From Solibacillus sp. FSL R7-0668 (GTDB lineage Bacteria; Bacillota; Bacilli; Bacillales_A; Planococcaceae): a stretch of DNA of 64,000 nucleotides. The stretch's first letter is position 1. Each line of letters starts with the position of its first letter. Shown piece after piece: positions 1-64,000 of the stretch. The translations under genes and the position numbers were made by a program. Under the pieces are notes generated by a model. It did not search any database. It saw only the letters and a list, made by a program, of their open reading frames with translations, and was not told the origin of the DNA. The stretch spans positions 3,910,001 through 3,974,000 of the forward strand of contig NZ_JBBOUU010000001.1 in NCBI RefSeq assembly GCF_038006205.1, read 5' to 3'.

Positions 1-82
1 CGGAAATTTCACCTTTTTCTCAACTTCAAGACAGTCTGACAAGTAGCATCTGAAAAAACACTTACATACAACAAACTGAATA

Positions 83-127
83 GACCGATTTGAGACGTTA
101 AGACACCTCAAATCGGTCTTTTTTTTT
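83..127 (+). terminator. Rho-independent terminator of a gene left of the window
   Basis: Perfect 12-bp inverted repeat (GACCGATTTGAG and its complement) followed by nine T on the + strand. It would end a + strand transcript that starts before base 1 and meets bpsB tail to tail. Confidence 0.85.
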
Positions 128-130
128 ATT

Positions 131-655
131 TTACCGCTTCATCGATACTGCATAGTTCGTGGCTTCCTTTAATGCCTTTTCTTCTACTGGAATTCGAACA
201 GCTAGCATGATGAAATTTAAAATTGTAAACACAATCGCAGTAACATAGGCTTGGAATAATAGTGGCAGCACTAATAGCTCAAGACAAACAACCAAATAAT
301 TAGGATGGCGAATAAACGAATACGGGCCTCGTACAACGACATCTGCCCCAGGTAAAATAATAATTTTTGTATTCCAATACATGCCGAGTGACACTAAACA
401 CCATACTCGAAATAGCTGTAAAACCACAAAAACCACGAGCAGACTATAAAACGGATCAACCATCGATTTAAAATAAAGTACTTCTACTAAAAGACTGAGG
501 AAAAAACCGGCATGTAACAAAATCATAAACGGATAATGCGATGCCCCAACTTCATAAGCTCCTTTTGCGCGCATCCGTTTTTCATTTCTTTTGGCAATGA
601 AAAGTTCTACCAGTCTTTGAATGATAACGAAAACAAGAATGAGGTAAAAGATCAA
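131..655 (-). CDS. bpsB: Isoprenylcysteine methyltransferase-like protein (BpsB/YpbQ family)
   Basis: A 174-aa integral membrane protein with about five hydrophobic segments. The C-terminal half holds the ICMT signature RGPYSFIRHPNY, which in this family forms the S-adenosylmethionine pocket. In Bacillus subtilis the homologue BpsB O-methylates alkylpyrones made by the type III polyketide synthase BpsA. Here it follows bpsA with a 1-nt gap, so the two form an operon. The start is a TTG, chosen because GGAGGG lies just upstream inside the end of bpsA. Substrate specificity is inferred from the neighbour. Confidence 0.85.
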   Translation of the reverse strand: MIFYLILVFVIIQRLVELFIAKRNEKRMRAKGAYEVGASHYPFMILLHAGFFLSLLVEVLYFKSMVDPFYSLLVVFVVLQLFRVWCLVSLGMYWNTKIIILPGADVVVRGPYSFIRHPNYLVVCLELLVLPLLFQAYVTAIVFTILNFIMLAVRIPVEEKALKEATNYAVSMKR

Positions 656-656
656 C

Positions 657-1745
657 TTATTCCCTCCATTCTAATAATACCGCTTCGCCACTAAAGCCTG
701 GACCGAGTGCAACGAGCAAGCCTAACGCATTGGATTGATTTTCCTGAAGCATAAATTGCTCTAAAACGTAAAGCACTGTTGGAGAAGACATATTTCCATG
801 CCTCTTTAGTATTTCACGTGAAACACTTGTATGTGCTCTTGTTAAATTCAGTGCTTCCTCATAAGCAGTTAATACCTTTTTTCCACCAGGATGCGCGACA
901 AAATTGACGATTTGATCTGATAATACATTGTAGGTGCTTAAAAATTCATGTATAAAGGGGCTTAGCCAGCTTGAAATGATTGCTGGAATGCTCTTAGAAA
1001 ATACAACGTGCAAGCCCCCATTTTTTACATCCCATCCCATAACAGTTTCTGAATCGGGCATCCACTTAGATTGGCAGCCGAGGATGTGTGGGACGGCTCT
1101 ATCTTGTTCTATTTTCACATCATCACCGCAAATAAGTACACAGGCCGCGCCATCTGCAAATAAAGAAGTGCCCACTAAATTACTTTTTGAATAATCCTCC
1201 TTCTGAAAGGTAAGGCTACAAAGCTCTACACATACGACAAGCACTTTCGCGTTTGGGTGTGCTTTGCAATAGTCATAAGCCCTACTAACACCCGCAGCCC
1301 CTCCCGCACAGCCAAGTCCCCAAATCGGGATGCGAACAACAGAGTCCGAAAAAGATAATACATTCATAACACGTGCATCAATACTAGGCGTTGAAATGCC
1401 TGTACTACTGACGAAAATGATCGCGTCAATATCGGTAGTAGCCATATCGGTTTGTAAAAAGGCACGATTGGTTACACAACGTTGAATGACTTCCACACTA
1501 TATTCTGTAGCTAACTGAATATACAGGGCGTTGCGCTCTTCAAACGTATGGGCCTCGCGATACCAATTGGGCGGCACACAAAAATTGCGTGTTTCAATTT
1601 CCCCATTTTCAAAAACCTTTAAGAGCCTTTCTAATCTAGAAATTTTGTGCTGAAAAAGCTCTTTCGTTAGCTGCTCAATATTAGACTGGGCCAATGAGTA
1701 AGGTGGTGTATATGTACCAACCGAAATAATTTTAGGAATAGTCAT
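657..1745 (-). CDS. bpsA: Type III polyketide synthase (chalcone synthase family)
   Basis: A 362-aa thiolase-fold enzyme, normal length for the family. The catalytic triad is visible: Cys near residue 146 in GLGCAGG, His near 283 in VAHPGG and Asn near 315 in HGNMSSP. BpsA-type enzymes condense long-chain acyl-CoA with malonyl/methylmalonyl-CoA to give alkylpyrones and resorcinols. The downstream bpsB methyltransferase supports that product class. AAGGAG sits very close (about 2-3 nt) to the ATG. The acyl chain used cannot be read from sequence. Confidence 0.9.
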   Translation of the reverse strand: MTIPKIISVGTYTPPYSLAQSNIEQLTKELFQHKISRLERLLKVFENGEIETRNFCVPPNWYREAHTFEERNALYIQLATEYSVEVIQRCVTNRAFLQTDMATTDIDAIIFVSSTGISTPSIDARVMNVLSFSDSVVRIPIWGLGCAGGAAGVSRAYDYCKAHPNAKVLVVCVELCSLTFQKEDYSKSNLVGTSLFADGAACVLICGDDVKIEQDRAVPHILGCQSKWMPDSETVMGWDVKNGGLHVVFSKSIPAIISSWLSPFIHEFLSTYNVLSDQIVNFVAHPGGKKVLTAYEEALNLTRAHTSVSREILKRHGNMSSPTVLYVLEQFMLQENQSNALGLLVALGPGFSGEAVLLEWRE

Positions 1746-2150
1746 TGCTCCTTATAATCAATTATGCCTCGGCATAATTGCGACCAGATTTTTTTGAGTT
1801 TGCTCGAAAAACTCCTCTAAAAATCTGTGACATCCGCCGGGGGCTTTAACTTGATTCAGCCGAAATCAGAACCTCCACTTATAGAAATGGAGGAATTCTG
1901 TACCGGTCGCTTTGCTTACGGTTCAAAATAATTTGCTGAAGCAAGTTAAGTACTTTCTTTCAATGTATTGATTAAGTAAAAGAAATATACAAAGGCTTTT
2001 GAAAATTCCTTCCTATGAATTTAAAGTGGATGCAACCAAAGCAAAAAAGCACCACCTCAAATAGGCGATGCAAAATTACTGGGAGCTTATGGTATTGGCG
2101 CTCTGCCAGTTAGCTGCTTCACGATTAACTAGCAAACGTCAAGTAGCTTT
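1746..2150. other. Gene-free 405-bp interval with several hairpins; possible dispersed repeat
   Basis: No convincing ORF. It holds a perfect palindrome (AATTATGCC-tc-GGCATAATT, 1759-1778), a second hairpin (CAGATTTTT...AAAAATCTG, about 1790-1830) and a short inverted repeat around CCTCCACTTATAGAAATGGAGG. The density of unrelated inverted repeats is higher than in other spacers here and resembles a dispersed non-coding repeat. Part may serve as terminator for the DHHW operon's neighbour. No transposase is present. Confidence 0.4.
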
Positions 2151-3293
2151 CTAGTTATTCAGCTTTAATAACGATGCTTCTTCAACAAAAGTAGCAGTAT
2201 TAAAAATATATAAAACATCCTCTAATCCATTGTCAGCCATATACTCGGCAATACTCCCATTATAATAGCGAATGTCGATCACATGGATTTCTGGTATGTG
2301 ATTAGTCAGGAAGGGAATGACATTATGTGCATAGGAATCTTTAATAATAAGCAGCTTATCCTGTTCGATCTGCCCTACATCAAGATCGGTAGTAAGCGTC
2401 ATTAACGCATGAACGCCTCCTAGAAAATAAGCATATTGATCCTTCTTTTTCAGAAAGCTTTCATCATACATCGTTGTTAGTGTTTCATTTGAATCTGCAA
2501 TGAATATTTCAGTTGCTGCCTGCTTTTGAGGTCGATACATATCAATCGTATCTGGCGTCAATCCGTGAAACTGACTTCTTGTATGATAGCTTCCTAAAAA
2601 CGTATGACTCACTTGTTGAATGTAAAAATCATGTTGGGAAAGAGGCATCCAACCCTTTTCCTCTGCATACGCCACATAGGCCACATACGCTCCATAGGTC
2701 GTCCAATGATGATCCGTACGATAATATATAGATTCTGATGCATGCGGACGTAGAAAGTCAAAGCCATCTAAATAGGTTACCCTTTGCGCCAAATGATTAC
2801 CGACAAAGTCATTCACTTTTTCCTGTGGATACGACGGTGCAAGCCACGGCAAACGCTCTGGGTAAAGCCCTACGGATGTCGGTGCTAGCATTAAGGTCAT
2901 GTCCATGCTTGGGTGATTTTTTGCAAATAAATTGACGGCTTCAATATAGCCCTGAAGTCTTTCATAATCTGGCTGTATAAATTTTTCGAATAAGTACTCA
3001 TCCTGTCCTTTATAGATGCCATTATTCTCTTGCTGTAAACGAGCTTGCTCCCCCACTGACTTTACGGAAAGCCATATGTTTCTAAACGGAAAATGATCCG
3101 TTACATAGCTCTCTGCTTGTTCCGTAAAATTTGAGGTCAATACATTGTCTAAAGTCAGCTTTGGCAGGCGTTGTAAATAGCGATTTTCTAACTCAGAAAA
3201 TGGCTGATGGGGCAAAAGAAAAAATAATGATGAAAAAAGAAACAGTGTACCAACAAATAAAATGACGAATAGTTTCTCAGTATTCCTCTTCAA
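2151..3293 (-). CDS. DHHW-family (AlgX/DltD-like SGNH) surface protein
   Basis: A 380-aa protein with one N-terminal membrane anchor (about residues 8-27) and an extracellular SGNH/AlgX-like domain. The name-giving motif YRTDHHWTTYGAY lies near residue 195, and the C-terminal KDSYAHN block supplies the nucleophile region. Members work beside MBOAT acyltransferases, moving acyl groups onto cell-surface polymers. It is the last gene of a three-gene operon, 11 nt after the MBOAT gene. The acceptor polymer is not known from sequence. Confidence 0.8.
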   Translation of the reverse strand: MKRNTEKLFVILFVGTLFLFSSLFFLLPHQPFSELENRYLQRLPKLTLDNVLTSNFTEQAESYVTDHFPFRNIWLSVKSVGEQARLQQENNGIYKGQDEYLFEKFIQPDYERLQGYIEAVNLFAKNHPSMDMTLMLAPTSVGLYPERLPWLAPSYPQEKVNDFVGNHLAQRVTYLDGFDFLRPHASESIYYRTDHHWTTYGAYVAYVAYAEEKGWMPLSQHDFYIQQVSHTFLGSYHTRSQFHGLTPDTIDMYRPQKQAATEIFIADSNETLTTMYDESFLKKKDQYAYFLGGVHALMTLTTDLDVGQIEQDKLLIIKDSYAHNVIPFLTNHIPEIHVIDIRYYNGSIAEYMADNGLEDVLYIFNTATFVEEASLLKLNN

Positions 3294-3304
3294 ATTTTCA
3301 CCCC

Positions 3305-4690
3305 TTAGAAACGGAAATATAAAAATGGATTAAAGGTTGCGTCTACTAAATAGGCGATTGAAAGAAGGAAAAGAAAGCCATACCAAACAACTTGAAGCAG
3401 CGACATACCATTCGCTCTAGCCTCCTGCTTTTTCGGCAAAGCAACGATTACTAATACGACCAATAAAATGGCGTTCGTATAGAGCAAGTATCCGGTTTCA
3501 CTGTTCCAAATCGGTTGATTATTCAAGCCTGCCATGGCACTTAAATAACCCACGATTAAAGAAGGTGTTTCAAAAGCAAACAATACCCATCCTATGAGAA
3601 TTAAAACAATCGCATAAACATGTCTTGCCCAGCGTGGTAAGGTCGACAATAGCTTTAACCCCCACCATTTTTCAATCATGAGAATAACGCCAAAATACAG
3701 TCCCCATAAAATGAAATTCCAACTAGCACCATGCCATAATCCTGTAAGCAACCACACAATCAAAATATTTCGCGCTTGTTTGAGTAATCCATGTCGATTG
3801 CCCCCAAGTGGAATATAGACATACTCCCTAAACCAACTACCAAGTGAAATATGCCATCTTCTCCAAAAGTCGGTTATGCTTTCGGCCGTATAGGGCTTAT
3901 TGAAGTTTTCATTAAACCGAAACCCGAACATCAGTCCAAGTCCAATCGCCATATCCGAATAACCGCTAAAGTCAAAGTATATTTGGAATGCAAACGCAAT
4001 AATACCTAACCAAGCCATGAACATAGGCAATGTCCCTGGCTGGGAACTCGAAATGCTATCCCATAGTAAGCCAATATTATTTGCAAGTAGCACCTTTTTC
4101 GCCAATCCGATAGTAAACCTTCGAATACCCTCTGCGAATAGCTCAATACTTTCTGAACGATGATGGAGCTGTTGCGCAATGGTGCTATATTTCACGATTG
4201 GACCTGCAACTAGCTGGGGAAACAACGCGACATATGCCCCAAAGTCAATCCAATTTCGCTGTGCTTTTGCTGTTCCTCTATATACATCGATAATGTATGA
4301 CATCGATTGGAATGTATAAAAGGAGATTCCAATTGGCAGCGGGAGTTCTGTTAACGGTATGTCCGTGTCAAACAGTGCATTTAGATTCTGAATAAGAAAA
4401 TCCGCATATTTAAAGTAAGAGAGCAATGTCAGACTGATGACAATCGATAAAATAACAATGCCCTTTCGTTTCAACGCACTTAAACTCGGTTTATCTAATA
4501 GCAACCCAAAAAAGTAATCTGCTAATGTCGACACAAGCATGATGACAATATAAACCGGTTCTCCCCATGCGTAGAAAATTAGACTCGTTATAAATAACAG
4601 TAAATTTCGGATGCGACGGGGAGAACAATAGTACAGGATTAAAACAGCCGGCAAAAACAAAAATAGAAAGAGAAGACTGCTAAAAACCAT
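3305..4690 (-). CDS. MBOAT family O-acyltransferase (AlgI/DltB-like)
   Basis: A 461-aa polytopic membrane enzyme with about 11 hydrophobic segments. Family landmarks are FPQLVAGPI (about residue 155), DFWRRWHISLGSWFREYVYI (about 270-290) and the catalytic His in LTGLWHGASWNF. MBOAT proteins pass acyl groups, usually acetyl, across the membrane to a partner, here most likely the DHHW protein encoded downstream. It starts 3 nt after the DUF4358 lipoprotein gene. This gene set is common in Firmicutes for surface polymer acetylation, but the polymer is unidentified. Confidence 0.9.
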   Translation of the reverse strand: MVFSSLLFLFLFLPAVLILYYCSPRRIRNLLLFITSLIFYAWGEPVYIVIMLVSTLADYFFGLLLDKPSLSALKRKGIVILSIVISLTLLSYFKYADFLIQNLNALFDTDIPLTELPLPIGISFYTFQSMSYIIDVYRGTAKAQRNWIDFGAYVALFPQLVAGPIVKYSTIAQQLHHRSESIELFAEGIRRFTIGLAKKVLLANNIGLLWDSISSSQPGTLPMFMAWLGIIAFAFQIYFDFSGYSDMAIGLGLMFGFRFNENFNKPYTAESITDFWRRWHISLGSWFREYVYIPLGGNRHGLLKQARNILIVWLLTGLWHGASWNFILWGLYFGVILMIEKWWGLKLLSTLPRWARHVYAIVLILIGWVLFAFETPSLIVGYLSAMAGLNNQPIWNSETGYLLYTNAILLVVLVIVALPKKQEARANGMSLLQVVWYGFLFLLSIAYLVDATFNPFLYFRF

Positions 4691-4693
4691 CGC

Positions 4694-5185
4694 TTATTGC
4701 TGTGTAAAGAAACGATCGTATACTTTTATCAGCTTATCTGCATCTTCTGAAATGACAAACAGTACATAGTTGCCCTTTGTAATGAGCTGATAGTTTTTTG
4801 CATTTTCATATTGGTCTGGAAGATAGGTTTCAAACGTTTTTTTCACATTTTCCGCTCTTTGCTTAACTGCTTCTTCCACTTCTGGAATATCTGCTGTATC
4901 TTTTACTTTCAAAATAGCAATTTCATTTGTCTTAATATTCATCATTGGTATTCTAATCGCGTAATCTTCCAATTTTTCTGGATCAATATTATAAATCGCT
5001 AGCACTTGATCTGCAGGTAATTCCATCAGCATAGGCTGCTCCACTTCTGCTAGCATTTCCTCTATCATTTCGTTTGCCGTTACTTTTGGTTCTACTAGCT
5101 CTGGTTCGGATGTGCCCTTTGAACATCCTGCCAGTAGCAATCCCCCTAAAATCGTTGCCATTAAAAACAGTTGTAGCTTTTTCAT
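4694..5185 (-). CDS. DUF4358 lipoprotein, first gene of the acyltransferase operon
   Basis: Lipoprotein of 163 aa with signal peptide MKKLQLFLMATILGG and lipobox LLAGC. The rest matches the DUF4358 pattern that accompanies MBOAT/DHHW pairs. A longer in-frame reading begins near 5275, but the signal peptide and the AAGGAG upstream of 5185 favour the internal ATG. Function is unknown. Its position and extracellular location suggest an accessory of the acylation system. Confidence 0.8.
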   Translation of the reverse strand: MKKLQLFLMATILGGLLLAGCSKGTSEPELVEPKVTANEMIEEMLAEVEQPMLMELPADQVLAIYNIDPEKLEDYAIRIPMMNIKTNEIAILKVKDTADIPEVEEAVKQRAENVKKTFETYLPDQYENAKNYQLITKGNYVLFVISEDADKLIKVYDRFFTQQ

Positions 5186-5287
5186 TATTGTATAAACTCC
5201 TTTTCGAACTAGATTCAAACAAGTTAGACGTGAGTAATTTAATTTTGTTACAATAATTTTTTTAGAAATTAACAAAAGTAAAATTAA

Positions 5288-5335
5288 AAAACGCTCAAAA
5301 CATGGTTATACCAATATTTTGAGCATTTTATTATG
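5288..5335 (-). terminator. Terminator after the alcohol dehydrogenase gene
   Basis: Inverted repeat TGCTCAAAA/TTTTGAGCG with a T-rich tail in the minus direction, just past the adh stop codon. It isolates adh from the lipoprotein operon. Confidence 0.75.
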
Positions 5336-5382
5336 TTCCTAAACTTACATTTAGGGTAATTTTTTTAAGACGAATACATCCA

Positions 5383-6540
5383 TTACATTGCGTTTTTAAT
5401 AATATCCATTACTTCTTGTAATTTTGGTTTACGTGGGTTTGTTGCCGCTGTTGCATCTTTCATTGCATTTGTAGCTAAAGTTTCGATGTCCTCTTCTTTA
5501 GCACCTAGCTCTGCGAAACCACTTGGAATGCCTAAATCTTTAGCCATTTGTTCGATTTTCGCGATTCCTTTTTCAGCCGCTTCACGTGTGCTTAAGCCAT
5601 CTACATTTTCCCCTAGAGCTACTGCGATGTCTGCAAAACGTTCTTCACGTGAAATTAAGTTGAACTTACAAACATGTGGTAATAAGATAGCGTTACATAC
5701 ACCATGTGGATAGTTATAAAATCCGCCAAATTGGTGTGCAATCGCATGTACATAGCCTAATGAAGCGTTGTTAAATGCCATACCCGCTAATGATTGGGCA
5801 AATACCATTTGTTCACGTGCTTCGATATCTTGACCGTTTGCTACTGCTTTTGGTAAATATTTTGGAATGATTTTAATTGCTTGAATTGCAAGTGCATCTG
5901 TAATTGGTGTTGCTGCTGTTGAAACATATGCTTCAATTGCATGTGTTAATGCATCTAAACCAGTTGCTGCTGTTAATGCTGGTGGCATACCTACCATTAA
6001 ATCTGGGTCATTGATAGATAATGCTGGTGTTACATGCTTATCAACAATCGCCATTTTTACTTTACGTGCAGTATCTGTAATAATCGTGAATTTTGTTACT
6101 TCACTACCAGTACCCGCTGTTGTGTTGATAGCAATTAAAGGAACCATTGGATTCTTCGATACATCTACACCTTCGTAATCATGAATGCGTCCACCATTTG
6201 CAGCAACAATCCCGATTCCTTTACCAGCATCATGAGAACTACCGCCACCAAGTGTAACGATGCTATCACAGTTCTCAGCATTATAAGCTGCAAGACCTTC
6301 TTCAACGTTTTTGTCTGTTGGGTTTGGCTCTGCTTTAGGGAAGATTGAAACTTCTACGCCTACGTCACGAATAATTTTAGCAATTTGATCTGCAATTCCT
6401 AAACCGTGTAAACCTGCATCTGTTACTAATAACGTTTTCTTAGCACCAAGACCAGCTAAACGAGTTCCTACTTCATTTACTGACCCTTGTCCAAATAAAT
6501 TTACTGAAGGCATATAAAATGCACTTTGTTTGTTTGTCAT
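5383..6540 (-). CDS. Iron-containing alcohol dehydrogenase
   Basis: A 385-aa group III Fe-dependent alcohol dehydrogenase. The NAD site GGGSSHDAGKGIG is near residue 100. The metal ligands are visible as Asp and His in TGLDALTHAIEAY, His in VHAIAHQFGG and His in YPHGVCNAILLPHV. The ATG at 6540 follows GGAGTG by about 10 nt; the in-frame codon five residues further upstream lacks a ribosome site. Monocistronic, with a cre-like sequence upstream, which suits carbon catabolite control of fermentation. The exact alcohol/aldehyde pair cannot be told. Confidence 0.9.
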   Translation of the reverse strand: MTNKQSAFYMPSVNLFGQGSVNEVGTRLAGLGAKKTLLVTDAGLHGLGIADQIAKIIRDVGVEVSIFPKAEPNPTDKNVEEGLAAYNAENCDSIVTLGGGSSHDAGKGIGIVAANGGRIHDYEGVDVSKNPMVPLIAINTTAGTGSEVTKFTIITDTARKVKMAIVDKHVTPALSINDPDLMVGMPPALTAATGLDALTHAIEAYVSTAATPITDALAIQAIKIIPKYLPKAVANGQDIEAREQMVFAQSLAGMAFNNASLGYVHAIAHQFGGFYNYPHGVCNAILLPHVCKFNLISREERFADIAVALGENVDGLSTREAAEKGIAKIEQMAKDLGIPSGFAELGAKEEDIETLATNAMKDATAATNPRKPKLQEVMDIIKNAM

Positions 6541-6621
6541 AATATAACACTCCATTCAATTTGTGATGAAAGAGAATTAGCTATAAAAGAGAGGTTGGTT
6601 TTAAAGTGTAACCCCCCTTTT

Positions 6622-6635
6622 TGTAAGCGCTTTCT
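6622..6635 (-). promoter_or_regulatory. cre-like CcpA site upstream of the alcohol dehydrogenase
   Basis: AGAAAGCGCTTACA on the minus strand differs from the cre consensus TGAAARCGNTTNCA only at the first base. It lies about 80 bp upstream of the adh start, a location used for CcpA repression or activation. Confidence 0.55.
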
Positions 6636-6640
6636 CTTTC

Positions 6641-7095
6641 TGAAGCTTTCATATCTCGATTTTATTTAGATTCAAAGAGTTTTGATTTCGAGATAATTAT
6701 TTTCTTTCATTCATACCTTCGAAACGTGCCAATAAAAGCGTGTTACGACCCATCTCACTAGAAGAAATTTACGTATTTTTGAGATTATATCATGTTAATA
6801 AACTCGCAAATGGATCTACTTTATGAGAAATATGCCTCTTCAGATTTACCATAATGGAAAAAATGTTGAACTCCTATTTTTCCACTTACAAAATTACCTC
6901 CTCATACGATGACACAAATTGTTAGCCAGACGTTACAAAGAATCCCTTCATTCACAAAATGCTAACTGTCTTAATATAAAGTGCCCACTTTTATTAAGAT
7001 GTATGCACTTTTTAGTATGAAGCTAAAAAAACTTTAGGCCACTTAACCCCTAATGCAAAGTAGGAATTAAATAGCCTAAAAATTTAACTATTACA
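6641..7095. other. AT-rich spacer without recognised content
   Basis: About 450 bp between adh and phnX. Only short stop-interrupted ORFs were seen on both strands. It should contain the adh promoter and the 3' end of the phn transcript. Nothing else is supported. Confidence 0.4.
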
Positions 7096-7899
7096 CTAAA
7101 TGGATTCTTGCAAACCTGCTTCAATCACTTCAATAATCTTTGGTAGCTGTTGCATTGTTTCTATAGTAAAGTGTGCACCGTAAGATTCAAATTTTACACG
7201 TGTTTTTTCAATAAGCTGTTGTTGTTGCTCGACTGTGAGCTGTTGGAATTCCTCTTCGCTCACACCCATTTCTGAGCTCCCAATTAGAACACCGACTGCC
7301 CATACACCTGCATGTAGCGCCTCATTTATATCTGAAGCGGTATCGCCCACTTTGACAACCTGCTTCACATGACTTAGTTGAAGTTGACGCATATTTTCAA
7401 AAATCATATACGGGTATGGGCGACCGAAATCTCCTAAATCTGTCGGTGTCACAAGATGGTCTGGTGCATAGCCCTTTTTCTTCGCCTCTGGTACGACAAC
7501 GGCCATCATTTCTTTTGTGTAACCCGTAGTGGAGCCAATTTTAATATTATTGGCACGCAGCCACTTTACCGTTTCGATCACGCCATGAATAGGTGTTGTA
7601 TATTGTGCAAGTGAAATCATTAACTGGTGCTCGAACTGCTCGTATAAACGATTAACATCCTCTTCGTTGAATGCTTTCCCATGTACTTCTTGCCATTTCG
7701 TATGAATTCGCGGCATTTGTAGCATTGCACGAATATGATCTATTTTTAACATACCCATTGGCTCGCGTGCTTCGTCTAATGTTACTTCTACACCTTCATT
7801 CTTGAAAATGGATAAAAATACATTTACCGGCGCAAAGCAGCCAAAATCGACAGCAGTTCCAGCCCAGTCAAAAATAACACCTTCAATTTTTGTTGTCAT
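7096..7899 (-). CDS. phnX: Phosphonoacetaldehyde hydrolase (phosphonatase)
   Basis: A 267-aa HAD-superfamily enzyme that cleaves phosphonoacetaldehyde to acetaldehyde and phosphate. The nucleophile Asp11 lies in DWAGT and the Schiff-base Lys52 in GMLKIDH, the feature that separates PhnX from other HAD proteins. Later motifs are GSTTGYTKEM, FGRPYPYM and KVGDTASDI. It overlaps phnW by 4 nt (ATGA) and ends the operon. Together with phnW it lets the cell use 2-aminoethylphosphonate as a phosphorus and nitrogen source. Confidence 0.96.
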   Translation of the reverse strand: MTTKIEGVIFDWAGTAVDFGCFAPVNVFLSIFKNEGVEVTLDEAREPMGMLKIDHIRAMLQMPRIHTKWQEVHGKAFNEEDVNRLYEQFEHQLMISLAQYTTPIHGVIETVKWLRANNIKIGSTTGYTKEMMAVVVPEAKKKGYAPDHLVTPTDLGDFGRPYPYMIFENMRQLQLSHVKQVVKVGDTASDINEALHAGVWAVGVLIGSSEMGVSEEEFQQLTVEQQQQLIEKTRVKFESYGAHFTIETMQQLPKIIEVIEAGLQESI

Positions 7900-8990
7900 G
7901 ATACCTCTACCCCCATATATTCTTTGATTGCGATGACTAATTGCTGAATATCTGCTAGATGGATATCCCCAATATTGCCAATGCGGAATGTATCGGCATC
8001 TGTTAATTTCCCAGGATATAAAACAAAGCCCTTTTGTTTAATTGCTTCATAAAAGGCTGTAAATTCAAAGCCTTCATTCGGATAAAAATAAGATGTAATG
8101 ATTGGTGATTGATGAGCTTCATCAATATACGGCTCAAAGCCCATTGCCTGCATTTCTTTACGTAAATACGAGTTACTTGCGGCATAACGTTTATAGCGCG
8201 CTGCTACTCCACCTTCTTGCTGTAATTCAATTAATGCCTGAGCAAATGCAGCGACTACATGTGTAGGAGATGTAAAGCGCCATTTTCCATCTACTTTCAT
8301 TGCTTGCCACTGATCATATAAATCGAGTGATACACTGCGAGCTACCCCTTTGCATGCCGCTAGACGCTCGGTATTGGCAATGACAAAGCCGAATCCAGGT
8401 ACGCCTTGAATGCACTTATTGGCACTACTTACTAAATAATCAATTTGCAATGCGGACACATCAATTGGGACACCACCAAAGCTACTCATTGCATCAATAA
8501 TGACTTGTTTATTTTGTTGTTTTGCAACGGCGATTACTGCTTCAATTGGATTTAAAATGCCTGTTGTCGTTTCACAATGCACCATTGCGACGTGTGTGAT
8601 AGCAGAATCCTGTTGTAAGATGGCTGCAATATCGGCTGCATCCACCGCTTCTCCGTATGGTGTTTCATATTGTGTGTGCGAAAGGCCGATTGTCGTCGCC
8701 ATTTGCACCATGCGCTCTCCGTATGCACCATTTGTAATAAACAACACCTTATCGCTTGGACGAACGGCTGTTGTTAGTACGGATTCTACAACAAAGCTCC
8801 CGCTGCCCTGCATTAAGACAGCTGTATATTTTTCTTCACTTACACCGGCAATTTGCAATAATTGCTTGCGAATTATTTGTGTGATTTCTTTATATTCATC
8901 ATCCCATGTACAGCGGTCTTCGTTCATTACATTGCGTACAGTACTTGTTGTAGTTAACGGTCCTGGTGTTAATAATTTATATCGGTTCAT
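7896..8990 (-). CDS. phnW: 2-aminoethylphosphonate--pyruvate transaminase
   Basis: A 364-aa class V aminotransferase, full length. It starts MNRYKLLTPGPLTTT, typical of PhnW, and carries the PLP-binding lysine in SSANKCIQGVPG near residue 192. It converts 2-aminoethylphosphonate and pyruvate to phosphonoacetaldehyde and alanine, feeding PhnX. GGAGG precedes the ATG. It lies 9 nt downstream of the substrate-binding protein gene and overlaps phnX. Confidence 0.96.
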   Translation of the reverse strand: MNRYKLLTPGPLTTTSTVRNVMNEDRCTWDDEYKEITQIIRKQLLQIAGVSEEKYTAVLMQGSGSFVVESVLTTAVRPSDKVLFITNGAYGERMVQMATTIGLSHTQYETPYGEAVDAADIAAILQQDSAITHVAMVHCETTTGILNPIEAVIAVAKQQNKQVIIDAMSSFGGVPIDVSALQIDYLVSSANKCIQGVPGFGFVIANTERLAACKGVARSVSLDLYDQWQAMKVDGKWRFTSPTHVVAAFAQALIELQQEGGVAARYKRYAASNSYLRKEMQAMGFEPYIDEAHQSPIITSYFYPNEGFEFTAFYEAIKQKGFVLYPGKLTDADTFRIGNIGDIHLADIQQLVIAIKEYMGVEVS

Positions 8991-8999
8991 GAGATCCTC

Positions 9000-9983
9000 C
9001 TATTGTTTCGCTGCTTCAAAAATCGCTTGATGTTGTTGTAATAGCTCTACTGTTAATGTTGTTGCCCATTTCTTTAAGTAAGCAGGCTCGTCGCTTACCG
9101 ATTCCCCTTCATATAAAGCTACTGGGTATTGTGTTAGTAATTGTACACGTGCTTCATTGGCAATTGTTAAGGCGATTTCTTGGGCTTTCTGTTCTTTTTC
9201 ATCGTCTTCCTTATCAATTACTGCCACAGACTCTACTAACGAATAATTGCCCTCAATCGGATCAATCGTATCAATTGGTAGGCCCTCTTCCTTTGCATCA
9301 ATTGCTTGTGCTCGAAGACCAAATCCAATTGGCACCTCACCTGTTTTTACTTTTTTAATGGGACCAGAGCCTGAGCTTTCTAAATGTGGCCCGACATTTT
9401 GAATTAAATCGGCTAAAATTTGCTGCCCTTCCTGTTCGCCGTACTCAGCAATGACTGCTTGTACAAGTAGCCAGCCGGTAGACGAATCCATAATATTGGG
9501 AATCGAAATTAAATTTTTATATTGGGGATTCGTTAAATCCTTGATAGATGTTGGTGTATCTAGCCCTTTTTGCGCTAGCATCTCGGTATTAATGAAAATC
9601 GAGCCGACGTTCCCTAAAATCGGTAATTGGACATTCGACATCTCATCGATTAAGGCTTGTGAGGACGTTAAATCAAGAAACATCTCATGCTGTGCGTCCG
9701 CGCTATCGATATAATAAGAAGCCATCGTTACGACATCTGCTTCGATAGATTTTCCTTCAGCTAATAATTTCCCACCAAGCTCTGAAGTCCCCACAGATTG
9801 AATAATGTACTCTCCTTCAAAGCCCTTCTCATTTAGCGTATTTTGCATCACTTCAATCGCTTCATCATCTGCATTGGAATAAATGATAACTTGATCATTT
9901 GAATTTGCACTACTACTGCCACATGCAGCTAATACAATTGCAGAACTTGCTACTGTTAAAAATCCCATTGCTTTTTTATTCAT
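9000..9983 (-). CDS. ABC transporter substrate-binding lipoprotein for 2-aminoethylphosphonate
   Basis: A 327-aa extracellular solute-binding protein with lipobox VLAACG after a short signal peptide. The fold is that of the iron/aminoethylphosphonate-binding group (VIIYSNADDEAIEV near the mature N-terminus). The ligand is inferred from the phnWX genes directly downstream and the permease/ATPase upstream. It follows the permease by 4 nt. Homologues are often annotated as PhnS-like. Confidence 0.88.
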   Translation of the reverse strand: MNKKAMGFLTVASSAIVLAACGSSSANSNDQVIIYSNADDEAIEVMQNTLNEKGFEGEYIIQSVGTSELGGKLLAEGKSIEADVVTMASYYIDSADAQHEMFLDLTSSQALIDEMSNVQLPILGNVGSIFINTEMLAQKGLDTPTSIKDLTNPQYKNLISIPNIMDSSTGWLLVQAVIAEYGEQEGQQILADLIQNVGPHLESSGSGPIKKVKTGEVPIGFGLRAQAIDAKEEGLPIDTIDPIEGNYSLVESVAVIDKEDDEKEQKAQEIALTIANEARVQLLTQYPVALYEGESVSDEPAYLKKWATTLTVELLQQHQAIFEAAKQ

Positions 9984-9987
9984 TTCT

Positions 9988-11607
9988 TTAACCCCTTTTC
10001 GATTGTCGGTTTATATAGAACTCACAAACTACTTTTACCAAAATATTTGTTACTAAAATAAATAAAGAGAGAATAAAAATTTCATTGAACTTTGAAAAAT
10101 GCTGCAACTCCTTAATCTTTGTTGATACTAATACCGTGTGGGTTGTAACTAAGAAAATCACACCACTTACCGTTACCATTGCGTTAATGAAGTAATAGCT
10201 AAAGACTTCAATTAAAGTTTTTTTGACATTTGGCAAGATAATGCGGTAAATCGTTTTTAGCCAACTATCACGCAGTAAAGCACCTGTTACTTCCCAAGAT
10301 GGATCCATTTTTTGTAGCGCATTTTTTACCATTAAAAACGGCGTAGTAAAGAAGTGGATAATTGTATACGCAATAATGATGAAAAATGTGCCCTTTAAAC
10401 TGCTATTATTAAAGAAAAACAAATAGCCTAAGCCTAAAACCATACCTGGTACTGCATTTGTTATCATCGCCATTACATCAAAGGCTTGGCGACTTTTTAA
10501 TTTCGTACGCGCACTAAGCAGCCCGGCAACAAATGCAAGGACGACCCCAACAAGCGCTGTACCTATCGCAACAAGCAATGAATTTCTATAGACATTCATC
10601 AGCTCTGGCATTTGAATAACGGCTTGGAAATGTGCCAGTGTAAAGTCAAAATCAAATGGATACGCGGTCGTAAACGGTACTATAATAAGTGGTGTAAATA
10701 CCGCTATTAAAGCCAGCACTACGATTACACTACCTGAACCAAACAGCACTGTTTTCGTTGTTGAAGCAAATGCCACTTGCTGTGATAAGGATTTATAGGA
10801 GACATTGCCTCTTTCTAAAATTCCCATCATGATCATCCCTAGAACGGCCGGCGCTAGCATAGCCATTGAAATAACTGCCCCTTGCGAGAAGCTCGGAATG
10901 GAACCAAGCATTGTTTGATACAGTGTCGTAGCAATTACGTCATATGTGCCCCCCACGGAAGCCGGTATCCCATAATCGGTGAAGCTTAGGATAAAAGCCA
11001 ATATAAAGGCGCCACCAATCGGGCTCAGCATAGGACGTAAAATCGTATGATAAAATCGACGCCATTTACCATCTCCCATTAAATGCGACACAATAATAAA
11101 TCGGTGATCCATATACTGCATTGCATTATGCATCAGTAAAAATGCAGCTGGTAATGTGTAAAGTACATAGCCGATAACTAAGCCGTTAAAGCCGTAAATC
11201 GTAAATAGCGGCTGACCAAATAGACGGCTGAAAATCCCTTGATTACCAAATGCATAAATTAACACAAAGCCATACGTAATTGTCGGAAGCAGCATCGGCA
11301 AGGTCACACCAAGCCGAATGAATTTCTTAATTGGCTTTGCAACATTTGTAAAGTGAACCGTATAGGCTAATAAAAATGCAAGAACGGTTGTAATGACCGC
11401 TGCAATTGTTGATACCCATACACTATTGAAAAAAGCCTCTTTGAACTTCCCGCTTGTTAAAGCTTGTTCATAATTATGTAATGTCCAGCCATCCACTCCT
11501 TCAAATGATTTCACAACAACTGCCCCTAATGGTAATGCTAAAAAGAATATAAAAATGACTAGCCATATTATTGATAGGCCACGCATTAACATCGTTGGTT
11601 TAAGCAT
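9988..11607 (-). CDS. Fused two-domain ABC permease for 2-aminoethylphosphonate
   Basis: A 539-aa permease with two binding-protein-dependent transport domains in one chain, about 12 membrane segments. The two EAA-like loops are around [19 protein letters not shown] and [18 protein letters not shown]. The true start is placed at the ATG overlapping the ATPase stop by 8 nt; the longer reading would extend 32 codons into the ATPase gene in another frame and adds no membrane segment. Fused permeases are usual in this transporter type. Confidence 0.9.
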
Positions 11608-12352
11608 GCTGTTCACCAAATAAACGATATATATTTTGACGCTTAACGCGGAGTTGTTGCAGGATGAAGTTTTCAATAAATTCATTTGCCGGTTCATTAA
11701 CAATTTCTACGGGACTCCCACATTGTGCGATATGTCCATCGTTTAATATGACCACTTGATCGGATAAGGTTAACGCCTCTTCTGGATCATGCGTGACGAT
11801 AATTGTCGTTAAATTAAATTCCCTTGAAATCGACTGAATGCGCTCTTTTATCGTTTCTTTAATGACACCGTCTAAGGCACTTAATGGCTCGTCCATTAAT
11901 AAAATATCGGGCTGCATAACGAGTGTTCGTGCAATGGAAACACGCTGCTTTTGACCACCTGATAGCTCATGTACCTTCTTTTTTAAATGAGGGCTAAGCT
12001 CTAAAAATTCAATATATTCTTGGACACTATTTTCATCGATATCCTTCTTTTGATTGCGCAAGCCGTAAATAATATTGTCGTATGCATTTAAATGAGGAAA
12101 CAAGGCAAAATCTTGAAAGACAATATTGAAGCCACGATCTTGCATCGGCTTTTGGCTAATATCCACGCCATCCCAAATAATTTTTCCGCTCGATTGCTGC
12201 TCTAGCCCTAAAATAATATTTAGTAGGGTTGTTTTCCCACAGCCACTCGGTCCTAGAAGCGACATGATCTGTCCTTTTGGTAATGTTAAATGAATGTCCT
12301 TTAAAACATCCTTCGTTCCAAAGCTTTTTTTAATTTGTTGAAGTTCAAGCAC
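11600..12352 (-). CDS. ABC transporter ATP-binding protein for 2-aminoethylphosphonate
   Basis: A 250-aa ABC ATPase with Walker [13 protein letters not shown], signature [15 protein letters not shown], Walker [13 protein letters not shown] and the switch His in [11 protein letters not shown]. It is the first gene of the five-gene phn operon (ATPase, permease, binding protein, phnW, phnX). The start codon is GTG after AGGGGTGA. It energises uptake by the fused permease; the substrate is inferred from the operon. Confidence 0.92.
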
Positions 12353-12379
12353 TTACGTCACCCCTTCTTGATTACCCTC

Positions 12380-12445
12380 AGTATAAAAGTGAATTGTAAA
12401 TTTACATGCAAGTATTTCGTAAACATGCGTAAATGCTGCGTAAAT
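12380..12445. promoter_or_regulatory. Operator-like repeats between the phn operon and its regulator
   Basis: The 157-bp divergent spacer holds a perfect palindrome TGTAAATTTACA at 12395-12406 and three CGTAAA repeats starting at 12418, 12428 and 12439, about one helical turn apart. A possible minus-strand -10 (TATACT, 12380-12385) lies beside the palindrome. This is a plausible DeoR-type operator; no protein contact is proven. Confidence 0.5.
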
Positions 12446-12509
12446 TTTCATTAACTTCTGACAAACTGTTGACCACCTTTGATATAGTAAAAAAAGAGGA
12501 GTGATGTAG

Positions 12510-13277
12510 ATGTATCCGGTAGAACGTCAACAAAAAATTATGGAAATCGTTCGAGCAAAGCAAGTTGTCAAACATATTGAGCTAACAGAAGCGCTTCAAA
12601 TTTCAATGGAAACATTACGTCGAGATATCCAAATACTGGTACAACAAGGGCTCGTTGAAAAGTTTTACGGGGGCATTAGGGAAGCTGAGCAATCATTAAC
12701 CGAAACATTAATTGAGCAACGTATGATCAGTCAGTTAGACGAAAAAATAGCAATTGCTCATGAATGTGCGGCTTTAATTGAAGAAGGCGATTGTATTTTT
12801 TTAGATAGTGGTTCCACAACTTTTCAAATTGCAAAATTCATTCGTACGATGAAAAATATCACCGTCATTACCAACTCGTTGCCCATTGCAATTGAATTAT
12901 TACAAACTTCTGTTGAGATTATTTTAATGGGAGGAAAGATTCGTCATTCCGAAAAATCGATCATTGCCTATGACTTTTTGCTTCAATATGACCAACTCAA
13001 TATTTCGAAGGCCTTTATTTGTACAAGTGGAATTTCTTTAAAAAGTGGCTTATCTGATTTTAGCTTTGAAGAGGTTTTAACGAGACGCAACATTGTTCGG
13101 ATTGCACAAACAACCTATGTTGTAGCCGATCATACGAAATTCGAGCGAGATGTTGCTATTAAAATTTGTCCACTCACGGATGTTGACCACATAATTACGG
13201 ATGCTAGATTAAATGATGCGATTTTTAAACAATATCAACAGGTAGGGATTCCTGTGCAGCGCGTCGCTTTAACTTAA
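12510..13277 (+). CDS. DeoR-family transcriptional regulator of the phn operon
   Basis: A 255-aa regulator. Residues 1-55 form the DeoR winged helix with MYPVERQQKIMEIV and METLRRDIQILVQQGLVEKFYGG. The C-terminal sensor domain has the sugar-phosphate isomerase-like GDCIFLDSGSTTFQIA loop. It is transcribed divergently from the phn operon, the usual sign of local control. The ligand is probably a pathway intermediate, but this is inference. GAGGAGTGATGTAG precedes the ATG. Confidence 0.88.
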   Translation: MYPVERQQKIMEIVRAKQVVKHIELTEALQISMETLRRDIQILVQQGLVEKFYGGIREAEQSLTETLIEQRMISQLDEKIAIAHECAALIEEGDCIFLDSGSTTFQIAKFIRTMKNITVITNSLPIAIELLQTSVEIILMGGKIRHSEKSIIAYDFLLQYDQLNISKAFICTSGISLKSGLSDFSFEEVLTRRNIVRIAQTTYVVADHTKFERDVAIKICPLTDVDHIITDARLNDAIFKQYQQVGIPVQRVALT

Positions 13278-13281
13278 TAGA

Positions 13282-13326
13282 AGCCCCGAAATCGCTGATT
13301 AAACAGCATTTTCGGGGCTCCTTTTT
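13282..13326. terminator. Bidirectional terminator between deoR and cotD
   Basis: Strong stem AGCCCCGAAA...TTTCGGGGCT followed by CTTTTT on the + strand. It lies between convergent genes. Confidence 0.8.
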
Positions 13327-13660
13327 ACCAACCTCTACGTTTTGAACAATTACAGCCTCTTGGTCTAAATGGTGTTCCGCACATTGTATTTGTTTCAAAA
13401 CATTCGTTAATTACAGACTCCGTATGTGGGAAATAATGCTGATTATTAATGCAATGTTGATTCACCGTTGTTAAATGTGAAGGGTGGATGTATGGTACGA
13501 CTGTATTTATCACATTTCGCTGAACATATTGTTGTGTTGGTGATACGCGTTGTTGCTCAAATTGTGTAGGTCCCATCTGCGTTGGTAATTCCTGATAACC
13601 ACCCGGTAGATTTTGCCCTGCATTACCGCCCCAAAAATCCTGCCTGTTTCGATTGACCAA
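13325..13660 (-). CDS. cotD: CotD-family spore coat protein
   Basis: A 111-aa protein whose middle matches CotD: VVPYIHPSHLTTVNQH followed by HYFPHTES. The tail is rich in Cys and Arg (CGTPFRPRGCNCSKRRG), as expected for a cross-linked coat component. The start appears to be TTG after AAGGAGAAAGGAAG. Monocistronic, and so probably under mother-cell sporulation control, though no sigma site was verified. It marks the host as a spore former. Confidence 0.85.
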   Translation of the reverse strand: MVNRNRQDFWGGNAGQNLPGGYQELPTQMGPTQFEQQRVSPTQQYVQRNVINTVVPYIHPSHLTTVNQHCINNQHYFPHTESVINECFETNTMCGTPFRPRGCNCSKRRGW

Positions 13661-13844
13661 TATTATCTTCCTTTCTCCTTAGGATTGTGTCTTTATTAAC
13701 ATATGATAGATAACAAAAAGGAACTATTTTCTTGCCTATTATGGGAACTTATTATTTAAGATTTTGCTTGTTTGTGGTTTTCTAATCGCCCACCGAACAT
13801 TAGCAATTGCCAAAATTCAATCGATTGAAGGAATTCCTTGAATA

Positions 13845-13885
13845 ACAAAAAGCCCTCTATCTGATTAAGCTCCAGATAGGGGGCA
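13845..13885 (-). terminator. Terminator of the 80-aa hydrophilic protein gene
   Basis: Stem GCCCCCTATCTG/CAGATAGAGGGC and a TTTTTG tail in the minus direction, 55 bp past the stop of the upstream small gene. Confidence 0.75.
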
Positions 13886-13939
13886 CATTATATAGCAAAA
13901 CGAACTAAACATCTTATTATATTAGGCCTTTACATGCTC

Positions 13940-14182
13940 TTACTTAAAGCTATCTTTTCTATTCTGAAAAGCCTTTTCTTCTTTAATTTGCTTTTCCATT
14001 TGATTAATTGCCGTTCTGCGACGCGCATTTTTGTCCTTTAAATTTTCTCGCTCCTCAGGAAAGGCAAATTCCATACCCATTTCAGCGTCGTCTATATTTT
14101 CCTTTGTATTTTCAATCATCTTTCCGAGACTTAACGCATTTTTTGATTTATTTTTCGATCCTTGTCGCTTTGAATTTTCCAT
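13940..14182 (-). CDS. Small hydrophilic protein of unknown function
   Basis: An 80-aa, highly charged protein (many Lys, Glu, Asn) without Cys or membrane segment. It may be a small spore or stress protein, but no named family is recognised. The reading frame is supported by AGGTAAC just upstream of ATG and a terminator downstream. Monocistronic. Confidence 0.6.
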   Translation of the reverse strand: MENSKRQGSKNKSKNALSLGKMIENTKENIDDAEMGMEFAFPEERENLKDKNARRRTAINQMEKQIKEEKAFQNRKDSFK

Positions 14183-14320
14183 ATGTTACCTCCACCTTCA
14201 ATATTAGATTGCCTTATTAGTTTGTTTTTCTTGGTTTTAATTATTCAGCAAAATAATTTTCAAATGAAGGAAATCCATATTCAATTTAAATTTTTTTCAC
14301 ATGAAACGCACTTTCTTTAT

Positions 14321-15997
14321 TTATGATTTCTTAGACGAACCATCATTTAAATAAACCTGACCATCTTTATAAATCATTTGTTCTGGGTAACGAAGATTAA
14401 TTACCGCGTCTTGCAGCTCTTGTGCAGGGGCACGCGTTAAGAGGGACACAATGATATTCGTTGCAAAGGCAGCCGTCGCACCGAAAATACCTGCGCCTGT
14501 ATCAATAATTCCTAGTATCGTAAAGCCAGCATATTTGGCACTGAAAATATAAAGGAGCGTTACAGATAAACCGACTACCAAACCAGCAATTGTTCCTTTT
14601 GCATTCGCCCGCTTCCACCAAACACCTAGTACAAGTGCCGGGAAGAAGGTGCCACTAGCAAGTGCAAATGCCCACGCAACAATTTGGGTAATGGCTCCAG
14701 GTGGGTTGAGTGCAATAATTCCAGCTAGAAGTGTTGCGAAAATAATCGAAACACGCCCTACAAATAAGCGTCTACGTTCAGTTGCCTGTGGATTGATGAT
14801 ACGGTAATAAATATCATGTGCAAATGAAGAAGAAATCGAAATCATTAAGCCGCCTGCTGTTGATAATGCAGCCGCCATCGCACCCGCTGCAACGAGCCCA
14901 ATAACAAATACGCCTAGATTGGCAATTTCAGGTGTCGCCATTACAACAATGTCATTGGCAATCTTAAGTTCAGCCCATTGAAGGACGCCATCACCATTCG
15001 TATCGGCGATCATTAATTTTCCAGTATCAATCCATGATTGAGTCCAAGCAGGCAAATTGGCAATTTTACTACCTGCTACTTCTGTCATTAAAATAAAACG
15101 CGCAAAGGCTGCATATGCGGGAGCACTAAAATACAAAAGACCGATAAAAATTAACGCCCATGCACCTGACCAACGAGCGGCTTTCATTGTGCCTACTGTA
15201 TAGAAGCGCACAATAACATGCGGAAGTCCGGCTGTACCACACATTAATGTAAACATAAGCGCTAAAAACTGCCATTTCGTTCCGTTTGTAAAAGGCGCAA
15301 AGTATTCTGAAATACCGAGCTCTCGGTCCAGTTCGCCCATTTTCGATACAATTTCACCATAAGAAATCCACGGTAACGGATTACTCGTTAAATGTAAGGA
15401 CATAAAGATTACCGGCACTAAATACGCAATAATTAAAATGATATATTGGGCCACCTGTGTCCACGTAATTCCCTTCATCCCACCAAATGCAGCATAAAAG
15501 GCAATTAGCACAACACCAATCATTGTCCCAATTTTGGCATCGATTTCAAAAAGTCGACCGATAACAACACCAGAGCCTGAAAGCTGTCCAATTGAATAGG
15601 TGAAACTAATAATAATGGTACAAATGGCAGCTATGATAAGCGCAGTCTTACTATTAAAACGGTCCCCAATAAATTCAGGTACAGTAAATCGGCCAAACTT
15701 TCGAAGCTGAGGTGCGAGTAATATCGTTAAAAATAGATAACCGCCTGTCCATCCCATAATATAGGCTAACCCATCATAGCCGAGTAGCATGATGGTACCC
15801 GCCATTCCAATAAAGGACGCGGCGCTCATCCAGTCTGCCCCGATGGCCATCCCGTTAAAAATAGGAGGGACACCACGACCCGCAACATAGAAATCAGACG
15901 TTTGCTTTGCCGTATTAAAAACAGCAATCCCAATGTATAAGGCAAATGTACATAATATAATGACCAGTGATACTAAAAATTGACTATCCATATACAA
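14321..15997 (-). CDS. Sodium:solute symporter (SSS family, VC2705/ActP-like)
   Basis: A 558-aa permease with about 13 membrane segments and the SSS landmarks DFYVAGRGVPP near residue 36, GADWMSAASFIGMAG near 55 and RFTVPEFIGDRF near 105. It is the large subunit of a two-part symporter: the DUF4212 gene lies 10 nt upstream. The substrate is probably a short organic acid such as acetate, which is inference. An EF-hand-like loop DTNGDGVLQWAE near residues 328-341 lies in a soluble stretch between membrane segments. Confidence 0.88.
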   Translation of the reverse strand: MYMDSQFLVSLVIILCTFALYIGIAVFNTAKQTSDFYVAGRGVPPIFNGMAIGADWMSAASFIGMAGTIMLLGYDGLAYIMGWTGGYLFLTILLAPQLRKFGRFTVPEFIGDRFNSKTALIIAAICTIIISFTYSIGQLSGSGVVIGRLFEIDAKIGTMIGVVLIAFYAAFGGMKGITWTQVAQYIILIIAYLVPVIFMSLHLTSNPLPWISYGEIVSKMGELDRELGISEYFAPFTNGTKWQFLALMFTLMCGTAGLPHVIVRFYTVGTMKAARWSGAWALIFIGLLYFSAPAYAAFARFILMTEVAGSKIANLPAWTQSWIDTGKLMIADTNGDGVLQWAELKIANDIVVMATPEIANLGVFVIGLVAAGAMAAALSTAGGLMISISSSFAHDIYYRIINPQATERRRLFVGRVSIIFATLLAGIIALNPPGAITQIVAWAFALASGTFFPALVLGVWWKRANAKGTIAGLVVGLSVTLLYIFSAKYAGFTILGIIDTGAGIFGATAAFATNIIVSLLTRAPAQELQDAVINLRYPEQMIYKDGQVYLNDGSSKKS

Positions 15998-16007
15998 CCT
16001 CCCTCCA

Positions 16008-16310
16008 TTAGTGCTCTACCATACTCTTTGAACCGATTTCTTGATTTCGTGCATCATCAATCCCATATTTTTTATCAATTGCATCCCCGACGATGGCATT
16101 TACAAACAGTAAAACAATAAAGCTCAATAACGCGCCGATTGCCCCCATAAAATAGTGGAATGGGAACCCTAAAAACTGTACATGTGTTAATGAATCCGCA
16201 AACGCTACCACCCCATAAGAAACAAGAAACCATATTGCGAAATAAATGATCATATACGTATTTTTCTCACGGAAATAAGCATCAGCCACTTTTTTGTCAA
16301 TCTTTTTCAT
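16008..16310 (-). CDS. DUF4212 small subunit of sodium:solute symporter
   Basis: A 100-aa protein with two membrane helices (about residues 20-42 and 52-75), matching the DUF4212 symporter small-subunit family. This subunit pairs almost always with VC2705-type SSS permeases. It is 10 nt upstream of the permease gene and co-transcribed. Confidence 0.88.
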   Translation of the reverse strand: MKKIDKKVADAYFREKNTYMIIYFAIWFLVSYGVVAFADSLTHVQFLGFPFHYFMGAIGALLSFIVLLFVNAIVGDAIDKKYGIDDARNQEIGSKSMVEH

Positions 16311-16333
16311 ACAGACCTCCTTTCTTCAAAAAT

Positions 16334-16510
16334 CTACCTCAAATTAAAAATAAATTGCAGCGTTTCCTTTAAAGGAAGCGGGACTAATACGATCTTAACA
16401 AGCATTAACATCATGAGCGCCATCACAGGAAAGGTGAGAATAATGAAACGTTTTTTGATAAGTGCAACAGCCAAACAACCAATAGCGAATACGATAAAAA
16501 ATAGCAGCAA
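16334..16510 (-). CDS. Possible 58-aa membrane protein upstream of the symporter operon
   Basis: A short ORF with TTG start (16508-16510) behind AGGTGG, and stop TAG at 16334. It encodes two hydrophobic stretches separated by IKKRF, ending with LKETLQFIFNLR. It lies 24 nt before the DUF4212 gene. The hydrophobic profile and spacing look coding, but no family is recognised and the start codon is weak. Confidence 0.4.
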   Translation of the reverse strand: MLLFFIVFAIGCLAVALIKKRFIILTFPVMALMMLMLVKIVLVPLPLKETLQFIFNLR

Positions 16511-16633
16511 CGAACCACCACCTATAGGGTTAATTTTTTTAATGTATGTTGAAAGTGCACAAGATAAAACGACTATTTAATAAAAAAATTGTTAATATAA
16601 CGAGATTAAAAGAAATCCAAATGGCTAATTATC

Positions 16634-16680
16634 AAAAAAAAAAACAGCATCCTCCATATAATCTGGAGAATACTGTCTGT
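16634..16680 (-). terminator. Terminator of the SIMPL gene
   Basis: Stem CAGTATTCTCCA/TGGAGGATGCTG and ten T in the minus direction, 80 bp past the SIMPL stop. Confidence 0.8.
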
Positions 16681-16758
16681 AATTTCTATTGTGCCTAATT
16701 CAGCAATGATTTTCTAAAGCATGAAGGACAACGCGATTCTTCTCGAAAAAGAGGCCTT

Positions 16759-17409
16759 TTAGTATCGAAATGTCACACGTACAGAAGCTTGAATAGCCAT
16801 TGTCCCCTGTGCAATAGGTGTCATCATTTCTCGATTACTCAGTTGAGCACTATAGGGAATAGGTGCATTATGCTGGCTCTCCTCAATCATTTCGATTGGT
16901 ATCGGGTCTAAAGCTATACGCATTGTTTCTGCCATCGTTTTGGCCTTCTCTATTGCATTAATCAGTGCCATTTGAAGAGCCCTTTGATAGTAGGCATCTG
17001 AATCTTCTATTTTAAACTGGATAGACGAAACATGATTTGCCCCATTTTGTATCGCAGTATCAATCACCGTACCAGCTCGACTAATATCGGCGATTTGAAC
17101 CGTAATTGCATTTTGTACCTCAAAGCCTCTGAACACCTGTCTGCCCTCAATATAATCGTAGTTTGGCGAAATCGTATAAACTGTTGTTTGAATGGCCTCT
17201 CTTGGAATATTTAACGCCACAAGTGAACCAATAACGCGATTCATGATGATAGCATTTTCTTGCTGCGCTTGACTGACATCCTTTCCTTCTGTACGCACTT
17301 CAATCAGAACTTGAGCGTAATCGGGCTGAGCATCTATTGCTCCATTCCCGGTCACAATGATTTCACGTGAAACAGAGGATGGTTGAATCCAATTTTGCGG
17401 ATGGTACAA
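16759..17409 (-). CDS. SIMPL (DUF541) domain protein
   Basis: A 216-aa protein covering one SIMPL domain: it begins SREIIVTGNGAIDAQPDYAQ and ends with the typical TPIAQGTMAIQASVRVTF strand. There is no clear signal peptide. Family members form oligomeric shells and are linked to stress and envelope, but the role in Bacillales is unclear. Monocistronic, with its own terminator. Confidence 0.85.
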   Translation of the reverse strand: MYHPQNWIQPSSVSREIIVTGNGAIDAQPDYAQVLIEVRTEGKDVSQAQQENAIIMNRVIGSLVALNIPREAIQTTVYTISPNYDYIEGRQVFRGFEVQNAITVQIADISRAGTVIDTAIQNGANHVSSIQFKIEDSDAYYQRALQMALINAIEKAKTMAETMRIALDPIPIEMIEESQHNAPIPYSAQLSNREMMTPIAQGTMAIQASVRVTFRY

Positions 17410-17591
17410 TGCACTCCGCCTTTCCTAGTATTGTTATTCCATATACTATGCGACTGAACGAAATGGTTGTTCCGAACTGGCTTTACTTTTTACCGAGATT
17501 AAAAAGAAAAGGTAGCGCTTATCTATTGCTAGCATCTTTTCTTCAATCACAATTGAATGATGTGCCCTTTGTATATGTAAAGTGTTGAACA

Positions 17592-19091
17592 TTATACTTG
17601 CCTTTGTAAATATTGTTCTTTAATTATTTTTTTATCCTCATACATACGCACATCGCAAGTATGATAGAGCTGCTCATAATCTACGCCATCTTCCTCAACA
17701 AAGGCAATGCCGAGGCTTGGTACAATTTCAATTTCGATATCATCCTGCTTATACAAGTTAACTTGGAATGTATGACGTACCTCGTTTATTTGCTGTAAAA
17801 ACTGTTCCTTCGATTCAAATTCCTCAAAAAACATGACAAATTCATCGCCACCTAAGCGTGCTAAAATATGTGGTCTTGGCAAATTTTCGCGGAAGCAATT
17901 GGCTGTAAAAACTAACACATTATCCCCTGTTTGATGACCATATGTATCATTGATTGCTTTAAAAAAGTTTAAATCACATATGATGAGTGCACTATCTTTT
18001 TTTACGTCCTGCGCCAACTTTCTTTTTACTTCCTCTTCAAAATAGGTACGATTATATATACCTGTTAGCACATCATGATAAGCCAAATGTTCATTTAAGC
18101 TTCTTCTCTGAAACTCTAATGTTACCTCATGTATCATACAATAATAATATGTTTCTTCTACCATCTTCACCTTAGAGGCATCCATCAAAACAATGTTCTC
18201 TATTCCATTTTCATCTAAATAAGTAATTCGATAACCTTTAATATATGATTCCGCATCTAAAAGAGTAAACAATTGATCTAAGACAGCTGGCTCATTCGTA
18301 TAGTTGAAATAATTTCGGAAATCCGTATGAAGCTTCATTTGGTAAACCTGTTTCCCTATCTCATTGACCTCTAGCACTCGCTTGTTTTTATCGAGGATAA
18401 CAATCGGTGTTGCTGAACTTTCCAAGAGGGCAGAATAACGCTTCACAGTACTCGGAATAATATTGGTCTTTACAAGTAAATAAGAAATGAGCGTACTTGA
18501 TAATGCTGTCAAAAATAACCCTGGCGTTGCTGGCAGCACATCCGTTAAATGACTCCAATCTAACTTCCAAAATGCGAGTCCTGTAAATGCAATTGCTATA
18601 AACGATAAGCATGCTTTAAAGAAGAACCGATATTCTTTTATTTTTGTATATTTATAGCCTGTATATAAAAGAAATAGTGTAACTGCCAACATTGCGATAT
18701 ATACAATAGCAAAGATTATTGCTTGACTTTCTAAAAAACCAACACCCAAAATCAACACTGGAAAACCATATAAAATATAGGGGATTAACGGCATTTTAAA
18801 AGGCTTTATAGTTTTTACAATGTCATATATTACGTGTATAGTAAGCGCAAAACTTAAATTGACGGCAAATAACACAATATAAAGCTGTAAAAAATGGCTA
18901 AATTCTATTGGCAAAAGTACGCGAATAAAATCAGCTGTATAGCCAATGGCACTACAAAAAATACTCGCTGCTACTAATTTGGCCCTTTTATAAGAATAGG
19001 ATCTGACCAATATATATGTACCTAAAATATATAAATAAATACTAGGTAAAATATACACCAGTACATAATGCATCACGATTTCTGTACTCAT
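17592..19091 (-). CDS. Membrane diguanylate cyclase (7TM-PAS-GGDEF)
   Basis: A 499-aa protein with seven or eight hydrophobic segments in residues 5-215 (7TMR-HisK type sensor), a PAS-like segment (about 220-330) and a C-terminal GGDEF domain starting LAYHDVLTGIYNRTYF. The active-site loop is intact (RLGGDEF), so synthesis of c-di-GMP from GTP is expected. No EAL domain is present. It was probably the native neighbour of rlmH before the island inserted. Confidence 0.88.
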   Translation of the reverse strand: MSTEIVMHYVLVYILPSIYLYILGTYILVRSYSYKRAKLVAASIFCSAIGYTADFIRVLLPIEFSHFLQLYIVLFAVNLSFALTIHVIYDIVKTIKPFKMPLIPYILYGFPVLILGVGFLESQAIIFAIVYIAMLAVTLFLLYTGYKYTKIKEYRFFFKACLSFIAIAFTGLAFWKLDWSHLTDVLPATPGLFLTALSSTLISYLLVKTNIIPSTVKRYSALLESSATPIVILDKNKRVLEVNEIGKQVYQMKLHTDFRNYFNYTNEPAVLDQLFTLLDAESYIKGYRITYLDENGIENIVLMDASKVKMVEETYYYCMIHEVTLEFQRRSLNEHLAYHDVLTGIYNRTYFEEEVKRKLAQDVKKDSALIICDLNFFKAINDTYGHQTGDNVLVFTANCFRENLPRPHILARLGGDEFVMFFEEFESKEQFLQQINEVRHTFQVNLYKQDDIEIEIVPSLGIAFVEEDGVDYEQLYHTCDVRMYEDKKIIKEQYLQRQV

Positions 19092-19214
19092 GCTACACCT
19101 CGTTTAACTAAATATGTAAAATAATCCTATTATAACAAGGTTTTAGTCAAAACGAAAGATATGTTATTTGCTAGTATATTGGCATTAAAGCATAAGCAAG
19201 ATTTTTATATAAAG

Positions 19215-19253
19215 AAAAGCTTATCCAGTACCTATTTGTCTTGGATAAGCTTT
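19215..19253 (-). terminator. Probable original rlmH terminator, now left of the island
   Basis: Perfect stem AAAGCTTATCC/GGATAAGCTTT. It lies just outside the left attachment site, in the place where an uninterrupted rlmH transcript would end. Confidence 0.65.
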
Positions 19254-19265
19254 GATTAGAGAAAA

Positions 19266-19291
19266 CGCACTTATTTATGGTACGGTTCACC
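19266..19291. repeat. attL direct repeat of the SCC-like element
   Basis: Begins CGCACTTATTTATGGTACGG and agrees with 40260-40285 at 24 of 26 positions. Read on the minus strand it encodes the RlmH C-terminus EPYHK-stop. It resembles the staphylococcal att core GAAGCATATCATAAATGA. Together with 19299-19313 it forms an imperfect inverted repeat. Confidence 0.9.
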
Positions 19292-19298
19292 GTAATAT

Positions 19299-19313
19299 GG
19301 CTAAGTGCGGTTT
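19299..19313 (+). repeat. Terminal inverted-repeat unit, copy 1
   Basis: GGCTAAGTGCGGTTT. It is the inverted partner of the CGCACTTA half of attL and matches the minus-strand GTAAGTGCGGTTT at the rlmH end. It covers the stop codon of the PLD gene. Confidence 0.75.
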
Positions 19314-20349
19314 AAATTTGACTTTCCATTTCATTAATTAAATACTTAGCAAAATTTTCGTTTAATCGAACTTTATCTGATCCAAATTGTAAACTTCCTA
19401 AAGTATCGCCACCCTTATAAGTAAGTATTTTTTCTGGGTAGTTTAATTGCAAATTTGACAAAGTTAAGTTAAATTTGTTCCAATTTAAACTGTATTTAGG
19501 ATATAAATTTTTCCCTTCCACTTGCCATTCCCATCTACTACCATCTTCTAAATTGATTACATCAGAAATAACCTCGAAATATCCTAATAGTTTCGTTGTT
19601 CCTACACCGTAGCAAATTAAAACATCACCAACGCTTACAGCAGCTGGTCTTTTAGCAAAATGTAATTTTTCAACAGATAGATTTAGTATTCTATTTTCAG
19701 CAAAAGGTTGTTCTGAATACCCAACTGGTTTAAGAAAATATCTTTTAGGGCTTGAAGAAGTTATTTTCATTAGCTGGTTTTTCTTTAAATGGTCACTGAT
19801 TCTTAAATCAATTTTTTCCTTTGGAGTAATTTTCATTTGTTTTTTATAATCATCAATCTTTTTGATGATTTCGTTTAATGTTTGCTCATTTAATTCCATA
19901 CTATTGCTCTCTAGTTTTTCAATAATCTCTCTAAAGGTGTCTTTATTCTCAATCATTACTCCCCATTCATTCTTATTCTTCAATCCAGATTCTGTGAAAT
20001 TAGCCGAAGTAATAATCCCTTTACATGTTGTTTTAGATACCCCAATATAAATTTTCCCATGAAGTTTATTATCAATGCGAATAGTACATTTTATTTTTGC
20101 TTTATAACATTCCAAACGTAACCAATATAAAGCATTAGATTTTTTCAATAAATCTGGAGAATAATCATCTAAAGTTGTTATCAAAATTATTTCTTTGATA
20201 TTATTTATACTTATTTTTTTAAAAAATACATCGTAGAAGTATGGTGACTCTGACATAAAGGGACTTACTAGATACAAAATCTCCGAGTCTTTTATAATAT
20301 CGTCAATTGCATTTAAATGGTTGCCAGAAAAATTATTTATTATTTCCAA
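19312..20349 (-). CDS. PLD-type nuclease with C-terminal EVE/PUA-like domain
   Basis: A 345-aa protein. Residues 1-180 form a phospholipase D-like domain with the HKD motif HGKIYIG near residue 102 and SANFTESGLKNKNEWG after it. A single HKD implies dimerisation, as in PLD-type restriction nucleases. Residues 210-340 resemble an EVE/ASCH-fold module (KRYFLKPVGYSEQPF, SVGDVLICYGVGTTKLLGYF), a class that binds modified bases. The fusion suggests restriction of modified DNA (type IV-like). Domain identity of the C-terminus is inference. It is first inside attL and divergent from a small HTH gene. Confidence 0.72.
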   Translation of the reverse strand: MEIINNFSGNHLNAIDDIIKDSEILYLVSPFMSESPYFYDVFFKKISINNIKEIILITTLDDYSPDLLKKSNALYWLRLECYKAKIKCTIRIDNKLHGKIYIGVSKTTCKGIITSANFTESGLKNKNEWGVMIENKDTFREIIEKLESNSMELNEQTLNEIIKKIDDYKKQMKITPKEKIDLRISDHLKKNQLMKITSSSPKRYFLKPVGYSEQPFAENRILNLSVEKLHFAKRPAAVSVGDVLICYGVGTTKLLGYFEVISDVINLEDGSRWEWQVEGKNLYPKYSLNWNKFNLTLSNLQLNYPEKILTYKGGDTLGSLQFGSDKVRLNENFAKYLINEMESQI

Positions 20350-20494
20350 AGTACCACCCCACTGAATTTAATTATTCTGATTAACTATTGCATAAAGTAA
20401 TAAATGTCAGTGCTGTCTTATATAAATTTTATTATTACTTCTAAAAAAGCCGACACTTTATGTTATATTATACCAAATAGAGTGGAGGGATTTT

Positions 20495-20722
20495 ATGACT
20501 ATTAGTGAGTTAGGTAAAGAGCTTAAGAAAATGTATGAAACTGCTCCTGAAAAAGAGCAAGTTATATTTATTCATCTTTTTGGAATTAAATATGGCGCAA
20601 ATATCATTAAAAATAATTATAGTGCAAGTGAAATTATTAAAGCTTCTGGACTTAAAGATTCCTATAAGACCGAAGTCCGAAAAGGAATTAATTTATCTAA
20701 ATATGTTTCCTATACTAAATAA
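20495..20722 (+). CDS. Small HTH-like protein divergent from the PLD nuclease
   Basis: A 75-aa protein with helical segments around LIGELGKEL-like start MTISELGKELKKMY and a second part SASEIIKASGLKDSYKTEV that reads as helix-turn-helix. GTGGAGGG precedes the ATG. It may regulate the PLD nuclease or contribute to the same defence unit. Close paralogues are typically found in defence islands, but the name is not certain. Confidence 0.6.
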   Translation: MTISELGKELKKMYETAPEKEQVIFIHLFGIKYGANIIKNNYSASEIIKASGLKDSYKTEVRKGINLSKYVSYTK

Positions 20723-20739
20723 TAATGTAAATTAAATAA

Positions 20740-20777
20740 GGAGCAGATAGGTCATCTGCTAATGACCTATCTGCTCC
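20740..20777. terminator. Long inverted repeat, probable terminator
   Basis: Perfect 15-bp arms (GGAGCAGATAGGTCA and complement) with an 8-nt loop, between convergent small gene and recombinase remnant. T-tails are weak, so it may instead be a recombination or RNA-processing structure. Confidence 0.6.
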
Positions 20778-20789
20778 ATGTTCTGTTAA

Positions 20790-21149
20790 TTAATCTAATA
20801 CTGTATTATTAAATTGAATTTTAATACTATCAACCTCGCGCTTTTCATTCAGTGTTATATCTTTAATGATTAACGCAACCAAGTGTTTCTGCTGTTCTTG
20901 TGTCATTGCCTTTTTGAAGACTTTATGAAAGTTTACCATGACCTCTTGTATGGTTGCTTCATTGATTGTATGAACCTTTAGTGATTGCAGTTGTAGCTTA
21001 ATTGGCTGAAGTCGTAGCTCCAGTTGCTCTATCTGTTCGTTTACCTTGATGAGCCTTTGCTGCAAATCCAATTGGGTTATAATGTTTTCCTCATACCGCT
21101 CCATCGCTTTACCCTTGTTGCGTTGAGCTTGCTTCAGTTCTAATAACAT
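20790..21149 (-). pseudogene. C-terminal remnant of a large serine recombinase (copy 1)
   Basis: 119 codons with a coiled coil (ENIITQLDLQQRL...) and the tail segment QEQQKHLVALIIKDITL, which aligns with REQRKRLLHLLIHQITI of the intact recombinase at 25766. The catalytic N-terminal and DNA-binding domains are missing. The apparent ATG is internal to the ancestral gene. It indicates an older cassette recombinase that has decayed. Confidence 0.75.
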
Positions 21150-21178
21150 ACTTAATTATATAGTTGGCTAAATATTAT

Positions 21179-21988
21179 CTACTCAGTTACTTCTTCAAAA
21201 TCTATATCTATGATATCTGGATGCTCTTTTTTCAATTCATTGTAACTATTCAGAATGTCTTCTTCCGTTAAATTAAGATTATTAGCAAGTGCATATTGAA
21301 GTTTGTTACCCATTTTAGACATCGAAGCATAGGTTATTCCTCCTGAAACTATTCCCCCTAATAACGGAATAGCTTTAGAAACACTTTTAGCAAAAGTATC
21401 TTTTGTTACTTTCACACCAATAAACCCTAATGTTTTCTTGATAATAGGGTAATAGATCGTTTTAGTTAGTGCCTTTTGAGGAATCTTTTTAAGCGCCTGT
21501 TGAGATAATTTTGAGGAAAGTAATTTAATAGCAGCTGTACTTCCCCCTACCCCAAACATTACACCTAAAAACAGAACTAAATCACCATTAATTTTTTCAA
21601 GATTAATGTCGTCACCATCCCAGAAATCCTCATATCCATACAAATATCCTAATTCTTGAGCCATTCTAAGGGCTATTCCAAAAAACTGTACAGTATCAGC
21701 TGGAATTGTAGCCGCCATCGCTAGCCCACCTGGAACTCCTGCTGCAAAAGATGCACCTGTACTCGTTAATGTTCTAGCATTAACTAAACCTTTGGCAACT
21801 TTATCTACTACTGCTTTATTAACATTTGCTTCAATTGGACCAAGTTCCATTATTGAGACAAGTTGGCTTGAAGAAACCTTACTCGAAAAATGTTTAGCTA
21901 AAAATTCTTCTCGATTTACTTTGATACCTGGAAGCTTTAATGCATTTGCTAATAATAACTCAAAAGTACCTGATTCACTTTTTGACAT
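21179..21988 (-). CDS. EcsC-family protein
   Basis: A 269-aa protein with the EcsC pattern of glycine-rich hydrophobic segments: FAAGVPGGLAMAATIPADTVQFF around residues 80-105 and MAQELGYLYGYEDFW after it. Two further hydrophobic stretches lie near 135-155 and 205-225. Function is unknown; members occur both as membrane-associated proteins and in phage or defence cargo. ATG with GGAAGTGAG upstream. Its frame is intact and it is flanked by two recombinase remnants, so it is probably cassette cargo. Confidence 0.78.
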   Translation of the reverse strand: MSKSESGTFELLLANALKLPGIKVNREEFLAKHFSSKVSSSQLVSIMELGPIEANVNKAVVDKVAKGLVNARTLTSTGASFAAGVPGGLAMAATIPADTVQFFGIALRMAQELGYLYGYEDFWDGDDINLEKINGDLVLFLGVMFGVGGSTAAIKLLSSKLSQQALKKIPQKALTKTIYYPIIKKTLGFIGVKVTKDTFAKSVSKAIPLLGGIVSGGITYASMSKMGNKLQYALANNLNLTEEDILNSYNELKKEHPDIIDIDFEEVTE

Positions 21989-22054
21989 CTAAACACTCAC
22001 TTCCGTAATTATAAAGTCTTACATTATTATTCATTATAAGGTTATTCATGTAAA

Positions 22055-22186
22055 TTAAATAGCTATTAAAATAGAAAAAGGAGCAGGTGGACCATCTAAT
22101 GATGATTCACCTACTCCTAATTGTAATTCCTCAAGAACTTCTGTATTAAGCTTTAATTGGATGAAATCAGTTTTTCGATCTTTCTT
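22055..22186 (-). pseudogene. C-terminal remnant of a large serine recombinase (copy 2)
   Basis: 44 in-frame residues (LNTEVLEELQLGVGE then PPAPFSILIAI and stop) that match the last residues of the intact recombinase (LNNDVLQELKLGVGE, SAPFSVLVAI). An in-frame TAG closes it on the upstream side, beside a terminal-repeat copy. No start is possible. Confidence 0.8.
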
Positions 22187-22193
22187 CTAATTT

Positions 22194-22208
22194 GGCTCAG
22201 TGCGGTTT
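22194..22208 (+). repeat. Terminal inverted-repeat unit, copy 2
   Basis: GGCTCAGTGCGGTTT, one mismatch to copy 1. It separates the second recombinase remnant from the GIY-YIG gene and so marks an old cassette junction. Confidence 0.7.
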
Positions 22209-22221
22209 TTTATATCGTAAT

Positions 22222-22635
22222 TTATATCTTAGTGAAATTAGAATTCAAGAAACTTGTAAGTGCTGAAATTTTATCCTCTACACTTTTTTGATAATCACTA
22301 ATTCCACTTTGAGTCAACGGTACTTTCTCTTTGATTAGCTCCTTTTCTCTTTTCTTTCGTAAATCCCTTTTATTTACTCTTTCAAGTAGTCTAAATTTTA
22401 ATTTTACACTTGAATCCATGATTGTCTCTTCAGTAAATCCAAAGTATCCTGGATTTTTATTTAACTCATACAAATGTGATGCACATCGTACTAATATAAA
22501 AATTGATTCACCTATATAAAGAACCCTAGTTTCACCATTTTTATTTACACTAATCTCATAAATTCCAGCACCTATCGCTGGGATTAAATCTCTTTGAAAA
22601 AATTGAATAATAATATTCATATTTGTTTCTTTCAA
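22222..22635 (-). CDS. GIY-YIG nuclease domain protein
   Basis: A 137-aa single-domain protein. The two halves of the GIY-YIG motif are GIYEIS near residue 24 and VLYIGES near 39, followed by the Arg/His helix region RCASHLYEL and a charged segment KKREKELIKEK with the likely catalytic Glu. The TTG start follows GGGGAG. GIY-YIG enzymes cut DNA in repair, homing and restriction. It sits alone between two terminal-repeat copies, so it looks like a one-gene cassette. Confidence 0.72.
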   Translation of the reverse strand: MKETNMNIIIQFFQRDLIPAIGAGIYEISVNKNGETRVLYIGESIFILVRCASHLYELNKNPGYFGFTEETIMDSSVKLKFRLLERVNKRDLRKKREKELIKEKVPLTQSGISDYQKSVEDKISALTSFLNSNFTKI

Positions 22636-22673
22636 TTGCTTCTCCCCTTTTTAATAGCTGTTTTTAGTAATAT

Positions 22674-22688
22674 AGCTAAGTGCAGTTT
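22674..22688 (+). repeat. Terminal inverted-repeat unit, copy 3
   Basis: AGCTAAGTGCAGTTT, two mismatches to copy 1. It lies just before the stop codon of the TIR gene, the same relation as copy 1 to the PLD stop and copy 2 to the GIY-YIG stop. Confidence 0.7.
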
Positions 22689-22696
22689 TAGTGATT

Positions 22697-23539
22697 TTAC
22701 TCTAGGGAGTCCAGTACAACCTGATGTATTTGATCGACCATCTCATCTAAAGTCTGTTTACTTGTTTTAAAGGCATATTTATCAACAATATAAGGGTTAT
22801 ATTGTCTAACTTCATCCACAGAAACATCATGCCAGATGGGAAGGATAATCACTCTTTTTTCATTGATTTCTCTATTTAAAAAGCTTTTGAATTCATATTG
22901 TGACCAACCGCTTTCAATAAAGTTTTTGGATAGGAAAATTACCACAAACCTCGAATTTAATATTCCCATATTCATCATATCTGTTTGACTCTGTCCTATT
23001 TTAAATACCTTGACATCTTCAAAAACTTTCAATCCTTTATTACTAAGCTTTTCCGATAACTCTGAAACAAAAACGTCTTTATCGAGGCTCGAATGTGATA
23101 GAAATACATCAAACTCTATTATTTCTTTATCTTTAACTGAATGCTTAATATCAAATGAAAGTTCATTTAATTTTTTCGACATCTCAGAATAACTGTTTAA
23201 ATACTCTACGTTTGTACTTGTTTGTGATTCCATTGATTTTAGCATAGTTTTAAATTGCTTTTCCTGTTCCTTTGCTAGGCGACCTTTATACCTGTTCATA
23301 TCTTCTGTATTTTTGCGTATCTGTTCAACAAGCGATGTAATTTCTTTATCTTGTTTTAGTAATTCTTTATTATATTGACCTGTTTTTTGAATGTCCATTT
23401 TCGTTATATTTTTCTTACCTGAAAGTTTCAGTAATTTATCGGCTTTTAAATCCCTTCTCTTTCTTGCATCTGTCAATTTCTTTTGAAGTTGAATATCTTT
23501 TGTTGTTAGTCTTTTTAAGTTAGTTTCATTTATCCCCAT
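22697..23539 (-). CDS. TIR-domain protein with N-terminal coiled coil (TirS-like)
   Basis: A 280-aa protein. Residues 1-140 are strongly charged and predicted coiled coil. Residues 145-280 are a TIR domain with FDVFLSHSSLDKDVF, a middle FVVIFLSKNFIESGWSQYEF and the putative NADase Glu216 in the last motif. Bacterial TIR proteins consume or convert NAD+ in abortive defence; Staphylococcus aureus TirS, likewise about 280 aa, is encoded on an SCC element and affects host signalling. AGAGGGTG precedes the ATG. Function as defence effector or host-interaction factor is open. Confidence 0.88.
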   Translation of the reverse strand: MGINETNLKRLTTKDIQLQKKLTDARKRRDLKADKLLKLSGKKNITKMDIQKTGQYNKELLKQDKEITSLVEQIRKNTEDMNRYKGRLAKEQEKQFKTMLKSMESQTSTNVEYLNSYSEMSKKLNELSFDIKHSVKDKEIIEFDVFLSHSSLDKDVFVSELSEKLSNKGLKVFEDVKVFKIGQSQTDMMNMGILNSRFVVIFLSKNFIESGWSQYEFKSFLNREINEKRVIILPIWHDVSVDEVRQYNPYIVDKYAFKTSKQTLDEMVDQIHQVVLDSLE

Positions 23540-23751
23540 AAATACACCCTCTTAATATATTATAAAACGAAAAACAAACACCCGTTCTCATTTTACAATA
23601 TAAAAAGATTTTTTTCAATTTTCTATAATTAATTCAACCTTTTTAAGCATCATCTGGCAATGTACTAGTTCCAACTACCTTTCCTATAATAAAAAGAGAA
23701 TAAGCTCTCCACTCAGTCATGTGACTAGGTGAGGGGTTTTATACTTGAATT

Positions 23752-23793
23752 AAAAAAGCTATGGCAACAAGAAATAACCTTGCTGTCATAGCT
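23752..23793 (-). terminator. Terminator of the lipoprotein gene
   Basis: Stem AGCTATGACAGCAAG/CTTGTTGCCATAGCT with a TTTTTT tail in the minus direction. A second, weaker + strand hairpin lies at 23709-23741. The remainder of the 340-bp spacer shows only the TIR gene promoter region. Confidence 0.75.
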
Positions 23794-23877
23794 ATTATTA
23801 TACAGAATTATTGATAGCTGCAATTTAACAATTATTGAATACTAGCTATCATTGCTAAATCCTAAGATACGAACATT

Positions 23878-24819
23878 TTATTTACCCACATAGGTATCTG
23901 AATACTTATAATAAACTTGCCTTGAATTTTCATAAATCTTACCTGAATAAGAATCTACTCGATAAAGATCTATTCTGCTTCCATCTGGGGAAAATTCAAT
24001 AGTTTGGACATCCCATTGCTTTTTATCACTATACGTATTAATATCTGAAATTTCAATAGTATCGAAATTAGTTATTTTATAATCTCTTACCAACCCATTA
24101 ATTGTACCATTGAAGGAATCGGTAACAAATTTATTCTCAGTAAAATAGACCAAATCAGAATAATCCCCATTCATCATATCTTCTTCGCTTACCCAAGAGC
24201 CTACAATCATTTCTTTTACTTCCTCAGTTGTAAACAGGGGTGTTGTATCTAATGTACTGTAACCAATGAAGTCAACGGGACTGCTAAAATTACTACTTGT
24301 AAAATACACGCTATTTGTTTTATTTTCGTTTATTACTGTATCATAAACCAATTCAAAGAATTCCCCACTCTCTGCAATTCCCTCTTTTGTTGGTTTACCA
24401 AGCTTTTCTCTAACATTATCTAGCGTATCACCAATCTTAATTCCATTAAACAAATAATCACTACTGCTTATCTCTAGGCTTTCTAACCTTTGAGAGCTAT
24501 TTAAAGAAACAGACAAGCCATCATAGCTTAAACTCTGACCATCTTCCCATTCATATAAATCCTGAGGTTGACCAAGTAACGCTATAATTCCTTCTTTGTC
24601 CAATGAAATTACTTCAAATAAATCTAACTGGTTATTTTTTGGGGGTTCCTCATTTTTAGGTGTAGCTTCTTCAATTGCTACTTCATTTTTATTTTCGTGA
24701 AATACTTCATTGGCAACTTCTCCATTCACATCATTGGCTTCTTCATTATTAGCATTGCTACAGCCAGAAATAATGAAAGCAAAAGTAATCGATAATAACA
24801 TTTTTCTAAAAAACTTCAA
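23878..24819 (-). CDS. Lipoprotein of unknown function
   Basis: About 313 aa with a signal peptide ending in lipobox FIISGC, then an acidic low-complexity linker (about residues 20-65). Two related segments follow: IALLGQPQDLYEWEDGQSLS and REKLGKPTKEG, reminiscent of the repeat in surface lipoproteins that compare small folded modules. The TTG at 24819 has AAGGGATGG upstream; the ATG at 24837 has none. No family is named. It is cassette cargo with no close partner. Confidence 0.65.
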   Translation of the reverse strand: MKFFRKMLLSITFAFIISGCSNANNEEANDVNGEVANEVFHENKNEVAIEEATPKNEEPPKNNQLDLFEVISLDKEGIIALLGQPQDLYEWEDGQSLSYDGLSVSLNSSQRLESLEISSSDYLFNGIKIGDTLDNVREKLGKPTKEGIAESGEFFELVYDTVINENKTNSVYFTSSNFSSPVDFIGYSTLDTTPLFTTEEVKEMIVGSWVSEEDMMNGDYSDLVYFTENKFVTDSFNGTINGLVRDYKITNFDTIEISDINTYSDKKQWDVQTIEFSPDGSRIDLYRVDSYSGKIYENSRQVYYKYSDTYVGK

Positions 24820-24891
24820 GTAAATCCATCCCTTCATGTACGGTTTATAAATTCAATCATCTTAGAGTTTTTAATGATCGTATTAAATTAA

Positions 24892-24936
24892 AAAGCTGTG
24901 ATATCAAAGCCTGACCTTGATATCACAGCTTTATAT
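24892..24936 (-). terminator. Terminator of the zinc-ribbon gene
   Basis: Perfect 16-bp stem AAAGCTGTGATATCAA and its complement with TTTTTAATTT in the minus direction. Confidence 0.85.
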
Positions 24937-24947
24937 AAATTCGTAAT

Positions 24948-25106
24948 CTACTTAGAACATTTTTTACATATCTGTCCCTTGAAACATGTATTGCAGGAGA
25001 AATGATCACATGCTGGGCAGGTTTTTAACTCAGAAACAAATTTCTTTTTTAGACAGCATCTGCATTTAGCATGTCCGCTTTCATTGAGCTGAAAAGAATT
25101 GACCAT
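24948..25106 (-). CDS. 52-aa zinc-ribbon protein
   Basis: An ORF of 52 codons from ATG 25106 to TAG 24948. It has four Cys pairs: KCRCC, TCPAC, SCNTC and ICKKC, spaced as in a double zinc ribbon or RING-like knuckle. AGGAGGAA lies 6 nt upstream and a strong terminator follows. It is probably co-transcribed with the 68-aa gene upstream. A role in nucleic-acid or protein binding is inference. Confidence 0.75.
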   Translation of the reverse strand: MVNSFQLNESGHAKCRCCLKKKFVSELKTCPACDHFSCNTCFKGQICKKCSK

Positions 25107-25123
25107 CGTTCTTCCTCCTGCAA

Positions 25124-25330
25124 TTAATATCCACGTTGTTTTAACACCATTCTTGCAGCTGTTCTTCTGTTTTTAGCAGTTGTTGAATTGCCCGCAGATG
25201 TATCAGTAGCAATCCTTTTCAGCTCTTCATCAGAATAAAATTCTAACCGCTCCATCTCAGCTTTCACACCATCCTGTGTATCCCTAAGATTATTAAGACC
25301 TTTGTTCATCATATCTCCGAAAAATGACAT
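25124..25330 (-). CDS. 68-aa helical protein of unknown function
   Basis: Small charged protein starting MSFFGDMMNKGLNNL, no Cys, no membrane segment. GGGGGAAATTAT precedes the ATG, and the zinc-ribbon ORF starts 18 nt after its stop, so the two form a unit. The central helix ERLEFYSDEELKRIA may be an oligomerisation element. No family recognised. Confidence 0.65.
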   Translation of the reverse strand: MSFFGDMMNKGLNNLRDTQDGVKAEMERLEFYSDEELKRIATDTSAGNSTTAKNRRTAARMVLKQRGY

Positions 25331-25379
25331 ATAATTTCCCCCAATTTTATTTTTTTACTGCATAACCCACTAAAAAACA

Positions 25380-25706
25380 TTATCTTATTGTGGTGTCTTT
25401 ATATGAGTTTCTTTTTACTATTTTCATAACCCAGCTATAAGAATAGTCATATTTCCTTGCTAATTCTTTAGCGTTTGTTCCATCAAATTCTTTAATGATT
25501 TGCTCATGTAAAAATTCTTCTGATAACAACCGCTTAGGAAAGGTAACATATTGCCCAGCGAAATAGTTATACACGCATAACGTATTTTTATAGCCGATTA
25601 GTTCTACAAAATCTTTATACGCTCCATTAAAACACGAACTATCCAATGTACTCTTGTCTATCGCTTTCCCCTCCCTATTTTTATTTTCAATATGCCAGTT
25701 CTTCAT
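25380..25706 (-). CDS. Mor-like transcription activator domain protein
   Basis: A 108-aa protein whose residues 30-100 match the Mor family: FVELIGYKNTLCVYNYF, a middle strand YVTFPKRLL, and a C-terminal helix-turn-helix NAKELARKYDYSYSWVMKIVKR. Mor proteins activate middle phage promoters, and small relatives sit next to serine recombinases in mobile elements. The apparent ATG overlaps a palindrome and lacks a ribosome site, so the true start is uncertain. It lies 60 bp after the recombinase gene. Confidence 0.7.
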   Translation of the reverse strand: MKNWHIENKNREGKAIDKSTLDSSCFNGAYKDFVELIGYKNTLCVYNYFAGQYVTFPKRLLSEEFLHEQIIKEFDGTNAKELARKYDYSYSWVMKIVKRNSYKDTTIR

Positions 25707-25731
25707 TCGATAATCACTTTGATTATCGAAT
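25705..25731. promoter_or_regulatory. Palindrome covering the start of the Mor-like gene
   Basis: Perfect 11-bp arms (ATTCGATAATC and complement) around a 5-bp centre. Its left arm contains the apparent start codon. It could be an autoregulatory operator or an mRNA hairpin masking initiation. Confidence 0.55.
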
Positions 25732-25765
25732 GGATTATCCTAACTAAAATCCATTTACAGCGGTG

Positions 25766-27394
25766 TCAAATAGCTACTAAAACAGAAAAAGGAGCTGAAG
25801 AAATGTCCTCAGACACCTCTCCAACTCCTAATTTCAATTCTTGCAGCACATCGTTATTCAACATAATTTGGATACTTTCAATCTTGCGTGTTTCTCCAAT
25901 GGTAATCTGGTGAATCAACAAATGTAATAGCCGTTTACGTTGCTCTCTCGTAAGAGAATTCTTGAATGCCTTATCAAAATTCTCAAATATAGCTTTCACA
26001 TGTTCAGACGTTATTTTTGTAATCGTTGCCCCTTTTAGTTGCTCCTTCAATGGCTCCATAGCACTTTTCGCATCATTCACCTGTTGTTCAATCGTTTGCG
26101 ATTTCTCGATATATTCATCTTTCGTAATCAATTCATCAATATACGCTTCCCACGTTTTTTCTAACTTCCGTTTCAGCAATACTAATTCATTTTCATAACG
26201 GTCATGCTCTTTTTGAATAGGCTCATACATGGATGATTGTTTATCGTTAATGCCTATCACTAATTCGTTAATTAATTGCTCATTGTGGAGTAACTCCGCA
26301 ATTTTATTAAGAACATAGGGATCGGCATAATCTGTTCGTACCCCGTTGGAACGACAAACATTTGTCCCTTTATTTTTCCATGCACCACATACATAGTATT
26401 CTAGCACTCTTTTTTCACCCGACTTTGTACGGTTTGTTGTACGACCTACAACCATTCCTGCGCCACATTGCGGACACCGCATAATGCCTGTTAACGGAAG
26501 CTCACCATCATGAATTCGATTAGGCTTACATGTACGTTCCTTATAAACCTTTTGAGCAATTTGCCATGTTTCTTCAGAAATAATTGCTTCATGACAACCT
26601 TGTACAATGACGGGGTCAGGATTAATATTATTTCGTCTTTTTTCATTCCAATCTCTGCGCACATTATATCGAATATAACCAGCATAGACAGGGTTCGTTA
26701 CAATTGTCTTTATTGCATTAAGAGAAAATGTTTTTTTCTTCTTTGTACGATAGCCAGCTCGGTTAATAGAATTGGCGATGGCTTTATATCCCTGCCCCGT
26801 TGTGTACATGTGAAAAATGGTACGAATAATATGTGCTTCACGCTCATTAATCACAAGAGCTGTGTTTTTGCGCTTTTTATTTTCCCCATCTACTTCAAGA
26901 ACATCATAACCAAGAATGTGACCACCATTCCACTTTCCTTCTTTTGCACGAGCAATCATACCCATTTTTACATTTTCAGCGATATTATTTCGCTCATATT
27001 CTGCAATGGCAGCCATCATTTGAAATTGAAGCTTACCTGTTGGTGTTTCAGTTTCATACTTTTCAGTGTACGAACGAAATGCAATGTTTTTACTATTGAA
27101 TTTCTCCACCATATTCATTAAGTCCACACTTTTGCGAGCTAGTCGATTCATTTTCCAAACGAAAACGACATCAAATTTTTTCTCATCTGCATCTGCTAAT
27201 AAACGTTGAACAGCTGGACGAGCAGTGATATTTTTTCCACTAATACCTCGGTCGATATATTCATCATATATAGTATAGCCTTCTCGCTCACAATATTCCC
27301 GTAACACTCGGATTTGTTCGTCTATACTATAACCTTCTTCTGCCTGTTCGGTTGTAGATACACGAGCGTAAATTGCCACCCGTTTACTTGTCAT
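25766..27394 (-). CDS. Large serine recombinase (Ccr-like) of the cassette
   Basis: A 542-aa protein. Catalytic Ser13 lies in YARVST; the resolvase domain continues with FVWKMNRLARKSVDL. A recombinase domain with zinc ribbon follows (MRCPQCGAGMVVGRTT and later AWKNKGTNVC near residues 320-365), then a long coiled coil and a conserved tail. The length equals that usual for CcrB. It should integrate and excise the island at the rlmH 3' end. The ATG at 27394 is chosen because GGAGGAG lies 6 nt upstream and it overlaps the stop of a small ORF. Confidence 0.92.
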   Translation of the reverse strand: MTSKRVAIYARVSTTEQAEEGYSIDEQIRVLREYCEREGYTIYDEYIDRGISGKNITARPAVQRLLADADEKKFDVVFVWKMNRLARKSVDLMNMVEKFNSKNIAFRSYTEKYETETPTGKLQFQMMAAIAEYERNNIAENVKMGMIARAKEGKWNGGHILGYDVLEVDGENKKRKNTALVINEREAHIIRTIFHMYTTGQGYKAIANSINRAGYRTKKKKTFSLNAIKTIVTNPVYAGYIRYNVRRDWNEKRRNNINPDPVIVQGCHEAIISEETWQIAQKVYKERTCKPNRIHDGELPLTGIMRCPQCGAGMVVGRTTNRTKSGEKRVLEYYVCGAWKNKGTNVCRSNGVRTDYADPYVLNKIAELLHNEQLINELVIGINDKQSSMYEPIQKEHDRYENELVLLKRKLEKTWEAYIDELITKDEYIEKSQTIEQQVNDAKSAMEPLKEQLKGATITKITSEHVKAIFENFDKAFKNSLTREQRKRLLHLLIHQITIGETRKIESIQIMLNNDVLQELKLGVGEVSEDISSAPFSVLVAI

Positions 27395-27479
27395 CTCCCT
27401 GCTCCTCCTTTCCCTGTAGAATGTATTGCTCACACATTTCAGCAAGTATGAGAATGAGCTCTTTGGATTCCTGTTCCAT
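27384..27479 (-). CDS. 31-aa ORF translationally coupled to the recombinase
   Basis: ATG at 27479 behind GGAGGGATATT, stop at 27384 inside the recombinase gene, so the two overlap by 11 nt. It begins MEQESKELILILAEMCEQY, an amphipathic helix. The arrangement suggests coupled translation that limits recombinase output. Confidence 0.55.
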   Translation of the reverse strand: MEQESKELILILAEMCEQYILQGKEEQGDDK

Positions 27480-27599
27480 AATATCCCTCCATCTAATATC
27501 ATTCACGGTTATAATATCTATTTATAGTCGTATTCGTTAGCGGTTAAAGGATAGTAAGGGCTAAATTTGCCCCTACTACCTTTTGAATATTCCTTCTCG

Positions 27600-28106
27600 T
27601 TAACATTTTTTTAAGCCGATGACTTCAATTTCATTTTTATTACCAAAGCATAATGCATTAAATTCAGGTGAGAAATTGAGCACTTCATTTGGAAATCCTG
27701 AGATACGTTCGGCTGGATCATCTAATAAAAAGCCCTCTTGCAACACAAACGAGAAAAATGGCGATTCATTTTGCTCTAAAAAAGAAACAAACTCAAGAAT
27801 TAATTGTACATATTGCTTCTGGCTTGTGACTACTTGATAGTCATTGGCATACCAAACCACTTCCCAACCATAACCATTATCAACAAATAAGTGATGTGGT
27901 TGCACAGTTAATTGGGATAAGTGATTCAATACATACTCCAGCTCTCTGGATGCTTCTGGTAAATATAAATGTGTATTGAATGTAACGTAAGCCGCTAAAC
28001 GATATAAGGAATGTTCGCCATCATAATGGTCTTCTCGTTTATCAGCATCATATGTTAAGTGTAGTGCCATATCTGTATGGTCAGTTGTAGTTGTAAAATT
28101 CATCAT
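27600..28106 (-). CDS. Cassette protein of unknown function between cch and the recombinase
   Basis: A 168-aa soluble protein, acidic, with a hydrophobic core and segments LYRLAAYVTFNTHLYLP and GYGWEVVWYANDYQVV. No signal peptide or known motif. AAAGGAGAATAA precedes the ATG. Its location between the Cch-like ATPase and the recombinase, the core of SCC elements, suggests a role in transfer rather than cargo. No family name is claimed. Confidence 0.7.
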   Translation of the reverse strand: MMNFTTTTDHTDMALHLTYDADKREDHYDGEHSLYRLAAYVTFNTHLYLPEASRELEYVLNHLSQLTVQPHHLFVDNGYGWEVVWYANDYQVVTSQKQYVQLILEFVSFLEQNESPFFSFVLQEGFLLDDPAERISGFPNEVLNFSPEFNALCFGNKNEIEVIGLKKC

Positions 28107-28153
28107 TTATTCTCCTTTTGTGTGTATCAGCTAGATTTGCTGCGATTGATTTT

Positions 28154-28168
28154 CCCGTAAACCCGTAA
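28154..28168 (-). repeat. Cassette 15-bp repeat, copy 1
   Basis: CCCGTAAACCCGTAA on the + strand, i.e. TTACGGGTTTACGGG on the minus strand. Internally a direct duplication of ACCCGTAA. Inverted relative to the copy 40 bp to the right. Confidence 0.7.
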
Positions 28169-28208
28169 ATTGAGGGGGCAATTTCTTTTTGGTTTACCTG
28201 CCAAAACA

Positions 28209-28223
28209 ACGGGTTTACGGGTT
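28209..28223 (+). repeat. Cassette 15-bp repeat, copy 2
   Basis: ACGGGTTTACGGGTT, inverted partner of 28154-28168, just downstream of the cch stop codon. The pair could form a cruciform or RNA hairpin. Confidence 0.7.
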
Positions 28224-28242
28224 TTATATCTTAAATATTTGC

Positions 28243-29877
28243 TTAAAGTATCGTGCTTAAAGGTACTTTGAAGCTGTAAACAATTGTTCGATTACCGTCC
28301 ATATCAAACATACGCTTATGGTTTCGATCGCCTTCTCGCAAATAGAATTCTGCATTTTTAAGACTTTCTTCAACCACTTTGAGATTCGTTGCGAATGGTT
28401 GAATCAGCTTTTCGAATGCTTGAGGATAATACGATACTTCGTAATAATCTTTACACTTGCGAATTTTCCCTTTGCATTCCCCAGAAGGATAGTGATTGTC
28501 GTAGATAAAACTATTAAGCGTAACAGGTACATCTTTCAGCACTGCTTTATAAATCGTATCAGCTATACTGCGTTCTACATTCAACTTCGCTTCGATTTTT
28601 GCAATTAACTCTACGATTCCTGTAAGGTTAAACTCTAGCTTTAGCGGTTTTTGAGCTAACTCTAATCCAGCCAATATCGCTGCATAACGCTGAATAACAC
28701 GCTCACTGTAATCCGATTTAGGGATTATCTGCACAAGCTCATCCGTCCATTTTTCATAAACAGTGGGAATAACAGTCCATTCCTTTGCTAATTCACGAGC
28801 AAAGAGCAGACCTGCTTTGCCATAATGCTCTGATATAACAGATTTGATTGCATCTGCTTGCTCTGCGGATTCAGTCCATTGAATGTCCGCAAATTCTTGT
28901 AACCGAACATATAACCCTGCATTTTTATTCGTATTTTCTAATACGCTACTTTCACCTGTTGTAATAAGTGTAGTTGCCCATTCACCTTTTTCAGCAAGTT
29001 GTCCTGTTCTAGTCGAACGCTCCTTGTCACGACCTTCAGCCATACGATAAATAATAGATGTAAAATCTTTAACTTCTGACATGGATGTCTCGTCTAAAAG
29101 TAAAGCAACCCCGTTATTTTTACTTAATTTTTTTATCATAGCGTTTGAGGTTGCATTCCAACTTTGAAATAACCCTCTTTCTCTCTTGGTAGGACAACCC
29201 CAAACAGAAATAGCCAATCCTCCTGCTGTCGTTTTACCTGTAGTAGAACGACCAACTAAATGGAAAATAGCAGTATCAACAGGTTTACCCACCCGATGCA
29301 AGTAACCAATAATAATGGACGAGAAGCCCATTCCTAAAGCAAGCGATAAATAAAGAGAGTTGATTACTTGCTCCATAACCATTTTCCTCCACACCTTGAT
29401 ATCGCCTTCAGCAGAAACGTCAAAGTCACAGCTTTGTTGATCCCATTTCAACGCTTGTCTTTCTGTGGAGACAGGAATGCTCAGGCCAAATACAATCTGT
29501 TCCATATCCATCACGCTAGAGGGCGGTAAAAAACCAACGTGAGAATAGATTCTTTTAGAAGCTAATGTTTGATACTGTTCTACTAGATATTCATTTAGTA
29601 AATTTTTATGAAGTGGCTGAACTAAGAAGCCAAAGTGACTTAATAATTTAACTTTCTTCTCCTCAAATTCCTCCGTTGTAAAGGTATGACGTTGCAAGGT
29701 ATCATTTATAGCAAAGGCTAAGACAATAAAACCTCTACTATCCTTTACTTCTTGAAGGCGCTCATCTACATACATTACATCTGACAATTTTTCATGGTCA
29801 TAGTTAAACACACCTTGTTTCGTTACATAAGCATAGGTATATTCAAATTTTTGACCTGCCTTTAATTTTTCCCACAT
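28243..29877 (-). CDS. DUF927 ATPase, Cch-like cassette replication helicase
   Basis: A 544-aa protein with Walker A GRSTTGKTT near residue 212 and Walker B ALLLDETS near 262, in the DUF927 context. In staphylococcal SCC elements the equivalent protein Cch, encoded just before the ccr genes, is an MCM-like helicase thought to allow replication of the excised circle. The same order, cch before recombinase, is found here. The N-terminal 190 residues are of unassigned fold. The start at 29877 needs no change; its immediate upstream neighbour is the acidic-tail protein. Confidence 0.82.
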   Translation of the reverse strand: MWEKLKAGQKFEYTYAYVTKQGVFNYDHEKLSDVMYVDERLQEVKDSRGFIVLAFAINDTLQRHTFTTEEFEEKKVKLLSHFGFLVQPLHKNLLNEYLVEQYQTLASKRIYSHVGFLPPSSVMDMEQIVFGLSIPVSTERQALKWDQQSCDFDVSAEGDIKVWRKMVMEQVINSLYLSLALGMGFSSIIIGYLHRVGKPVDTAIFHLVGRSTTGKTTAGGLAISVWGCPTKRERGLFQSWNATSNAMIKKLSKNNGVALLLDETSMSEVKDFTSIIYRMAEGRDKERSTRTGQLAEKGEWATTLITTGESSVLENTNKNAGLYVRLQEFADIQWTESAEQADAIKSVISEHYGKAGLLFARELAKEWTVIPTVYEKWTDELVQIIPKSDYSERVIQRYAAILAGLELAQKPLKLEFNLTGIVELIAKIEAKLNVERSIADTIYKAVLKDVPVTLNSFIYDNHYPSGECKGKIRKCKDYYEVSYYPQAFEKLIQPFATNLKVVEESLKNAEFYLREGDRNHKRMFDMDGNRTIVYSFKVPLSTIL

Positions 29878-29931
29878 AATCGCTCAACCTTCTCTCTGAT
29901 AAACCAATGATAGAGTTCTACAATCAAGCAA

Positions 29932-30558
29932 TTATATGTCATCGTCTTCTTCATCATCCAACTCTTCGTCATCGTCCAATTCTTCATCAATATCATCAAT
30001 ATCAAAATCGATACCATCTTCATCGTCTTCTAAATGGATTTCCTCTTCGTCCTCTTGATGATTTGTTTTGGTTTCAGTTTTCGCTCCAATATTTTGTTTT
30101 TTTGCTCCTCGTTGTGACTTCTGCTCCTTAGCTATTAAATTTTCTAATATTTCCTGTTCATCATCACTAAGTGGCTCCACATGGATAATGTTCACAAATG
30201 TTCTCCCCATATGACGATTGAATTCTAGTGTGGCTAATATTCCACCGTCAATTAAATCCTTAAGCCCATATGTTTCTACATCTGGTGGCAAAATGGCATC
30301 AACAATTTGAATATCGATATATTCAGGCGCAACATCTTCGACTACTATCGAAGTAAAAATTTCTTGTGACTTAAGATGTTGTAATTCAAAATGTAACTTA
30401 CCTTTGCCTTGTGAAGTGTTTTTCCCTGGCGTACAGTTCAAAACACGCAATGGTAATGGCTTACCTTCTACAATTTGAGTAGCCTGTTTACGAGTACGTA
30501 ATTGATTTTCTTGTGGTGCACGTGATTGTCTTGCTCGGTTTCTGTGTGAATTGTTCAT
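29932..30558 (-). CDS. Acidic-tailed protein, possible ssDNA-binding partner of Cch
   Basis: A 208-aa protein in three parts: a basic N-terminus rich in Arg/Asn/Gln (1-40), a compact domain (45-140) of alternating strands, and a tail from about 165 that is nearly all Asp/Glu, ending DDI. A small beta domain with a long acidic tail is the layout of SSB-type proteins, whose tails bind partners. It is directly upstream of cch. The OB-fold reading is inference. Confidence 0.7.
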   Translation of the reverse strand: MNNSHRNRARQSRAPQENQLRTRKQATQIVEGKPLPLRVLNCTPGKNTSQGKGKLHFELQHLKSQEIFTSIVVEDVAPEYIDIQIVDAILPPDVETYGLKDLIDGGILATLEFNRHMGRTFVNIIHVEPLSDDEQEILENLIAKEQKSQRGAKKQNIGAKTETKTNHQEDEEEIHLEDDEDGIDFDIDDIDEELDDDEELDDEEDDDI

Positions 30559-30785
30559 GATTCTTTGCCCCCTATTTTTTATTTAGGATTTTTATAGTTG
30601 ATGGTTTCAATATGCTGATTACTTGTTTCATCCACTCCTAATAAACGACAAAACTGCTCACCTCCACATATAATTAAATTTCTAACTACTATTCATTAGT
30701 AGTAATTAAGAATGATTAGGATTGCAGGTATAAGCACACGAACTACAAGAAACGAGATCCAAAAATGACAGTTTAGGAAACAAAA

Positions 30786-30856
30786 AAAAGCCCAAACATA
30801 ACAACAGCTAAATTGACCTAATAAAAGGCAATAGCTATTTGTTATGCTTAGGCTTT
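30786..30856 (-). terminator. Strong minus-strand terminator in the cassette centre
   Basis: Long stem from AAAGCCTAAGCATAACAA to its near-complement, then GGCTTTTTTTT in the minus direction. It implies a short transcript starting between 30860 and 31370. Confidence 0.75.
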
Positions 30857-30940
30857 CTGATACAATCGCTTAACTTGACTGTAGGGCAGAGAAGAATCAA
30901 CTTTGCGCATGACATAATGTCGACAAAGCTTCCTGTACAT
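30848..30940 (-). CDS. Possible 30-aa basic peptide ORF
   Basis: ATG 30940 to TAA 30848, rich in Arg, Lys and Tyr, including HYVMRKVDSSLPYSQVKRLY. Its stop lies in the first arm of the terminator. No ribosome site is visible, so it may be a gene remnant or the 3' part of a small RNA. Confidence 0.3.
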   Translation of the reverse strand: MYRKLCRHYVMRKVDSSLPYSQVKRLYQKA

Positions 30941-31317
30941 ATCATTTTATCTAGTTAGTATTCGTTAATAAAGTAGCTTATTCTCACTACAATTCATCAT
31001 CTGTTCCAACATTAGTTGGTAGCTATAATATATAATAGCAATAATGATTTTTCAATATAAAAGTATAAAAACCTTTTATTCTAAGTAATCATTGAACTAT
31101 ACAAGATAAAATAAATTATATTGAAATATCTTTGTTTTTTATTCGTTCGGCTAAAGCCCAGCACGTCCTGTCGGTAAAGAAGATTGCTATTTTTCCAATC
31201 GTCTATTTACTATACAATTAAAAGTGAATATTGTGTCTAAAATGTGAACATTGATTGTTTATTCCCTCTTGCGATTCCCACCTAAATCGGAGGAAAAATA
31301 TTGCTTTCTACTGTAAA

Positions 31318-31332
31318 TTACGGGTTTACGGG
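31318..31332 (+). repeat. Cassette 15-bp repeat, copy 3
   Basis: TTACGGGTTTACGGG, exact reverse complement of 28154-28168 and overlapping in sequence with 28209-28223. The three copies bracket the cch operon. Confidence 0.7.
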
Positions 31333-31372
31333 TTTTAGCTCACTTAAATGATTAAACGAACCTCATCTCTAC

Positions 31373-31415
31373 ACAAAAAGTAACTAGCAGCAAATGAACC
31401 TACTGCTAGTTACTT
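31373..31415 (-). terminator. Terminator after the 26-aa peptide gene
   Basis: Perfect 13-bp stem AAGTAACTAGCAG and complement, then TTTTTG in the minus direction, 3 nt past the peptide stop. Confidence 0.85.
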
Positions 31416-31417
31416 AA

Positions 31418-31498
31418 TCATTTATTCTCGTTGATAATCTCTCTTGCTACCTCAGTTGCAACAGCTACTACAACTGCTCCGATTACTTTTTCCCACAT
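31418..31498 (-). CDS. 26-aa hydrophobic amphipathic peptide
   Basis: ATG 31498 to TGA 31418, preceded by GGAGGAGGTG at about 9 nt and followed at once by a strong terminator. It starts MWEKVIGAVVVAVATEVA and ends in a charged tail. The pattern resembles small membrane-active peptides such as type I toxins or phenol-soluble modulins; S. aureus SCCmec carries the psm-mec peptide gene, but no sequence relationship is visible. Function unknown. Confidence 0.6.
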   Translation of the reverse strand: MWEKVIGAVVVAVATEVAREIINENK

Positions 31499-31622
31499 TT
31501 CATAACACCTCCTCCACTACTGATATATCGTCTTGCTTACTAAACCTCCAACTCAACTGGTTCATAGTGAATAAACCACTTTACATATTTGGCATATGCC
31601 AACTCTTCATTATCAACGCTTT

Positions 31623-31925
31623 TTATATTGAATCCCCCTGTTCAGATTGCTTTACTACTTCATCATTTTTTAGCAATACTTCATAATTTTCTATGTTCCC
31701 CGTCTCAATAACAATTAACGTATAGTAATCACCCTTCTCATCCGTATAGTTTGCACTTTCACAAATCACTGGGTCTGCTAAATGTGTAATAACGTGTATT
31801 GGCACTAGTTGCTCGTCTATTTCCTCAGGCATCAACCAAACTGTTTCATAACCGATTTCATGAAGCTCAATTACCTTTCCTAATTTCTCCTCCAGTATCT
31901 CGATTAATCGTTTAACTGCAATCAT
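31623..31925 (-). CDS. Small cassette protein, possibly frameshifted at its 3' end
   Basis: Reading from ATG 31925 (AGGAGG 9 nt upstream) gives 100 aa with LIEILEEKLGKVIELHEIG and a beta-rich middle. The frame stops at 31623 shortly after a run of five G (31634-31638). One more G would join it to a 30-codon frame that ends at 31540 (ELAYAKYVKWFIHYEPVELE). So this may be a frameshift or programmed slippage. No family recognised. Confidence 0.6.
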   Translation of the reverse strand: MIAVKRLIEILEEKLGKVIELHEIGYETVWLMPEEIDEQLVPIHVITHLADPVICESANYTDEKGDYYTLIVIETGNIENYEVLLKNDEVVKQSEQGDSI

Positions 31926-31954
31926 CCGTAACAACCTCCTATTCCTTTGAAAAT

Positions 31955-31990
31955 AAAAAGCCCTAACACCCCTTTCAGATGTTAGAGCCT
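31955..31990 (-). terminator. Terminator after the RadC-like gene
   Basis: Stem GGCTCTAACA/TGTTAGGGCT with TTTTTATTT in the minus direction. Confidence 0.75.
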
Positions 31991-32010
31991 ATAAGCCACT
32001 TATATTCATT

Positions 32011-32458
32011 TTAAAAATATCCTTTCTCCTTTAATGATACATAACGGTCATCACCCAAAATAATATGGTCTATTAACTCAATTCCAACAATTCGCCCTGC
32101 TTCTGCTAATCGCTCAGTTACTTCTATATCTTCTGGACTTGGGGTTGGATCGCCTGATGGATGCGGATGACAACAGATGATGGAAGCAGCATTGCTTAGA
32201 ATGGCTGTTTTCATGACCTCCCTCGGATGAACGATACTAGCGTTGATACTGCCAATGTGAACTGTACTAATGTTTGTTGGTTGATTTTTTGTATCCAAGC
32301 ACGCAACGATGAAATGCTCTCGATCAACTTCCCCTAGATATTCTCGGAACAACTGTGCACTATCTTGTGGGCTACGAATGCGTCGGTTTCTGTACAACAT
32401 GCTTGATTCCTTAACTAATTTTACTGATACTATATTTACTCGTTTTGATGGTTGCATA
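32011..32458 (-). CDS. RadC-family JAB/MPN domain protein
   Basis: A 148-aa protein holding only the C-terminal JAB domain of RadC, without the N-terminal HhH part. The metal motif is complete: the upstream Glu in the REYLGEVDREHF segment and CCHPHPSGDPTPSPED. Short RadC proteins are common on mobile elements; some act in conjugation or anti-restriction, but the biochemical role is unsettled. ATG 32458 is chosen because GGAGG lies 8 nt upstream; the longer reading has no site. Confidence 0.85.
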
Positions 32459-32476
32459 TAATTACCTCCTAGAATG

Positions 32477-32504
32477 TATTCAAGGAAATAATATATGTTC
32501 ATAT
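32477..32504 (-). promoter_or_regulatory. Shared promoter repeat, copy at the RadC-like gene
   Basis: 28-bp sequence identical to 33100-33127. On the minus strand it supplies a -10 (TATTAT), with TTTCAA 17 bp upstream as -35. Confidence 0.65.
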
Positions 32505-32536
32505 TTTTAGTTGAAACGTCTTTGCAACTAATCAGC

Positions 32537-33049
32537 TTACTCTACAGTTGGCTTATCGTAAGGAACTAGCTTCCATTCATTTTTCACTGCTGGATAAAGT
32601 GGATGGAAGCCTCTTCTTCCTTTAGGACATTCAATTTGAAGAATATTTGCCTTCTTATCAAGGAAGATAGCCATAACCATATGCAGTCGTTTTAGTGCTT
32701 CTTTATTTGTTTCAATACCTGTACCTACTGCAATGATTACATCATCTACCTTTGTAACTTCTTCTTGCACAACTTTTAAGTTTTCGGTAGCCGACCCATT
32801 TGTATCTTTGCCTTCAAGTGACGGAAACAAATTCATAATAACAACTGAACCATAGCCTAGCTTTGCGAGATTATTCATGACATACATTGTCGTCTGATCC
32901 TGTACAATTTCATCTGTTAAGCCAGCACTTTTCATCAGAATGAGTGCCCTTCTTTTGCTCTTGTCCCATTCCTTTTTGACAACGTATTTATTTTTTATTT
33001 CGTCATCATAAGTGACTTCTGTTTTTATAATACTCTTTAGCATTTTCAT
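32537..33049 (-). CDS. DUF1643 family protein
   Basis: A 170-aa protein matching DUF1643, with KSKRRALILMKSAGLTDEI, LGYGSVVIMNLFPSLEGKDT and a later VDDVIIAVGTG. DUF1643 proteins are standard members of the conserved gene set beside ccr in staphylococcal SCC. The start at ATG 33049 follows AAGGAG; the upstream TTG overlaps that site. The role is unknown. It strengthens the SCC assignment. Confidence 0.82.
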   Translation of the reverse strand: MKMLKSIIKTEVTYDDEIKNKYVVKKEWDKSKRRALILMKSAGLTDEIVQDQTTMYVMNNLAKLGYGSVVIMNLFPSLEGKDTNGSATENLKVVQEEVTKVDDVIIAVGTGIETNKEALKRLHMVMAIFLDKKANILQIECPKGRRGFHPLYPAVKNEWKLVPYDKPTVE

Positions 33050-33099
33050 TAATTCTTGTGCTCCTTTCAAATTCCTGCATAGTAATACATACTAAGATT

Positions 33100-33127
33100 T
33101 ATTCAAGGAAATAATATATGTTCATAT
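33100..33127 (-). promoter_or_regulatory. Shared promoter repeat, copy at the DUF1643 gene
   Basis: Identical 28-bp block to 32477-32504, with TTTTGA 17 bp upstream of TATTAT. The divergent spacer to hsdR also holds TATAAT at about 33210 on the + strand. Confidence 0.65.
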
Positions 33128-33242
33128 AACACTTCAAAACGATTACTATTTAGAAATATCTGTGAGTTCACTAGACGAATGAAACTATTTGGGTAAATTT
33201 CCAGTATAATAAAGGAGATAAGCACTACAGGAGGTTTTAAAG

Positions 33243-35996
33243 ATGGGTTATCAATCTGAAGCACAACTTGAAAAAAATTTACATACACAACTTGTTAATC
33301 AAGGCTATCAACCTATAAAGATTGCAGATTATGATGCACTCCTTACAAACTTTAAGCAGCAGCTTAATGAATTTAATAAGCATAAGTTAGGTGGTCAACC
33401 GTTAACTGATATCGAATTCAAACGGATTTTAACACTCATTGAAGGCAAAAGCATCTATGATTCAGCAAAAATATTGCGTGATAAGCTACTCATTGAGCGT
33501 GAAGATGGTTCACAGTTATATGTAGAACTTATGAATACGAAAGACTGGTGCAAAAACTTATTCCAAGTTACAACGCAAACAACTGTAAAAGGTACATATA
33601 CAAATCGTTATGATGTGACCATTCTTATCAATGGTTTGCCTCTTGTACAAATTGAATTGAAACGACGAGGGCTAGACTTTAAAGAAGCCTTCAATCAGAT
33701 TCAACGTTATCGTCGTCATACGTTTAATGGATTGTACAGATTCTTACAAATTTTTGTTGTAAGTAATGGTGTCGATACGAAGTACTTCTCAAACTCTGAC
33801 TATGACATTCAATATGGTTTTACGTTCTTCTGGACGGATGAAAACAACGAACTCATTACGAACTTACAAAATTTCTCTAGTGCTTTTCTAAAGCCATGCC
33901 ATCTAGCAAAAATGATTAGTCGTTATATGGTTATTAATGATACAGACAAAGCCTTAATGGTTATGCGTCCCTATCAAGTCTATGCAGTTGAAGCACTTGT
34001 TCAACGTGCAACGGAAACAAATAACAATGGATTTATTTGGCATACAACTGGTTCTGGTAAAACCTTAACATCTTTTAAAGCTGGGCAAATCTTAGCAGAT
34101 GAGGAAAGCATTAAAAAGGTGTTCTTCCTTGTTGATCGTCGAGATTTAGACAGTCAAACGATTCAGGAATTTAATAAATTTGAAAAAGGTTCAGTCGACC
34201 GTACAGAAAAAACAGATGTACTAATTAGCCAAATTCAAGACCCTATGCGCAGTTTTATAGTTACAACAATAGATAAGATGAATAATGCAGTTAAAAATCC
34301 TAAATATACAAAAATCATGGAGCCATACAAACAAGAACGTGTTGTATTTATCATTGACGAATGCCACCGTAGTCAATTTGGTGATATGCGAAAAGAAATC
34401 GATCGACATTTTCAAAATGCACAGTACTTCGGATTTACAGGTACGCCACGCTTTATCGAGAACAAGAGCCAAGATGGACGTACAACAGCCGATTTATTCG
34501 AGAAGTGCCTACATCATTACCTCATTAAAGATGCAATTCGCGACGGGAACGTTTTAGGTTTTTCAGTGGAGTACATTCGTACATTTAACGCCCATATTGA
34601 TGAAGCCGATAACACAAAAGTACAGGCAATTGATACAGATGAAGTATGGCATGATGAACGACGTTTAAATCTAGTAGCTGATCATATTATTGATAATCAT
34701 CAGCGACGTGCTAAGAGTAAAGGTTATTGTGCCATGTTCGCAGTAGACTCCATTCCAACATTAATAAAGTATTACGATATTTTCAAATCGAAAAATCACG
34801 ATTTAAAAATTGCTGGTATTTTTTCATATGGGCAAAATGAAGAAAGTGATGGAACAGGTGAACATTCCCGTGAAGCATTAGACCGTATGATTGCAGATTA
34901 TAACAAAATATACGATACTGACTTTTCAACTGAAACATGGGATCGCTATTTTTCTGATGTATCGAAAAAAGTAAAAAATGCACAAGTAGATATCCTACTT
35001 GTCGTAAAAATGTTCCTAACTGGATTTGATAGTAAGCCACTTAATACGTTGTATGTAGATAAAAATATGGTGTACCATGACCTACTTCAAGCCTATAGCC
35101 GTACAAATCGTGTAGAGAAATCGACCAAGCCATATGGTAATATCGTTTGTTATAGAAATTTAAAAGAGAAAACCGATGATGCAATTAAACTATTCTCTAG
35201 AACAGATAATGTTGATACCGTTTTAATGGGTAGCTACGCTGAATACTTAAAAGCATTTAAAGAAGCTGTGAAGAATTTACGTGAGATTGCAGTCATTCCA
35301 GAGGAAGTAGATGAACTCGAGCGCGAAGAAGAAAAGCGCCAATTTATTGTTGCATTTAAAAATGTGACTAAATTACTTCAACGTCTACAGTCATTTTCTG
35401 ATTTTGAATTTGATGAAACAGAACTAACGATTTCACAGCAAACGTATGAAGACTTTAAGAGTAAATACTTTAAGGTATATGAAGATTTTAAACGTAGCGA
35501 AGTACCAAAAGAATCAATTTTACATGACATAGATTTTGAGTTAGAGCTGATGCATACAGATAAAATAAATGTCAGCTACATTTTGAATTTGATTGCAAAC
35601 CTGAACACAGAAAATGAAAAAGAACGTGACAAAGAGATTCGTTTCATCAAACAAGAATTAGATCACGCCTCTGATCCGAAGTTACGTTTGAAAATTGAAC
35701 TAATTAAAGGTTTCTTAGATAAGGTAGCTCCAACATTAGCACCTAATGAATCAGTTATGGATGCTTATAATCGTTATGAAGAAACAATGAGTGAACAAGA
35801 ACTCTCATCATTTGCAAAAGAAGTAGACATTGAAGATAATGTGTTGCGTGAACAAGTATCAACATATGAGTATTCCAGCATAATTGAAAAAAATGCAATT
35901 ATGGATTCTTTATCGGGATCATTCTTAAAGAAAAACAAAACAATTAAAGCTATTACATCATTTATCCGTGACTTTACTGAAAAGTACGGTTCCTAA
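33243..35996 (+). CDS. hsdR: Type I restriction endonuclease subunit R
   Basis: A 917-aa motor/nuclease subunit. The N-terminal PD-(D/E)xK nuclease shows YDVTILINGLPLVQIELKRR near residues 120-140. The helicase has Walker A TTGSGKT near 265 and the DEAD-type box DECHRSQFG near 371. It resembles the EcoR124I (type IC) group. GGAGGTTTTAAAG precedes the ATG. It has its own promoter and terminator, apart from hsdM and hsdS, which allows later expression of the nuclease relative to the methylase. Confidence 0.95.
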   Translation: MGYQSEAQLEKNLHTQLVNQGYQPIKIADYDALLTNFKQQLNEFNKHKLGGQPLTDIEFKRILTLIEGKSIYDSAKILRDKLLIEREDGSQLYVELMNTKDWCKNLFQVTTQTTVKGTYTNRYDVTILINGLPLVQIELKRRGLDFKEAFNQIQRYRRHTFNGLYRFLQIFVVSNGVDTKYFSNSDYDIQYGFTFFWTDENNELITNLQNFSSAFLKPCHLAKMISRYMVINDTDKALMVMRPYQVYAVEALVQRATETNNNGFIWHTTGSGKTLTSFKAGQILADEESIKKVFFLVDRRDLDSQTIQEFNKFEKGSVDRTEKTDVLISQIQDPMRSFIVTTIDKMNNAVKNPKYTKIMEPYKQERVVFIIDECHRSQFGDMRKEIDRHFQNAQYFGFTGTPRFIENKSQDGRTTADLFEKCLHHYLIKDAIRDGNVLGFSVEYIRTFNAHIDEADNTKVQAIDTDEVWHDERRLNLVADHIIDNHQRRAKSKGYCAMFAVDSIPTLIKYYDIFKSKNHDLKIAGIFSYGQNEESDGTGEHSREALDRMIADYNKIYDTDFSTETWDRYFSDVSKKVKNAQVDILLVVKMFLTGFDSKPLNTLYVDKNMVYHDLLQAYSRTNRVEKSTKPYGNIVCYRNLKEKTDDAIKLFSRTDNVDTVLMGSYAEYLKAFKEAVKNLREIAVIPEEVDELEREEEKRQFIVAFKNVTKLLQRLQSFSDFEFDETELTISQQTYEDFKSKYFKVYEDFKRSEVPKESILHDIDFELELMHTDKINVSYILNLIANLNTENEKERDKEIRFIKQELDHASDPKLRLKIELIKGFLDKVAPTLAPNESVMDAYNRYEETMSEQELSSFAKEVDIEDNVLREQVSTYEYSSIIEKNAIMDSLSGSFLKKNKTIKAITSFIRDFTEKYGS

Positions 35997-36010
35997 AACA
36001 ACAAGATTAA

Positions 36011-36035
36011 AGAGCGCAACCACGCGCTCTTTTTT
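36011..36035 (+). terminator. hsdR terminator
   Basis: Stem AGAGCGC/GCGCTCT with T run, 15 bp past the hsdR stop. Its tail touches the first palindrome of the operator array. Confidence 0.85.
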
Positions 36036-36137
36036 GTTATTTTAAAAAATATCACAAAAAAATAAAATTTAGTGTTGATATTTTTTAAAATATCATTTAT
36101 TATTTATTTATCAGCAATGATATATTAAAAAATATCA
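36035..36137. promoter_or_regulatory. Array of three phased palindromes before the half-hsdS/hsdM/hsdS operon
   Basis: Three 20-bp sites of form TGATATTTTnnAAAATATCA: 36035-36054 (one mismatch), 36076-36095 (perfect) and 36118-36137 (one mismatch). Centres are 41 and 42 bp apart, four helical turns. The last ends against the AAGGAGG of the next gene, so binding would block transcription. The cognate protein is not identified. Confidence 0.75.
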
Positions 36138-36149
36138 AGGAGGTGTACG

Positions 36150-36740
36150 ATGAAGCTTTATGAGATTGCCGAATTTACACAAGGTGCATTTGCAAACCGT
36201 TTAGAAACTTTATCAACAGATATTGAAACAACAAAAGTTAAGCCTCTTTCATTAAAAGAGTTTAACGAAACACTTGGTTTAGCTTATCGAATTTCAAATG
36301 AAAAAGATGTAAAAATTACTGTACCGAAAGAAAAATTAGTCCCACAACTGTTAACTGATACGGATAGTCTTGTTTTACACACTCATACGCAAAAAATTGC
36401 GTTGTTACCTGAGAAATATAGTGGTTTATTGTTAACTAATAACTTTATCAAAATTCAATTATCCTGTGTTGTAGACAAAGCCTTTTTTGAGTGGTACTTT
36501 AATGAACACCCTGCCATTCAAAAACAATTAGCCTTTTTAAGTGAAGGGACAGTTAGTTCATTATTGAAACTGTCACATTTGAAAGATTTAGAAATTGAAT
36601 TACCGCCTATCCAACAGCAAATTACAATTGGAAAAATTGCTCAGTTAAAAAAGAAAAAAGAATCATTAATGACTGAGAAAAATGAATTACAGCAACTGTA
36701 TATTCAACAAATGCTAATTCATAGTATGGAAAATAACTAA
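36150..36740 (+). CDS. Half-length HsdS-like specificity protein
   Basis: A 196-aa protein with a single target-recognition-like domain (1-150) and a C-terminal helix pair (PPIQQQITIGKIAQLKKKKES and onward) as in one conserved repeat of HsdS. Full HsdS have two such halves. It starts with MKLYEIAEFTQGAFANRL and is the first gene of an operon with hsdM and hsdS. A half subunit may dimerise to form an alternative specificity or control expression. AAGGAGGTGTACG precedes ATG. Homology to HsdS is by pattern. Confidence 0.72.
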   Translation: MKLYEIAEFTQGAFANRLETLSTDIETTKVKPLSLKEFNETLGLAYRISNEKDVKITVPKEKLVPQLLTDTDSLVLHTHTQKIALLPEKYSGLLLTNNFIKIQLSCVVDKAFFEWYFNEHPAIQKQLAFLSEGTVSSLLKLSHLKDLEIELPPIQQQITIGKIAQLKKKKESLMTEKNELQQLYIQQMLIHSMENN

Positions 36741-36762
36741 TACACTCCTGGAGGAATTAATA

Positions 36763-38316
36763 ATGACGACAAGCGAAAAACAACGCCAGCAACAAGCTGA
36801 ACTGCATAAAAAATTATGGGCAATGGCAAATGACTTACGAGGTCAAATGGATGCCAACGAATTTAAAGATTATATTCTAGGATTAATTTTCTATCGTTAC
36901 CTTTCAGAAAAAGTAGAAGCACGCGCTAACGTGTTACTAAAAGAAGATAATATTTCATTTGCATATGCATGGGAAAACGACGAATATCGTGAAGACTTAG
37001 CAGAATATCTAATCGATGAATTGGGTTATATCGTAGAGCCACAATTTCTATTCTCTCACTTCCTTGAAGAAATCGAAAAAGGGACAAACGGTAACTTTGA
37101 CGTAGAAATGCTTCAAAATGGTGTCAAAGCCATTGAATCTTCTACTTTAGGAACAGATAGCCAAGACGATTTCCAAAACCTATTTGATGATATGGACTTA
37201 ACTTCCTCACGTTTAGGACGTACAGTAAAGGATCGTACGAGCTTAATTAGTAAAGTTATTGTCAATATTGCAGACATTCCATTTTTACAAGACGATGTCG
37301 AAATTGATATTTTAGGCGATGCCTACGAATACATGATTTCTCAATTCGCAGCAAACGCTGGGAAGAAAGCTGGAGAATTCTATACACCACAACAAGTCTC
37401 AAAAATTTTAGCCAAAATCGTCACTGCTGGAAAGTCAGAAATTCGTGATGTATATGATGGTGCTTGTGGTTCAGGTTCATTACTATTACGTGTAGGGAAA
37501 GAAGCGAAAGTACACAAATATTATGGGCAAGAAAAAGTATCAACAACATACAACTTAGCACGTATGAACATGTTGCTACATGATGTTCCTTACCAACGCT
37601 TTGATATTCGTAATGCTGATACATTAGAAGAGCCACAGCATATCGACCAACGTTTTGAAGCAATTGTTGCCAATCCTCCGTACTCTGCTAAATGGAGCGC
37701 AGATGATAAGTTCATGGATGATGAGCGCTTTAGTGCCTATGCAAAACTAGCACCAAAATCTAAGGCAGACTTCGCCTTTATTCAACACTTTATTCATCAA
37801 TTAGATGATAACGGGACAATGGCTGTCGTACTACCACATGGTGTTCTATTCCGTGGTGCAGCAGAAGCATCAATTCGTAAGTATCTAATCGAAGAAAAAA
37901 ACTACTTAGATGCGGTAATCGGATTACCAGCAAATATTTTCTACGGTACAAGTATTCCAACATGTATCCTTGTATTCAAAAAATGTCGTAAAGATGATGA
38001 TAAGGTGTTATTCATTGATGCATCGAATGAATTTGAAAAAGGTAAAAATCAAAACCTTTTATCTGATGAACACGTTGAAAAAATTATTGCAACTTTCCTA
38101 AGTCGTGAAACAATCGATAAGTATTCATACGCAGCTACATTAGCTCAAATCAAAGAAAACGACTACAACTTAAACATCCCTCGCTATGTAGATACATTTG
38201 AAGAAGAAGAACCGATTGATTTACAAGTAGTAGCGCAACGTCTGAAAGAAATTGATAAGGAAATCGCAGAAGTGGATCGTGAGCTAGAGAAGTACTTTAA
38301 GGAGTTGGGAGTTTAA
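36763..38316 (+). CDS. hsdM: Type I DNA methyltransferase subunit M
   Basis: A 517-aa N6-adenine methyltransferase. The N-terminal helical domain contains MANDLRGQMDANEFKDYILG. The AdoMet motif I is DGACGSGSLLL near residue 232 and the catalytic NPPY near 304, with GEFYTPQQVSKILA before them. CTGGAGG precedes the ATG; the gap to the half-hsdS is 22 nt and to hsdS 2 nt. It modifies host DNA together with HsdS. Confidence 0.96.
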   Translation: MTTSEKQRQQQAELHKKLWAMANDLRGQMDANEFKDYILGLIFYRYLSEKVEARANVLLKEDNISFAYAWENDEYREDLAEYLIDELGYIVEPQFLFSHFLEEIEKGTNGNFDVEMLQNGVKAIESSTLGTDSQDDFQNLFDDMDLTSSRLGRTVKDRTSLISKVIVNIADIPFLQDDVEIDILGDAYEYMISQFAANAGKKAGEFYTPQQVSKILAKIVTAGKSEIRDVYDGACGSGSLLLRVGKEAKVHKYYGQEKVSTTYNLARMNMLLHDVPYQRFDIRNADTLEEPQHIDQRFEAIVANPPYSAKWSADDKFMDDERFSAYAKLAPKSKADFAFIQHFIHQLDDNGTMAVVLPHGVLFRGAAEASIRKYLIEEKNYLDAVIGLPANIFYGTSIPTCILVFKKCRKDDDKVLFIDASNEFEKGKNQNLLSDEHVEKIIATFLSRETIDKYSYAATLAQIKENDYNLNIPRYVDTFEEEEPIDLQVVAQRLKEIDKEIAEVDRELEKYFKELGV

Positions 38317-38318
38317 GG

Positions 38319-39506
38319 ATGAATGCACCTAAAGTTAGATTCAAAGATTTCACAGAGGGTTGGAAAGTCATTAAATTAAACAGCTTGATGTCATTTAATA
38401 ATGGCATTAACGCTGAGAAAGACAATTATGGACATGGGCGGAAATTCATTAACGTATTAGATATATTAAATAATAATTTTATAAAATATAAAGATATTAT
38501 TGGTTCTGTATCTGTTTCTGAAAAAGTAGAAAAATCAAACAAAGTTGAATACGGAGACTTATTATTTTTGCGTAGCTCTGAGACTAGAGAAGATGTAGGT
38601 AAAAGTTCTGTTTATTTAGATGAAGATGAGTTTGCATTATTCGGTGGATTTGTTATACGTGGAAAAAAACAAGCTGAATATCACCCATATTTTTTGAAGC
38701 TCAATCTGGAATCACCTAAAGTACGTGACCAAATTAGTACCAAAGCGGGCGGTAGTACACGCTTTAACGTTAGTCAATCTATTTTAAGCTCTATTGAAAT
38801 TAGTATTCCTAGCGAAAGTGAACAAGAAAAAATTGCTGACTTCATAAGTTATTTCGATAAAAAAATCCAACTTCAACAAGAAAAAATAGCCTTGCTGAAA
38901 GAACAGAAAAAAGGTTATATGCAGAAGATTTTTAATCAAGAATTGCGGTTTAAAGATGATATGGGAAAAGATTTTCCACAATGGACAATATCGTTTTTAA
39001 AAGACATTGTTTCAAAAAAGTTTAAAGGAAGCAATGCAGATTATACCGAAGACCCATCTCAAGGAAATTTACTTTTACACAATGAATTTCTTGAACTTGG
39101 TATAAACCCCCTATATGTAAAAAAAGAAAATGATGTTTCTAATAAAAACATTTTGATTTTATGGGATGGTTCTCAAGCAGGTAATATTTATTTTAATAGA
39201 GAAGGTGTACTTGGGTCAACTTTCATTGCATTAGAATTGAATTCAAAAATAAACTCAAACTTTATTGGCCAACAATTGCAATACTTTGAGCCAATTATAA
39301 AACAATCTTGGAGGGAGGGTTCAGGAGTTCCTCACGTTTCAAAAAGCTTTATAGATAGATTTAATGTCAAGATTTGCTGTGAAGAAGAACAACAAAAGAT
39401 TTCAGACTTCTTGAATACGTATGATAAGAAAATTAGCATTGAAAAGTCTTTACTCCTAGAACTTGAAAAACAAAAACAAGCCTTCATGCAACAAATATTT
39501 ATTTAA
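38319..39506 (+). CDS. hsdS: Type I specificity subunit S
   Basis: A 395-aa subunit with two target recognition domains (about 1-160 and 215-360). Each is followed by a conserved helix: EQEKIADFISYFDKKIQLQQ and EQQKISDFLNTYDKKISIEK. It determines the two half-sites of the recognition sequence. GGAGTTTAAGG overlaps the hsdM end. The TRDs differ from each other, so an asymmetric target is expected. The target cannot be read from sequence. Confidence 0.94.
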   Translation: MNAPKVRFKDFTEGWKVIKLNSLMSFNNGINAEKDNYGHGRKFINVLDILNNNFIKYKDIIGSVSVSEKVEKSNKVEYGDLLFLRSSETREDVGKSSVYLDEDEFALFGGFVIRGKKQAEYHPYFLKLNLESPKVRDQISTKAGGSTRFNVSQSILSSIEISIPSESEQEKIADFISYFDKKIQLQQEKIALLKEQKKGYMQKIFNQELRFKDDMGKDFPQWTISFLKDIVSKKFKGSNADYTEDPSQGNLLLHNEFLELGINPLYVKKENDVSNKNILILWDGSQAGNIYFNREGVLGSTFIALELNSKINSNFIGQQLQYFEPIIKQSWREGSGVPHVSKSFIDRFNVKICCEEEQQKISDFLNTYDKKISIEKSLLLELEKQKQAFMQQIFI

Positions 39507-39528
39507 TAAAAAATAAGGGGGTTTCCCA

Positions 39529-40191
39529 ATGAAAAATATTTTCTCCTATAATAGTGATATCGACAAAAATGCTTACATGAATTGGAGAACAAACCGGTTT
39601 GATCATATTCATAATATGCATGTAATAGCGGAAGGATTTATGAATTCTGCAATCTCATTAGCCCAAACATGCTTAAAGGATAATCGTGACAAAAAAGCAG
39701 ATATGTTAATTTTTCCGATACTATTTAATTTAAATCATGGTATCGAAGTATACTTGAAAGCCATGTGTTGGAACTTAAATCAGCTATTAAATAAAACTGA
39801 AACCTTTGAGTCATCTCATAATCTTAAGAGTTTATTAGCGGCAACGAAAAAACTTACAGTAGATTTTGATAACAGGACTGAAGCATTACAATGGTCTTTA
39901 CGGTTAGAAAAATATATTGATGAACTTTACACTAAAATGGAAACTGTCAAAGATAATGGAAAAAAAGTATATGATATTACTTTTGCTCGTTATTCATTAA
40001 CAAGAGATTTGGAGCCCCAATTTTATATTACAGAGCTTAACAACGTTGTTATTGACTTAGAAAACTTTTTACAATTCTTTACTGAGGTATATAAAGATTT
40101 AGACAATATGTCATCTTATTTGTTAGATATATTGGATCAAAGAAATGAACTTAAATCTGAAATGGAATCTGAATATTATTCAAATTTATAA
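39529..40191 (+). CDS. HEPN-like protein at the end of the RM operon
   Basis: A 220-aa all-helical protein. The stretch LNHGIEVYLKAMCWNLN, then SSHNLKSLL about 20 residues on, follows the HEPN layout (acidic helix, then H-N/D-L). The canonical RNase motif RxxxxH is not evident. It lies 22 nt after hsdS, behind GGGGG, and ends 70 bp before attR. It may be an accessory or abortive effector of the RM system; this is inference. Confidence 0.6.
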   Translation: MKNIFSYNSDIDKNAYMNWRTNRFDHIHNMHVIAEGFMNSAISLAQTCLKDNRDKKADMLIFPILFNLNHGIEVYLKAMCWNLNQLLNKTETFESSHNLKSLLAATKKLTVDFDNRTEALQWSLRLEKYIDELYTKMETVKDNGKKVYDITFARYSLTRDLEPQFYITELNNVVIDLENFLQFFTEVYKDLDNMSSYLLDILDQRNELKSEMESEYYSNL

Positions 40192-40208
40192 ATAATATTA
40201 ATTAAAAC

Positions 40209-40238
40209 AGCACCTTCCACACATGTTGGAATGGTGCT
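40209..40238 (-). terminator. Hairpin between the RM operon and rlmH
   Basis: Arms AGCACC(T)TCCACA and near-complement with TTTTAATT in the minus direction. It serves rlmH after insertion and probably the convergent cassette operon. Confidence 0.7.
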
Positions 40239-40259
40239 GCATCTATTTTCAGAAAAAAC

Positions 40260-40285
40260 CGCACTTACTTATGATACGGTTCACC
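40260..40285. repeat. attR direct repeat, 3' end of rlmH
   Basis: Begins CGCACTTACTTATGATACGG; differs from attL at two of 26 positions. On the minus strand it encodes EPYHK and the rlmH stop. Confidence 0.9.
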
Positions 40286-40744
40286 CTTAATAATCCGAAA
40301 ACTGCGATAAATCTGCTCCACAAGCACTAGCTTCATTAGCTGATGTGGCAGTGTCATCTTGCCGAAGCATAGCTTTTCGTCCGCGCGCTTCAATACTTCA
40401 TCATGCAAGCCTAGTGAGCCGCCAATGACAAAGGCTATTTTACTTTTGCCATACGTCATCAGTCCATCCAAATCTGCGGCCATTTCTTCACTCGTTTTCA
40501 TTTTGCCATCAAGTGCCAGGGCAATGACATAGGTCCCGTCATGAATCTTAGCTAAAATACGCTCGCCTTCCTTACGCTTTACCATATCCATTTCGATTTC
40601 ACTTAATGTTTCTGGCGCCTTTTCATCAGGCACCTCCACTAAATCGATTTTCGCATAGCCACCTAGACGCTTTACGTATTCATCGATGCCCATCTTTAAA
40701 TACTTTTCTTTCAATTTACCGACAGAGATGATTGTAATATTCAC
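40265..40744 (-). CDS. rlmH: 23S rRNA pseudouridine-1915 N3-methyltransferase
   Basis: A 159-aa SPOUT methyltransferase (orfX/yydA), full length, with [29 protein letters not shown] and the C-terminus [13 protein letters not shown]. It methylates pseudouridine 1915 in helix 69 on the assembled ribosome. The start is GTG at 40744 behind AAAGGTGG. Its last codons are the integration site of the SCC-like island and are kept intact. A DnaA box overlaps its translation initiation region. Confidence 0.97.
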
Positions 40745-40834
40745 AACTTATCCACCTTTACATTCCATTTACAAACAAGTTATCCACAAAAGTTATCCAC
40801 ATATTCACAGTTGATATCCATATATTGTGTAAAG

Positions 40835-40999
40835 TTATTTACTTGATACAATATATGTTGCTTGCTGTTCACAGTAAGAACAAGCTGTTGATAACTTTTT
40901 GTCTTCTTTTAAAAATTCCATTATTGGGTATTCTCCCGTTTGTGCCACATGCATATCTAAAGCATGGTCTATATGGGTTTCACAGCTATAATTTGTCAT
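40835..40999 (-). CDS. CxxH/CxxC zinc-binding small protein (YyzF-like)
   Basis: A 54-aa protein with CETH near the start and CSYCEQ near the end, the pattern of the CxxH/CxxC family found next to rlmH in Bacillales. The ATG at 40999 has GAAGGATT upstream; an extended frame adds a Lys-rich leader without ribosome site. Function unknown. Confidence 0.8.
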   Translation of the reverse strand: MTNYSCETHIDHALDMHVAQTGEYPIMEFLKEDKKLSTACSYCEQQATYIVSSK

Positions 41000-41084
41000 T
41001 TTGTAATCCTTCTTTCTTTTCTGAAATTTCCACAAACTTATTCACAATTTCAAAGATGTTATCCACAATCCATTGTAACAAACT

Positions 41085-41126
41085 AAAAACAGGTAGAAAA
41101 GAAAAGCCTTTTTTCTTCTCTACCTG
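41085..41126 (-). terminator. htrC terminator
   Basis: Stem AGGTAGAGAAGAAA and near-complement with TTTTTAG in the minus direction, 40 bp past the htrC stop. Confidence 0.75.
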
Positions 41127-41165
41127 CTGTGAGTAATTGTTTAAATGTATTCAGTTATCCACAAA

Positions 41166-42449
41166 TTATAATTGTGCATTTTCTACTAACTCTAATTGAG
41201 CTTCTACTAATTTCCCTTGACGGTACACTTTCATTTGTAAAGTATCACCGATTTGTTTTTCATTGTATAAATGTTTACGCAATTGAATGGCATTTTCAAT
41301 TTTTTGACCATCCATCTCTACGATGACATCATATTGTTGTAAACCAGCTTTTTCAGCTGCTGAATTGCGTACTACTTGAGAAATCACGACACCGCCTGTG
41401 ACTTCTTGCGGTATTTGTAATGTTTGTTGCTGATAGTAAGCAGGTACTTCGGCTAGATCAATTAATGAAATACCCATTGTTGGACGCTTTACTTCACCAT
41501 TTTTCTCTAATTGCTCTATAATCGGAATCGCAGAGTTAATCGGAATCGCAAAGCCTAATCCTTCTACTGATGATTGGGCAATTTTCATTGAGTTAATCCC
41601 TATTAAATCACCTGCAATATTGACTAATGCACCACCTGAGTTCCCTGAGTTTATCGCAGCATCCGTTTGCAGCACATCTGTTGACCAGTCTTCCACACCA
41701 TCTTCATTTAAATCGACTGGCACAGAACGGTCTTTCCCCGAAATAACACCTGTAGTCACAGAGCCATAGAAATCTAATCCAAGTGGGTTACCAATAGCAA
41801 TAACCGTTTCCCCTTGCTTTAACACATCTGAATCACCAAACTGGGCCACGGTTTCAATACCTTTACCTGCAATCGAAATAACGGCTAAGTCTGTCCACAT
41901 ATCCCCTCCGACTAATTGGGCTTCCGTCTTTGAGCCATCATCTAATGTTACTTCAATTTGTTTCGCACCATCTACTACATGATAATTCGTCACAATAAAT
42001 GCTCGGTCACCTTCAACTTTATATATAACACCAGAGCCACTTCCTACTGCTTCTGTTGTTGATGTGTTTTGGCTCCAGAAATTCGGTGCCACATCTTGAA
42101 TATTGGTAATACCTACAACCGCGCTCGATACTTTTTCTACCGCGCCTGTTACATCAGATGTCACTTCCGTTGCAGTTTGTCCAATTGTTGTACCCGATGC
42201 ATTATTAACCTGGCTAGACCCTGGGAGCTGATTTGCTAAAGACGGTAACAGTAGCCAAAGTAATAGCGCTCCGACAATGATTCCGCTTAGACCTGAAACA
42301 AAATAGCCCCACTTACTGCCACCCTTTTTTTGCTTGCTATTTTGACGTTGTTTTCGCTCTTCTTCCTCGCGTTTTAAACGGGCTTCAAGCTCTGCAATAC
42401 GGTCTAATTGTTTTTGCTCGTCCTCTGGAAAATAACCCATTTTACTCAT
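41166..42449 (-). CDS. htrC: Membrane-anchored HtrA-type serine protease
   Basis: A 427-aa protein: cytosolic charged N-terminus, one membrane helix (about 50-70), trypsin-like protease domain and PDZ domain (about 325-420). The triad is His in VTNYHVVDGA, Asp in MWTDLAVISI and Ser in NSGNSGGALV. It is the last gene of the wal region (yycK) and acts in envelope protein quality control. A terminator separates it from walJ, so it has its own promoter in 42450-42545. Confidence 0.93.
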   Translation of the reverse strand: MSKMGYFPEDEQKQLDRIAELEARLKREEEERKQRQNSKQKKGGSKWGYFVSGLSGIIVGALLLWLLLPSLANQLPGSSQVNNASGTTIGQTATEVTSDVTGAVEKVSSAVVGITNIQDVAPNFWSQNTSTTEAVGSGSGVIYKVEGDRAFIVTNYHVVDGAKQIEVTLDDGSKTEAQLVGGDMWTDLAVISIAGKGIETVAQFGDSDVLKQGETVIAIGNPLGLDFYGSVTTGVISGKDRSVPVDLNEDGVEDWSTDVLQTDAAINSGNSGGALVNIAGDLIGINSMKIAQSSVEGLGFAIPINSAIPIIEQLEKNGEVKRPTMGISLIDLAEVPAYYQQQTLQIPQEVTGGVVISQVVRNSAAEKAGLQQYDVIVEMDGQKIENAIQLRKHLYNEKQIGDTLQMKVYRQGKLVEAQLELVENAQL

Positions 42450-42544
42450 CCTCTCTGTTGTTTCTATTCTTACTGTTAGAATACACAGTAAACATTAAAA
42501 TTAGATGAAAATTAGTTAAAACATGCCTAAAATAATTTAAAAAA

Positions 42545-42588
42545 CTAAAAAAGAAGTGCCGCAAAGATTATTACTTCACGGACACTTC
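42545..42588 (-). terminator. Terminator of the wal operon
   Basis: Stem GGAAGTGTCCG/CGGCACTTCTT with TTTTTTAG in the minus direction, just after walJ. Confidence 0.8.
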
Positions 42589-42603
42589 CTATTATACCCC
42601 TAT

Positions 42604-43392
42604 TTAGATCGTTACAAGCTTTGTTGGAATATTGGCATCGGTGTCATGCAAATTCAAGTATTCACCGGTAATAATCCCGCATGATTCTAGTGTTTGCGAA
42701 ACACTCATACGTGCTAATTCCTTCATATTATTGTCTTTACTTAAATGCGCTAAGTAAATTTGTGTTGGCTTTTCGGCTACAACATCTGCCATCGCAACAG
42801 CAGCATCTTCATTTGAAACATGCCCCACATCCGATAGAATACGACGCTTTATGCTCCATGGATATTTGCCCATTTGCAGCATACTCACATCATGATTACT
42901 CTCAAATACATACGCATCTGCTGCGGCAATATAGCCCTTCATTCGGTCGCTTACATAGCCTGTATCTGTAATTACGACCAATTTACGACCATCCTGCTGG
43001 AATGTATAAAACATCGGGTCTGCCGCATCATGTGATACCGCAAAGGATTGAATATCAATACCACCGAAAGTTTTAACCGTTTCCATATCAAAATGATAGC
43101 GCAAATCAGAAGGGATTGTACCGATTAATCCATCCATCGCTCCCCATGTTTTGGCATTCGCAAAAATCGGGATATTGTATTTACGTGCCACAACACCCAG
43201 CCCTTTAATATGGTCACTATGCTCATGCGTCACTAAAATACCCGATAAATTTTTCATATCACGGTCAATTTCAGCAAATAACTGCTCCATCTTTTTACCG
43301 CTCAAGCCAACATCCACTAGAAAGGAATGCTCATCATTTTCTACATATACTGCATTGCCAGTACTACCACTTGCTAAAACGCTGAATCGCAT
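42604..43392 (-). CDS. walJ: MBL-fold hydrolase WalJ (YycJ)
   Basis: A 262-aa metallo-beta-lactamase-fold protein with the metal motif [10 protein letters not shown] near residue 55 and later ligands in AVSHDAADP and VFESNHD. WalJ proteins are 5'-3' exonuclease-like and affect coordination of division with replication. It sits 15 nt after yycI, at the end of the wal operon. Confidence 0.94.
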
Positions 43393-43407
43393 CGTTAAAA
43401 CTCCCTA

Positions 43408-44238
43408 CTACTCCAAATCCTCTTCAGGCTCAACAATTTCAGATAAATCATTTTGAATTTCTACAATCTTGCCATCTACTGCATTCACAAAATGAATTTC
43501 CTCAGATTTATCCGCTAAACGCACACGTACTTCCCAAGTTGGGGCAAATACCTGTGTTTGTGTTAATTGCACAATTGTTGAATAGCCTACTTTCATTTTT
43601 AAAATTTGAGAATCTGGTTTCAATAAATTTTTGCCATATAAAATTTGTAACACTTGAATCGGTGTTAATAAATTTTGTTGTTTTTCTAATTTTTCATGTT
43701 TTTCGAGCATCGTTTGCTCATACGCTATGACACGGTCCTCATCATTCCAAAAAATTTTCACATAGCCACGGACATTATAGTAAAGGGTTAAATCATTTAC
43801 TTTTTGGAAGAAGGTCGCGACTTTATTTTCATTATCAACATTCCATAATTCATAGGAATCCCCTTTATGAACATGGCTATGGAGGAATTCTGTAAATTTA
43901 TCATGTGTGCCCGTTTCCTGTAGCTTCACAGGCTTGTCCATCGTCACAACCAGCTTATTGCCATTTTCGATTTCTGTACGCTGATTTGCAAAATACGGCA
44001 CTTCAGATGGCGTAAAGTTTTTAATTTGACCCGAGTAATAGGCCGCGCTTTCATTATTATTTGGTAAAGCCGAATACGTAATATTATCCTCTTTCAAAAG
44101 TGATTCTAATTTTGTCGTTTCCCCAAGCACTTCAATCTCTTGCCCTTCATTGTAGCGCTCTAAATATTGCGTATATAAAAAGACATTTAAAATTAAAAAT
44201 ACCCAAATAAAAATCGTCTTCGTTCTATTCCAGTCCAT
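43408..44238 (-). CDS. yycI: WalK regulator YycI
   Basis: A 276-aa protein with one N-terminal membrane helix (FIWVFLILNVFLYTQYL) and an extracellular domain of tandem beta-meander form. With YycH it holds the WalK sensor kinase in check in B. subtilis. It overlaps yycH by 14 nt. Confidence 0.92.
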   Translation of the reverse strand: MDWNRTKTIFIWVFLILNVFLYTQYLERYNEGQEIEVLGETTKLESLLKEDNITYSALPNNNESAAYYSGQIKNFTPSEVPYFANQRTEIENGNKLVVTMDKPVKLQETGTHDKFTEFLHSHVHKGDSYELWNVDNENKVATFFQKVNDLTLYYNVRGYVKIFWNDEDRVIAYEQTMLEKHEKLEKQQNLLTPIQVLQILYGKNLLKPDSQILKMKVGYSTIVQLTQTQVFAPTWEVRVRLADKSEEIHFVNAVDGKIVEIQNDLSEIVEPEEDLE

Positions 44239-45556
44239 TCATTACACCTCCTATTTGTTCCGGTGTAAGGCGTGTCCGAGCATTATTAGAAATAACGAAC
44301 CAACTTGGCTCTAAAATATACGAGTCCGGATTTTGCATTAAAAAGTAGCCCATCACAATTTCATCAATCTCATCAAATGGATAATCCTCTAAATTACGCA
44401 AATATTTGACCACTGCTTCCCCTGAAGGCAAGCTTTGCACCGAGCGTTCATTCGGAATATCTCCCTCAAGTGAATAATACGGACGGCGATAACGGAATAG
44501 TCGGTTTTCCCCCCAAGTCGTAATAATTTGCGTTGTTGTTATATTGCTACTATATACAGGATAGCCTTGTAAAAAGAGCTGATATACCATATTATGCTTT
44601 TCAATATTCATCGAGGACAAACGGAAATCGGCTGTAAAGCCCCCATGATCATTTACAAAATCAAAGCTCTCTGATAATAATTTTGAGGCTGGAATCGGCG
44701 CTATGCTTTCTGCAGGTGGATATACATAATTTAAAATACGGTTTTGCCTATCCACCGTCATTAATGATGTACCATCTGTATATTTATCCGACTGCTCATT
44801 TTCGACATTACGCTGAACAATAGTCGGATCGGTAAAGACAATATTTTTAAAGTTTTCTGGTGATATTTCATCATCTAAGTATGTGTATTTCGTAGCCTCA
44901 ATGGCATCCTTTGGTACATATAATGAACGCATAGCATCGCGTTCCACTTCAATATAGCTCGTATAGTTTTGGGATGGCTGAATGACCTGTGCTAAAAAGC
45001 GTTGACTATCAGGTAAATTAACATAGCCTTGTAGCAATATGCGCTGTTCAGTATTTAAAAACAAAAGCTGGAGCTGATCATATTGTTCTGCATTCGACCA
45101 ATCAATAATTAAGTGGGTAAAACTCGTATCTAGCTGATCCTTATCCGCAAAGGTTAAGACATTTGAAAAGGATTGCATCGGAATTTCTTCATTGAAAAAT
45201 AAGGTTACTCGATTATTGATGCTTAATTGCTCATTCACTTTAGTATCTGTAATCGAATTATTGAGTAATTTAATGCCTTGAACCTGCCAAGTTATTAAAT
45301 TACTATAAAACTCATTTAATACGCTGTTTGAAACGGTTCCTGTAAATGCATCATTTTCACGAAATAACACGCGATACGGCTTCAGGATATCCTGATATTG
45401 CTTTGGACCTCCAATCGGCACTTCTTCCACTTGTGTTTCTTCGATGAGCTCATAATCTGGCTGGTAATTCCAAATGATCAGTGTAAGGACGACGCTTAAA
45501 AACACAAGGAACGCCAATATAAATGATTTGATTTGCTCAACATATTTCATTCCCAA
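44225..45556 (-). CDS. yycH: WalK regulator YycH
   Basis: A 443-aa protein with one N-terminal membrane helix (about 10-28) and a large extracellular part. In B. subtilis YycH and YycI form a complex with WalK through their membrane helices. It overlaps walK by 10 nt and yycI by 14 nt, a tightly coupled order. Confidence 0.92.
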   Translation of the reverse strand: MGMKYVEQIKSFILAFLVFLSVVLTLIIWNYQPDYELIEETQVEEVPIGGPKQYQDILKPYRVLFRENDAFTGTVSNSVLNEFYSNLITWQVQGIKLLNNSITDTKVNEQLSINNRVTLFFNEEIPMQSFSNVLTFADKDQLDTSFTHLIIDWSNAEQYDQLQLLFLNTEQRILLQGYVNLPDSQRFLAQVIQPSQNYTSYIEVERDAMRSLYVPKDAIEATKYTYLDDEISPENFKNIVFTDPTIVQRNVENEQSDKYTDGTSLMTVDRQNRILNYVYPPAESIAPIPASKLLSESFDFVNDHGGFTADFRLSSMNIEKHNMVYQLFLQGYPVYSSNITTTQIITTWGENRLFRYRRPYYSLEGDIPNERSVQSLPSGEAVVKYLRNLEDYPFDEIDEIVMGYFLMQNPDSYILEPSWFVISNNARTRLTPEQIGGVMNGLE

Positions 45557-47385
45557 TCCTCCGCCTCATCCAGTGCATATGGTAATGTGAAAAAGATTGT
45601 TGTTCCTTGTCCTTCCTCACTTTCTGCCCAAATTTTCCCGCCATGTGCTTCAATCATCTCACGTGCAATGGCAAGACCTAAACCCGTACCACCCATTGAT
45701 CGTGCACGTGCACGGTCTACGCGGTAGAAGCGGTCAAAAATACGACCGACATTTTCTTTTGGAATCCCCATGCCATCATCTGAAATCATGACGCGCAGCA
45801 TATTATCATGCACGGTAAAACCAAAGCGAATATTACCGCCGTCTGGAGAGTATTTCAGTGCATTCGAAATAATATTGTCAATTACTTGTGTTAATTTATC
45901 AGTATCAATATCTACGTAATAGCTTTTCTCTGGTAAAAGACGTATAAATTCTACATGTTGCGATTTTGACATTTCAAAGCGGTCAATAATACGCGTAAAG
46001 AATTTATTGAACTCGACGAATTCAAAATTCAACTCATACTCTTGGCTATCCATTTTCGATAGCTGTAATAAATCATTCACTAAACGAATCATGCGCTCGG
46101 TTTCTGTTTGCGTAACATTTAAAAATGTCGGTGCGATATTTTCATCACGCCACGCGCCATCAGCCAATGCTTCTAAATAGCTGCGCATCGTTGTAAGTGG
46201 TGTGCGTAACTCATGCGATACATTGGCCACAAATTCACGGCGCTCCATATCGATTTTTTCCTGCTCGGTAATATCGTGTAATACGGTAATTAGACCATTA
46301 ACAAAGCCTGTTTCCTTTTGAATAACTGAAAAATTCGCACGCAAAATATACGGGGCATCATTCATACTGAAGTCCAGATTTACCGGCTCCTTCATATGAA
46401 TCAAGTCTTCAAAACTATATTCCTGATCGAGCCCTAACACCGATGCGATAGGTCGATTCAAGGTTGTTTCACGTGAATCATGCAATAATTCGAGAGCAGG
46501 CTCATTGATTAAGATAATTTTTCCTTTACGGTCTGTTGCAATGACGCCGTCCGTCATATTACTTAATACACTTGCTAGCTTGCGTCTCTCTGCCTCTGTT
46601 GTCGATTGTGCTTCTTGCAGGCGATTGGTTAAATGATTAAATGCAATGGCAAGCTGTCCAATTTCATCGGTTCCATAAACCCGTACTTTACGCGAATAAT
46701 TCCCTCTCGACATGGCCTGTGCCTGCTTTCGCATATCTGAGATTGGTCGTGTAATGGTACGCGCTACTAAAATACCTAATATAATCGTAATAACGAGTGA
46801 CATCGCAATTCCCGCAGCAAAAATGCGGTTAATCTCACTTAACTGCTCATAAACCTTTTCAATATTTGACTCGACATAAACAGCACCCATTACCTCACCA
46901 CTTGGACCAACTGTTTCCGTAATAGGAGAAGCGAGTACCCACACACGCTTGCCTGTATCACGATCCAGCGAAATCGAATCAAACATTGTTTCTGCTGAAA
47001 TCGCTTTACGTATATTTTCTTCGTTTGCCCGTTGCCCCACAAGTGATTGGTTATTTGCACCCGATATCGCTAATATACGATTCCGATTATTGACCACGTA
47101 AATTTTATTAATATCTTCCGTCGAAAATTCATGTAAAATCGTGCCTAACCTTACCTCTAATGGTGGTGCTGTATCATCACTCTCTTTTTTTAACATTTCC
47201 TCACGAATGCTATAGTGTACCAGCTCAATACGCTGACGAATCGAATCCTGAAAATTGGTTTTTAAATTGGTCTCTAATTGCTTCATAAAGTAAATCCCAA
47301 TAATTTGAAGAGCAATGATGATCAACAACATATAAATTAATACAAGCTTGACATGAATTGATTTGAAAAAACCTACTTTTTGCAT
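45547..47385 (-). CDS. walK: Cell-wall sensor histidine kinase WalK
   Basis: A 612-aa kinase: membrane helix 1 (about 14-33), extracellular Cache-type domain, membrane helix 2 (about 185-205), HAMP, PAS (about 265-370), HisKA with the phospho-acceptor His in FVANVSHELRTPLT, and HATPase with DNIISNALKYSPDGG. It is the essential kinase for wall metabolism in low-GC Gram-positives. It is separated from walR by 5 nt. Confidence 0.96.
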   Translation of the reverse strand: MQKVGFFKSIHVKLVLIYMLLIIIALQIIGIYFMKQLETNLKTNFQDSIRQRIELVHYSIREEMLKKESDDTAPPLEVRLGTILHEFSTEDINKIYVVNNRNRILAISGANNQSLVGQRANEENIRKAISAETMFDSISLDRDTGKRVWVLASPITETVGPSGEVMGAVYVESNIEKVYEQLSEINRIFAAGIAMSLVITIILGILVARTITRPISDMRKQAQAMSRGNYSRKVRVYGTDEIGQLAIAFNHLTNRLQEAQSTTEAERRKLASVLSNMTDGVIATDRKGKIILINEPALELLHDSRETTLNRPIASVLGLDQEYSFEDLIHMKEPVNLDFSMNDAPYILRANFSVIQKETGFVNGLITVLHDITEQEKIDMERREFVANVSHELRTPLTTMRSYLEALADGAWRDENIAPTFLNVTQTETERMIRLVNDLLQLSKMDSQEYELNFEFVEFNKFFTRIIDRFEMSKSQHVEFIRLLPEKSYYVDIDTDKLTQVIDNIISNALKYSPDGGNIRFGFTVHDNMLRVMISDDGMGIPKENVGRIFDRFYRVDRARARSMGGTGLGLAIAREMIEAHGGKIWAESEEGQGTTIFFTLPYALDEAEDWE

Positions 47386-47390
47386 GTAAT

Positions 47391-48101
47391 TTACTCCTGT
47401 TCAGGATTTCGTAAGTAGTAGCCGACTCCTCGTCTTGTCACAATCCACAAAGGATGGCTTGGATTGTCCTCAATTTTTTCACGTAAGCGACGAATCGTTA
47501 CGTCTACTGTTCGTACATCACCAAAATAATCATAGCCCCATACCGTTTGTAAAAGATGCTCTCGCGTCATTACCTGTCCGATATGCTTCGCTAAATAATG
47601 CAATAATTCAAATTCACGGTGCGTTAATTCGATTGCCTCGTCACGCTTTAACACTAGATACGCATCCGGCTGTATTGTCAGTGAACCAATGACAATATCA
47701 TTCGTCTCCGCTGGTGCTTCTTCCACTTGTGCAGGTACATTCAATCGACGCATATTTGCCTTCACACGCGCGATTAATTCACGCGTACTAAATGGCTTTG
47801 TTACATAGTCGTCCGCACCCATTTCAAGACCTAACACTTTATCGATTTCCGAGCCCTTTGCTGTCAGCATAATAATTGGAAAATTATATTTTTTGCGTAT
47901 TTCGCGACACACTTCCATGCCATCACGCTTTGGTAACATAATATCTAACAGCATCAAATCTGGCTGCTCTTCTTCCACCTTTTGTAGTGCTTCTTCACCG
48001 TCATACGCGCAAATTACACGATAACCTTCTTTAATTAAATTAAATTGCAAAATATCTGCAATCGGCTTCTCATCATCAACAACTAAAATCGTTTTATCCA
48101 T
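47391..48101 (-). CDS. walR: Response regulator WalR
   Basis: A 236-aa OmpR-type regulator. The receiver has the phosphorylation Asp in [11 protein letters not shown], the Thr/Ser in IIMLTAKG and the Lys in [11 protein letters not shown]. The winged helix contains [13 protein letters not shown] and [16 protein letters not shown]. It is first in the wal operon and probably essential. Targets are autolysin genes; a candidate lies upstream (M23 peptidase). Confidence 0.97.
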
Positions 48102-48282
48102 CTTACATTCCTCTTTTCTTTAGAATAGCTCTATATGAAAGATTCTATATATTACTCTATCACGCTTTCGCTTTTGACGCATTATACAGATGTTTGTAAA
48201 TTATTTTCCGGGAAATAATTCATTATTTCAATAACATAAATCGGTTAAATTTTCTGCTGAAATAAACTCAACTCTGATTTAA

Positions 48283-48320
48283 CCAAAAAGCAGTCTCACA
48301 AACAATTGTGGACTGCTTTT
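48283..48320 (-). terminator. Terminator of the M23 peptidase gene
   Basis: Stem AAAAGCAGTCCACA/TGTGAGACTGCTTTTT, 7 bp past the stop. Confidence 0.85.
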
Positions 48321-48326
48321 GAATCA

Positions 48327-49793
48327 TTAATTTAAATAAGCTAATGGATTTACCTCTGCTCCATTTTTGTGAACTTCAAAGTGTAAATGTGTTCCCGTTG
48401 AACGACCTGTTGAACCCATCACACCTATAGCAGCACCTTGTCCGACAACTTGACCTACTGACACGTCAATTTTTGATAAATGTGCATATAATGTTTCATA
48501 ACCGTTATTATGATTAATCACTACATAGTTTCCGTAAGTTGAATGACGGCCTGCTGTTTTGACAACACCGTTATCCGATGCTTTAATTGTATATCCTGAT
48601 GGACGCGCGATATCAATCCCATAGTGGTAACGCCCCCAACGACTACCCATCTGACTTGAAATATGGCCTCCCTCTGCTGGCCAAGCAAATTCACCTGTAC
48701 CAACTGAAGGAATTACTTTTGTTCCAACGACCACGATATTATCTTTAGGCTCAATAACGATATTCTCATCTGTTTGAATACGCTCTGTGCGTACGCCGTT
48801 TTCTTCAATAAGGGTATATGATACTTCCTTCTTACCGATAGCCCCTTCTTGCTCTACAATTTCTTCACCCTTTAACATCGTTGGATCTTCTTTAACCACT
48901 TTTTCATAGTTGATTGGTTCTAACGTTTTCTTTTCATAAATAGCCTTCACAGTTACGTATGGCTTTTCTACAGTTACATTTAGTTCCTGGCCAATTTGTA
49001 AAGTCGTATTGGCATTTAATGAAGGATTTAATGCTAATAGCTCTCGTGTTGTTAAGTTGTGTGCTTTCGCGATTGAGCCTAAAACATCACCCGATTTCAC
49101 GATATATGTTTCTTTTGCCTCTACACCCGTCTGTAAAAGATTTATTGCCTTTTCAACAGATGTCACTTCCGCAGGCTCTACTAAAACTTCTTCATTCGTA
49201 ATATCTGCTGATAATGTAACATCTACTAATTGTGTTTCATCCTTCTGTAATGCGGGTATAGCAGAAGGAGTATTATTTTTTAATTCATCTAGCTGACTTG
49301 GTGTAACATATTGAAGCTTTAATCCATCAATTACGGCTTCAACATCTTCTTTGGCCTTCAATGTAGCTACTGCTGTATTGCCTACTTTTAGCGAGTAGGC
49401 CTTTGCCTTTGCAGTAATCGCTTCTTGAAGGTCTTTTATTGCTTGATCCTCATTTGTTGCTACTTCAAATACTTGCTCTGGCACAATCGTAATATCTGCT
49501 CCAGCATCAAGCTCTATATTTTGATATTGCTGACTTGCCTCTTGTTCCTTTTGCTTTACAATTTTTTGTACGGTTGCTTCATCCGCAACTGAACTTACGT
49601 AATCATTTGCTACGTAAACATGATAAATTTTCGCGAATTCGTCTTTATCTGTCTCATTCGCAAAACCAAGATTAAATGTCACTGTCGAAACTAGTAATGC
49701 TAAGATTGCAGCGATTTTAAGTTTACCATTGTGACGATTAATTAGACTTGATTGTTTATGATTCAAGTCTAACTGGCTTTCGTTTGTTTCCAT
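48327..49793 (-). CDS. Membrane-anchored LysM/G5/M23 murein endopeptidase
   Basis: A 488-aa envelope protein with one membrane helix (about 30-50), a LysM domain (YIVKSGDVLGSIAKAHNLTT), a G5 domain and a C-terminal M23 domain with Zn ligands HYGIDIA and THLHFEVH. It should cut peptide cross-links in murein. The start is the ATG at 49793 behind AAAGGAG; the longer frame has no site. Lying directly beside walR, with a WalR-like box upstream, it is a likely member of that regulon. Confidence 0.9.
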   Translation of the reverse strand: METNESQLDLNHKQSSLINRHNGKLKIAAILALLVSTVTFNLGFANETDKDEFAKIYHVYVANDYVSSVADEATVQKIVKQKEQEASQQYQNIELDAGADITIVPEQVFEVATNEDQAIKDLQEAITAKAKAYSLKVGNTAVATLKAKEDVEAVIDGLKLQYVTPSQLDELKNNTPSAIPALQKDETQLVDVTLSADITNEEVLVEPAEVTSVEKAINLLQTGVEAKETYIVKSGDVLGSIAKAHNLTTRELLALNPSLNANTTLQIGQELNVTVEKPYVTVKAIYEKKTLEPINYEKVVKEDPTMLKGEEIVEQEGAIGKKEVSYTLIEENGVRTERIQTDENIVIEPKDNIVVVGTKVIPSVGTGEFAWPAEGGHISSQMGSRWGRYHYGIDIARPSGYTIKASDNGVVKTAGRHSTYGNYVVINHNNGYETLYAHLSKIDVSVGQVVGQGAAIGVMGSTGRSTGTHLHFEVHKNGAEVNPLAYLN

Positions 49794-49914
49794 GCTTATG
49801 CTCCTTTCGAGAATTTTTATACTATATATTAAAATGAAATATTCTAATGATTTATAAAACACACTTTGCTACTGTACCATAATTCTTATTTCAATTGAAC
49901 TATTTCAAACTTTT

Positions 49915-49931
49915 TGTAATGTATTTGTATT
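49915..49931 (+). promoter_or_regulatory. WalR-like direct repeat upstream of the M23 gene
   Basis: TGTAAT-N5-TGTATT matches the WalR consensus TGTWAH-N5-TGTWAH with one mismatch in the second half. It lies 122 bp upstream of the start on the opposite strand. Confidence 0.4.
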
Positions 49932-50135
49932 ATTTTCTAAAAATTTGTTACATTCTCAATACTAGCATCGGCAATACTATATCTTTATATTCATTTACTA
50001 CTTTTTTTATTCTTTGGATGTATCAATCTCACGTATTCATATAGAAAGAGGCTAATCCAGAATATGATTTCCGGACTAGCCTCTCATAATAAAAATATCA
50101 GACTTTCTTTCCAATCAAACTCCAATAATGAATAG

Positions 50136-50176
50136 AAAAGCGTTGTGTTAAGTTTATACTTTCGCAACGCTTTCCT
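50136..50176 (-). terminator. purA terminator
   Basis: Stem AAAGCGTTG/CAACGCTTTT in the minus direction. A second hairpin (AGAGGCTAGTCC..., 50047-50084) follows as back-up. The rest of 49932-50135 shows no gene. Confidence 0.75.
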
Positions 50177-50193
50177 TTATGTGAATCTATTTT

Positions 50194-51480
50194 TTAAGCC
50201 CAAATCTCATTGACAATGTTCGTTTGTTCGCGTGCTGGACCCACAGAAAATGTCATTAATTGTATACCTGTAAGCTCTAAAACACGGTTAACATAGTGCT
50301 GTGCATTTTGTGGTAAGTCCTCAAATTTCCGCACGCCTGTAATATCCTCAGACCAGCCAGGTAGCTCTTCATACACCGGCTTGCACTGCTCTATTATTTC
50401 TAAATTGGCTGGGTATTCCGTAATAATTTCGCCATTATAGTCATATGCCGTACAGATTTTCACGGTTTCAAGACCGGATAATACATCAATTGAATTTAGC
50501 GCTAAATCCGTAATCCCTGATACACGGCGAGAGTGACGTACGACAACGGAATCAAACCAACCAACACGACGTGGGCGACCCGTTGTTGTACCATATTCAC
50601 GGCCTACTTCACGAATTTGATGACCTACTTCATCATGTAATTCTGTAGGGAACGGACCATCGCCAACGCGTGATGTATATGCCTTACACACACCTACAAC
50701 GCGTGATACTGCATTTGGACCAACGCCTGAACCAATGGCAATTCCGCCTGCTACAGGATTGGATGAGGTTACGAAAGGATATGTCCCCTGGTCGACATCA
50801 AGCATAATTCCCTGCGCACCTTCAAATAATACTTTACCGCCATCATCGATAATATCATTTAGCACCTTTGATGTATCCGTTACATATTGGGCAATTTCTT
50901 GTCCAAATGCATAATATCCTTCAAAAATATCCTCAAACTGTATTGCTTCTACTTCATAAAATTTCGTAAATAAACGATTTTTTAATGCCAAGTTTGCTCG
51001 CAGCTTCTTTTCAAAAACCGCTTTATCTAATAAATCTGCCACACGAATTCCAATACGTCCTACTTTGTCTTGGTAGCATGGGCCGATTCCTTTCGCCGTT
51101 GTTCCAATCTTTTGATCACCACGGCTTTGCTCGTCCACAATATCTTGATGAATATGGTACGGTAAAATGACATGCGCGCGATTTGAAATACGTAAATTTG
51201 ATGTATCAATGCCACGTGCCTGTAAACCTTTTAATTCTGTCACAATTGACTTTGGATTTATCACGACACCATTCCCAATAATCGATAATTTATCCGAATA
51301 AAAAATACCTGAAGGAATTAAATGCAACTTGTACGTTTCTTCACCAATTTTGATGGTATGACCTGCGTTATCGCCACCTGCAAAACGGGCAATGGCATCT
51401 GCCTTTTTTGAAAGGAAGTCAGTAATTTTCCCCTTACCTTCGTCTCCCCACTGTGTACCTACTACCACTACTGCTGTCAT
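50194..51480 (-). CDS. purA: Adenylosuccinate synthetase
   Basis: A 428-aa enzyme, full length, joining IMP and aspartate with GTP in AMP synthesis. The GTP loop is [14 protein letters not shown] at residues 8-21, and the IMP/aspartate loops are recognisable in [14 protein letters not shown]. Monocistronic, between dnaB and the M23 gene, as usual near the origin in Bacillales. Confidence 0.98.
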
Positions 51481-51610
51481 CTATACGCACCTCCAACGAA
51501 TGAGTCCCCTAAAATGATTTAGGCGCTCCATTCTTATTCATAAAATAGTCTCTCCAAGCTTTTTCATATTGAAGCATGAACATTTTAACAATAAAAAATA
51601 AAAAAAGTCA

Positions 51611-51660
51611 ACAAAAAACACGAACATCTCTGAATCACTATCAAAGAACGTTCGTGTTTA
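51611..51660 (-). terminator. dnaB terminator
   Basis: Stem AAACACGAAC/GTTCGTGTTT with T run in the minus direction, directly after the dnaB stop. Confidence 0.85.
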
Positions 51661-51664
51661 ATCG

Positions 51665-53017
51665 CTATTCCTCACGTGGAGGTGGGGTAAATTCTAAATT
51701 TAAGAATTTATTATATTCTTTTCTGAATGCTAAGCTCACTGTACCGGTAGGACCATTACGTTGCTTCGCTATAATAATCTCGATAATATCCTTACTTTCT
51801 GATTCTTTATCGTAGTAGTCATCACGGTAAAGGAACGCTACAATATCGGCATCTTGCTCGATTGAACCCGATTCACGTAAGTCACTCATCATCGGACGCT
51901 TATCTTGGCGCTGCTCTACACCACGAGAAAGCTGTGATAGTGCAATAACAGGTACTTGTAATTCACGCGCCAGACCTTTTAACGAACGAGAAATCTCAGA
52001 TACTTCCTGCTGACGGTTTTCTCCAGGTTTACCACTTCCTAAAATCAGCTGTAAATAATCAATTAGGATCATGCCTAGCCCATTTTCCTTTGCTAAGCGT
52101 CGGCATTTGGCACGGATATCGGCCATACGTACACCCGGTGAGTCGTCGATATAAATGCCGGAGTTCGATAAACTTCCCATTGCCATCGTCAGCTTGCCCC
52201 AATCTTCCGTTTCTAAAGCGCCGGTACGTAAGCGCTGTGCGTCAATATTGCCCTCTGCACATAACATACGCATGACAAGCTGGTCGGCACCCATCTCTAG
52301 AGAGAAAATCGCGACATTTTCACGCGCCTTTACGGCAACACTTTGGGCGACATTTAACGCAAAGGCTGTTTTACCAACGGATGGACGTGCTGCTACAATA
52401 ATTAAATCATTGCGCTGGAACCCTGCCGTCATTTTGTCTAAATCACGGAACCCTGTCGGAATACCTGTCACGTCCCCGTCACGAGCTTGGAGCTGCTCAA
52501 TATTATCAAATGTTTGAACTAATACATCCTTCACATGCTTAAAGTCGCCCGCATTTTTACGGTTTGATACTTCAAGCATTTTCTTTTCAGCTTCTGCTAA
52601 AAGAACTTCTACTTCATCTTCACGCGTATAGCCATCATCCGCAATTTTCGAAGCGACGCGAATAAGGCGACGTAATATCGCCTTTTCTTCTACGATTTTT
52701 GCATAGTGTGCAATATTGGCAGCAGTCGGAACCGCATTGGCAAGCTCCGTCATATACGTTAAGCCACCAACATCCTCCAGCTCTTTTTTTGCAGATAATT
52801 CTTCTGTAACAGTAACAACATCAATCGCTTTCCCTTGGTCGCTTAAATTCAGCATTGTTTGGAAAATCTTCTGATGCGCAATATGATAAAAATCATCAGC
52901 AATAACTATTTCAGATGCTGTAATCAATGCTTGTGGCTCAAGGAAAATGGCGCCAAGTACCGAGGCTTCTGCTTCGGTATTATGTGGCGGAACGCGGTCC
53001 ATCATGGATTCGCTCAT
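51665..53017 (-). CDS. dnaB: Replicative DNA helicase
   Basis: A 450-aa hexameric helicase of DnaB family (named DnaC in B. subtilis). N-terminal helical domain up to about 150, then RecA-type core with Walker A ARPSVGKTAFALN and ILIDYLQLI. Arg finger region near SSLKGLARELQVP. It follows rplI by 12 nt in the yybS-gdpP-rplI-dnaB operon. Confidence 0.97.
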   Translation of the reverse strand: MSESMMDRVPPHNTEAEASVLGAIFLEPQALITASEIVIADDFYHIAHQKIFQTMLNLSDQGKAIDVVTVTEELSAKKELEDVGGLTYMTELANAVPTAANIAHYAKIVEEKAILRRLIRVASKIADDGYTREDEVEVLLAEAEKKMLEVSNRKNAGDFKHVKDVLVQTFDNIEQLQARDGDVTGIPTGFRDLDKMTAGFQRNDLIIVAARPSVGKTAFALNVAQSVAVKARENVAIFSLEMGADQLVMRMLCAEGNIDAQRLRTGALETEDWGKLTMAMGSLSNSGIYIDDSPGVRMADIRAKCRRLAKENGLGMILIDYLQLILGSGKPGENRQQEVSEISRSLKGLARELQVPVIALSQLSRGVEQRQDKRPMMSDLRESGSIEQDADIVAFLYRDDYYDKESESKDIIEIIIAKQRNGPTGTVSLAFRKEYNKFLNLEFTPPPREE

Positions 53018-53029
53018 TGTTGTCGCTCC

Positions 53030-53476
53030 TTATTCTGCAATAACATGTACTTTTAATGTTGCCTTTACATCGTGATGTAACTTAACAGGAACATCCGTAA
53101 AGCCTAATGAACGGATACCATCATTGCAATCCATTTTACGTTTATCTACTTTAAAGCCGTGTTTCTTTTGTAATTCATCAGCAATTTGCTTTGTTGAAAC
53201 AGAGCCAAATAAACGGCCGCCTTCACCTGATTTTGCTTTCACTTCTACTGTTATTTTTTCTAATTCAACCTTTAAATCTTTCGCTGCTTGTAATTCAGCT
53301 GCGGCATTTTTTTCTGCTAGACGTTGTTGCCCTTGTAATTCGCTCATTGCTTGGTTGTTTGCTTCTTTTGCATGACCATTTTTAATTAAAAAGTTGCGTG
53401 CATAGCCTTCTGCAACCTCTTTAATTTCGCCTTTTTTCCCTTTACCTTTAACATCCTTTAAAAATACTACTTTCAT
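53030..53476 (-). CDS. rplI: 50S ribosomal protein L9
   Basis: A 148-aa protein starting [20 protein letters not shown], with the central helix and C-terminal domain of L9. It overlaps gdpP by 4 nt (ATGA), so expression is coupled. Confidence 0.98.
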
Positions 53477-55446
53477 GATTGTTTACTCCCTTCGACTATT
53501 TCAGTAATTGCTGCATATAAATGCTGTTTTGCCTCATCAATCGAGCTAACGGCCATTTGTGTTGCAGCATTTGTTAAATGACCGCCACCGCCGAGCTGCT
53601 CCATTATCAGCTGTACATTCACTTCGCCTAATGATCGGGCGCTAATCCCCATTAGGCCATCACTACGATGTGCGATTACAAACGAAGCACCAATATCTTT
53701 CATCGTTAACAAAATATCGGCCGTTTGTGCGATGAGCACCGAATCATATACTGTTGAATTTTCGCCATGTGCTACTGCAATCCCTTTATAAGGAAATTCA
53801 ACGGTTTGGATAATTTTCGAGCGCGTTACATACGTTTCAATATCTTCCTTCAATAAACGCTGAATGAGTACAGTATCTGCACCAAATGTACGTAAATACG
53901 AGGCCGCCTCAAAAGTACGGGCGCCTGTTCGCAATGTAAAGCTTTTCGTATCAACAATAATACCAGATAACAGCGCGGTTGCCTCTAATGGCACTAGCTT
54001 TTCATTCTGTGGCTGATATTCAAGCAACTCTGTCACAAGCTCTGCTGTAGACGAGGCATAGGGCTCCATATAAACTAATGTCGGGTTCGTAATAAATTCC
54101 TCACCGCGACGATGATGGTCAATAACAACGACCTTATCCGTTTTACTTAATAAACGGCTATCTATTACTAAACTTGGTTTATGCGTATCAACAATAATGA
54201 CGAGCGACTTTGAAGTCATTTTTGATAATGCATCATCTGGTGTGATAAAACGATCATAGAAATCCGTTTTTGCCTCTAGCTCATTCATTAAACGTTCGAC
54301 ACTACCATGTACTTCATCAAAGTTCACGATAATATCGCCCTCTATGCCATTCATTGCTACCATTTTACGTACACCCACACAAGCACCAATTGAGTCCATA
54401 TCCGGATTTTTATGACCCATAACAAATACGCGATCACTATCTTGAATTAAGTCACTTAGTGCATGTGAAATAACACGAGCACGTACCCTTGTGCGTTTTT
54501 CAACAGGGTTGGTTTTTCCGCCATAAAAACGGATTTTCCCATTCGATTGCTTAATCGCTACCTGGTCACCACCACGTCCTAATACTAAATCCAATCCCGA
54601 CTGTGCAAGCTGCCCAAGCTCTACTAAAGATTGAGAGCCTGCGCCAACACCAATACTTAACGTCAGCGATAGATTTTTCTGCATCGTGCGCTCACGAACA
54701 ACATCTAAAATCGAAAAACGCTTTTGTTCTAGCTCTGCTAAAATTGCATCATTAAATACCGCAATATAACGATCCGATGCAAAACGTTTTACGAAAATAT
54801 CATATTGCGCAGCCCATTCATTAATAATTGACGTCACCATGGTATTCGTTAAACTGCGAGATTGATCGTCCATACCAGACGTTAATTCATCATAATTATC
54901 TATAAATATTATCCCAAGCACAGTACGATCTGCTAAATATTGCTTTTCAATCTGTACTTGCTTCGTCACATCAAAGAAATACAAGATCTTTTCTTCTTTT
55001 TTATAAAACACATTATATTTGCGATCAAATAAAGCAATCGTCATTTCTTCTTTCTTCCCTTGCATCACAAGGGTATGCAGCGTTTCAGAAATACTAAATA
55101 GCTCCTGCCCTACTAATGATTCTAGTTGAACTACACGTTGCATAAATGGATTAGCCCATTCAATTGAAAAATCATCATTTAAAATAAGAATCCCAAACGG
55201 CATCTCCAAAAATGCCTCTTCACCAACATCCTTCAGACGAAACGATAATGCTTCAATATGCTTTTCCGTTTCTAAATACGTTAAGAGCTCTACACGCCAC
55301 GTATAATACATCGCTACCGCAAAAACGAATACAAAGGCAATCCCAATCCATACATTCCACATCATAATAAGGACAGCTGCTACTAAGCTTAGTAAGAACA
55401 ATACTAGCAATGGATATCGAATTGGTCGTTTACGAAAAATCCCCAT
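53473..55446 (-). CDS. gdpP: c-di-AMP phosphodiesterase GdpP
   Basis: A 657-aa protein: two membrane helices (about 10-50), PAS-like domain (65-145), degenerate GGDEF (150-300) and DHH/DHHA1. The DHH motifs are [31 protein letters not shown] and [10 protein letters not shown]. It hydrolyses c-di-AMP to pApA. ATG 55446 follows GAGGAG overlapping the end of yybS; an upstream in-frame codon lacks a site. Confidence 0.96.
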
Positions 55447-55459
55447 TTCAATCAGCTCC

Positions 55460-56407
55460 TCATTTTTGACTCTTTTGTACAATAAATTCTCGAGCATTAA
55501 ACCCTAAATCAATAATACCAATTAGAATAACAAACGAATAAAATGGAATCGCCATTAGCGTACTAATCACCTTTAAAAACTTCGGTTGTTTATAGCAATC
55601 CAGCACATAGTGGATAAACGAGATCCCTTGTATTGTTAGTAATACCCATAAAATCATCGAAACATTTAACATAACCATCCCTAATGTTGAATCTATCTCA
55701 GGACGGACAAATAAATTAACTGCTAATACAATGAAGTAATACCAAAGAATCGAGCGTGGTAAGCGTAGTTTACTAAATTCAGCAAATTTAGGTACATCTA
55801 CTTTCAAGCGTTTTAATATCGGTAAGTTCACCGAAATAAGTACCAACGCAAATAAGAGCATCGAAAGCGTGATTGCAGCCGGAACAACCATGTCTAACAT
55901 ATCTAACATATTCGTTAAATTATCCATTGTTTCCTTTGGCATTGCTTGTCCTGTCATTTGCTCTGTCATTTTAATGGATTCTAAATACGTTTTCCGCATC
56001 AAATCCAATGACTCTCTAATAAAATCAACTGCAAATAAACGAACCGCGATTACATATTGAATCGCAAATGTAATGATTAAAATGACACTTGTGGATAAAA
56101 ACATAAATACTTTGCTTTTTTTATTATAAATGGCGTCACCAATCGTCATACCTGCTGCTGCAAAGATTATCGAAGCGGGTATTAGGAGCAATCCACCAAT
56201 AAAAAAAGTAACGATAATTGCCGCAATAGTTACGAATAGCGATGATTTTCGATCATAGTGTGCACTATACCAAATAAGTGGTAGTGGTGCGACTACTGCT
56301 GCAAGTAAGTTCGCTATAGGCACATAAAAAACGATGGCCATCAACACTGTAAACAGTGCAATCATCATCGCGCCGTGTGCTAACTTCCTTGATTGATTAT
56401 TTTGCAT
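55460..56407 (-). CDS. yybS: YybS family membrane protein (DUF2232)
   Basis: A 315-aa protein with about eight membrane helices, matching DUF2232, always before gdpP in Bacillales. Function is unknown, possibly a transporter-like component linked to c-di-AMP. It ends 13 nt before the gdpP start. Confidence 0.9.
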   Translation of the reverse strand: MQNNQSRKLAHGAMMIALFTVLMAIVFYVPIANLLAAVVAPLPLIWYSAHYDRKSSLFVTIAAIIVTFFIGGLLLIPASIIFAAAGMTIGDAIYNKKSKVFMFLSTSVILIITFAIQYVIAVRLFAVDFIRESLDLMRKTYLESIKMTEQMTGQAMPKETMDNLTNMLDMLDMVVPAAITLSMLLFALVLISVNLPILKRLKVDVPKFAEFSKLRLPRSILWYYFIVLAVNLFVRPEIDSTLGMVMLNVSMILWVLLTIQGISFIHYVLDCYKQPKFLKVISTLMAIPFYSFVILIGIIDLGFNAREFIVQKSQK

Positions 56408-56587
56408 GGAGAACCTTCCTTATCTAATGTTCGAAAGACTACATAAAGTGCAAATACACACAGGTCTTTCCTATGCCGAGTCCTATATATGATTCATCGG
56501 CCCTTTCAACTTTTCTCACCATTCTATTGTACCATTTTTACATGTTCAAACAAACTAACGCCACATACAATACATAAAATTGAACAA

Positions 56588-56628
56588 CAAAAAACCACTC
56601 AAATCCAAAAATAGATTGAGTGGTTTTT
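56588..56628 (-). terminator. Terminator of rpsR copy 1
   Basis: Stem AAAAACCACTCAATC/GATTTGAGTGGTTTTTT, 30 bp past the rpsR stop. Confidence 0.85.
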
Positions 56629-56657
56629 AAAATGGTTACCTAATAACCAAATGAGAC

Positions 56658-56894
56658 TTATTTGTCTTCAGCAACGAATGGTAATAATGCCATAATACGT
56701 GAAACTTTGATTGCAGATGTAAGTTTACGTTGGTATTTAGCAGAAGTACCTGTTACGCGACGTGGTAAAATTTTACCGCGCTCAGAGATGAATTTCTTTA
56801 AAAGATCTACATCTTTGTAGTCGATGTGCGTAATGTTATTTGAAGTGAAGTAGCAAACTTTACGGCGTTTGCGGCCTCCGCGACGTGGTGCCAT
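56658..56894 (-). CDS. rpsR: 30S ribosomal protein S18, copy 1
   Basis: A 78-aa complete S18 protein ([18 protein letters not shown]..., ending VAEDK). Its product differs from copy 2 at a single residue, D versus E before the last Lys. It is separated from ssb by the recombinase element but adjoins yybS, its normal neighbour, so it may be the native gene. Expression probably depends on a promoter in the element's left end (57004-57031). GGAGGAACACGAT precedes the ATG. Confidence 0.95.
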
Positions 56895-56968
56895 TATCGT
56901 GTTCCTCCTTTTAATTTTTAAGTTTATAGATGCGTGTTCTTAGAACGGTAATTATGTTTACCGCCCTA

Positions 56969-57031
56969 TGTGTAATCTTTGATTTAACAATGGTTACTTA
57001 AATAGTATACGCTTTACTGTGTAATCTTCAA
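56969..57031 (-). promoter_or_regulatory. Element left end with inverted-repeat units and outward promoter
   Basis: Two copies of TGTGTAATC (56969-56977 and 57018-57026). On the minus strand TTGAAG (57026-57031), 16-bp spacer, TATACT (57004-57009) forms a good sigma-A promoter pointing to rpsR copy 1. The -35 box overlaps the second repeat unit, so recombinase binding could affect it. Confidence 0.65.
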
Positions 57032-57066
57032 ATGAAAATATCTTTACTTCCAAGAGGTTTTACATT

Positions 57067-57522
57067 TTACGAATCTTTATTCAGCTTAGTTATTTTTGAC
57101 GCTTGAATATGCTGGATATATTGTTCAAGGTCATAAATTCTTCGCTTCAAATTTTGATTCTCAATTGTTAGAGATGCATTTTGGTCTAACGTCATTTTCT
57201 TTTCTTCCTTTAGCTGTTTATTTTCAGCTCTTAGTTTTTCAATTCTTTCAGCTTGTAATGTTCCATTTGCCCGTTTTTCACGTTTAGGAGCCTCTACAGG
57301 GGCGTTTTGGTCTTCTTGTAGAGAAATAGCTTCTTCTACTAACTCCTTTAAATCGAGGCGATTGTAAAGAGTTTTACGGGATATTCCTGCTGCCGCAGCT
57401 ACACCAGCTATTGTAATAGGCTTACAAGCCTTTTTGAGCTTCTTTAAAGCTTCTTCAACCTTAATAGTTGATTTTGTTCGGTTAAACTCTGCTAAAGGCA
57501 TCTTTTTATTTTCAGTCATCAA
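57067..57522 (-). CDS. TnpC-like accessory protein
   Basis: A 151-aa protein: N-terminal helix-turn-helix (PITIAGVAAAAGISRKTLYN, about 37-56) and C-terminal coiled coil (IEKLRAENKQLKEEKKMTL, about 95-145). This matches TnpC of Tn554, which directs orientation and efficiency of transposition. It overlaps the upstream recombinase by 11 nt. Confidence 0.75.
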   Translation of the reverse strand: MMTENKKMPLAEFNRTKSTIKVEEALKKLKKACKPITIAGVAAAAGISRKTLYNRLDLKELVEEAISLQEDQNAPVEAPKREKRANGTLQAERIEKLRAENKQLKEEKKMTLDQNASLTIENQNLKRRIYDLEQYIQHIQASKITKLNKDS

Positions 57523-59161
57523 TAGAACCTTCTTTCAATGCGACTTTTAGCTGTAAATCAGTAATGTATTTCACTAATTTCCCTTGTTGGTAGTTTAATT
57601 TTGTAGTATAAACACTATCAGTAGGGGAGTTGGCTAACTCTGCTTTCACTTTTTCTAACCGTCTTTCGTATACAGGTAAGTGATCTGCTGAAGCGATAAA
57701 CTCACTACAACCTAAACATACTCCATCTTGTGCACAAGGTTCGCCTCGCATTGGATGATGTAAACATAATCCGTGTGGTAGAAGTTCGATTTTTAATGCT
57801 CTACGCATCTTATCAATTTGTTCGACTGTTTTCCCCTTAAATGGATTTACTTCGCCTTCAATTGACTCTAAGACAATTTTATTTGTTGAAGAAATAGGTG
57901 TTTCACCAGTTAAAATATTTTCAATTATTTTCTGCTTCTGTCCTTTAGTATGGTCATATGTTTCAGTCATCATAATGGATTCGTGATTTAACATTTCTGC
58001 TACATCGTGTATTTTCATTCCATCTTTTAATGCGTACGTCGCAAAAATATGTCTGAAATAATGTGACGTTAATACCAATGGCTTTCCATTAGAATCTAAT
58101 ATGTTATTTTCTTTGACGAAAGGATTTAAAAAACTTCGATTCCAGTTACCGTGATCAGCCAATAGAATACGAGGTGTATTATTTAGTGAATCTTTATATG
58201 CTGACACATATAAGAATAAATATGACATTCCTGAAAGTTCTCGTAATGGTTTAGAGAATTCCTCTAGCTTATGAATAGCTTTAACGACCATCTCATTTGC
58301 AGGTCTATCAACATCAACTTTAGTTTTCTTAGTCTTAGTAGTTGTATAAGTAATCTGATACTCTCCACCAATCACTTTTACACATCCCGATTTAACTGTT
58401 AGACATTCACTAATACGTATACCTAGTTGAGTCATTAAGATTACGCTAGTGGCTGCGAAGTAACGTGAAACGTCTTTAATCTTGTATGTTGAAATGTTTT
58501 CGGTATCAATCACTTCAAATATATCAGAAATTGTTTTTTCAGCTGTCTGTAGTAATAAATCGATTTCACTGTTTGCTGGTAGAACTTTATTTGTTTTACC
58601 GAATTTAGTGTCAATTTTGATGCCTTTGTTATTAATGATCAGCTCATCGTAAACAAGTTCATAACCTGCGGTTTCCTTTGCAGAATCCCATCCACGAGTG
58701 GAACCTCTAAGTAATAGCTCTTTCATTACCTGACCATTTTTCTTTTTACTTACACCTGATAATTCTGATCCTAGAACGAAATTCAAGTAGGATACAAATT
58801 CAGTCTTAGTAAAGTCTTTAAACGAAGTTATATGTTCATTTTGTTGTAAGAATATTGGTAGTCGAGAAAACGCTGATAGCTTTCTTTTAACAGAGTTAAA
58901 AGTATTAAGCGTAAGCTCACTTAGAATATAGTGTTTGATTACTTTTTGTATACGAGGGTAATCTTTAAACTCACTAAAATTTAGTCGCAGTTTACCTGGT
59001 TTAAGATGTTCAAATTCATCTGCTAGGATTTCACTGAAGTCCCATATATCATCTGAAAAAGTACTCTTTCCTACTTTGAAATCTTTCTCATTATTTTTTT
59101 GGATTGGACCTTGTTCAGTTATTAAAAGTTTCAGCTTTAATTCACCCAATATTTTCACCAC
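57512..59161 (-). CDS. Tyrosine recombinase, third of the trio
   Basis: A 549-aa integrase. Catalytic residues: Arg in QLGIRISECL, then SHYFRHIFATYALKDG, LNHESIMM and Tyr in TETYDHT. The C-terminal extension carries Cys/His groups (CLHHPMRGEPC and CLGCSEFI), probably a Zn knuckle. It overlaps the previous gene by 20 nt and the TnpC-like gene by 11 nt. It corresponds in role to TnpB of Tn554. Confidence 0.88.
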   Translation of the reverse strand: MVKILGELKLKLLITEQGPIQKNNEKDFKVGKSTFSDDIWDFSEILADEFEHLKPGKLRLNFSEFKDYPRIQKVIKHYILSELTLNTFNSVKRKLSAFSRLPIFLQQNEHITSFKDFTKTEFVSYLNFVLGSELSGVSKKKNGQVMKELLLRGSTRGWDSAKETAGYELVYDELIINNKGIKIDTKFGKTNKVLPANSEIDLLLQTAEKTISDIFEVIDTENISTYKIKDVSRYFAATSVILMTQLGIRISECLTVKSGCVKVIGGEYQITYTTTKTKKTKVDVDRPANEMVVKAIHKLEEFSKPLRELSGMSYLFLYVSAYKDSLNNTPRILLADHGNWNRSFLNPFVKENNILDSNGKPLVLTSHYFRHIFATYALKDGMKIHDVAEMLNHESIMMTETYDHTKGQKQKIIENILTGETPISSTNKIVLESIEGEVNPFKGKTVEQIDKMRRALKIELLPHGLCLHHPMRGEPCAQDGVCLGCSEFIASADHLPVYERRLEKVKAELANSPTDSVYTTKLNYQQGKLVKYITDLQLKVALKEGSIDD

Positions 59162-60551
59162 CTTGTAAAGCTTTTAAGCGATCTATAATAGTCTCTAAAG
59201 CTTTCTCAGTTTGGTTCAATACGTGTTCATTTCCAAAAAGGTCTTCTGCCATATATCTTGCCTTGTCAGCTCTTATACGTCTTAAATGATCTTCGTGAAC
59301 ATCTAGAAACTCAGGAGTCGTAATAAACTTAGGACAGAATAGACATGCATTAGGTTTTTTACAATTAGGTACTTCTTTTGCCAATGGCTTACCACAAGCA
59401 CCGTCAGGTAGCTGTACAACTAACTTCGTTTCCTGCGTTATTTCTTCACCAGAATCAGTTTTAATGTCTTCTAGAGACTCTTTAACAGTACCGATAAATC
59501 CTAATTTCTTGTATTCTTCCGTTAGCTTGTCATTTCGAACTTTTGCATACAGCCTTGTTGAGTGCATCGATTGGTGACCGAGATATTGTTGTATCTCAAA
59601 AGGGGACAGACCGTTGTTCAACATTTCGGTTCCTAAAGTATGTCTAAAACTGTGAAAAGTTATCGTTCGAGGTAAATGGTTTCTAGCTAACCAAATTTCA
59701 AGTTTTTCCCTTGAGTCTTTTGGATTAATAACTCTGATATCACCATTTTGTCCTCGATAAGAAAACAACTTATCTTTAGGATTATTCAACCCTAATTCGT
59801 CAAGTTTTTTTACTAGATATTGAACTGCCGACTTCACTTTATTATTTACAGGAATGTAGCGTTCAGTTAGATTTTTAGGGCTTACAACTTCTAAAAGGTT
59901 CTTACCTAAAATATCTACTTCTATACAATCTTTAGTTAATAATAAAGCTTCTGAAATTCGAATTCCTGTGTGTCTAATAATAGCGACCATAGGATGTATT
60001 AAATAACCTTTAATATTTCGCTTCCCATCTTCTTTTTCCTTTATTTCAAAAGGAACTTCGAGAGACTTGTCGATTACTGCCAAATGGTCATCTTCAATAA
60101 CTTTCGTTTTCAGAGTATCTTGTGTTTTTAACATTCGAAATTCTGTTCCATCAAATATTGTATGTTTAGGGAACCCAAGCATTTGAAAGAAAGTCCCGTG
60201 ATCTAGAATAGATTTTAATGCTGCAATAACAATAGATCTTGTACTAGCAGAAGACTTATTCTCTAACAAATAAAGTACGAATAGCTCAATCATTTCGTAT
60301 TCAATTTCTTCAAATGTTTTAATATCTATTTCTTCTTCCTTTAGGAATTCAAAAAAGGCTTTTAAGGAATAGTTGTATCGATGTAGTGTTGAAACACTTT
60401 TAGTTTCCATATTTAAAAGTTTGCTGGTAATTTCCTTGATGGTATCTCTAAAATACCCTTCGGGTATGAAGTCGAAGCTGAAATTATACATTTCATTTTT
60501 TCCATCAATTGACCAATAATCACTTTTAATATCCAGTAATAAGCTAGTCAT
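59142..60551 (-). CDS. Tyrosine recombinase, second of the trio
   Basis: A 469-aa integrase. Arg in HTGIRISEALL, then TFHSFRHTLGTEMLNN, LGHQSMHS and Tyr in TRLYAKV, so all catalytic positions are present. The C-terminus has a Cys cluster (CGKPLAKEVPNC, then CLFCPKFI), like the third recombinase. Its start directly abuts the end of tnpA. The Cys-rich extensions are shared only by these two. Confidence 0.88.
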   Translation of the reverse strand: MTSLLLDIKSDYWSIDGKNEMYNFSFDFIPEGYFRDTIKEITSKLLNMETKSVSTLHRYNYSLKAFFEFLKEEEIDIKTFEEIEYEMIELFVLYLLENKSSASTRSIVIAALKSILDHGTFFQMLGFPKHTIFDGTEFRMLKTQDTLKTKVIEDDHLAVIDKSLEVPFEIKEKEDGKRNIKGYLIHPMVAIIRHTGIRISEALLLTKDCIEVDILGKNLLEVVSPKNLTERYIPVNNKVKSAVQYLVKKLDELGLNNPKDKLFSYRGQNGDIRVINPKDSREKLEIWLARNHLPRTITFHSFRHTLGTEMLNNGLSPFEIQQYLGHQSMHSTRLYAKVRNDKLTEEYKKLGFIGTVKESLEDIKTDSGEEITQETKLVVQLPDGACGKPLAKEVPNCKKPNACLFCPKFITTPEFLDVHEDHLRRIRADKARYMAEDLFGNEHVLNQTEKALETIIDRLKALQGGENIG

Positions 60552-61640
60552 CTACTTTAGCCCCCTAGTATTTAAAAATCTCTCGTACGATAAGGACAAA
60601 GTTTTTAGTGATGGCTTTGCATATTTAGCTGTAGTTTCAATACTTCCATGTCCCAATCTTTCTTTGATAACATTAATGTCTACGCCCATATCTTGTAATT
60701 CAGACGCATGCGTGTGTCTTAATGTATGAGCTGTTAATTTAACACCTTTTACATCTAGTGCTGCATTTAACTTTGCAAAGAAAGCAATAATAGACTGTCT
60801 AGTTATTGGTTGCCCTAATGTGTTACTTGAGTGAGAAACAAATAAATACTCAACATCTGTTTTGCCAGGTCTGTGATATAAAACATACTCATCAATTTCC
60901 TGTAACAGTTCTGAAGCAACAGGCACAGTACGTTCACCAGTTTTTAATTGCCTATCCTCTAATTCATTTGGACGTTCTATAAGATAGATATTACCTGTCT
61001 TTTTATCAGGATCAGGATAATCAAAATCATCCATTCTTAAATGCAATAATTCTGATGTTCTAAAACCTGTTTCGTATAAGATTTTAAAGATTAATTTATT
61101 TCTAATTAATAAATCTTCATTACCACCATATAAGGTTTCAATCGCTTCATAATATCTAATCGCATCATTATCATATAGCCTCTTTTTATCTGTTTTCTTA
61201 GGTGCTTTCCTCTTGAAATAACTTTGGAAATTCCCCCATTTAGGGGCTATATGCTTTAAGAATCCATAATTCATATTGTTGTTACTTTCTACAGTTACAA
61301 CAGGGGATTCCACATACCCACCTATAACTTCTAAATGTCTATAAAATGAACCTAATGTTGCTAGATATCTATTCCAAGTAGGGGGAGATATCTTTCTTCC
61401 TTTTCGTTGGTCTAAAAACTCTAAAAACCCTAATAATTCTGATGGGTGAACACTATAAAATTTTAAATCATGTTGTTCTAACCAAATATAATAAAGTTTC
61501 AAATCATCCAAATAGCCTTTAATGGTATTAGGAGACAAACCTTTTTTCTCTAACGTGTTCGTAAAATTTAAAACCTCTGGAAGTATCCTCATATTAGAAT
61601 CAACTAATACATATGAGGTTAAAGTTCTTTCAATTCTCAA
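60552..61640 (-). CDS. tnpA: Tyrosine recombinase TnpA-like, first of the trio
   Basis: A 362-aa integrase, the length of Tn554 TnpA. SAM-like N-terminal domain (about 15-100) and catalytic residues Arg in ETGFRTSELL, then TAHTLRHTHASELQDM, LGHGSIET and Tyr in TAKYAKPS. TTG start behind AGGGTGATG; this site lies within the end repeat that is also found upstream of rpsR copy 2. Confidence 0.88.
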   Translation of the reverse strand: MRIERTLTSYVLVDSNMRILPEVLNFTNTLEKKGLSPNTIKGYLDDLKLYYIWLEQHDLKFYSVHPSELLGFLEFLDQRKGRKISPPTWNRYLATLGSFYRHLEVIGGYVESPVVTVESNNNMNYGFLKHIAPKWGNFQSYFKRKAPKKTDKKRLYDNDAIRYYEAIETLYGGNEDLLIRNKLIFKILYETGFRTSELLHLRMDDFDYPDPDKKTGNIYLIERPNELEDRQLKTGERTVPVASELLQEIDEYVLYHRPGKTDVEYLFVSHSSNTLGQPITRQSIIAFFAKLNAALDVKGVKLTAHTLRHTHASELQDMGVDINVIKERLGHGSIETTAKYAKPSLKTLSLSYERFLNTRGLK

Positions 61641-61647
61641 AAAGCAT

Positions 61648-61812
61648 CACCCTATACACGATATTCTGATTACACACTTATACACCAAAGTATATCATCT
61701 GAACATTGCCATATAAAGTTTTAAAAAGGATTACACACACCAATTAATCGATGTGAATAATCTGTTCTTATATACTTTTTAAGAAGTTACTCATTACATT
61801 TAAAATTGAACC
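61648..61812 (+). repeat. End repeat R, before tnpA
   Basis: About 165 bp nearly identical to 62325-62487 (by eye, close to 90 percent). It contains GATTACACA at 61668 and 61729 and carries the tnpA promoter/ribosome site on the minus strand. Confidence 0.8.
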
Positions 61813-61924
61813 TTACCTATCGCTATTACAACCTATGGAGAAAATAAGCAATCTTTTTTATAAAAATCAATCTTAGTAGCTCCACTTTTTCTTTAGAGCA
61901 GTATTCTTTGTGAATACAGCGTAA

Positions 61925-61969
61925 ATAAAAAAGCACAACAAAGGTTATGAAAACCCTGTTGTGCTTTTA
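61925..61969 (-). terminator. Terminator of rpsR copy 2
   Basis: Stem AAAAGCACAACA/TGTTGTGCTTTT with a TTTTTT tail, 15 bp past the stop. It blocks read-through from the ribosomal operon into tnpA. Confidence 0.85.
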
Positions 61970-61983
61970 TTAATAAATAAATT

Positions 61984-62220
61984 TTATTTCTCTTCAGCAA
62001 CGAATGGTAATAAAGCCATAATACGTGAAACTTTGATTGCAGATGTAAGTTTACGTTGGTATTTAGCAGAAGTACCTGTTACGCGACGTGGTAAGATTTT
62101 ACCGCGTTCAGAAATGAATTTTTTTAATAAATCTACATCTTTGTAATCGATGTGCGTAATGTTGTTTGAAGTGAAGTAGCAAACTTTACGGCGTTTGCGA
62201 CCTCCGCGACGTGGTGCCAT
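61984..62220 (-). CDS. rpsR: 30S ribosomal protein S18, copy 2
   Basis: A 78-aa complete S18, ending VAEEK. About a dozen base changes separate it from copy 1, nearly all synonymous, so both copies are under selection. Its spacer from ssb is 329 bp and holds the second end repeat, unlike the short spacers usual in this operon. AAAGGAGGACACCCATA precedes the ATG. It may be element-borne or the remains of an earlier insertion. Confidence 0.93.
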
Positions 62221-62324
62221 TATGGGTGTCCTCCTTTAATAATTTTTTTGTAGACTATTCGACACTAGAATATTAATTATCCTATTAGACGTATCTGAAT
62301 AAACTCACCAGAATCTTAATATTT

Positions 62325-62487
62325 CCCCCTATTACACAATATTCTAATTACACACTTATACACTAAAGTATATCGTCTGAACATTGCCATATATAGGTTT
62401 GGAAAGGATTATACACACCAATTAATCGATGTGCATAATCTGTTTTTATATACTTTTTAAGAAGTTACTGGTTACACATTAAAAACG
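62325..62487 (+). repeat. End repeat R', between ssb and rpsR copy 2
   Basis: Second copy of the end region. It has ATTACACA at 62331 and AATTACACA at 62345, and TTACACA units continue to 62525, near the ssb stop. Same orientation as repeat R. Confidence 0.8.
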
Positions 62488-62549
62488 TAAATAAACTTAG
62501 GTATATCAACGTTATTACACATTACACACTTTAGTTTATTTACCATTTT

Positions 62550-63113
62550 TCAAAACGGTAAATCGTCTTCAGAAACCTCGATTGGTCCTTTGCTATTTGC
62601 AAATGGATCTTCATCTACACGTGTATAGTTTTGCTGATTTTGAGGTGGTTGCTGATAAGAACCATAAGAATCTTGTGGTTGCGCGCCCCCAAATTGCTGG
62701 TTTGGCTGATTGTATGATGGTTGTCCACCATAGTTTTGCCCACCACCATATTGTTGGTTGCCTTGCATACCTTGAGATGCATTTGCTCCTCCACGCGGCT
62801 CTAAGAACTGCACAGCATCTGCAACGACATCTGTTGTGTATACACGCTTCCCATCTTGTCCTTCATAGCTACCTGTTTGAATACGGCCTTCCACACCAAT
62901 TAAACTTCCTTTTCGCATGAAGTTCGCTAAGTTTTCAGCTTGTTTTCTCCAGGCAATACAGCCTATGAAATCTGCTTCACGTTCACCAGATTGGTTCGAA
63001 AAAGTACGATTTACAGCAATTGTAAAACGTGCCATTGGAACGCCACTTGGTGTATAACGAAGCTCAGGATCCTTTGTTAGTCTTCCAACTAATACAACAC
63101 GGTTAATCATCAA
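62550..63113 (-). CDS. ssb: Single-stranded DNA-binding protein
   Basis: A 187-aa protein: OB-fold (1-105, starting [20 protein letters not shown]), Gly/Gln/Asn-rich linker and acidic tip EDDLPF that binds partner proteins. It follows rpsF by 35 nt in the ribosomal operon. The insertion of the mobile element lies just after its stop. Confidence 0.97.
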
Positions 63114-63148
63114 TGCACCCTCCTTTTTTCAGCATTTTTATTTAAAAA

Positions 63149-63439
63149 TTATTTGTCATCTTCGCGTACAGCGATGTGACGGATGATGTCTTCGCTGATG
63201 TTCGCTAAACGAGTATATTCGTTGATAGCTTCTGTACCAGCGTTAACTTTCACGATTTGGTAGAAACCTTCGCGGAAGTCGTTGATTTCGTAAGCTAAGC
63301 GACGTTTACCCCAGTCTTTTGCTTCAACGATCTCTGCACCATTTGAAGTTAAGATCTCTTCGAAACGAGCTGTTAAAGCTTTTTTCGCCTCATCTTCAAT
63401 GTTTGGGCGGATAATGTACATTAATTCATACTTTCTCAT
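63149..63439 (-). CDS. rpsF: 30S ribosomal protein S6
   Basis: A 96-aa S6 ([12 protein letters not shown]...). The ATG at 63439 is chosen as AAGGAGG lies about 10 nt upstream; the GTG four codons earlier overlaps it. S6 pairs with S18 on the ribosome, and the S6:S18 complex controls this operon in many bacteria. Confidence 0.97.
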
Positions 63440-63467
63440 TTGTGTTTGCACCTCCTTATGGACTTGG

Positions 63468-63489
63468 GCTCTCCTGTCTAGCAGGGAGC
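63468..63489 (-). promoter_or_regulatory. Hairpin in the rpsF leader
   Basis: GCTCCCTG-ctaga-CAGGAGAGC with one bulged base, about 30 nt before rpsF. Candidate for the S6:S18-binding leader RNA; the conserved nucleotides were not verified. Confidence 0.35.
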
Positions 63490-63615
63490 AAGGAGTAAGT
63501 AACTTCTATTACTCACATCAATGAATTGTATCATACTTACAATTTAGGCGCAACCCAATACCGCTCTTAATCTTTATTCACCTTTTGTTATAATCATTAA
63601 TAAGGGAGGTGCCTT

Positions 63616-64000
63616 ATGAACAATCATCAGCCAATTATTATTGAATTAAATATGCAAAAAATTGCGCGTGACAATATTATTTGGACAATAGGTCTCATTA
63701 TTTTTACCGTACTATTAAATGCACTTATTCATCAACGCTTTACTGCTCATTTTTCGTGGTTGGATTTTATCTATTTATTTCTTGCTTATATCGTACTGAT
63801 TGTTTCACATGAAACCTTTCATTTACTAGGCTTTATGATTTTTGGTCGCGTTTCCTATAAAGACCTTGATTACGGTATCAATATAAAACTGGGTGTCGCG
63901 TATGCTACAACACATCAGCCGCTTTCAAACGCTGCGATGAAAAAAGCACTGCTACTCCCTTTTTGGACGACTGGTGTTACACCTACGATTATTGGGCTAG
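63616..64000 (+). CDS. DUF3267 membrane protein with HExxH motif (partial)
   Basis: 128 codons, cut by the window edge. Two hydrophobic segments (about 24-42 and 52-70), then HETFHLLGF, a zinc-metalloprotease-like motif in DUF3267. GGGAGGTGCC precedes the ATG. Site-2-protease-like activity is inference. Confidence 0.75.
   Translation, partial: MNNHQPIIIELNMQKIARDNIIWTIGLIIFTVLLNALIHQRFTAHFSWLDFIYLFLAYIVLIVSHETFHLLGFMIFGRVSYKDLDYGINIKLGVAYATTHQPLSNAAMKKALLLPFWTTGVTPTIIGL

Follow-up and report, generated by a model that had tools for sequence, protein, structure and literature searches.

A GInt-like element in the last codon of ssb carries its own rpsR and probably rebuilds the rpsF-ssb-rpsR order

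INTRODUCTION

Tn554 carries two recombinases plus TnpC, targets radC, and takes a 6-bp footprint from the left flank of the donor to its new right end. RIT elements consist of three recombinases alone and have inverted terminal repeats of ~34 bp. Genomic islands with three integrases (GInts) excise as a circle, for which all four of their genes are needed, and are flanked by imperfect direct repeats of 10–17 nt; 6 of the 11 GInts examined share one ssb homologue as their site, where attL overlaps the gene end and leaves the product unchanged (Bardaji et al. 2017, PMC5385486). Tn552-II of MRSA carries tgl, a “target-gene-like” gene for which its authors suggest a rescue role (PMC12486829). The islands SaPI4 and SscPI lie at the rpsR locus, at the 3′ end of that gene, and have one integrase; the parts of the source cited here describe no full second rpsR in them (PMC8407400).

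RESULTS

An Element between Two rpsR Genes

We analyzed a 64-kb stretch of DNA (the window) from Solibacillus sp. FSL R7-0668, for which a Tn554-type recombinase trio flanked by two intact S18 genes had been predicted. The features are as follows, with handles beginning with G denoting sampled genomes.

55460–56407, minus strand: yybS homologue, native, downstream of rpsR (ORF list; relatives; the name YybS behind rpsR in a plasmid record)
56658–56894, minus strand: rpsR copy B, native gene, now cut off from ssb (ORF; profile search; G015 alignment; tree)
56944–62553, minus strand: whole element, 5,610 bp, from the left junction inside the last ssb codon to the right TTACCGTT core, included (alignment to the G015 empty site; junction reads; window coordinates by arithmetic)
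56944–56951, minus strand: right core copy TTACCGTT, then native CTAAG and the rpsR-B leader (G015 alignment; junctions)
56969–57025, unstranded: right-end motifs TGTGTAAT, starting at 56969 and 57018 on the plus strand, 49 bp apart (motif count)
57067–57522, minus strand: small DUF6262 protein, 151 aa, TnpC/GinD-like by position and size only (ORF; domain)
57512–59161, minus strand: third recombinase, 549 aa, R249, H367, R370, H393 and Y402 all present (ORF; domain; alignment)
59142–60551, minus strand: second recombinase, 469 aa, R198, H300, R303, H326, Y335 (ORF; domain; alignment)
60552–61640, minus strand: first recombinase (tnpA/ginA-like), 362 aa, R194, H305, R308, H331, Y340 (ORF; domain; alignment)
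61655–61805, minus strand: inner copy of a 151-nt repeat, directly upstream of the first recombinase (repeat search)
61922–61969, minus strand: hairpin and T-run after rpsR-A, terminator-like by eye, absent from the scan list (sequence inspection)
61984–62220, minus strand: rpsR copy A, element-borne, intact S18 (ORF; profile and genome search; G015 alignment; tree)
62333–62483, minus strand: outer copy of the 151-nt direct repeat (89%), between ssb and rpsR-A (repeat search)
62514–62528, unstranded: two left-end motifs ATTACACA, starting at 62514 and 62521 on the plus strand (motif count)
62550–63113, minus strand: ssb, the target gene; the product still ends in DDLPF, and the last base of the Phe codon and the stop are element DNA (ORF list; G015 alignment)
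62554–62561, minus strand: left core copy TTACCGTT, in codons of the SSB C-terminal tip (L-P-F) (G015 alignment; junctions)
63149–63451, minus strand: rpsF, first gene in the rpsF-ssb-rpsR order (ORF list; relatives keep the order)

Both rpsR copies are indeed complete S18 reading frames of 78 aa, one residue apart (ending in AEEK and AEDK), each scoring ~121 bits against TIGR00165 (cut-off 38.75), and a whole-genome search returned exactly these two. Three ORFs of the phage integrase family (362, 469, and 549 aa) and the 151-aa DUF6262 ORF lie between them. The predicted flanking arrangement thus stands for the recombinases; copy A, however, lies inside the element, and the element genes number four rather than three.

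Alignment to the empty site of the close relative G015, which has a single rpsR, placed the insertion point of the element in the last (Phe) codon of ssb. Insertion between ssb and rpsR had been predicted, and the locus was correct; the exact point is inside that codon, in the stop region. The span first proposed, 56658–62220, starts with native copy B and ends short of the true left end at 62553. The idea of a recombinase-borne element that brings in a further intact rpsR, so that ssb is still followed by an S18 gene, was borne out.

In the window the core at the two junctions is an exact 8-nt repeat, TTACCGTT. Nine TGTGTAAT/ATTACACA motifs occur in the 64-kb window, eight of them within the element, and the 49-bp spacing of the right-end TGTGTAAT pair is identical in Heyndrickxia. 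In five junctions (the window, G113, G034, G496, and Heyndrickxia sporothermodurans) attR reads CCNTT followed by CTAA; where attL has an element-type left end (n = 4; the window, Heyndrickxia, G496, and G428), it reads CCRTT followed by TTGA or TTAG.

Copy A differs from B at 11 of 237 nt, whereas B differs from the empty-site relative at 1 nt; A is therefore no recent duplicate, and its origin is foreign. The A-B substitutions are 9 synonymous to 1 over 68 codons, and the tree does not group A with B as sisters, although support for the fork placing A is weak. Copy A begins 329 nt behind ssb, compared with 47 nt for rpsR in the empty-site relative. The stretch behind rpsR-A resembles G130 (88.7% over 97 nt) and G046 (95.2% over 63 nt). 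Promoter-like sites were not in excess (26 versus 26.6 in shuffles), and a search of 56400–64000 against Rfam up to E 0.5 returned nothing but one sub-threshold plastid match on the hairpin after rpsR-B.

Comparison with Described Elements

The first recombinase is a distant homologue of plasmid recombinases (26–32% identity over 93–100% of the length in the 20 records listed of 98 matching), which we take to be of Tn554 type, the records themselves naming only integrases or recombinases. A small fourth protein stands in the place of TnpC, and the left and right cores of G113 and G496 differ by one base, as could result from a short footprint; the cores agree in the window and in G034. The element nevertheless has three recombinases and a DUF6262 protein where Tn554 has two recombinases, and its target is ssb. 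The Tn554-type assignment of the original prediction accordingly gives way to a GInt-like one. The fourth conserved gene also distinguishes the element from RIT elements, and the most complementary long pair reported (21 nt, 95%) has one arm inside the first recombinase gene.

The GInt likeness is one of architecture and site rather than of comparison with GinABCD sequences: three recombinases and a small protein grouped at one end, a cargo whose size varies, and high site specificity (PMC5385486). Both the gene order and domains of the four-gene set and the insertion at the 3′ end of ssb without change of product were found here. However, GinC is described as being without the first arginine (PMC5385486), whereas the third recombinase here keeps R-H-R-H-Y, its R249, H367, R370, H393, and Y402 being invariant in the three sequences aligned; because this motif is complete, we call the element GInt-like and not a GInt. 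The word “ribosomal” does not occur in the main text of PMC5385486, which thus mentions no rpsR cargo.

Like Tn552-II, for which rescue is suggested (PMC12486829), the element carries a homologue of a host gene. Tn552-II targets a yolD-like/plasmid gene, of which tgl is the homologue. The element described here instead brings along the essential gene that follows its target, and some genomes show decay of the copy on the native side. The element shares the rpsR locus with SaPI4 and SscPI but is not inserted at the 3′ end of rpsR. A search of the open-access PMC literature found no precedent for a carried downstream operon gene superseding the native one.

The third recombinase had no plasmid match at 1e-20. 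Neither rpsR nor rpsF was found near distant relatives of the first recombinase (~30%) in G008 (two places), G046 (another contig), and G091, whose loci span ~2.7–4 kb. Further distant relatives occur in G229 and G234, outside that neighborhood check.

Recurrence of the Element and Decay of the Native Gene

Among 398 genomes sampled at class level, four have two rpsR genes (the window's genome, G000, and G034, G118, and G496), and all four hold the element family or its remains at ssb/rpsR. Together with the whole-genome result, this rarity shows that the pair in the window is not due to chance. Two rpsR matches were found in 8 of 261 genomes sampled at family level; G190 and G233 were rejected as two-copy genomes, a single gene being split at contig ends in each. 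The other six (G000, G034, G113, G046, G118, and G119) have a second copy or relic across inserted DNA between ssb and yybS. An order-level search returned the same set as the family search. A wider search for recombinase trios at this locus had been proposed; the element recurs in two families.

In G496, of another family (f22), the copies lie 28.8 kb apart. Over 66 residues, its copy B is 92–100% like the nine congeners examined; copy A is 82–88% like all 15 family natives examined (66–75% in DNA) and near none of them, and is therefore clearly foreign. It has diverged for a long time (42 synonymous to 16 other nt changes) and is still intact. In G034 and G113 the two copies are 100% identical over the gene, which requires gene conversion or homologous integration; the G034 repeats, which run from core to terminator, agree at 352 of 356 nt. 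The element ends are present in G113; no recombinase sequence was found there or in G046. In G000, G034, G113, and G496, copy A comes next behind ssb in sense orientation.

At this ssb site, H. sporothermodurans carries a homologous set of four genes, and its whole genome contains a single rpsR; G428 has the recombinase trio after ssb and its sole rpsR elsewhere. In the Lysinibacillus group, native-side copy B is a pseudogene in G118 and G119 and is reduced to 24–25 codons in G046 and to a dozen in G142, with A intact in all four. These genomes form a readable series: no spare (Heyndrickxia), diverged copies (the window and G496), identical copies (G034 and G113), and a decayed native-side copy (G118, G119, G046, and G142).

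A terminator of the element type follows rpsR in 19 of 40 single-copy genomes, which were chosen by nearness and not at random. All 19 have extra DNA (at least 520 nt) before yybS, and in the remaining 21 the rpsR-yybS interval is at most 490 nt. The occupants, named by eye, include a ribose operon in five genomes, ABC-transporter sets, and others. A DNA search of the 19 intervals found no rpsR relic, so that what links the occupants to the element is the terminator pattern by itself. This unproven pattern suggests older replacements in these 19 genomes. In G113, G123, and G142 a terminator of A's type stands behind the copy or relic on the native side as well; the type may thus represent a second allele of long standing or replacements in earlier rounds.

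DISCUSSION

We consider it probable that the GInt-like element found in the last codon of ssb integrates there site-specifically and, with its own rpsR, rebuilds rpsF-ssb-rpsR. The element, with three tyrosine recombinases and a small protein, lies between CCRTT and the rest of the ssb Phe codon, and in the rpsF-ssb-rpsR order this insertion separates the essential rpsR from the preceding genes. In the window, the left end of the element completes the codon and adds the stop, and the element's rpsR follows ssb in the orientation of ssb, so that the order is rebuilt with that gene. The operon would presumably be read through into A, relieving the cost of insertion. Native copy B would then be redundant and free to decay, and once it had decayed, loss of the element would be loss of the only S18 gene, which would make the element resistant to loss. 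The original suggestion that a spare rpsR lets the element sit in an essential locus may hold as a rescue role; a spare is not strictly needed, since H. sporothermodurans has the full set at the same site with one rpsR, and the lack of a second rpsR in G428 and the 329-nt gap behind ssb likewise argue against such a role. The identical copies of G034 and G113, the lack of any excess of promoter-like sites, the missing recombinase sequence in G113 and G046, and A's terminator type on the native side in G113, G123, and G142 also weigh against the proposed reading.

The Heyndrickxia element, at the same site without a spare, would suit a reading of copy A as a passive passenger, acquired by imprecise excision or by homologous recombination with the neighboring operon, with B still expressed from element or read-through promoters. 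Outward promoters are possible in GInts (PMC5385486), and the identical copies of G034 and G113 show that recombination with the host gene is easy. We judge this reading rather unlikely, because the copy that decayed in four genomes is B and not A, because A adjoins ssb in sense wherever noted above, and because A of G496 outlasted a long divergence. Duplication in place, whether tandem or by Campbell-type homologous insertion of a circle, with the recombinases incidental, appears improbable overall and was already unlikely for the window. The identity of the G034 and G113 copies and the near-identity of the G034 repeats speak for it, as does G113, which has element ends and no recombinase match. 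In the window and G496, however, the copies have diverged and B is the vertical copy, which rules out tandem duplication there, and for the window the empty site does so as well. The right-end signature, moreover, is common to three genera (G000, G113, and G034). The original prediction was to fall if both copies formed a recent tandem duplication found also without recombinases; instead, A is not sister to B (by a weak fork), G015 has one copy, and none of the 398 genomes has two copies without the element or its remains, G113 being partly contrary. Ordinary restoration of an att-site gene is known from SaPI4-type islands, which integrate at the 3′ end of rpsR (PMC8407400). It is hardly credible here, since the core is part of ssb, not of rpsR, and the second rpsR is a whole gene that has a leader and terminator of its own; the junctions against the G015 empty site refute an att-site duplication in rpsR.

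Many integrating elements do no harm because they restore the few bases that they break up. The GInt-like element of the window targets a gene within an essential operon and brings a complete copy of the following gene, placed and oriented as in that operon. Should it work as proposed, it would represent a way for elements to exploit sites inside essential operons, a route for horizontal replacement of core ribosomal genes, and an addiction mechanism without a toxin. More tentatively, and with doubt prevailing, rpsR-carrying GInt-like elements may be islands that hold an essential gene hostage: in Lysinibacillus and related genera they would have taken the place of the chromosomal S18 gene time and again, a large share of rpsR there would descend from elements, and the element would make itself permanent, since its excision would take away the sole S18 gene.

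The one plasmid rpsR record inspected of 64 matching (Priestia megaterium NZ_CP140268.1) was rejected as an intermediate: it contains rpsF-ssb-rpsR-yybS without an element and resembles a chromosomal fragment. S18 matches also occur in 22 phage records.

Structure and Target Site of the Element

An element carrying rpsR is inserted at ssb, and this arrangement is real and recurrent. On the minus strand of the window, the order is rpsF, ssb, the 5.6-kb element, rpsR-B, and yybS; rpsR-A is the S18 gene inside the element, and rpsR-B is the native S18 gene past its right end.

Genes at the ssb locus of the window
63149-63451, minus strand, rpsF
62550-63113, minus strand, ssb
61984-62220, minus strand, rpsR-A, within the element and in the same direction as ssb
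56658-56894, minus strand, rpsR-B
55460-56407, minus strand, yybS

Both rpsR-A and rpsR-B are complete S18 genes, and a genome-wide search found these two rpsR genes in total. Beside rpsR-A, the element encodes three phage-integrase-family proteins (362, 469, and 549 amino acids) and a 151-amino acid DUF6262 protein, all co-directional. DUF6262 (PF19776), a family of unknown function, was the small fourth protein in three sets (window 57067-57522, L069:14127-14576, and L076:10472-10933), and its place in them suggests a role like that of TnpC or GinD.

The boundaries were obtained by comparing the window flanks with the empty site of the relative G015, whose SSB and YybS proteins are 97 and 92% identical to those of the window. 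The empty site reads ...GACGATTTACCGTT|CTAAGAAC...; in the window, ...GACGATTTACCGTT|TTGAAAAATGG... stands at the left junction and ...ACATAATTACCGTT|CTAAGAAC... at the right, which places the element at 56944-62553 (coordinates by arithmetic). The insertion splits the final, Phe-encoding codon of ssb; the third base of this codon and a new stop come from the element, and therefore the SSB tip DDLPF is retained. The motif TGTGTAAT/ATTACACA occurs nine times in the 64 kb, eight times inside the element: as a right-end pair spaced 49 bp, as in the Heyndrickxia element, and as six copies within the left kilobase.

GInts (genomic islands with three integrases) encode these enzymes and a small protein and often lie at the end of ssb, leaving its product unchanged (PMC5385486); Tn554-related elements, like SEs, leave behind a footprint of 6 bp (PMC10214605); Tn552-II carries a gene like its target gene, to which the authors ascribe a possible rescue function (PMC12486829); and the site of SaPI4-type islands is the 3' end of rpsR (PMC8407400). 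Our searches of the open-access literature turned up no paper describing an element that carries rpsR. Because all three recombinases of the window's element retain their catalytic residues, unlike GinC, we call the element GInt-like. The original prediction, a recombinase trio duplicating rpsR at 56658..62220, captured the essential point but missed the ssb target, the kinship with GInts, and the decay of the native copy in relatives.

Occurrence of the Element

Two rpsR matches were found in 8 of 261 genomes of the family. G190 and G233 were rejected, each having a single rpsR split at contig ends; the other six were the window's genome (G000), G034, G113, G046, G118, and G119. With the first recombinase as query (E 1e-30), six of these 261 genomes matched, and this gene adjoins rpsR in all four whose neighborhoods were examined (G000, G034, G123, and G142); G229 and G234 were the other two matches. 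Among 398 genomes of the class, at an E cut-off of 1e-12, too strict for short relics like the one in G046, two rpsR genes were found in 4 (G000, G034, G118, and G496), none in 1, and one in 393. The first-recombinase profile (1e-50) matched four of these 398 (G000, G034, G428, and G496) and 1 of 39 genomes in the family of G496. A species-collection scan with a three-row alignment yielded three loci, in Heyndrickxia sporothermodurans DSM 10599, Lysinibacillus macroides DSM 54, and Bacillus sp. REN16, the last on a 5-kb contig without flanks. In a Lysinibacillus-group genus, a second copy, relic, or recombinase remains were present in 6 of the 31 genomes with an rpsR match (of 32 sampled; ~12 kb or less each).

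In the window's family, the two copies (distances are start to start) are identical in G034, 30.7 kb apart, and in G113, 5.8 kb apart. The G034 island between them carries ArsA and ArsB (Pfam) and rhodanese/sulfur genes (by eye) (L055/L056), with a first-recombinase fragment cut off by a transposase-like ORF; G113 has ABC-transporter cargo and the right-end signature of the element, with no recombinase match at the locus. In other relatives, the native-side copy has decayed. In G118 and G119, rpsR-A is whole and adjoined by recombinase fragments, and rpsR-B has three deletions and a stop. In G046, with no recombinase match at the locus, rpsR-B is cut down to 24-25 codons, and in G142, where a recombinase fragment adjoins rpsR-A, to the last dozen. 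G123 has a decayed recombinase next to rpsR-A and, farther on, a weak 15-codon trace followed by an element-type terminator.

G496, from another family, has the order ssb, left end, rpsR-A, the element's four-gene set, cargo, right end, rpsR-B, and yybS, with the copies 28.8 kb apart. Its rpsR-B is 92-100% like those of nine congeners (66 residues), and its rpsR-A is 82-88% like all 15 family natives compared. Among the cargo (L083) are SpoVAD and a YetF-DUF421 protein that also has DUF1657, reminiscent of the mobile spoVA operons tied to spore heat resistance. In H. sporothermodurans, the complete four-gene set follows ssb and is followed by rpsR, with no second rpsR anywhere in the genome. 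In G428, the trio follows an ssb, its third recombinase broken by transposase-like genes (by eye); of two rpsF loci (L075, L086), one has this ssb and trio, and the other, 1.2 Mb off, lies directly 5' of the sole rpsR. NZ_CP140268.1 (L141), a Priestia megaterium record classed as a plasmid, resembles a chromosome piece because it has rpsF-ssb-rpsR, dnaB, noc, and walK.

Origin and Proposed Role of rpsR-A

rpsR-B differs from the genes of the empty-site relatives G015 and G002 at 1 of 237 nt, and rpsR-A differs from these at 10 nt and from rpsR-B at 11. Nine of 10 differences between the two copies are synonymous (68 codons compared). rpsR-A was not sister to rpsR-B in the tree, where the fork placing it was weak (82/75). 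The DNA 3' of rpsR-A matches the corresponding stretch of G130, a Lysinibacillus-group genome, at 88.7% identity (97 nt) and that of G046 at 95.2% (63 nt), and the sequences nearest to its coding part are those of the window's own genus and of G033. These different nearest relatives suggest that rpsR-A recombined with resident genes. A 151-nt direct repeat (89%) flanks rpsR-A (61655-61805 and 62333-62483), one unit before rpsR-A and one before the first recombinase, suggesting that steps of recombination put rpsR behind a duplicate of the recombinase leader; the repeat is perhaps a scar of this capture.

We propose as the most likely course that the recombinases insert the element at the ssb stop region, displacing the native rpsR from behind ssb, and that the element's rpsR occupies the vacated place. 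The gap from ssb to rpsR-A, 38 nt in G113 and 51 nt in G034, is like that to rpsR in element-free relatives (47 and 51 nt); the window and G496 have gaps of 329 and 342 nt. The native-side copy, now redundant, would then decay, as in G118, G119, G046, and G142, after which loss of the island's rpsR would mean loss of S18. The gene arrangement and the decay are observed; we infer transcription, fitness effects, and permanence of the element-borne rpsR. Use of the carried copy is best indicated by the native-side decay.

Terminator Type behind rpsR

In 19 of 40 single-copy genomes, the DNA after rpsR resembles the terminator behind rpsR-A; elsewhere this resemblance is rare (four places in 680 kb of flanking DNA, with G142, G123, and G135 among the best matches listed). 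The same type is also found behind the native-side copy or relic of G113, G123, and G142. The stretch from rpsR to yybS is 520-6,301 nt in all 19 and 128-490 nt in the other 21, an association whose P value overstates the evidence because the 40 genomes are related and non-randomly drawn. An element-type terminator with extra DNA before yybS may form a wider pattern, although not a proven one. In five genomes of the window's genus, the extra DNA behind rpsR includes, for example, a ribose operon (by eye).
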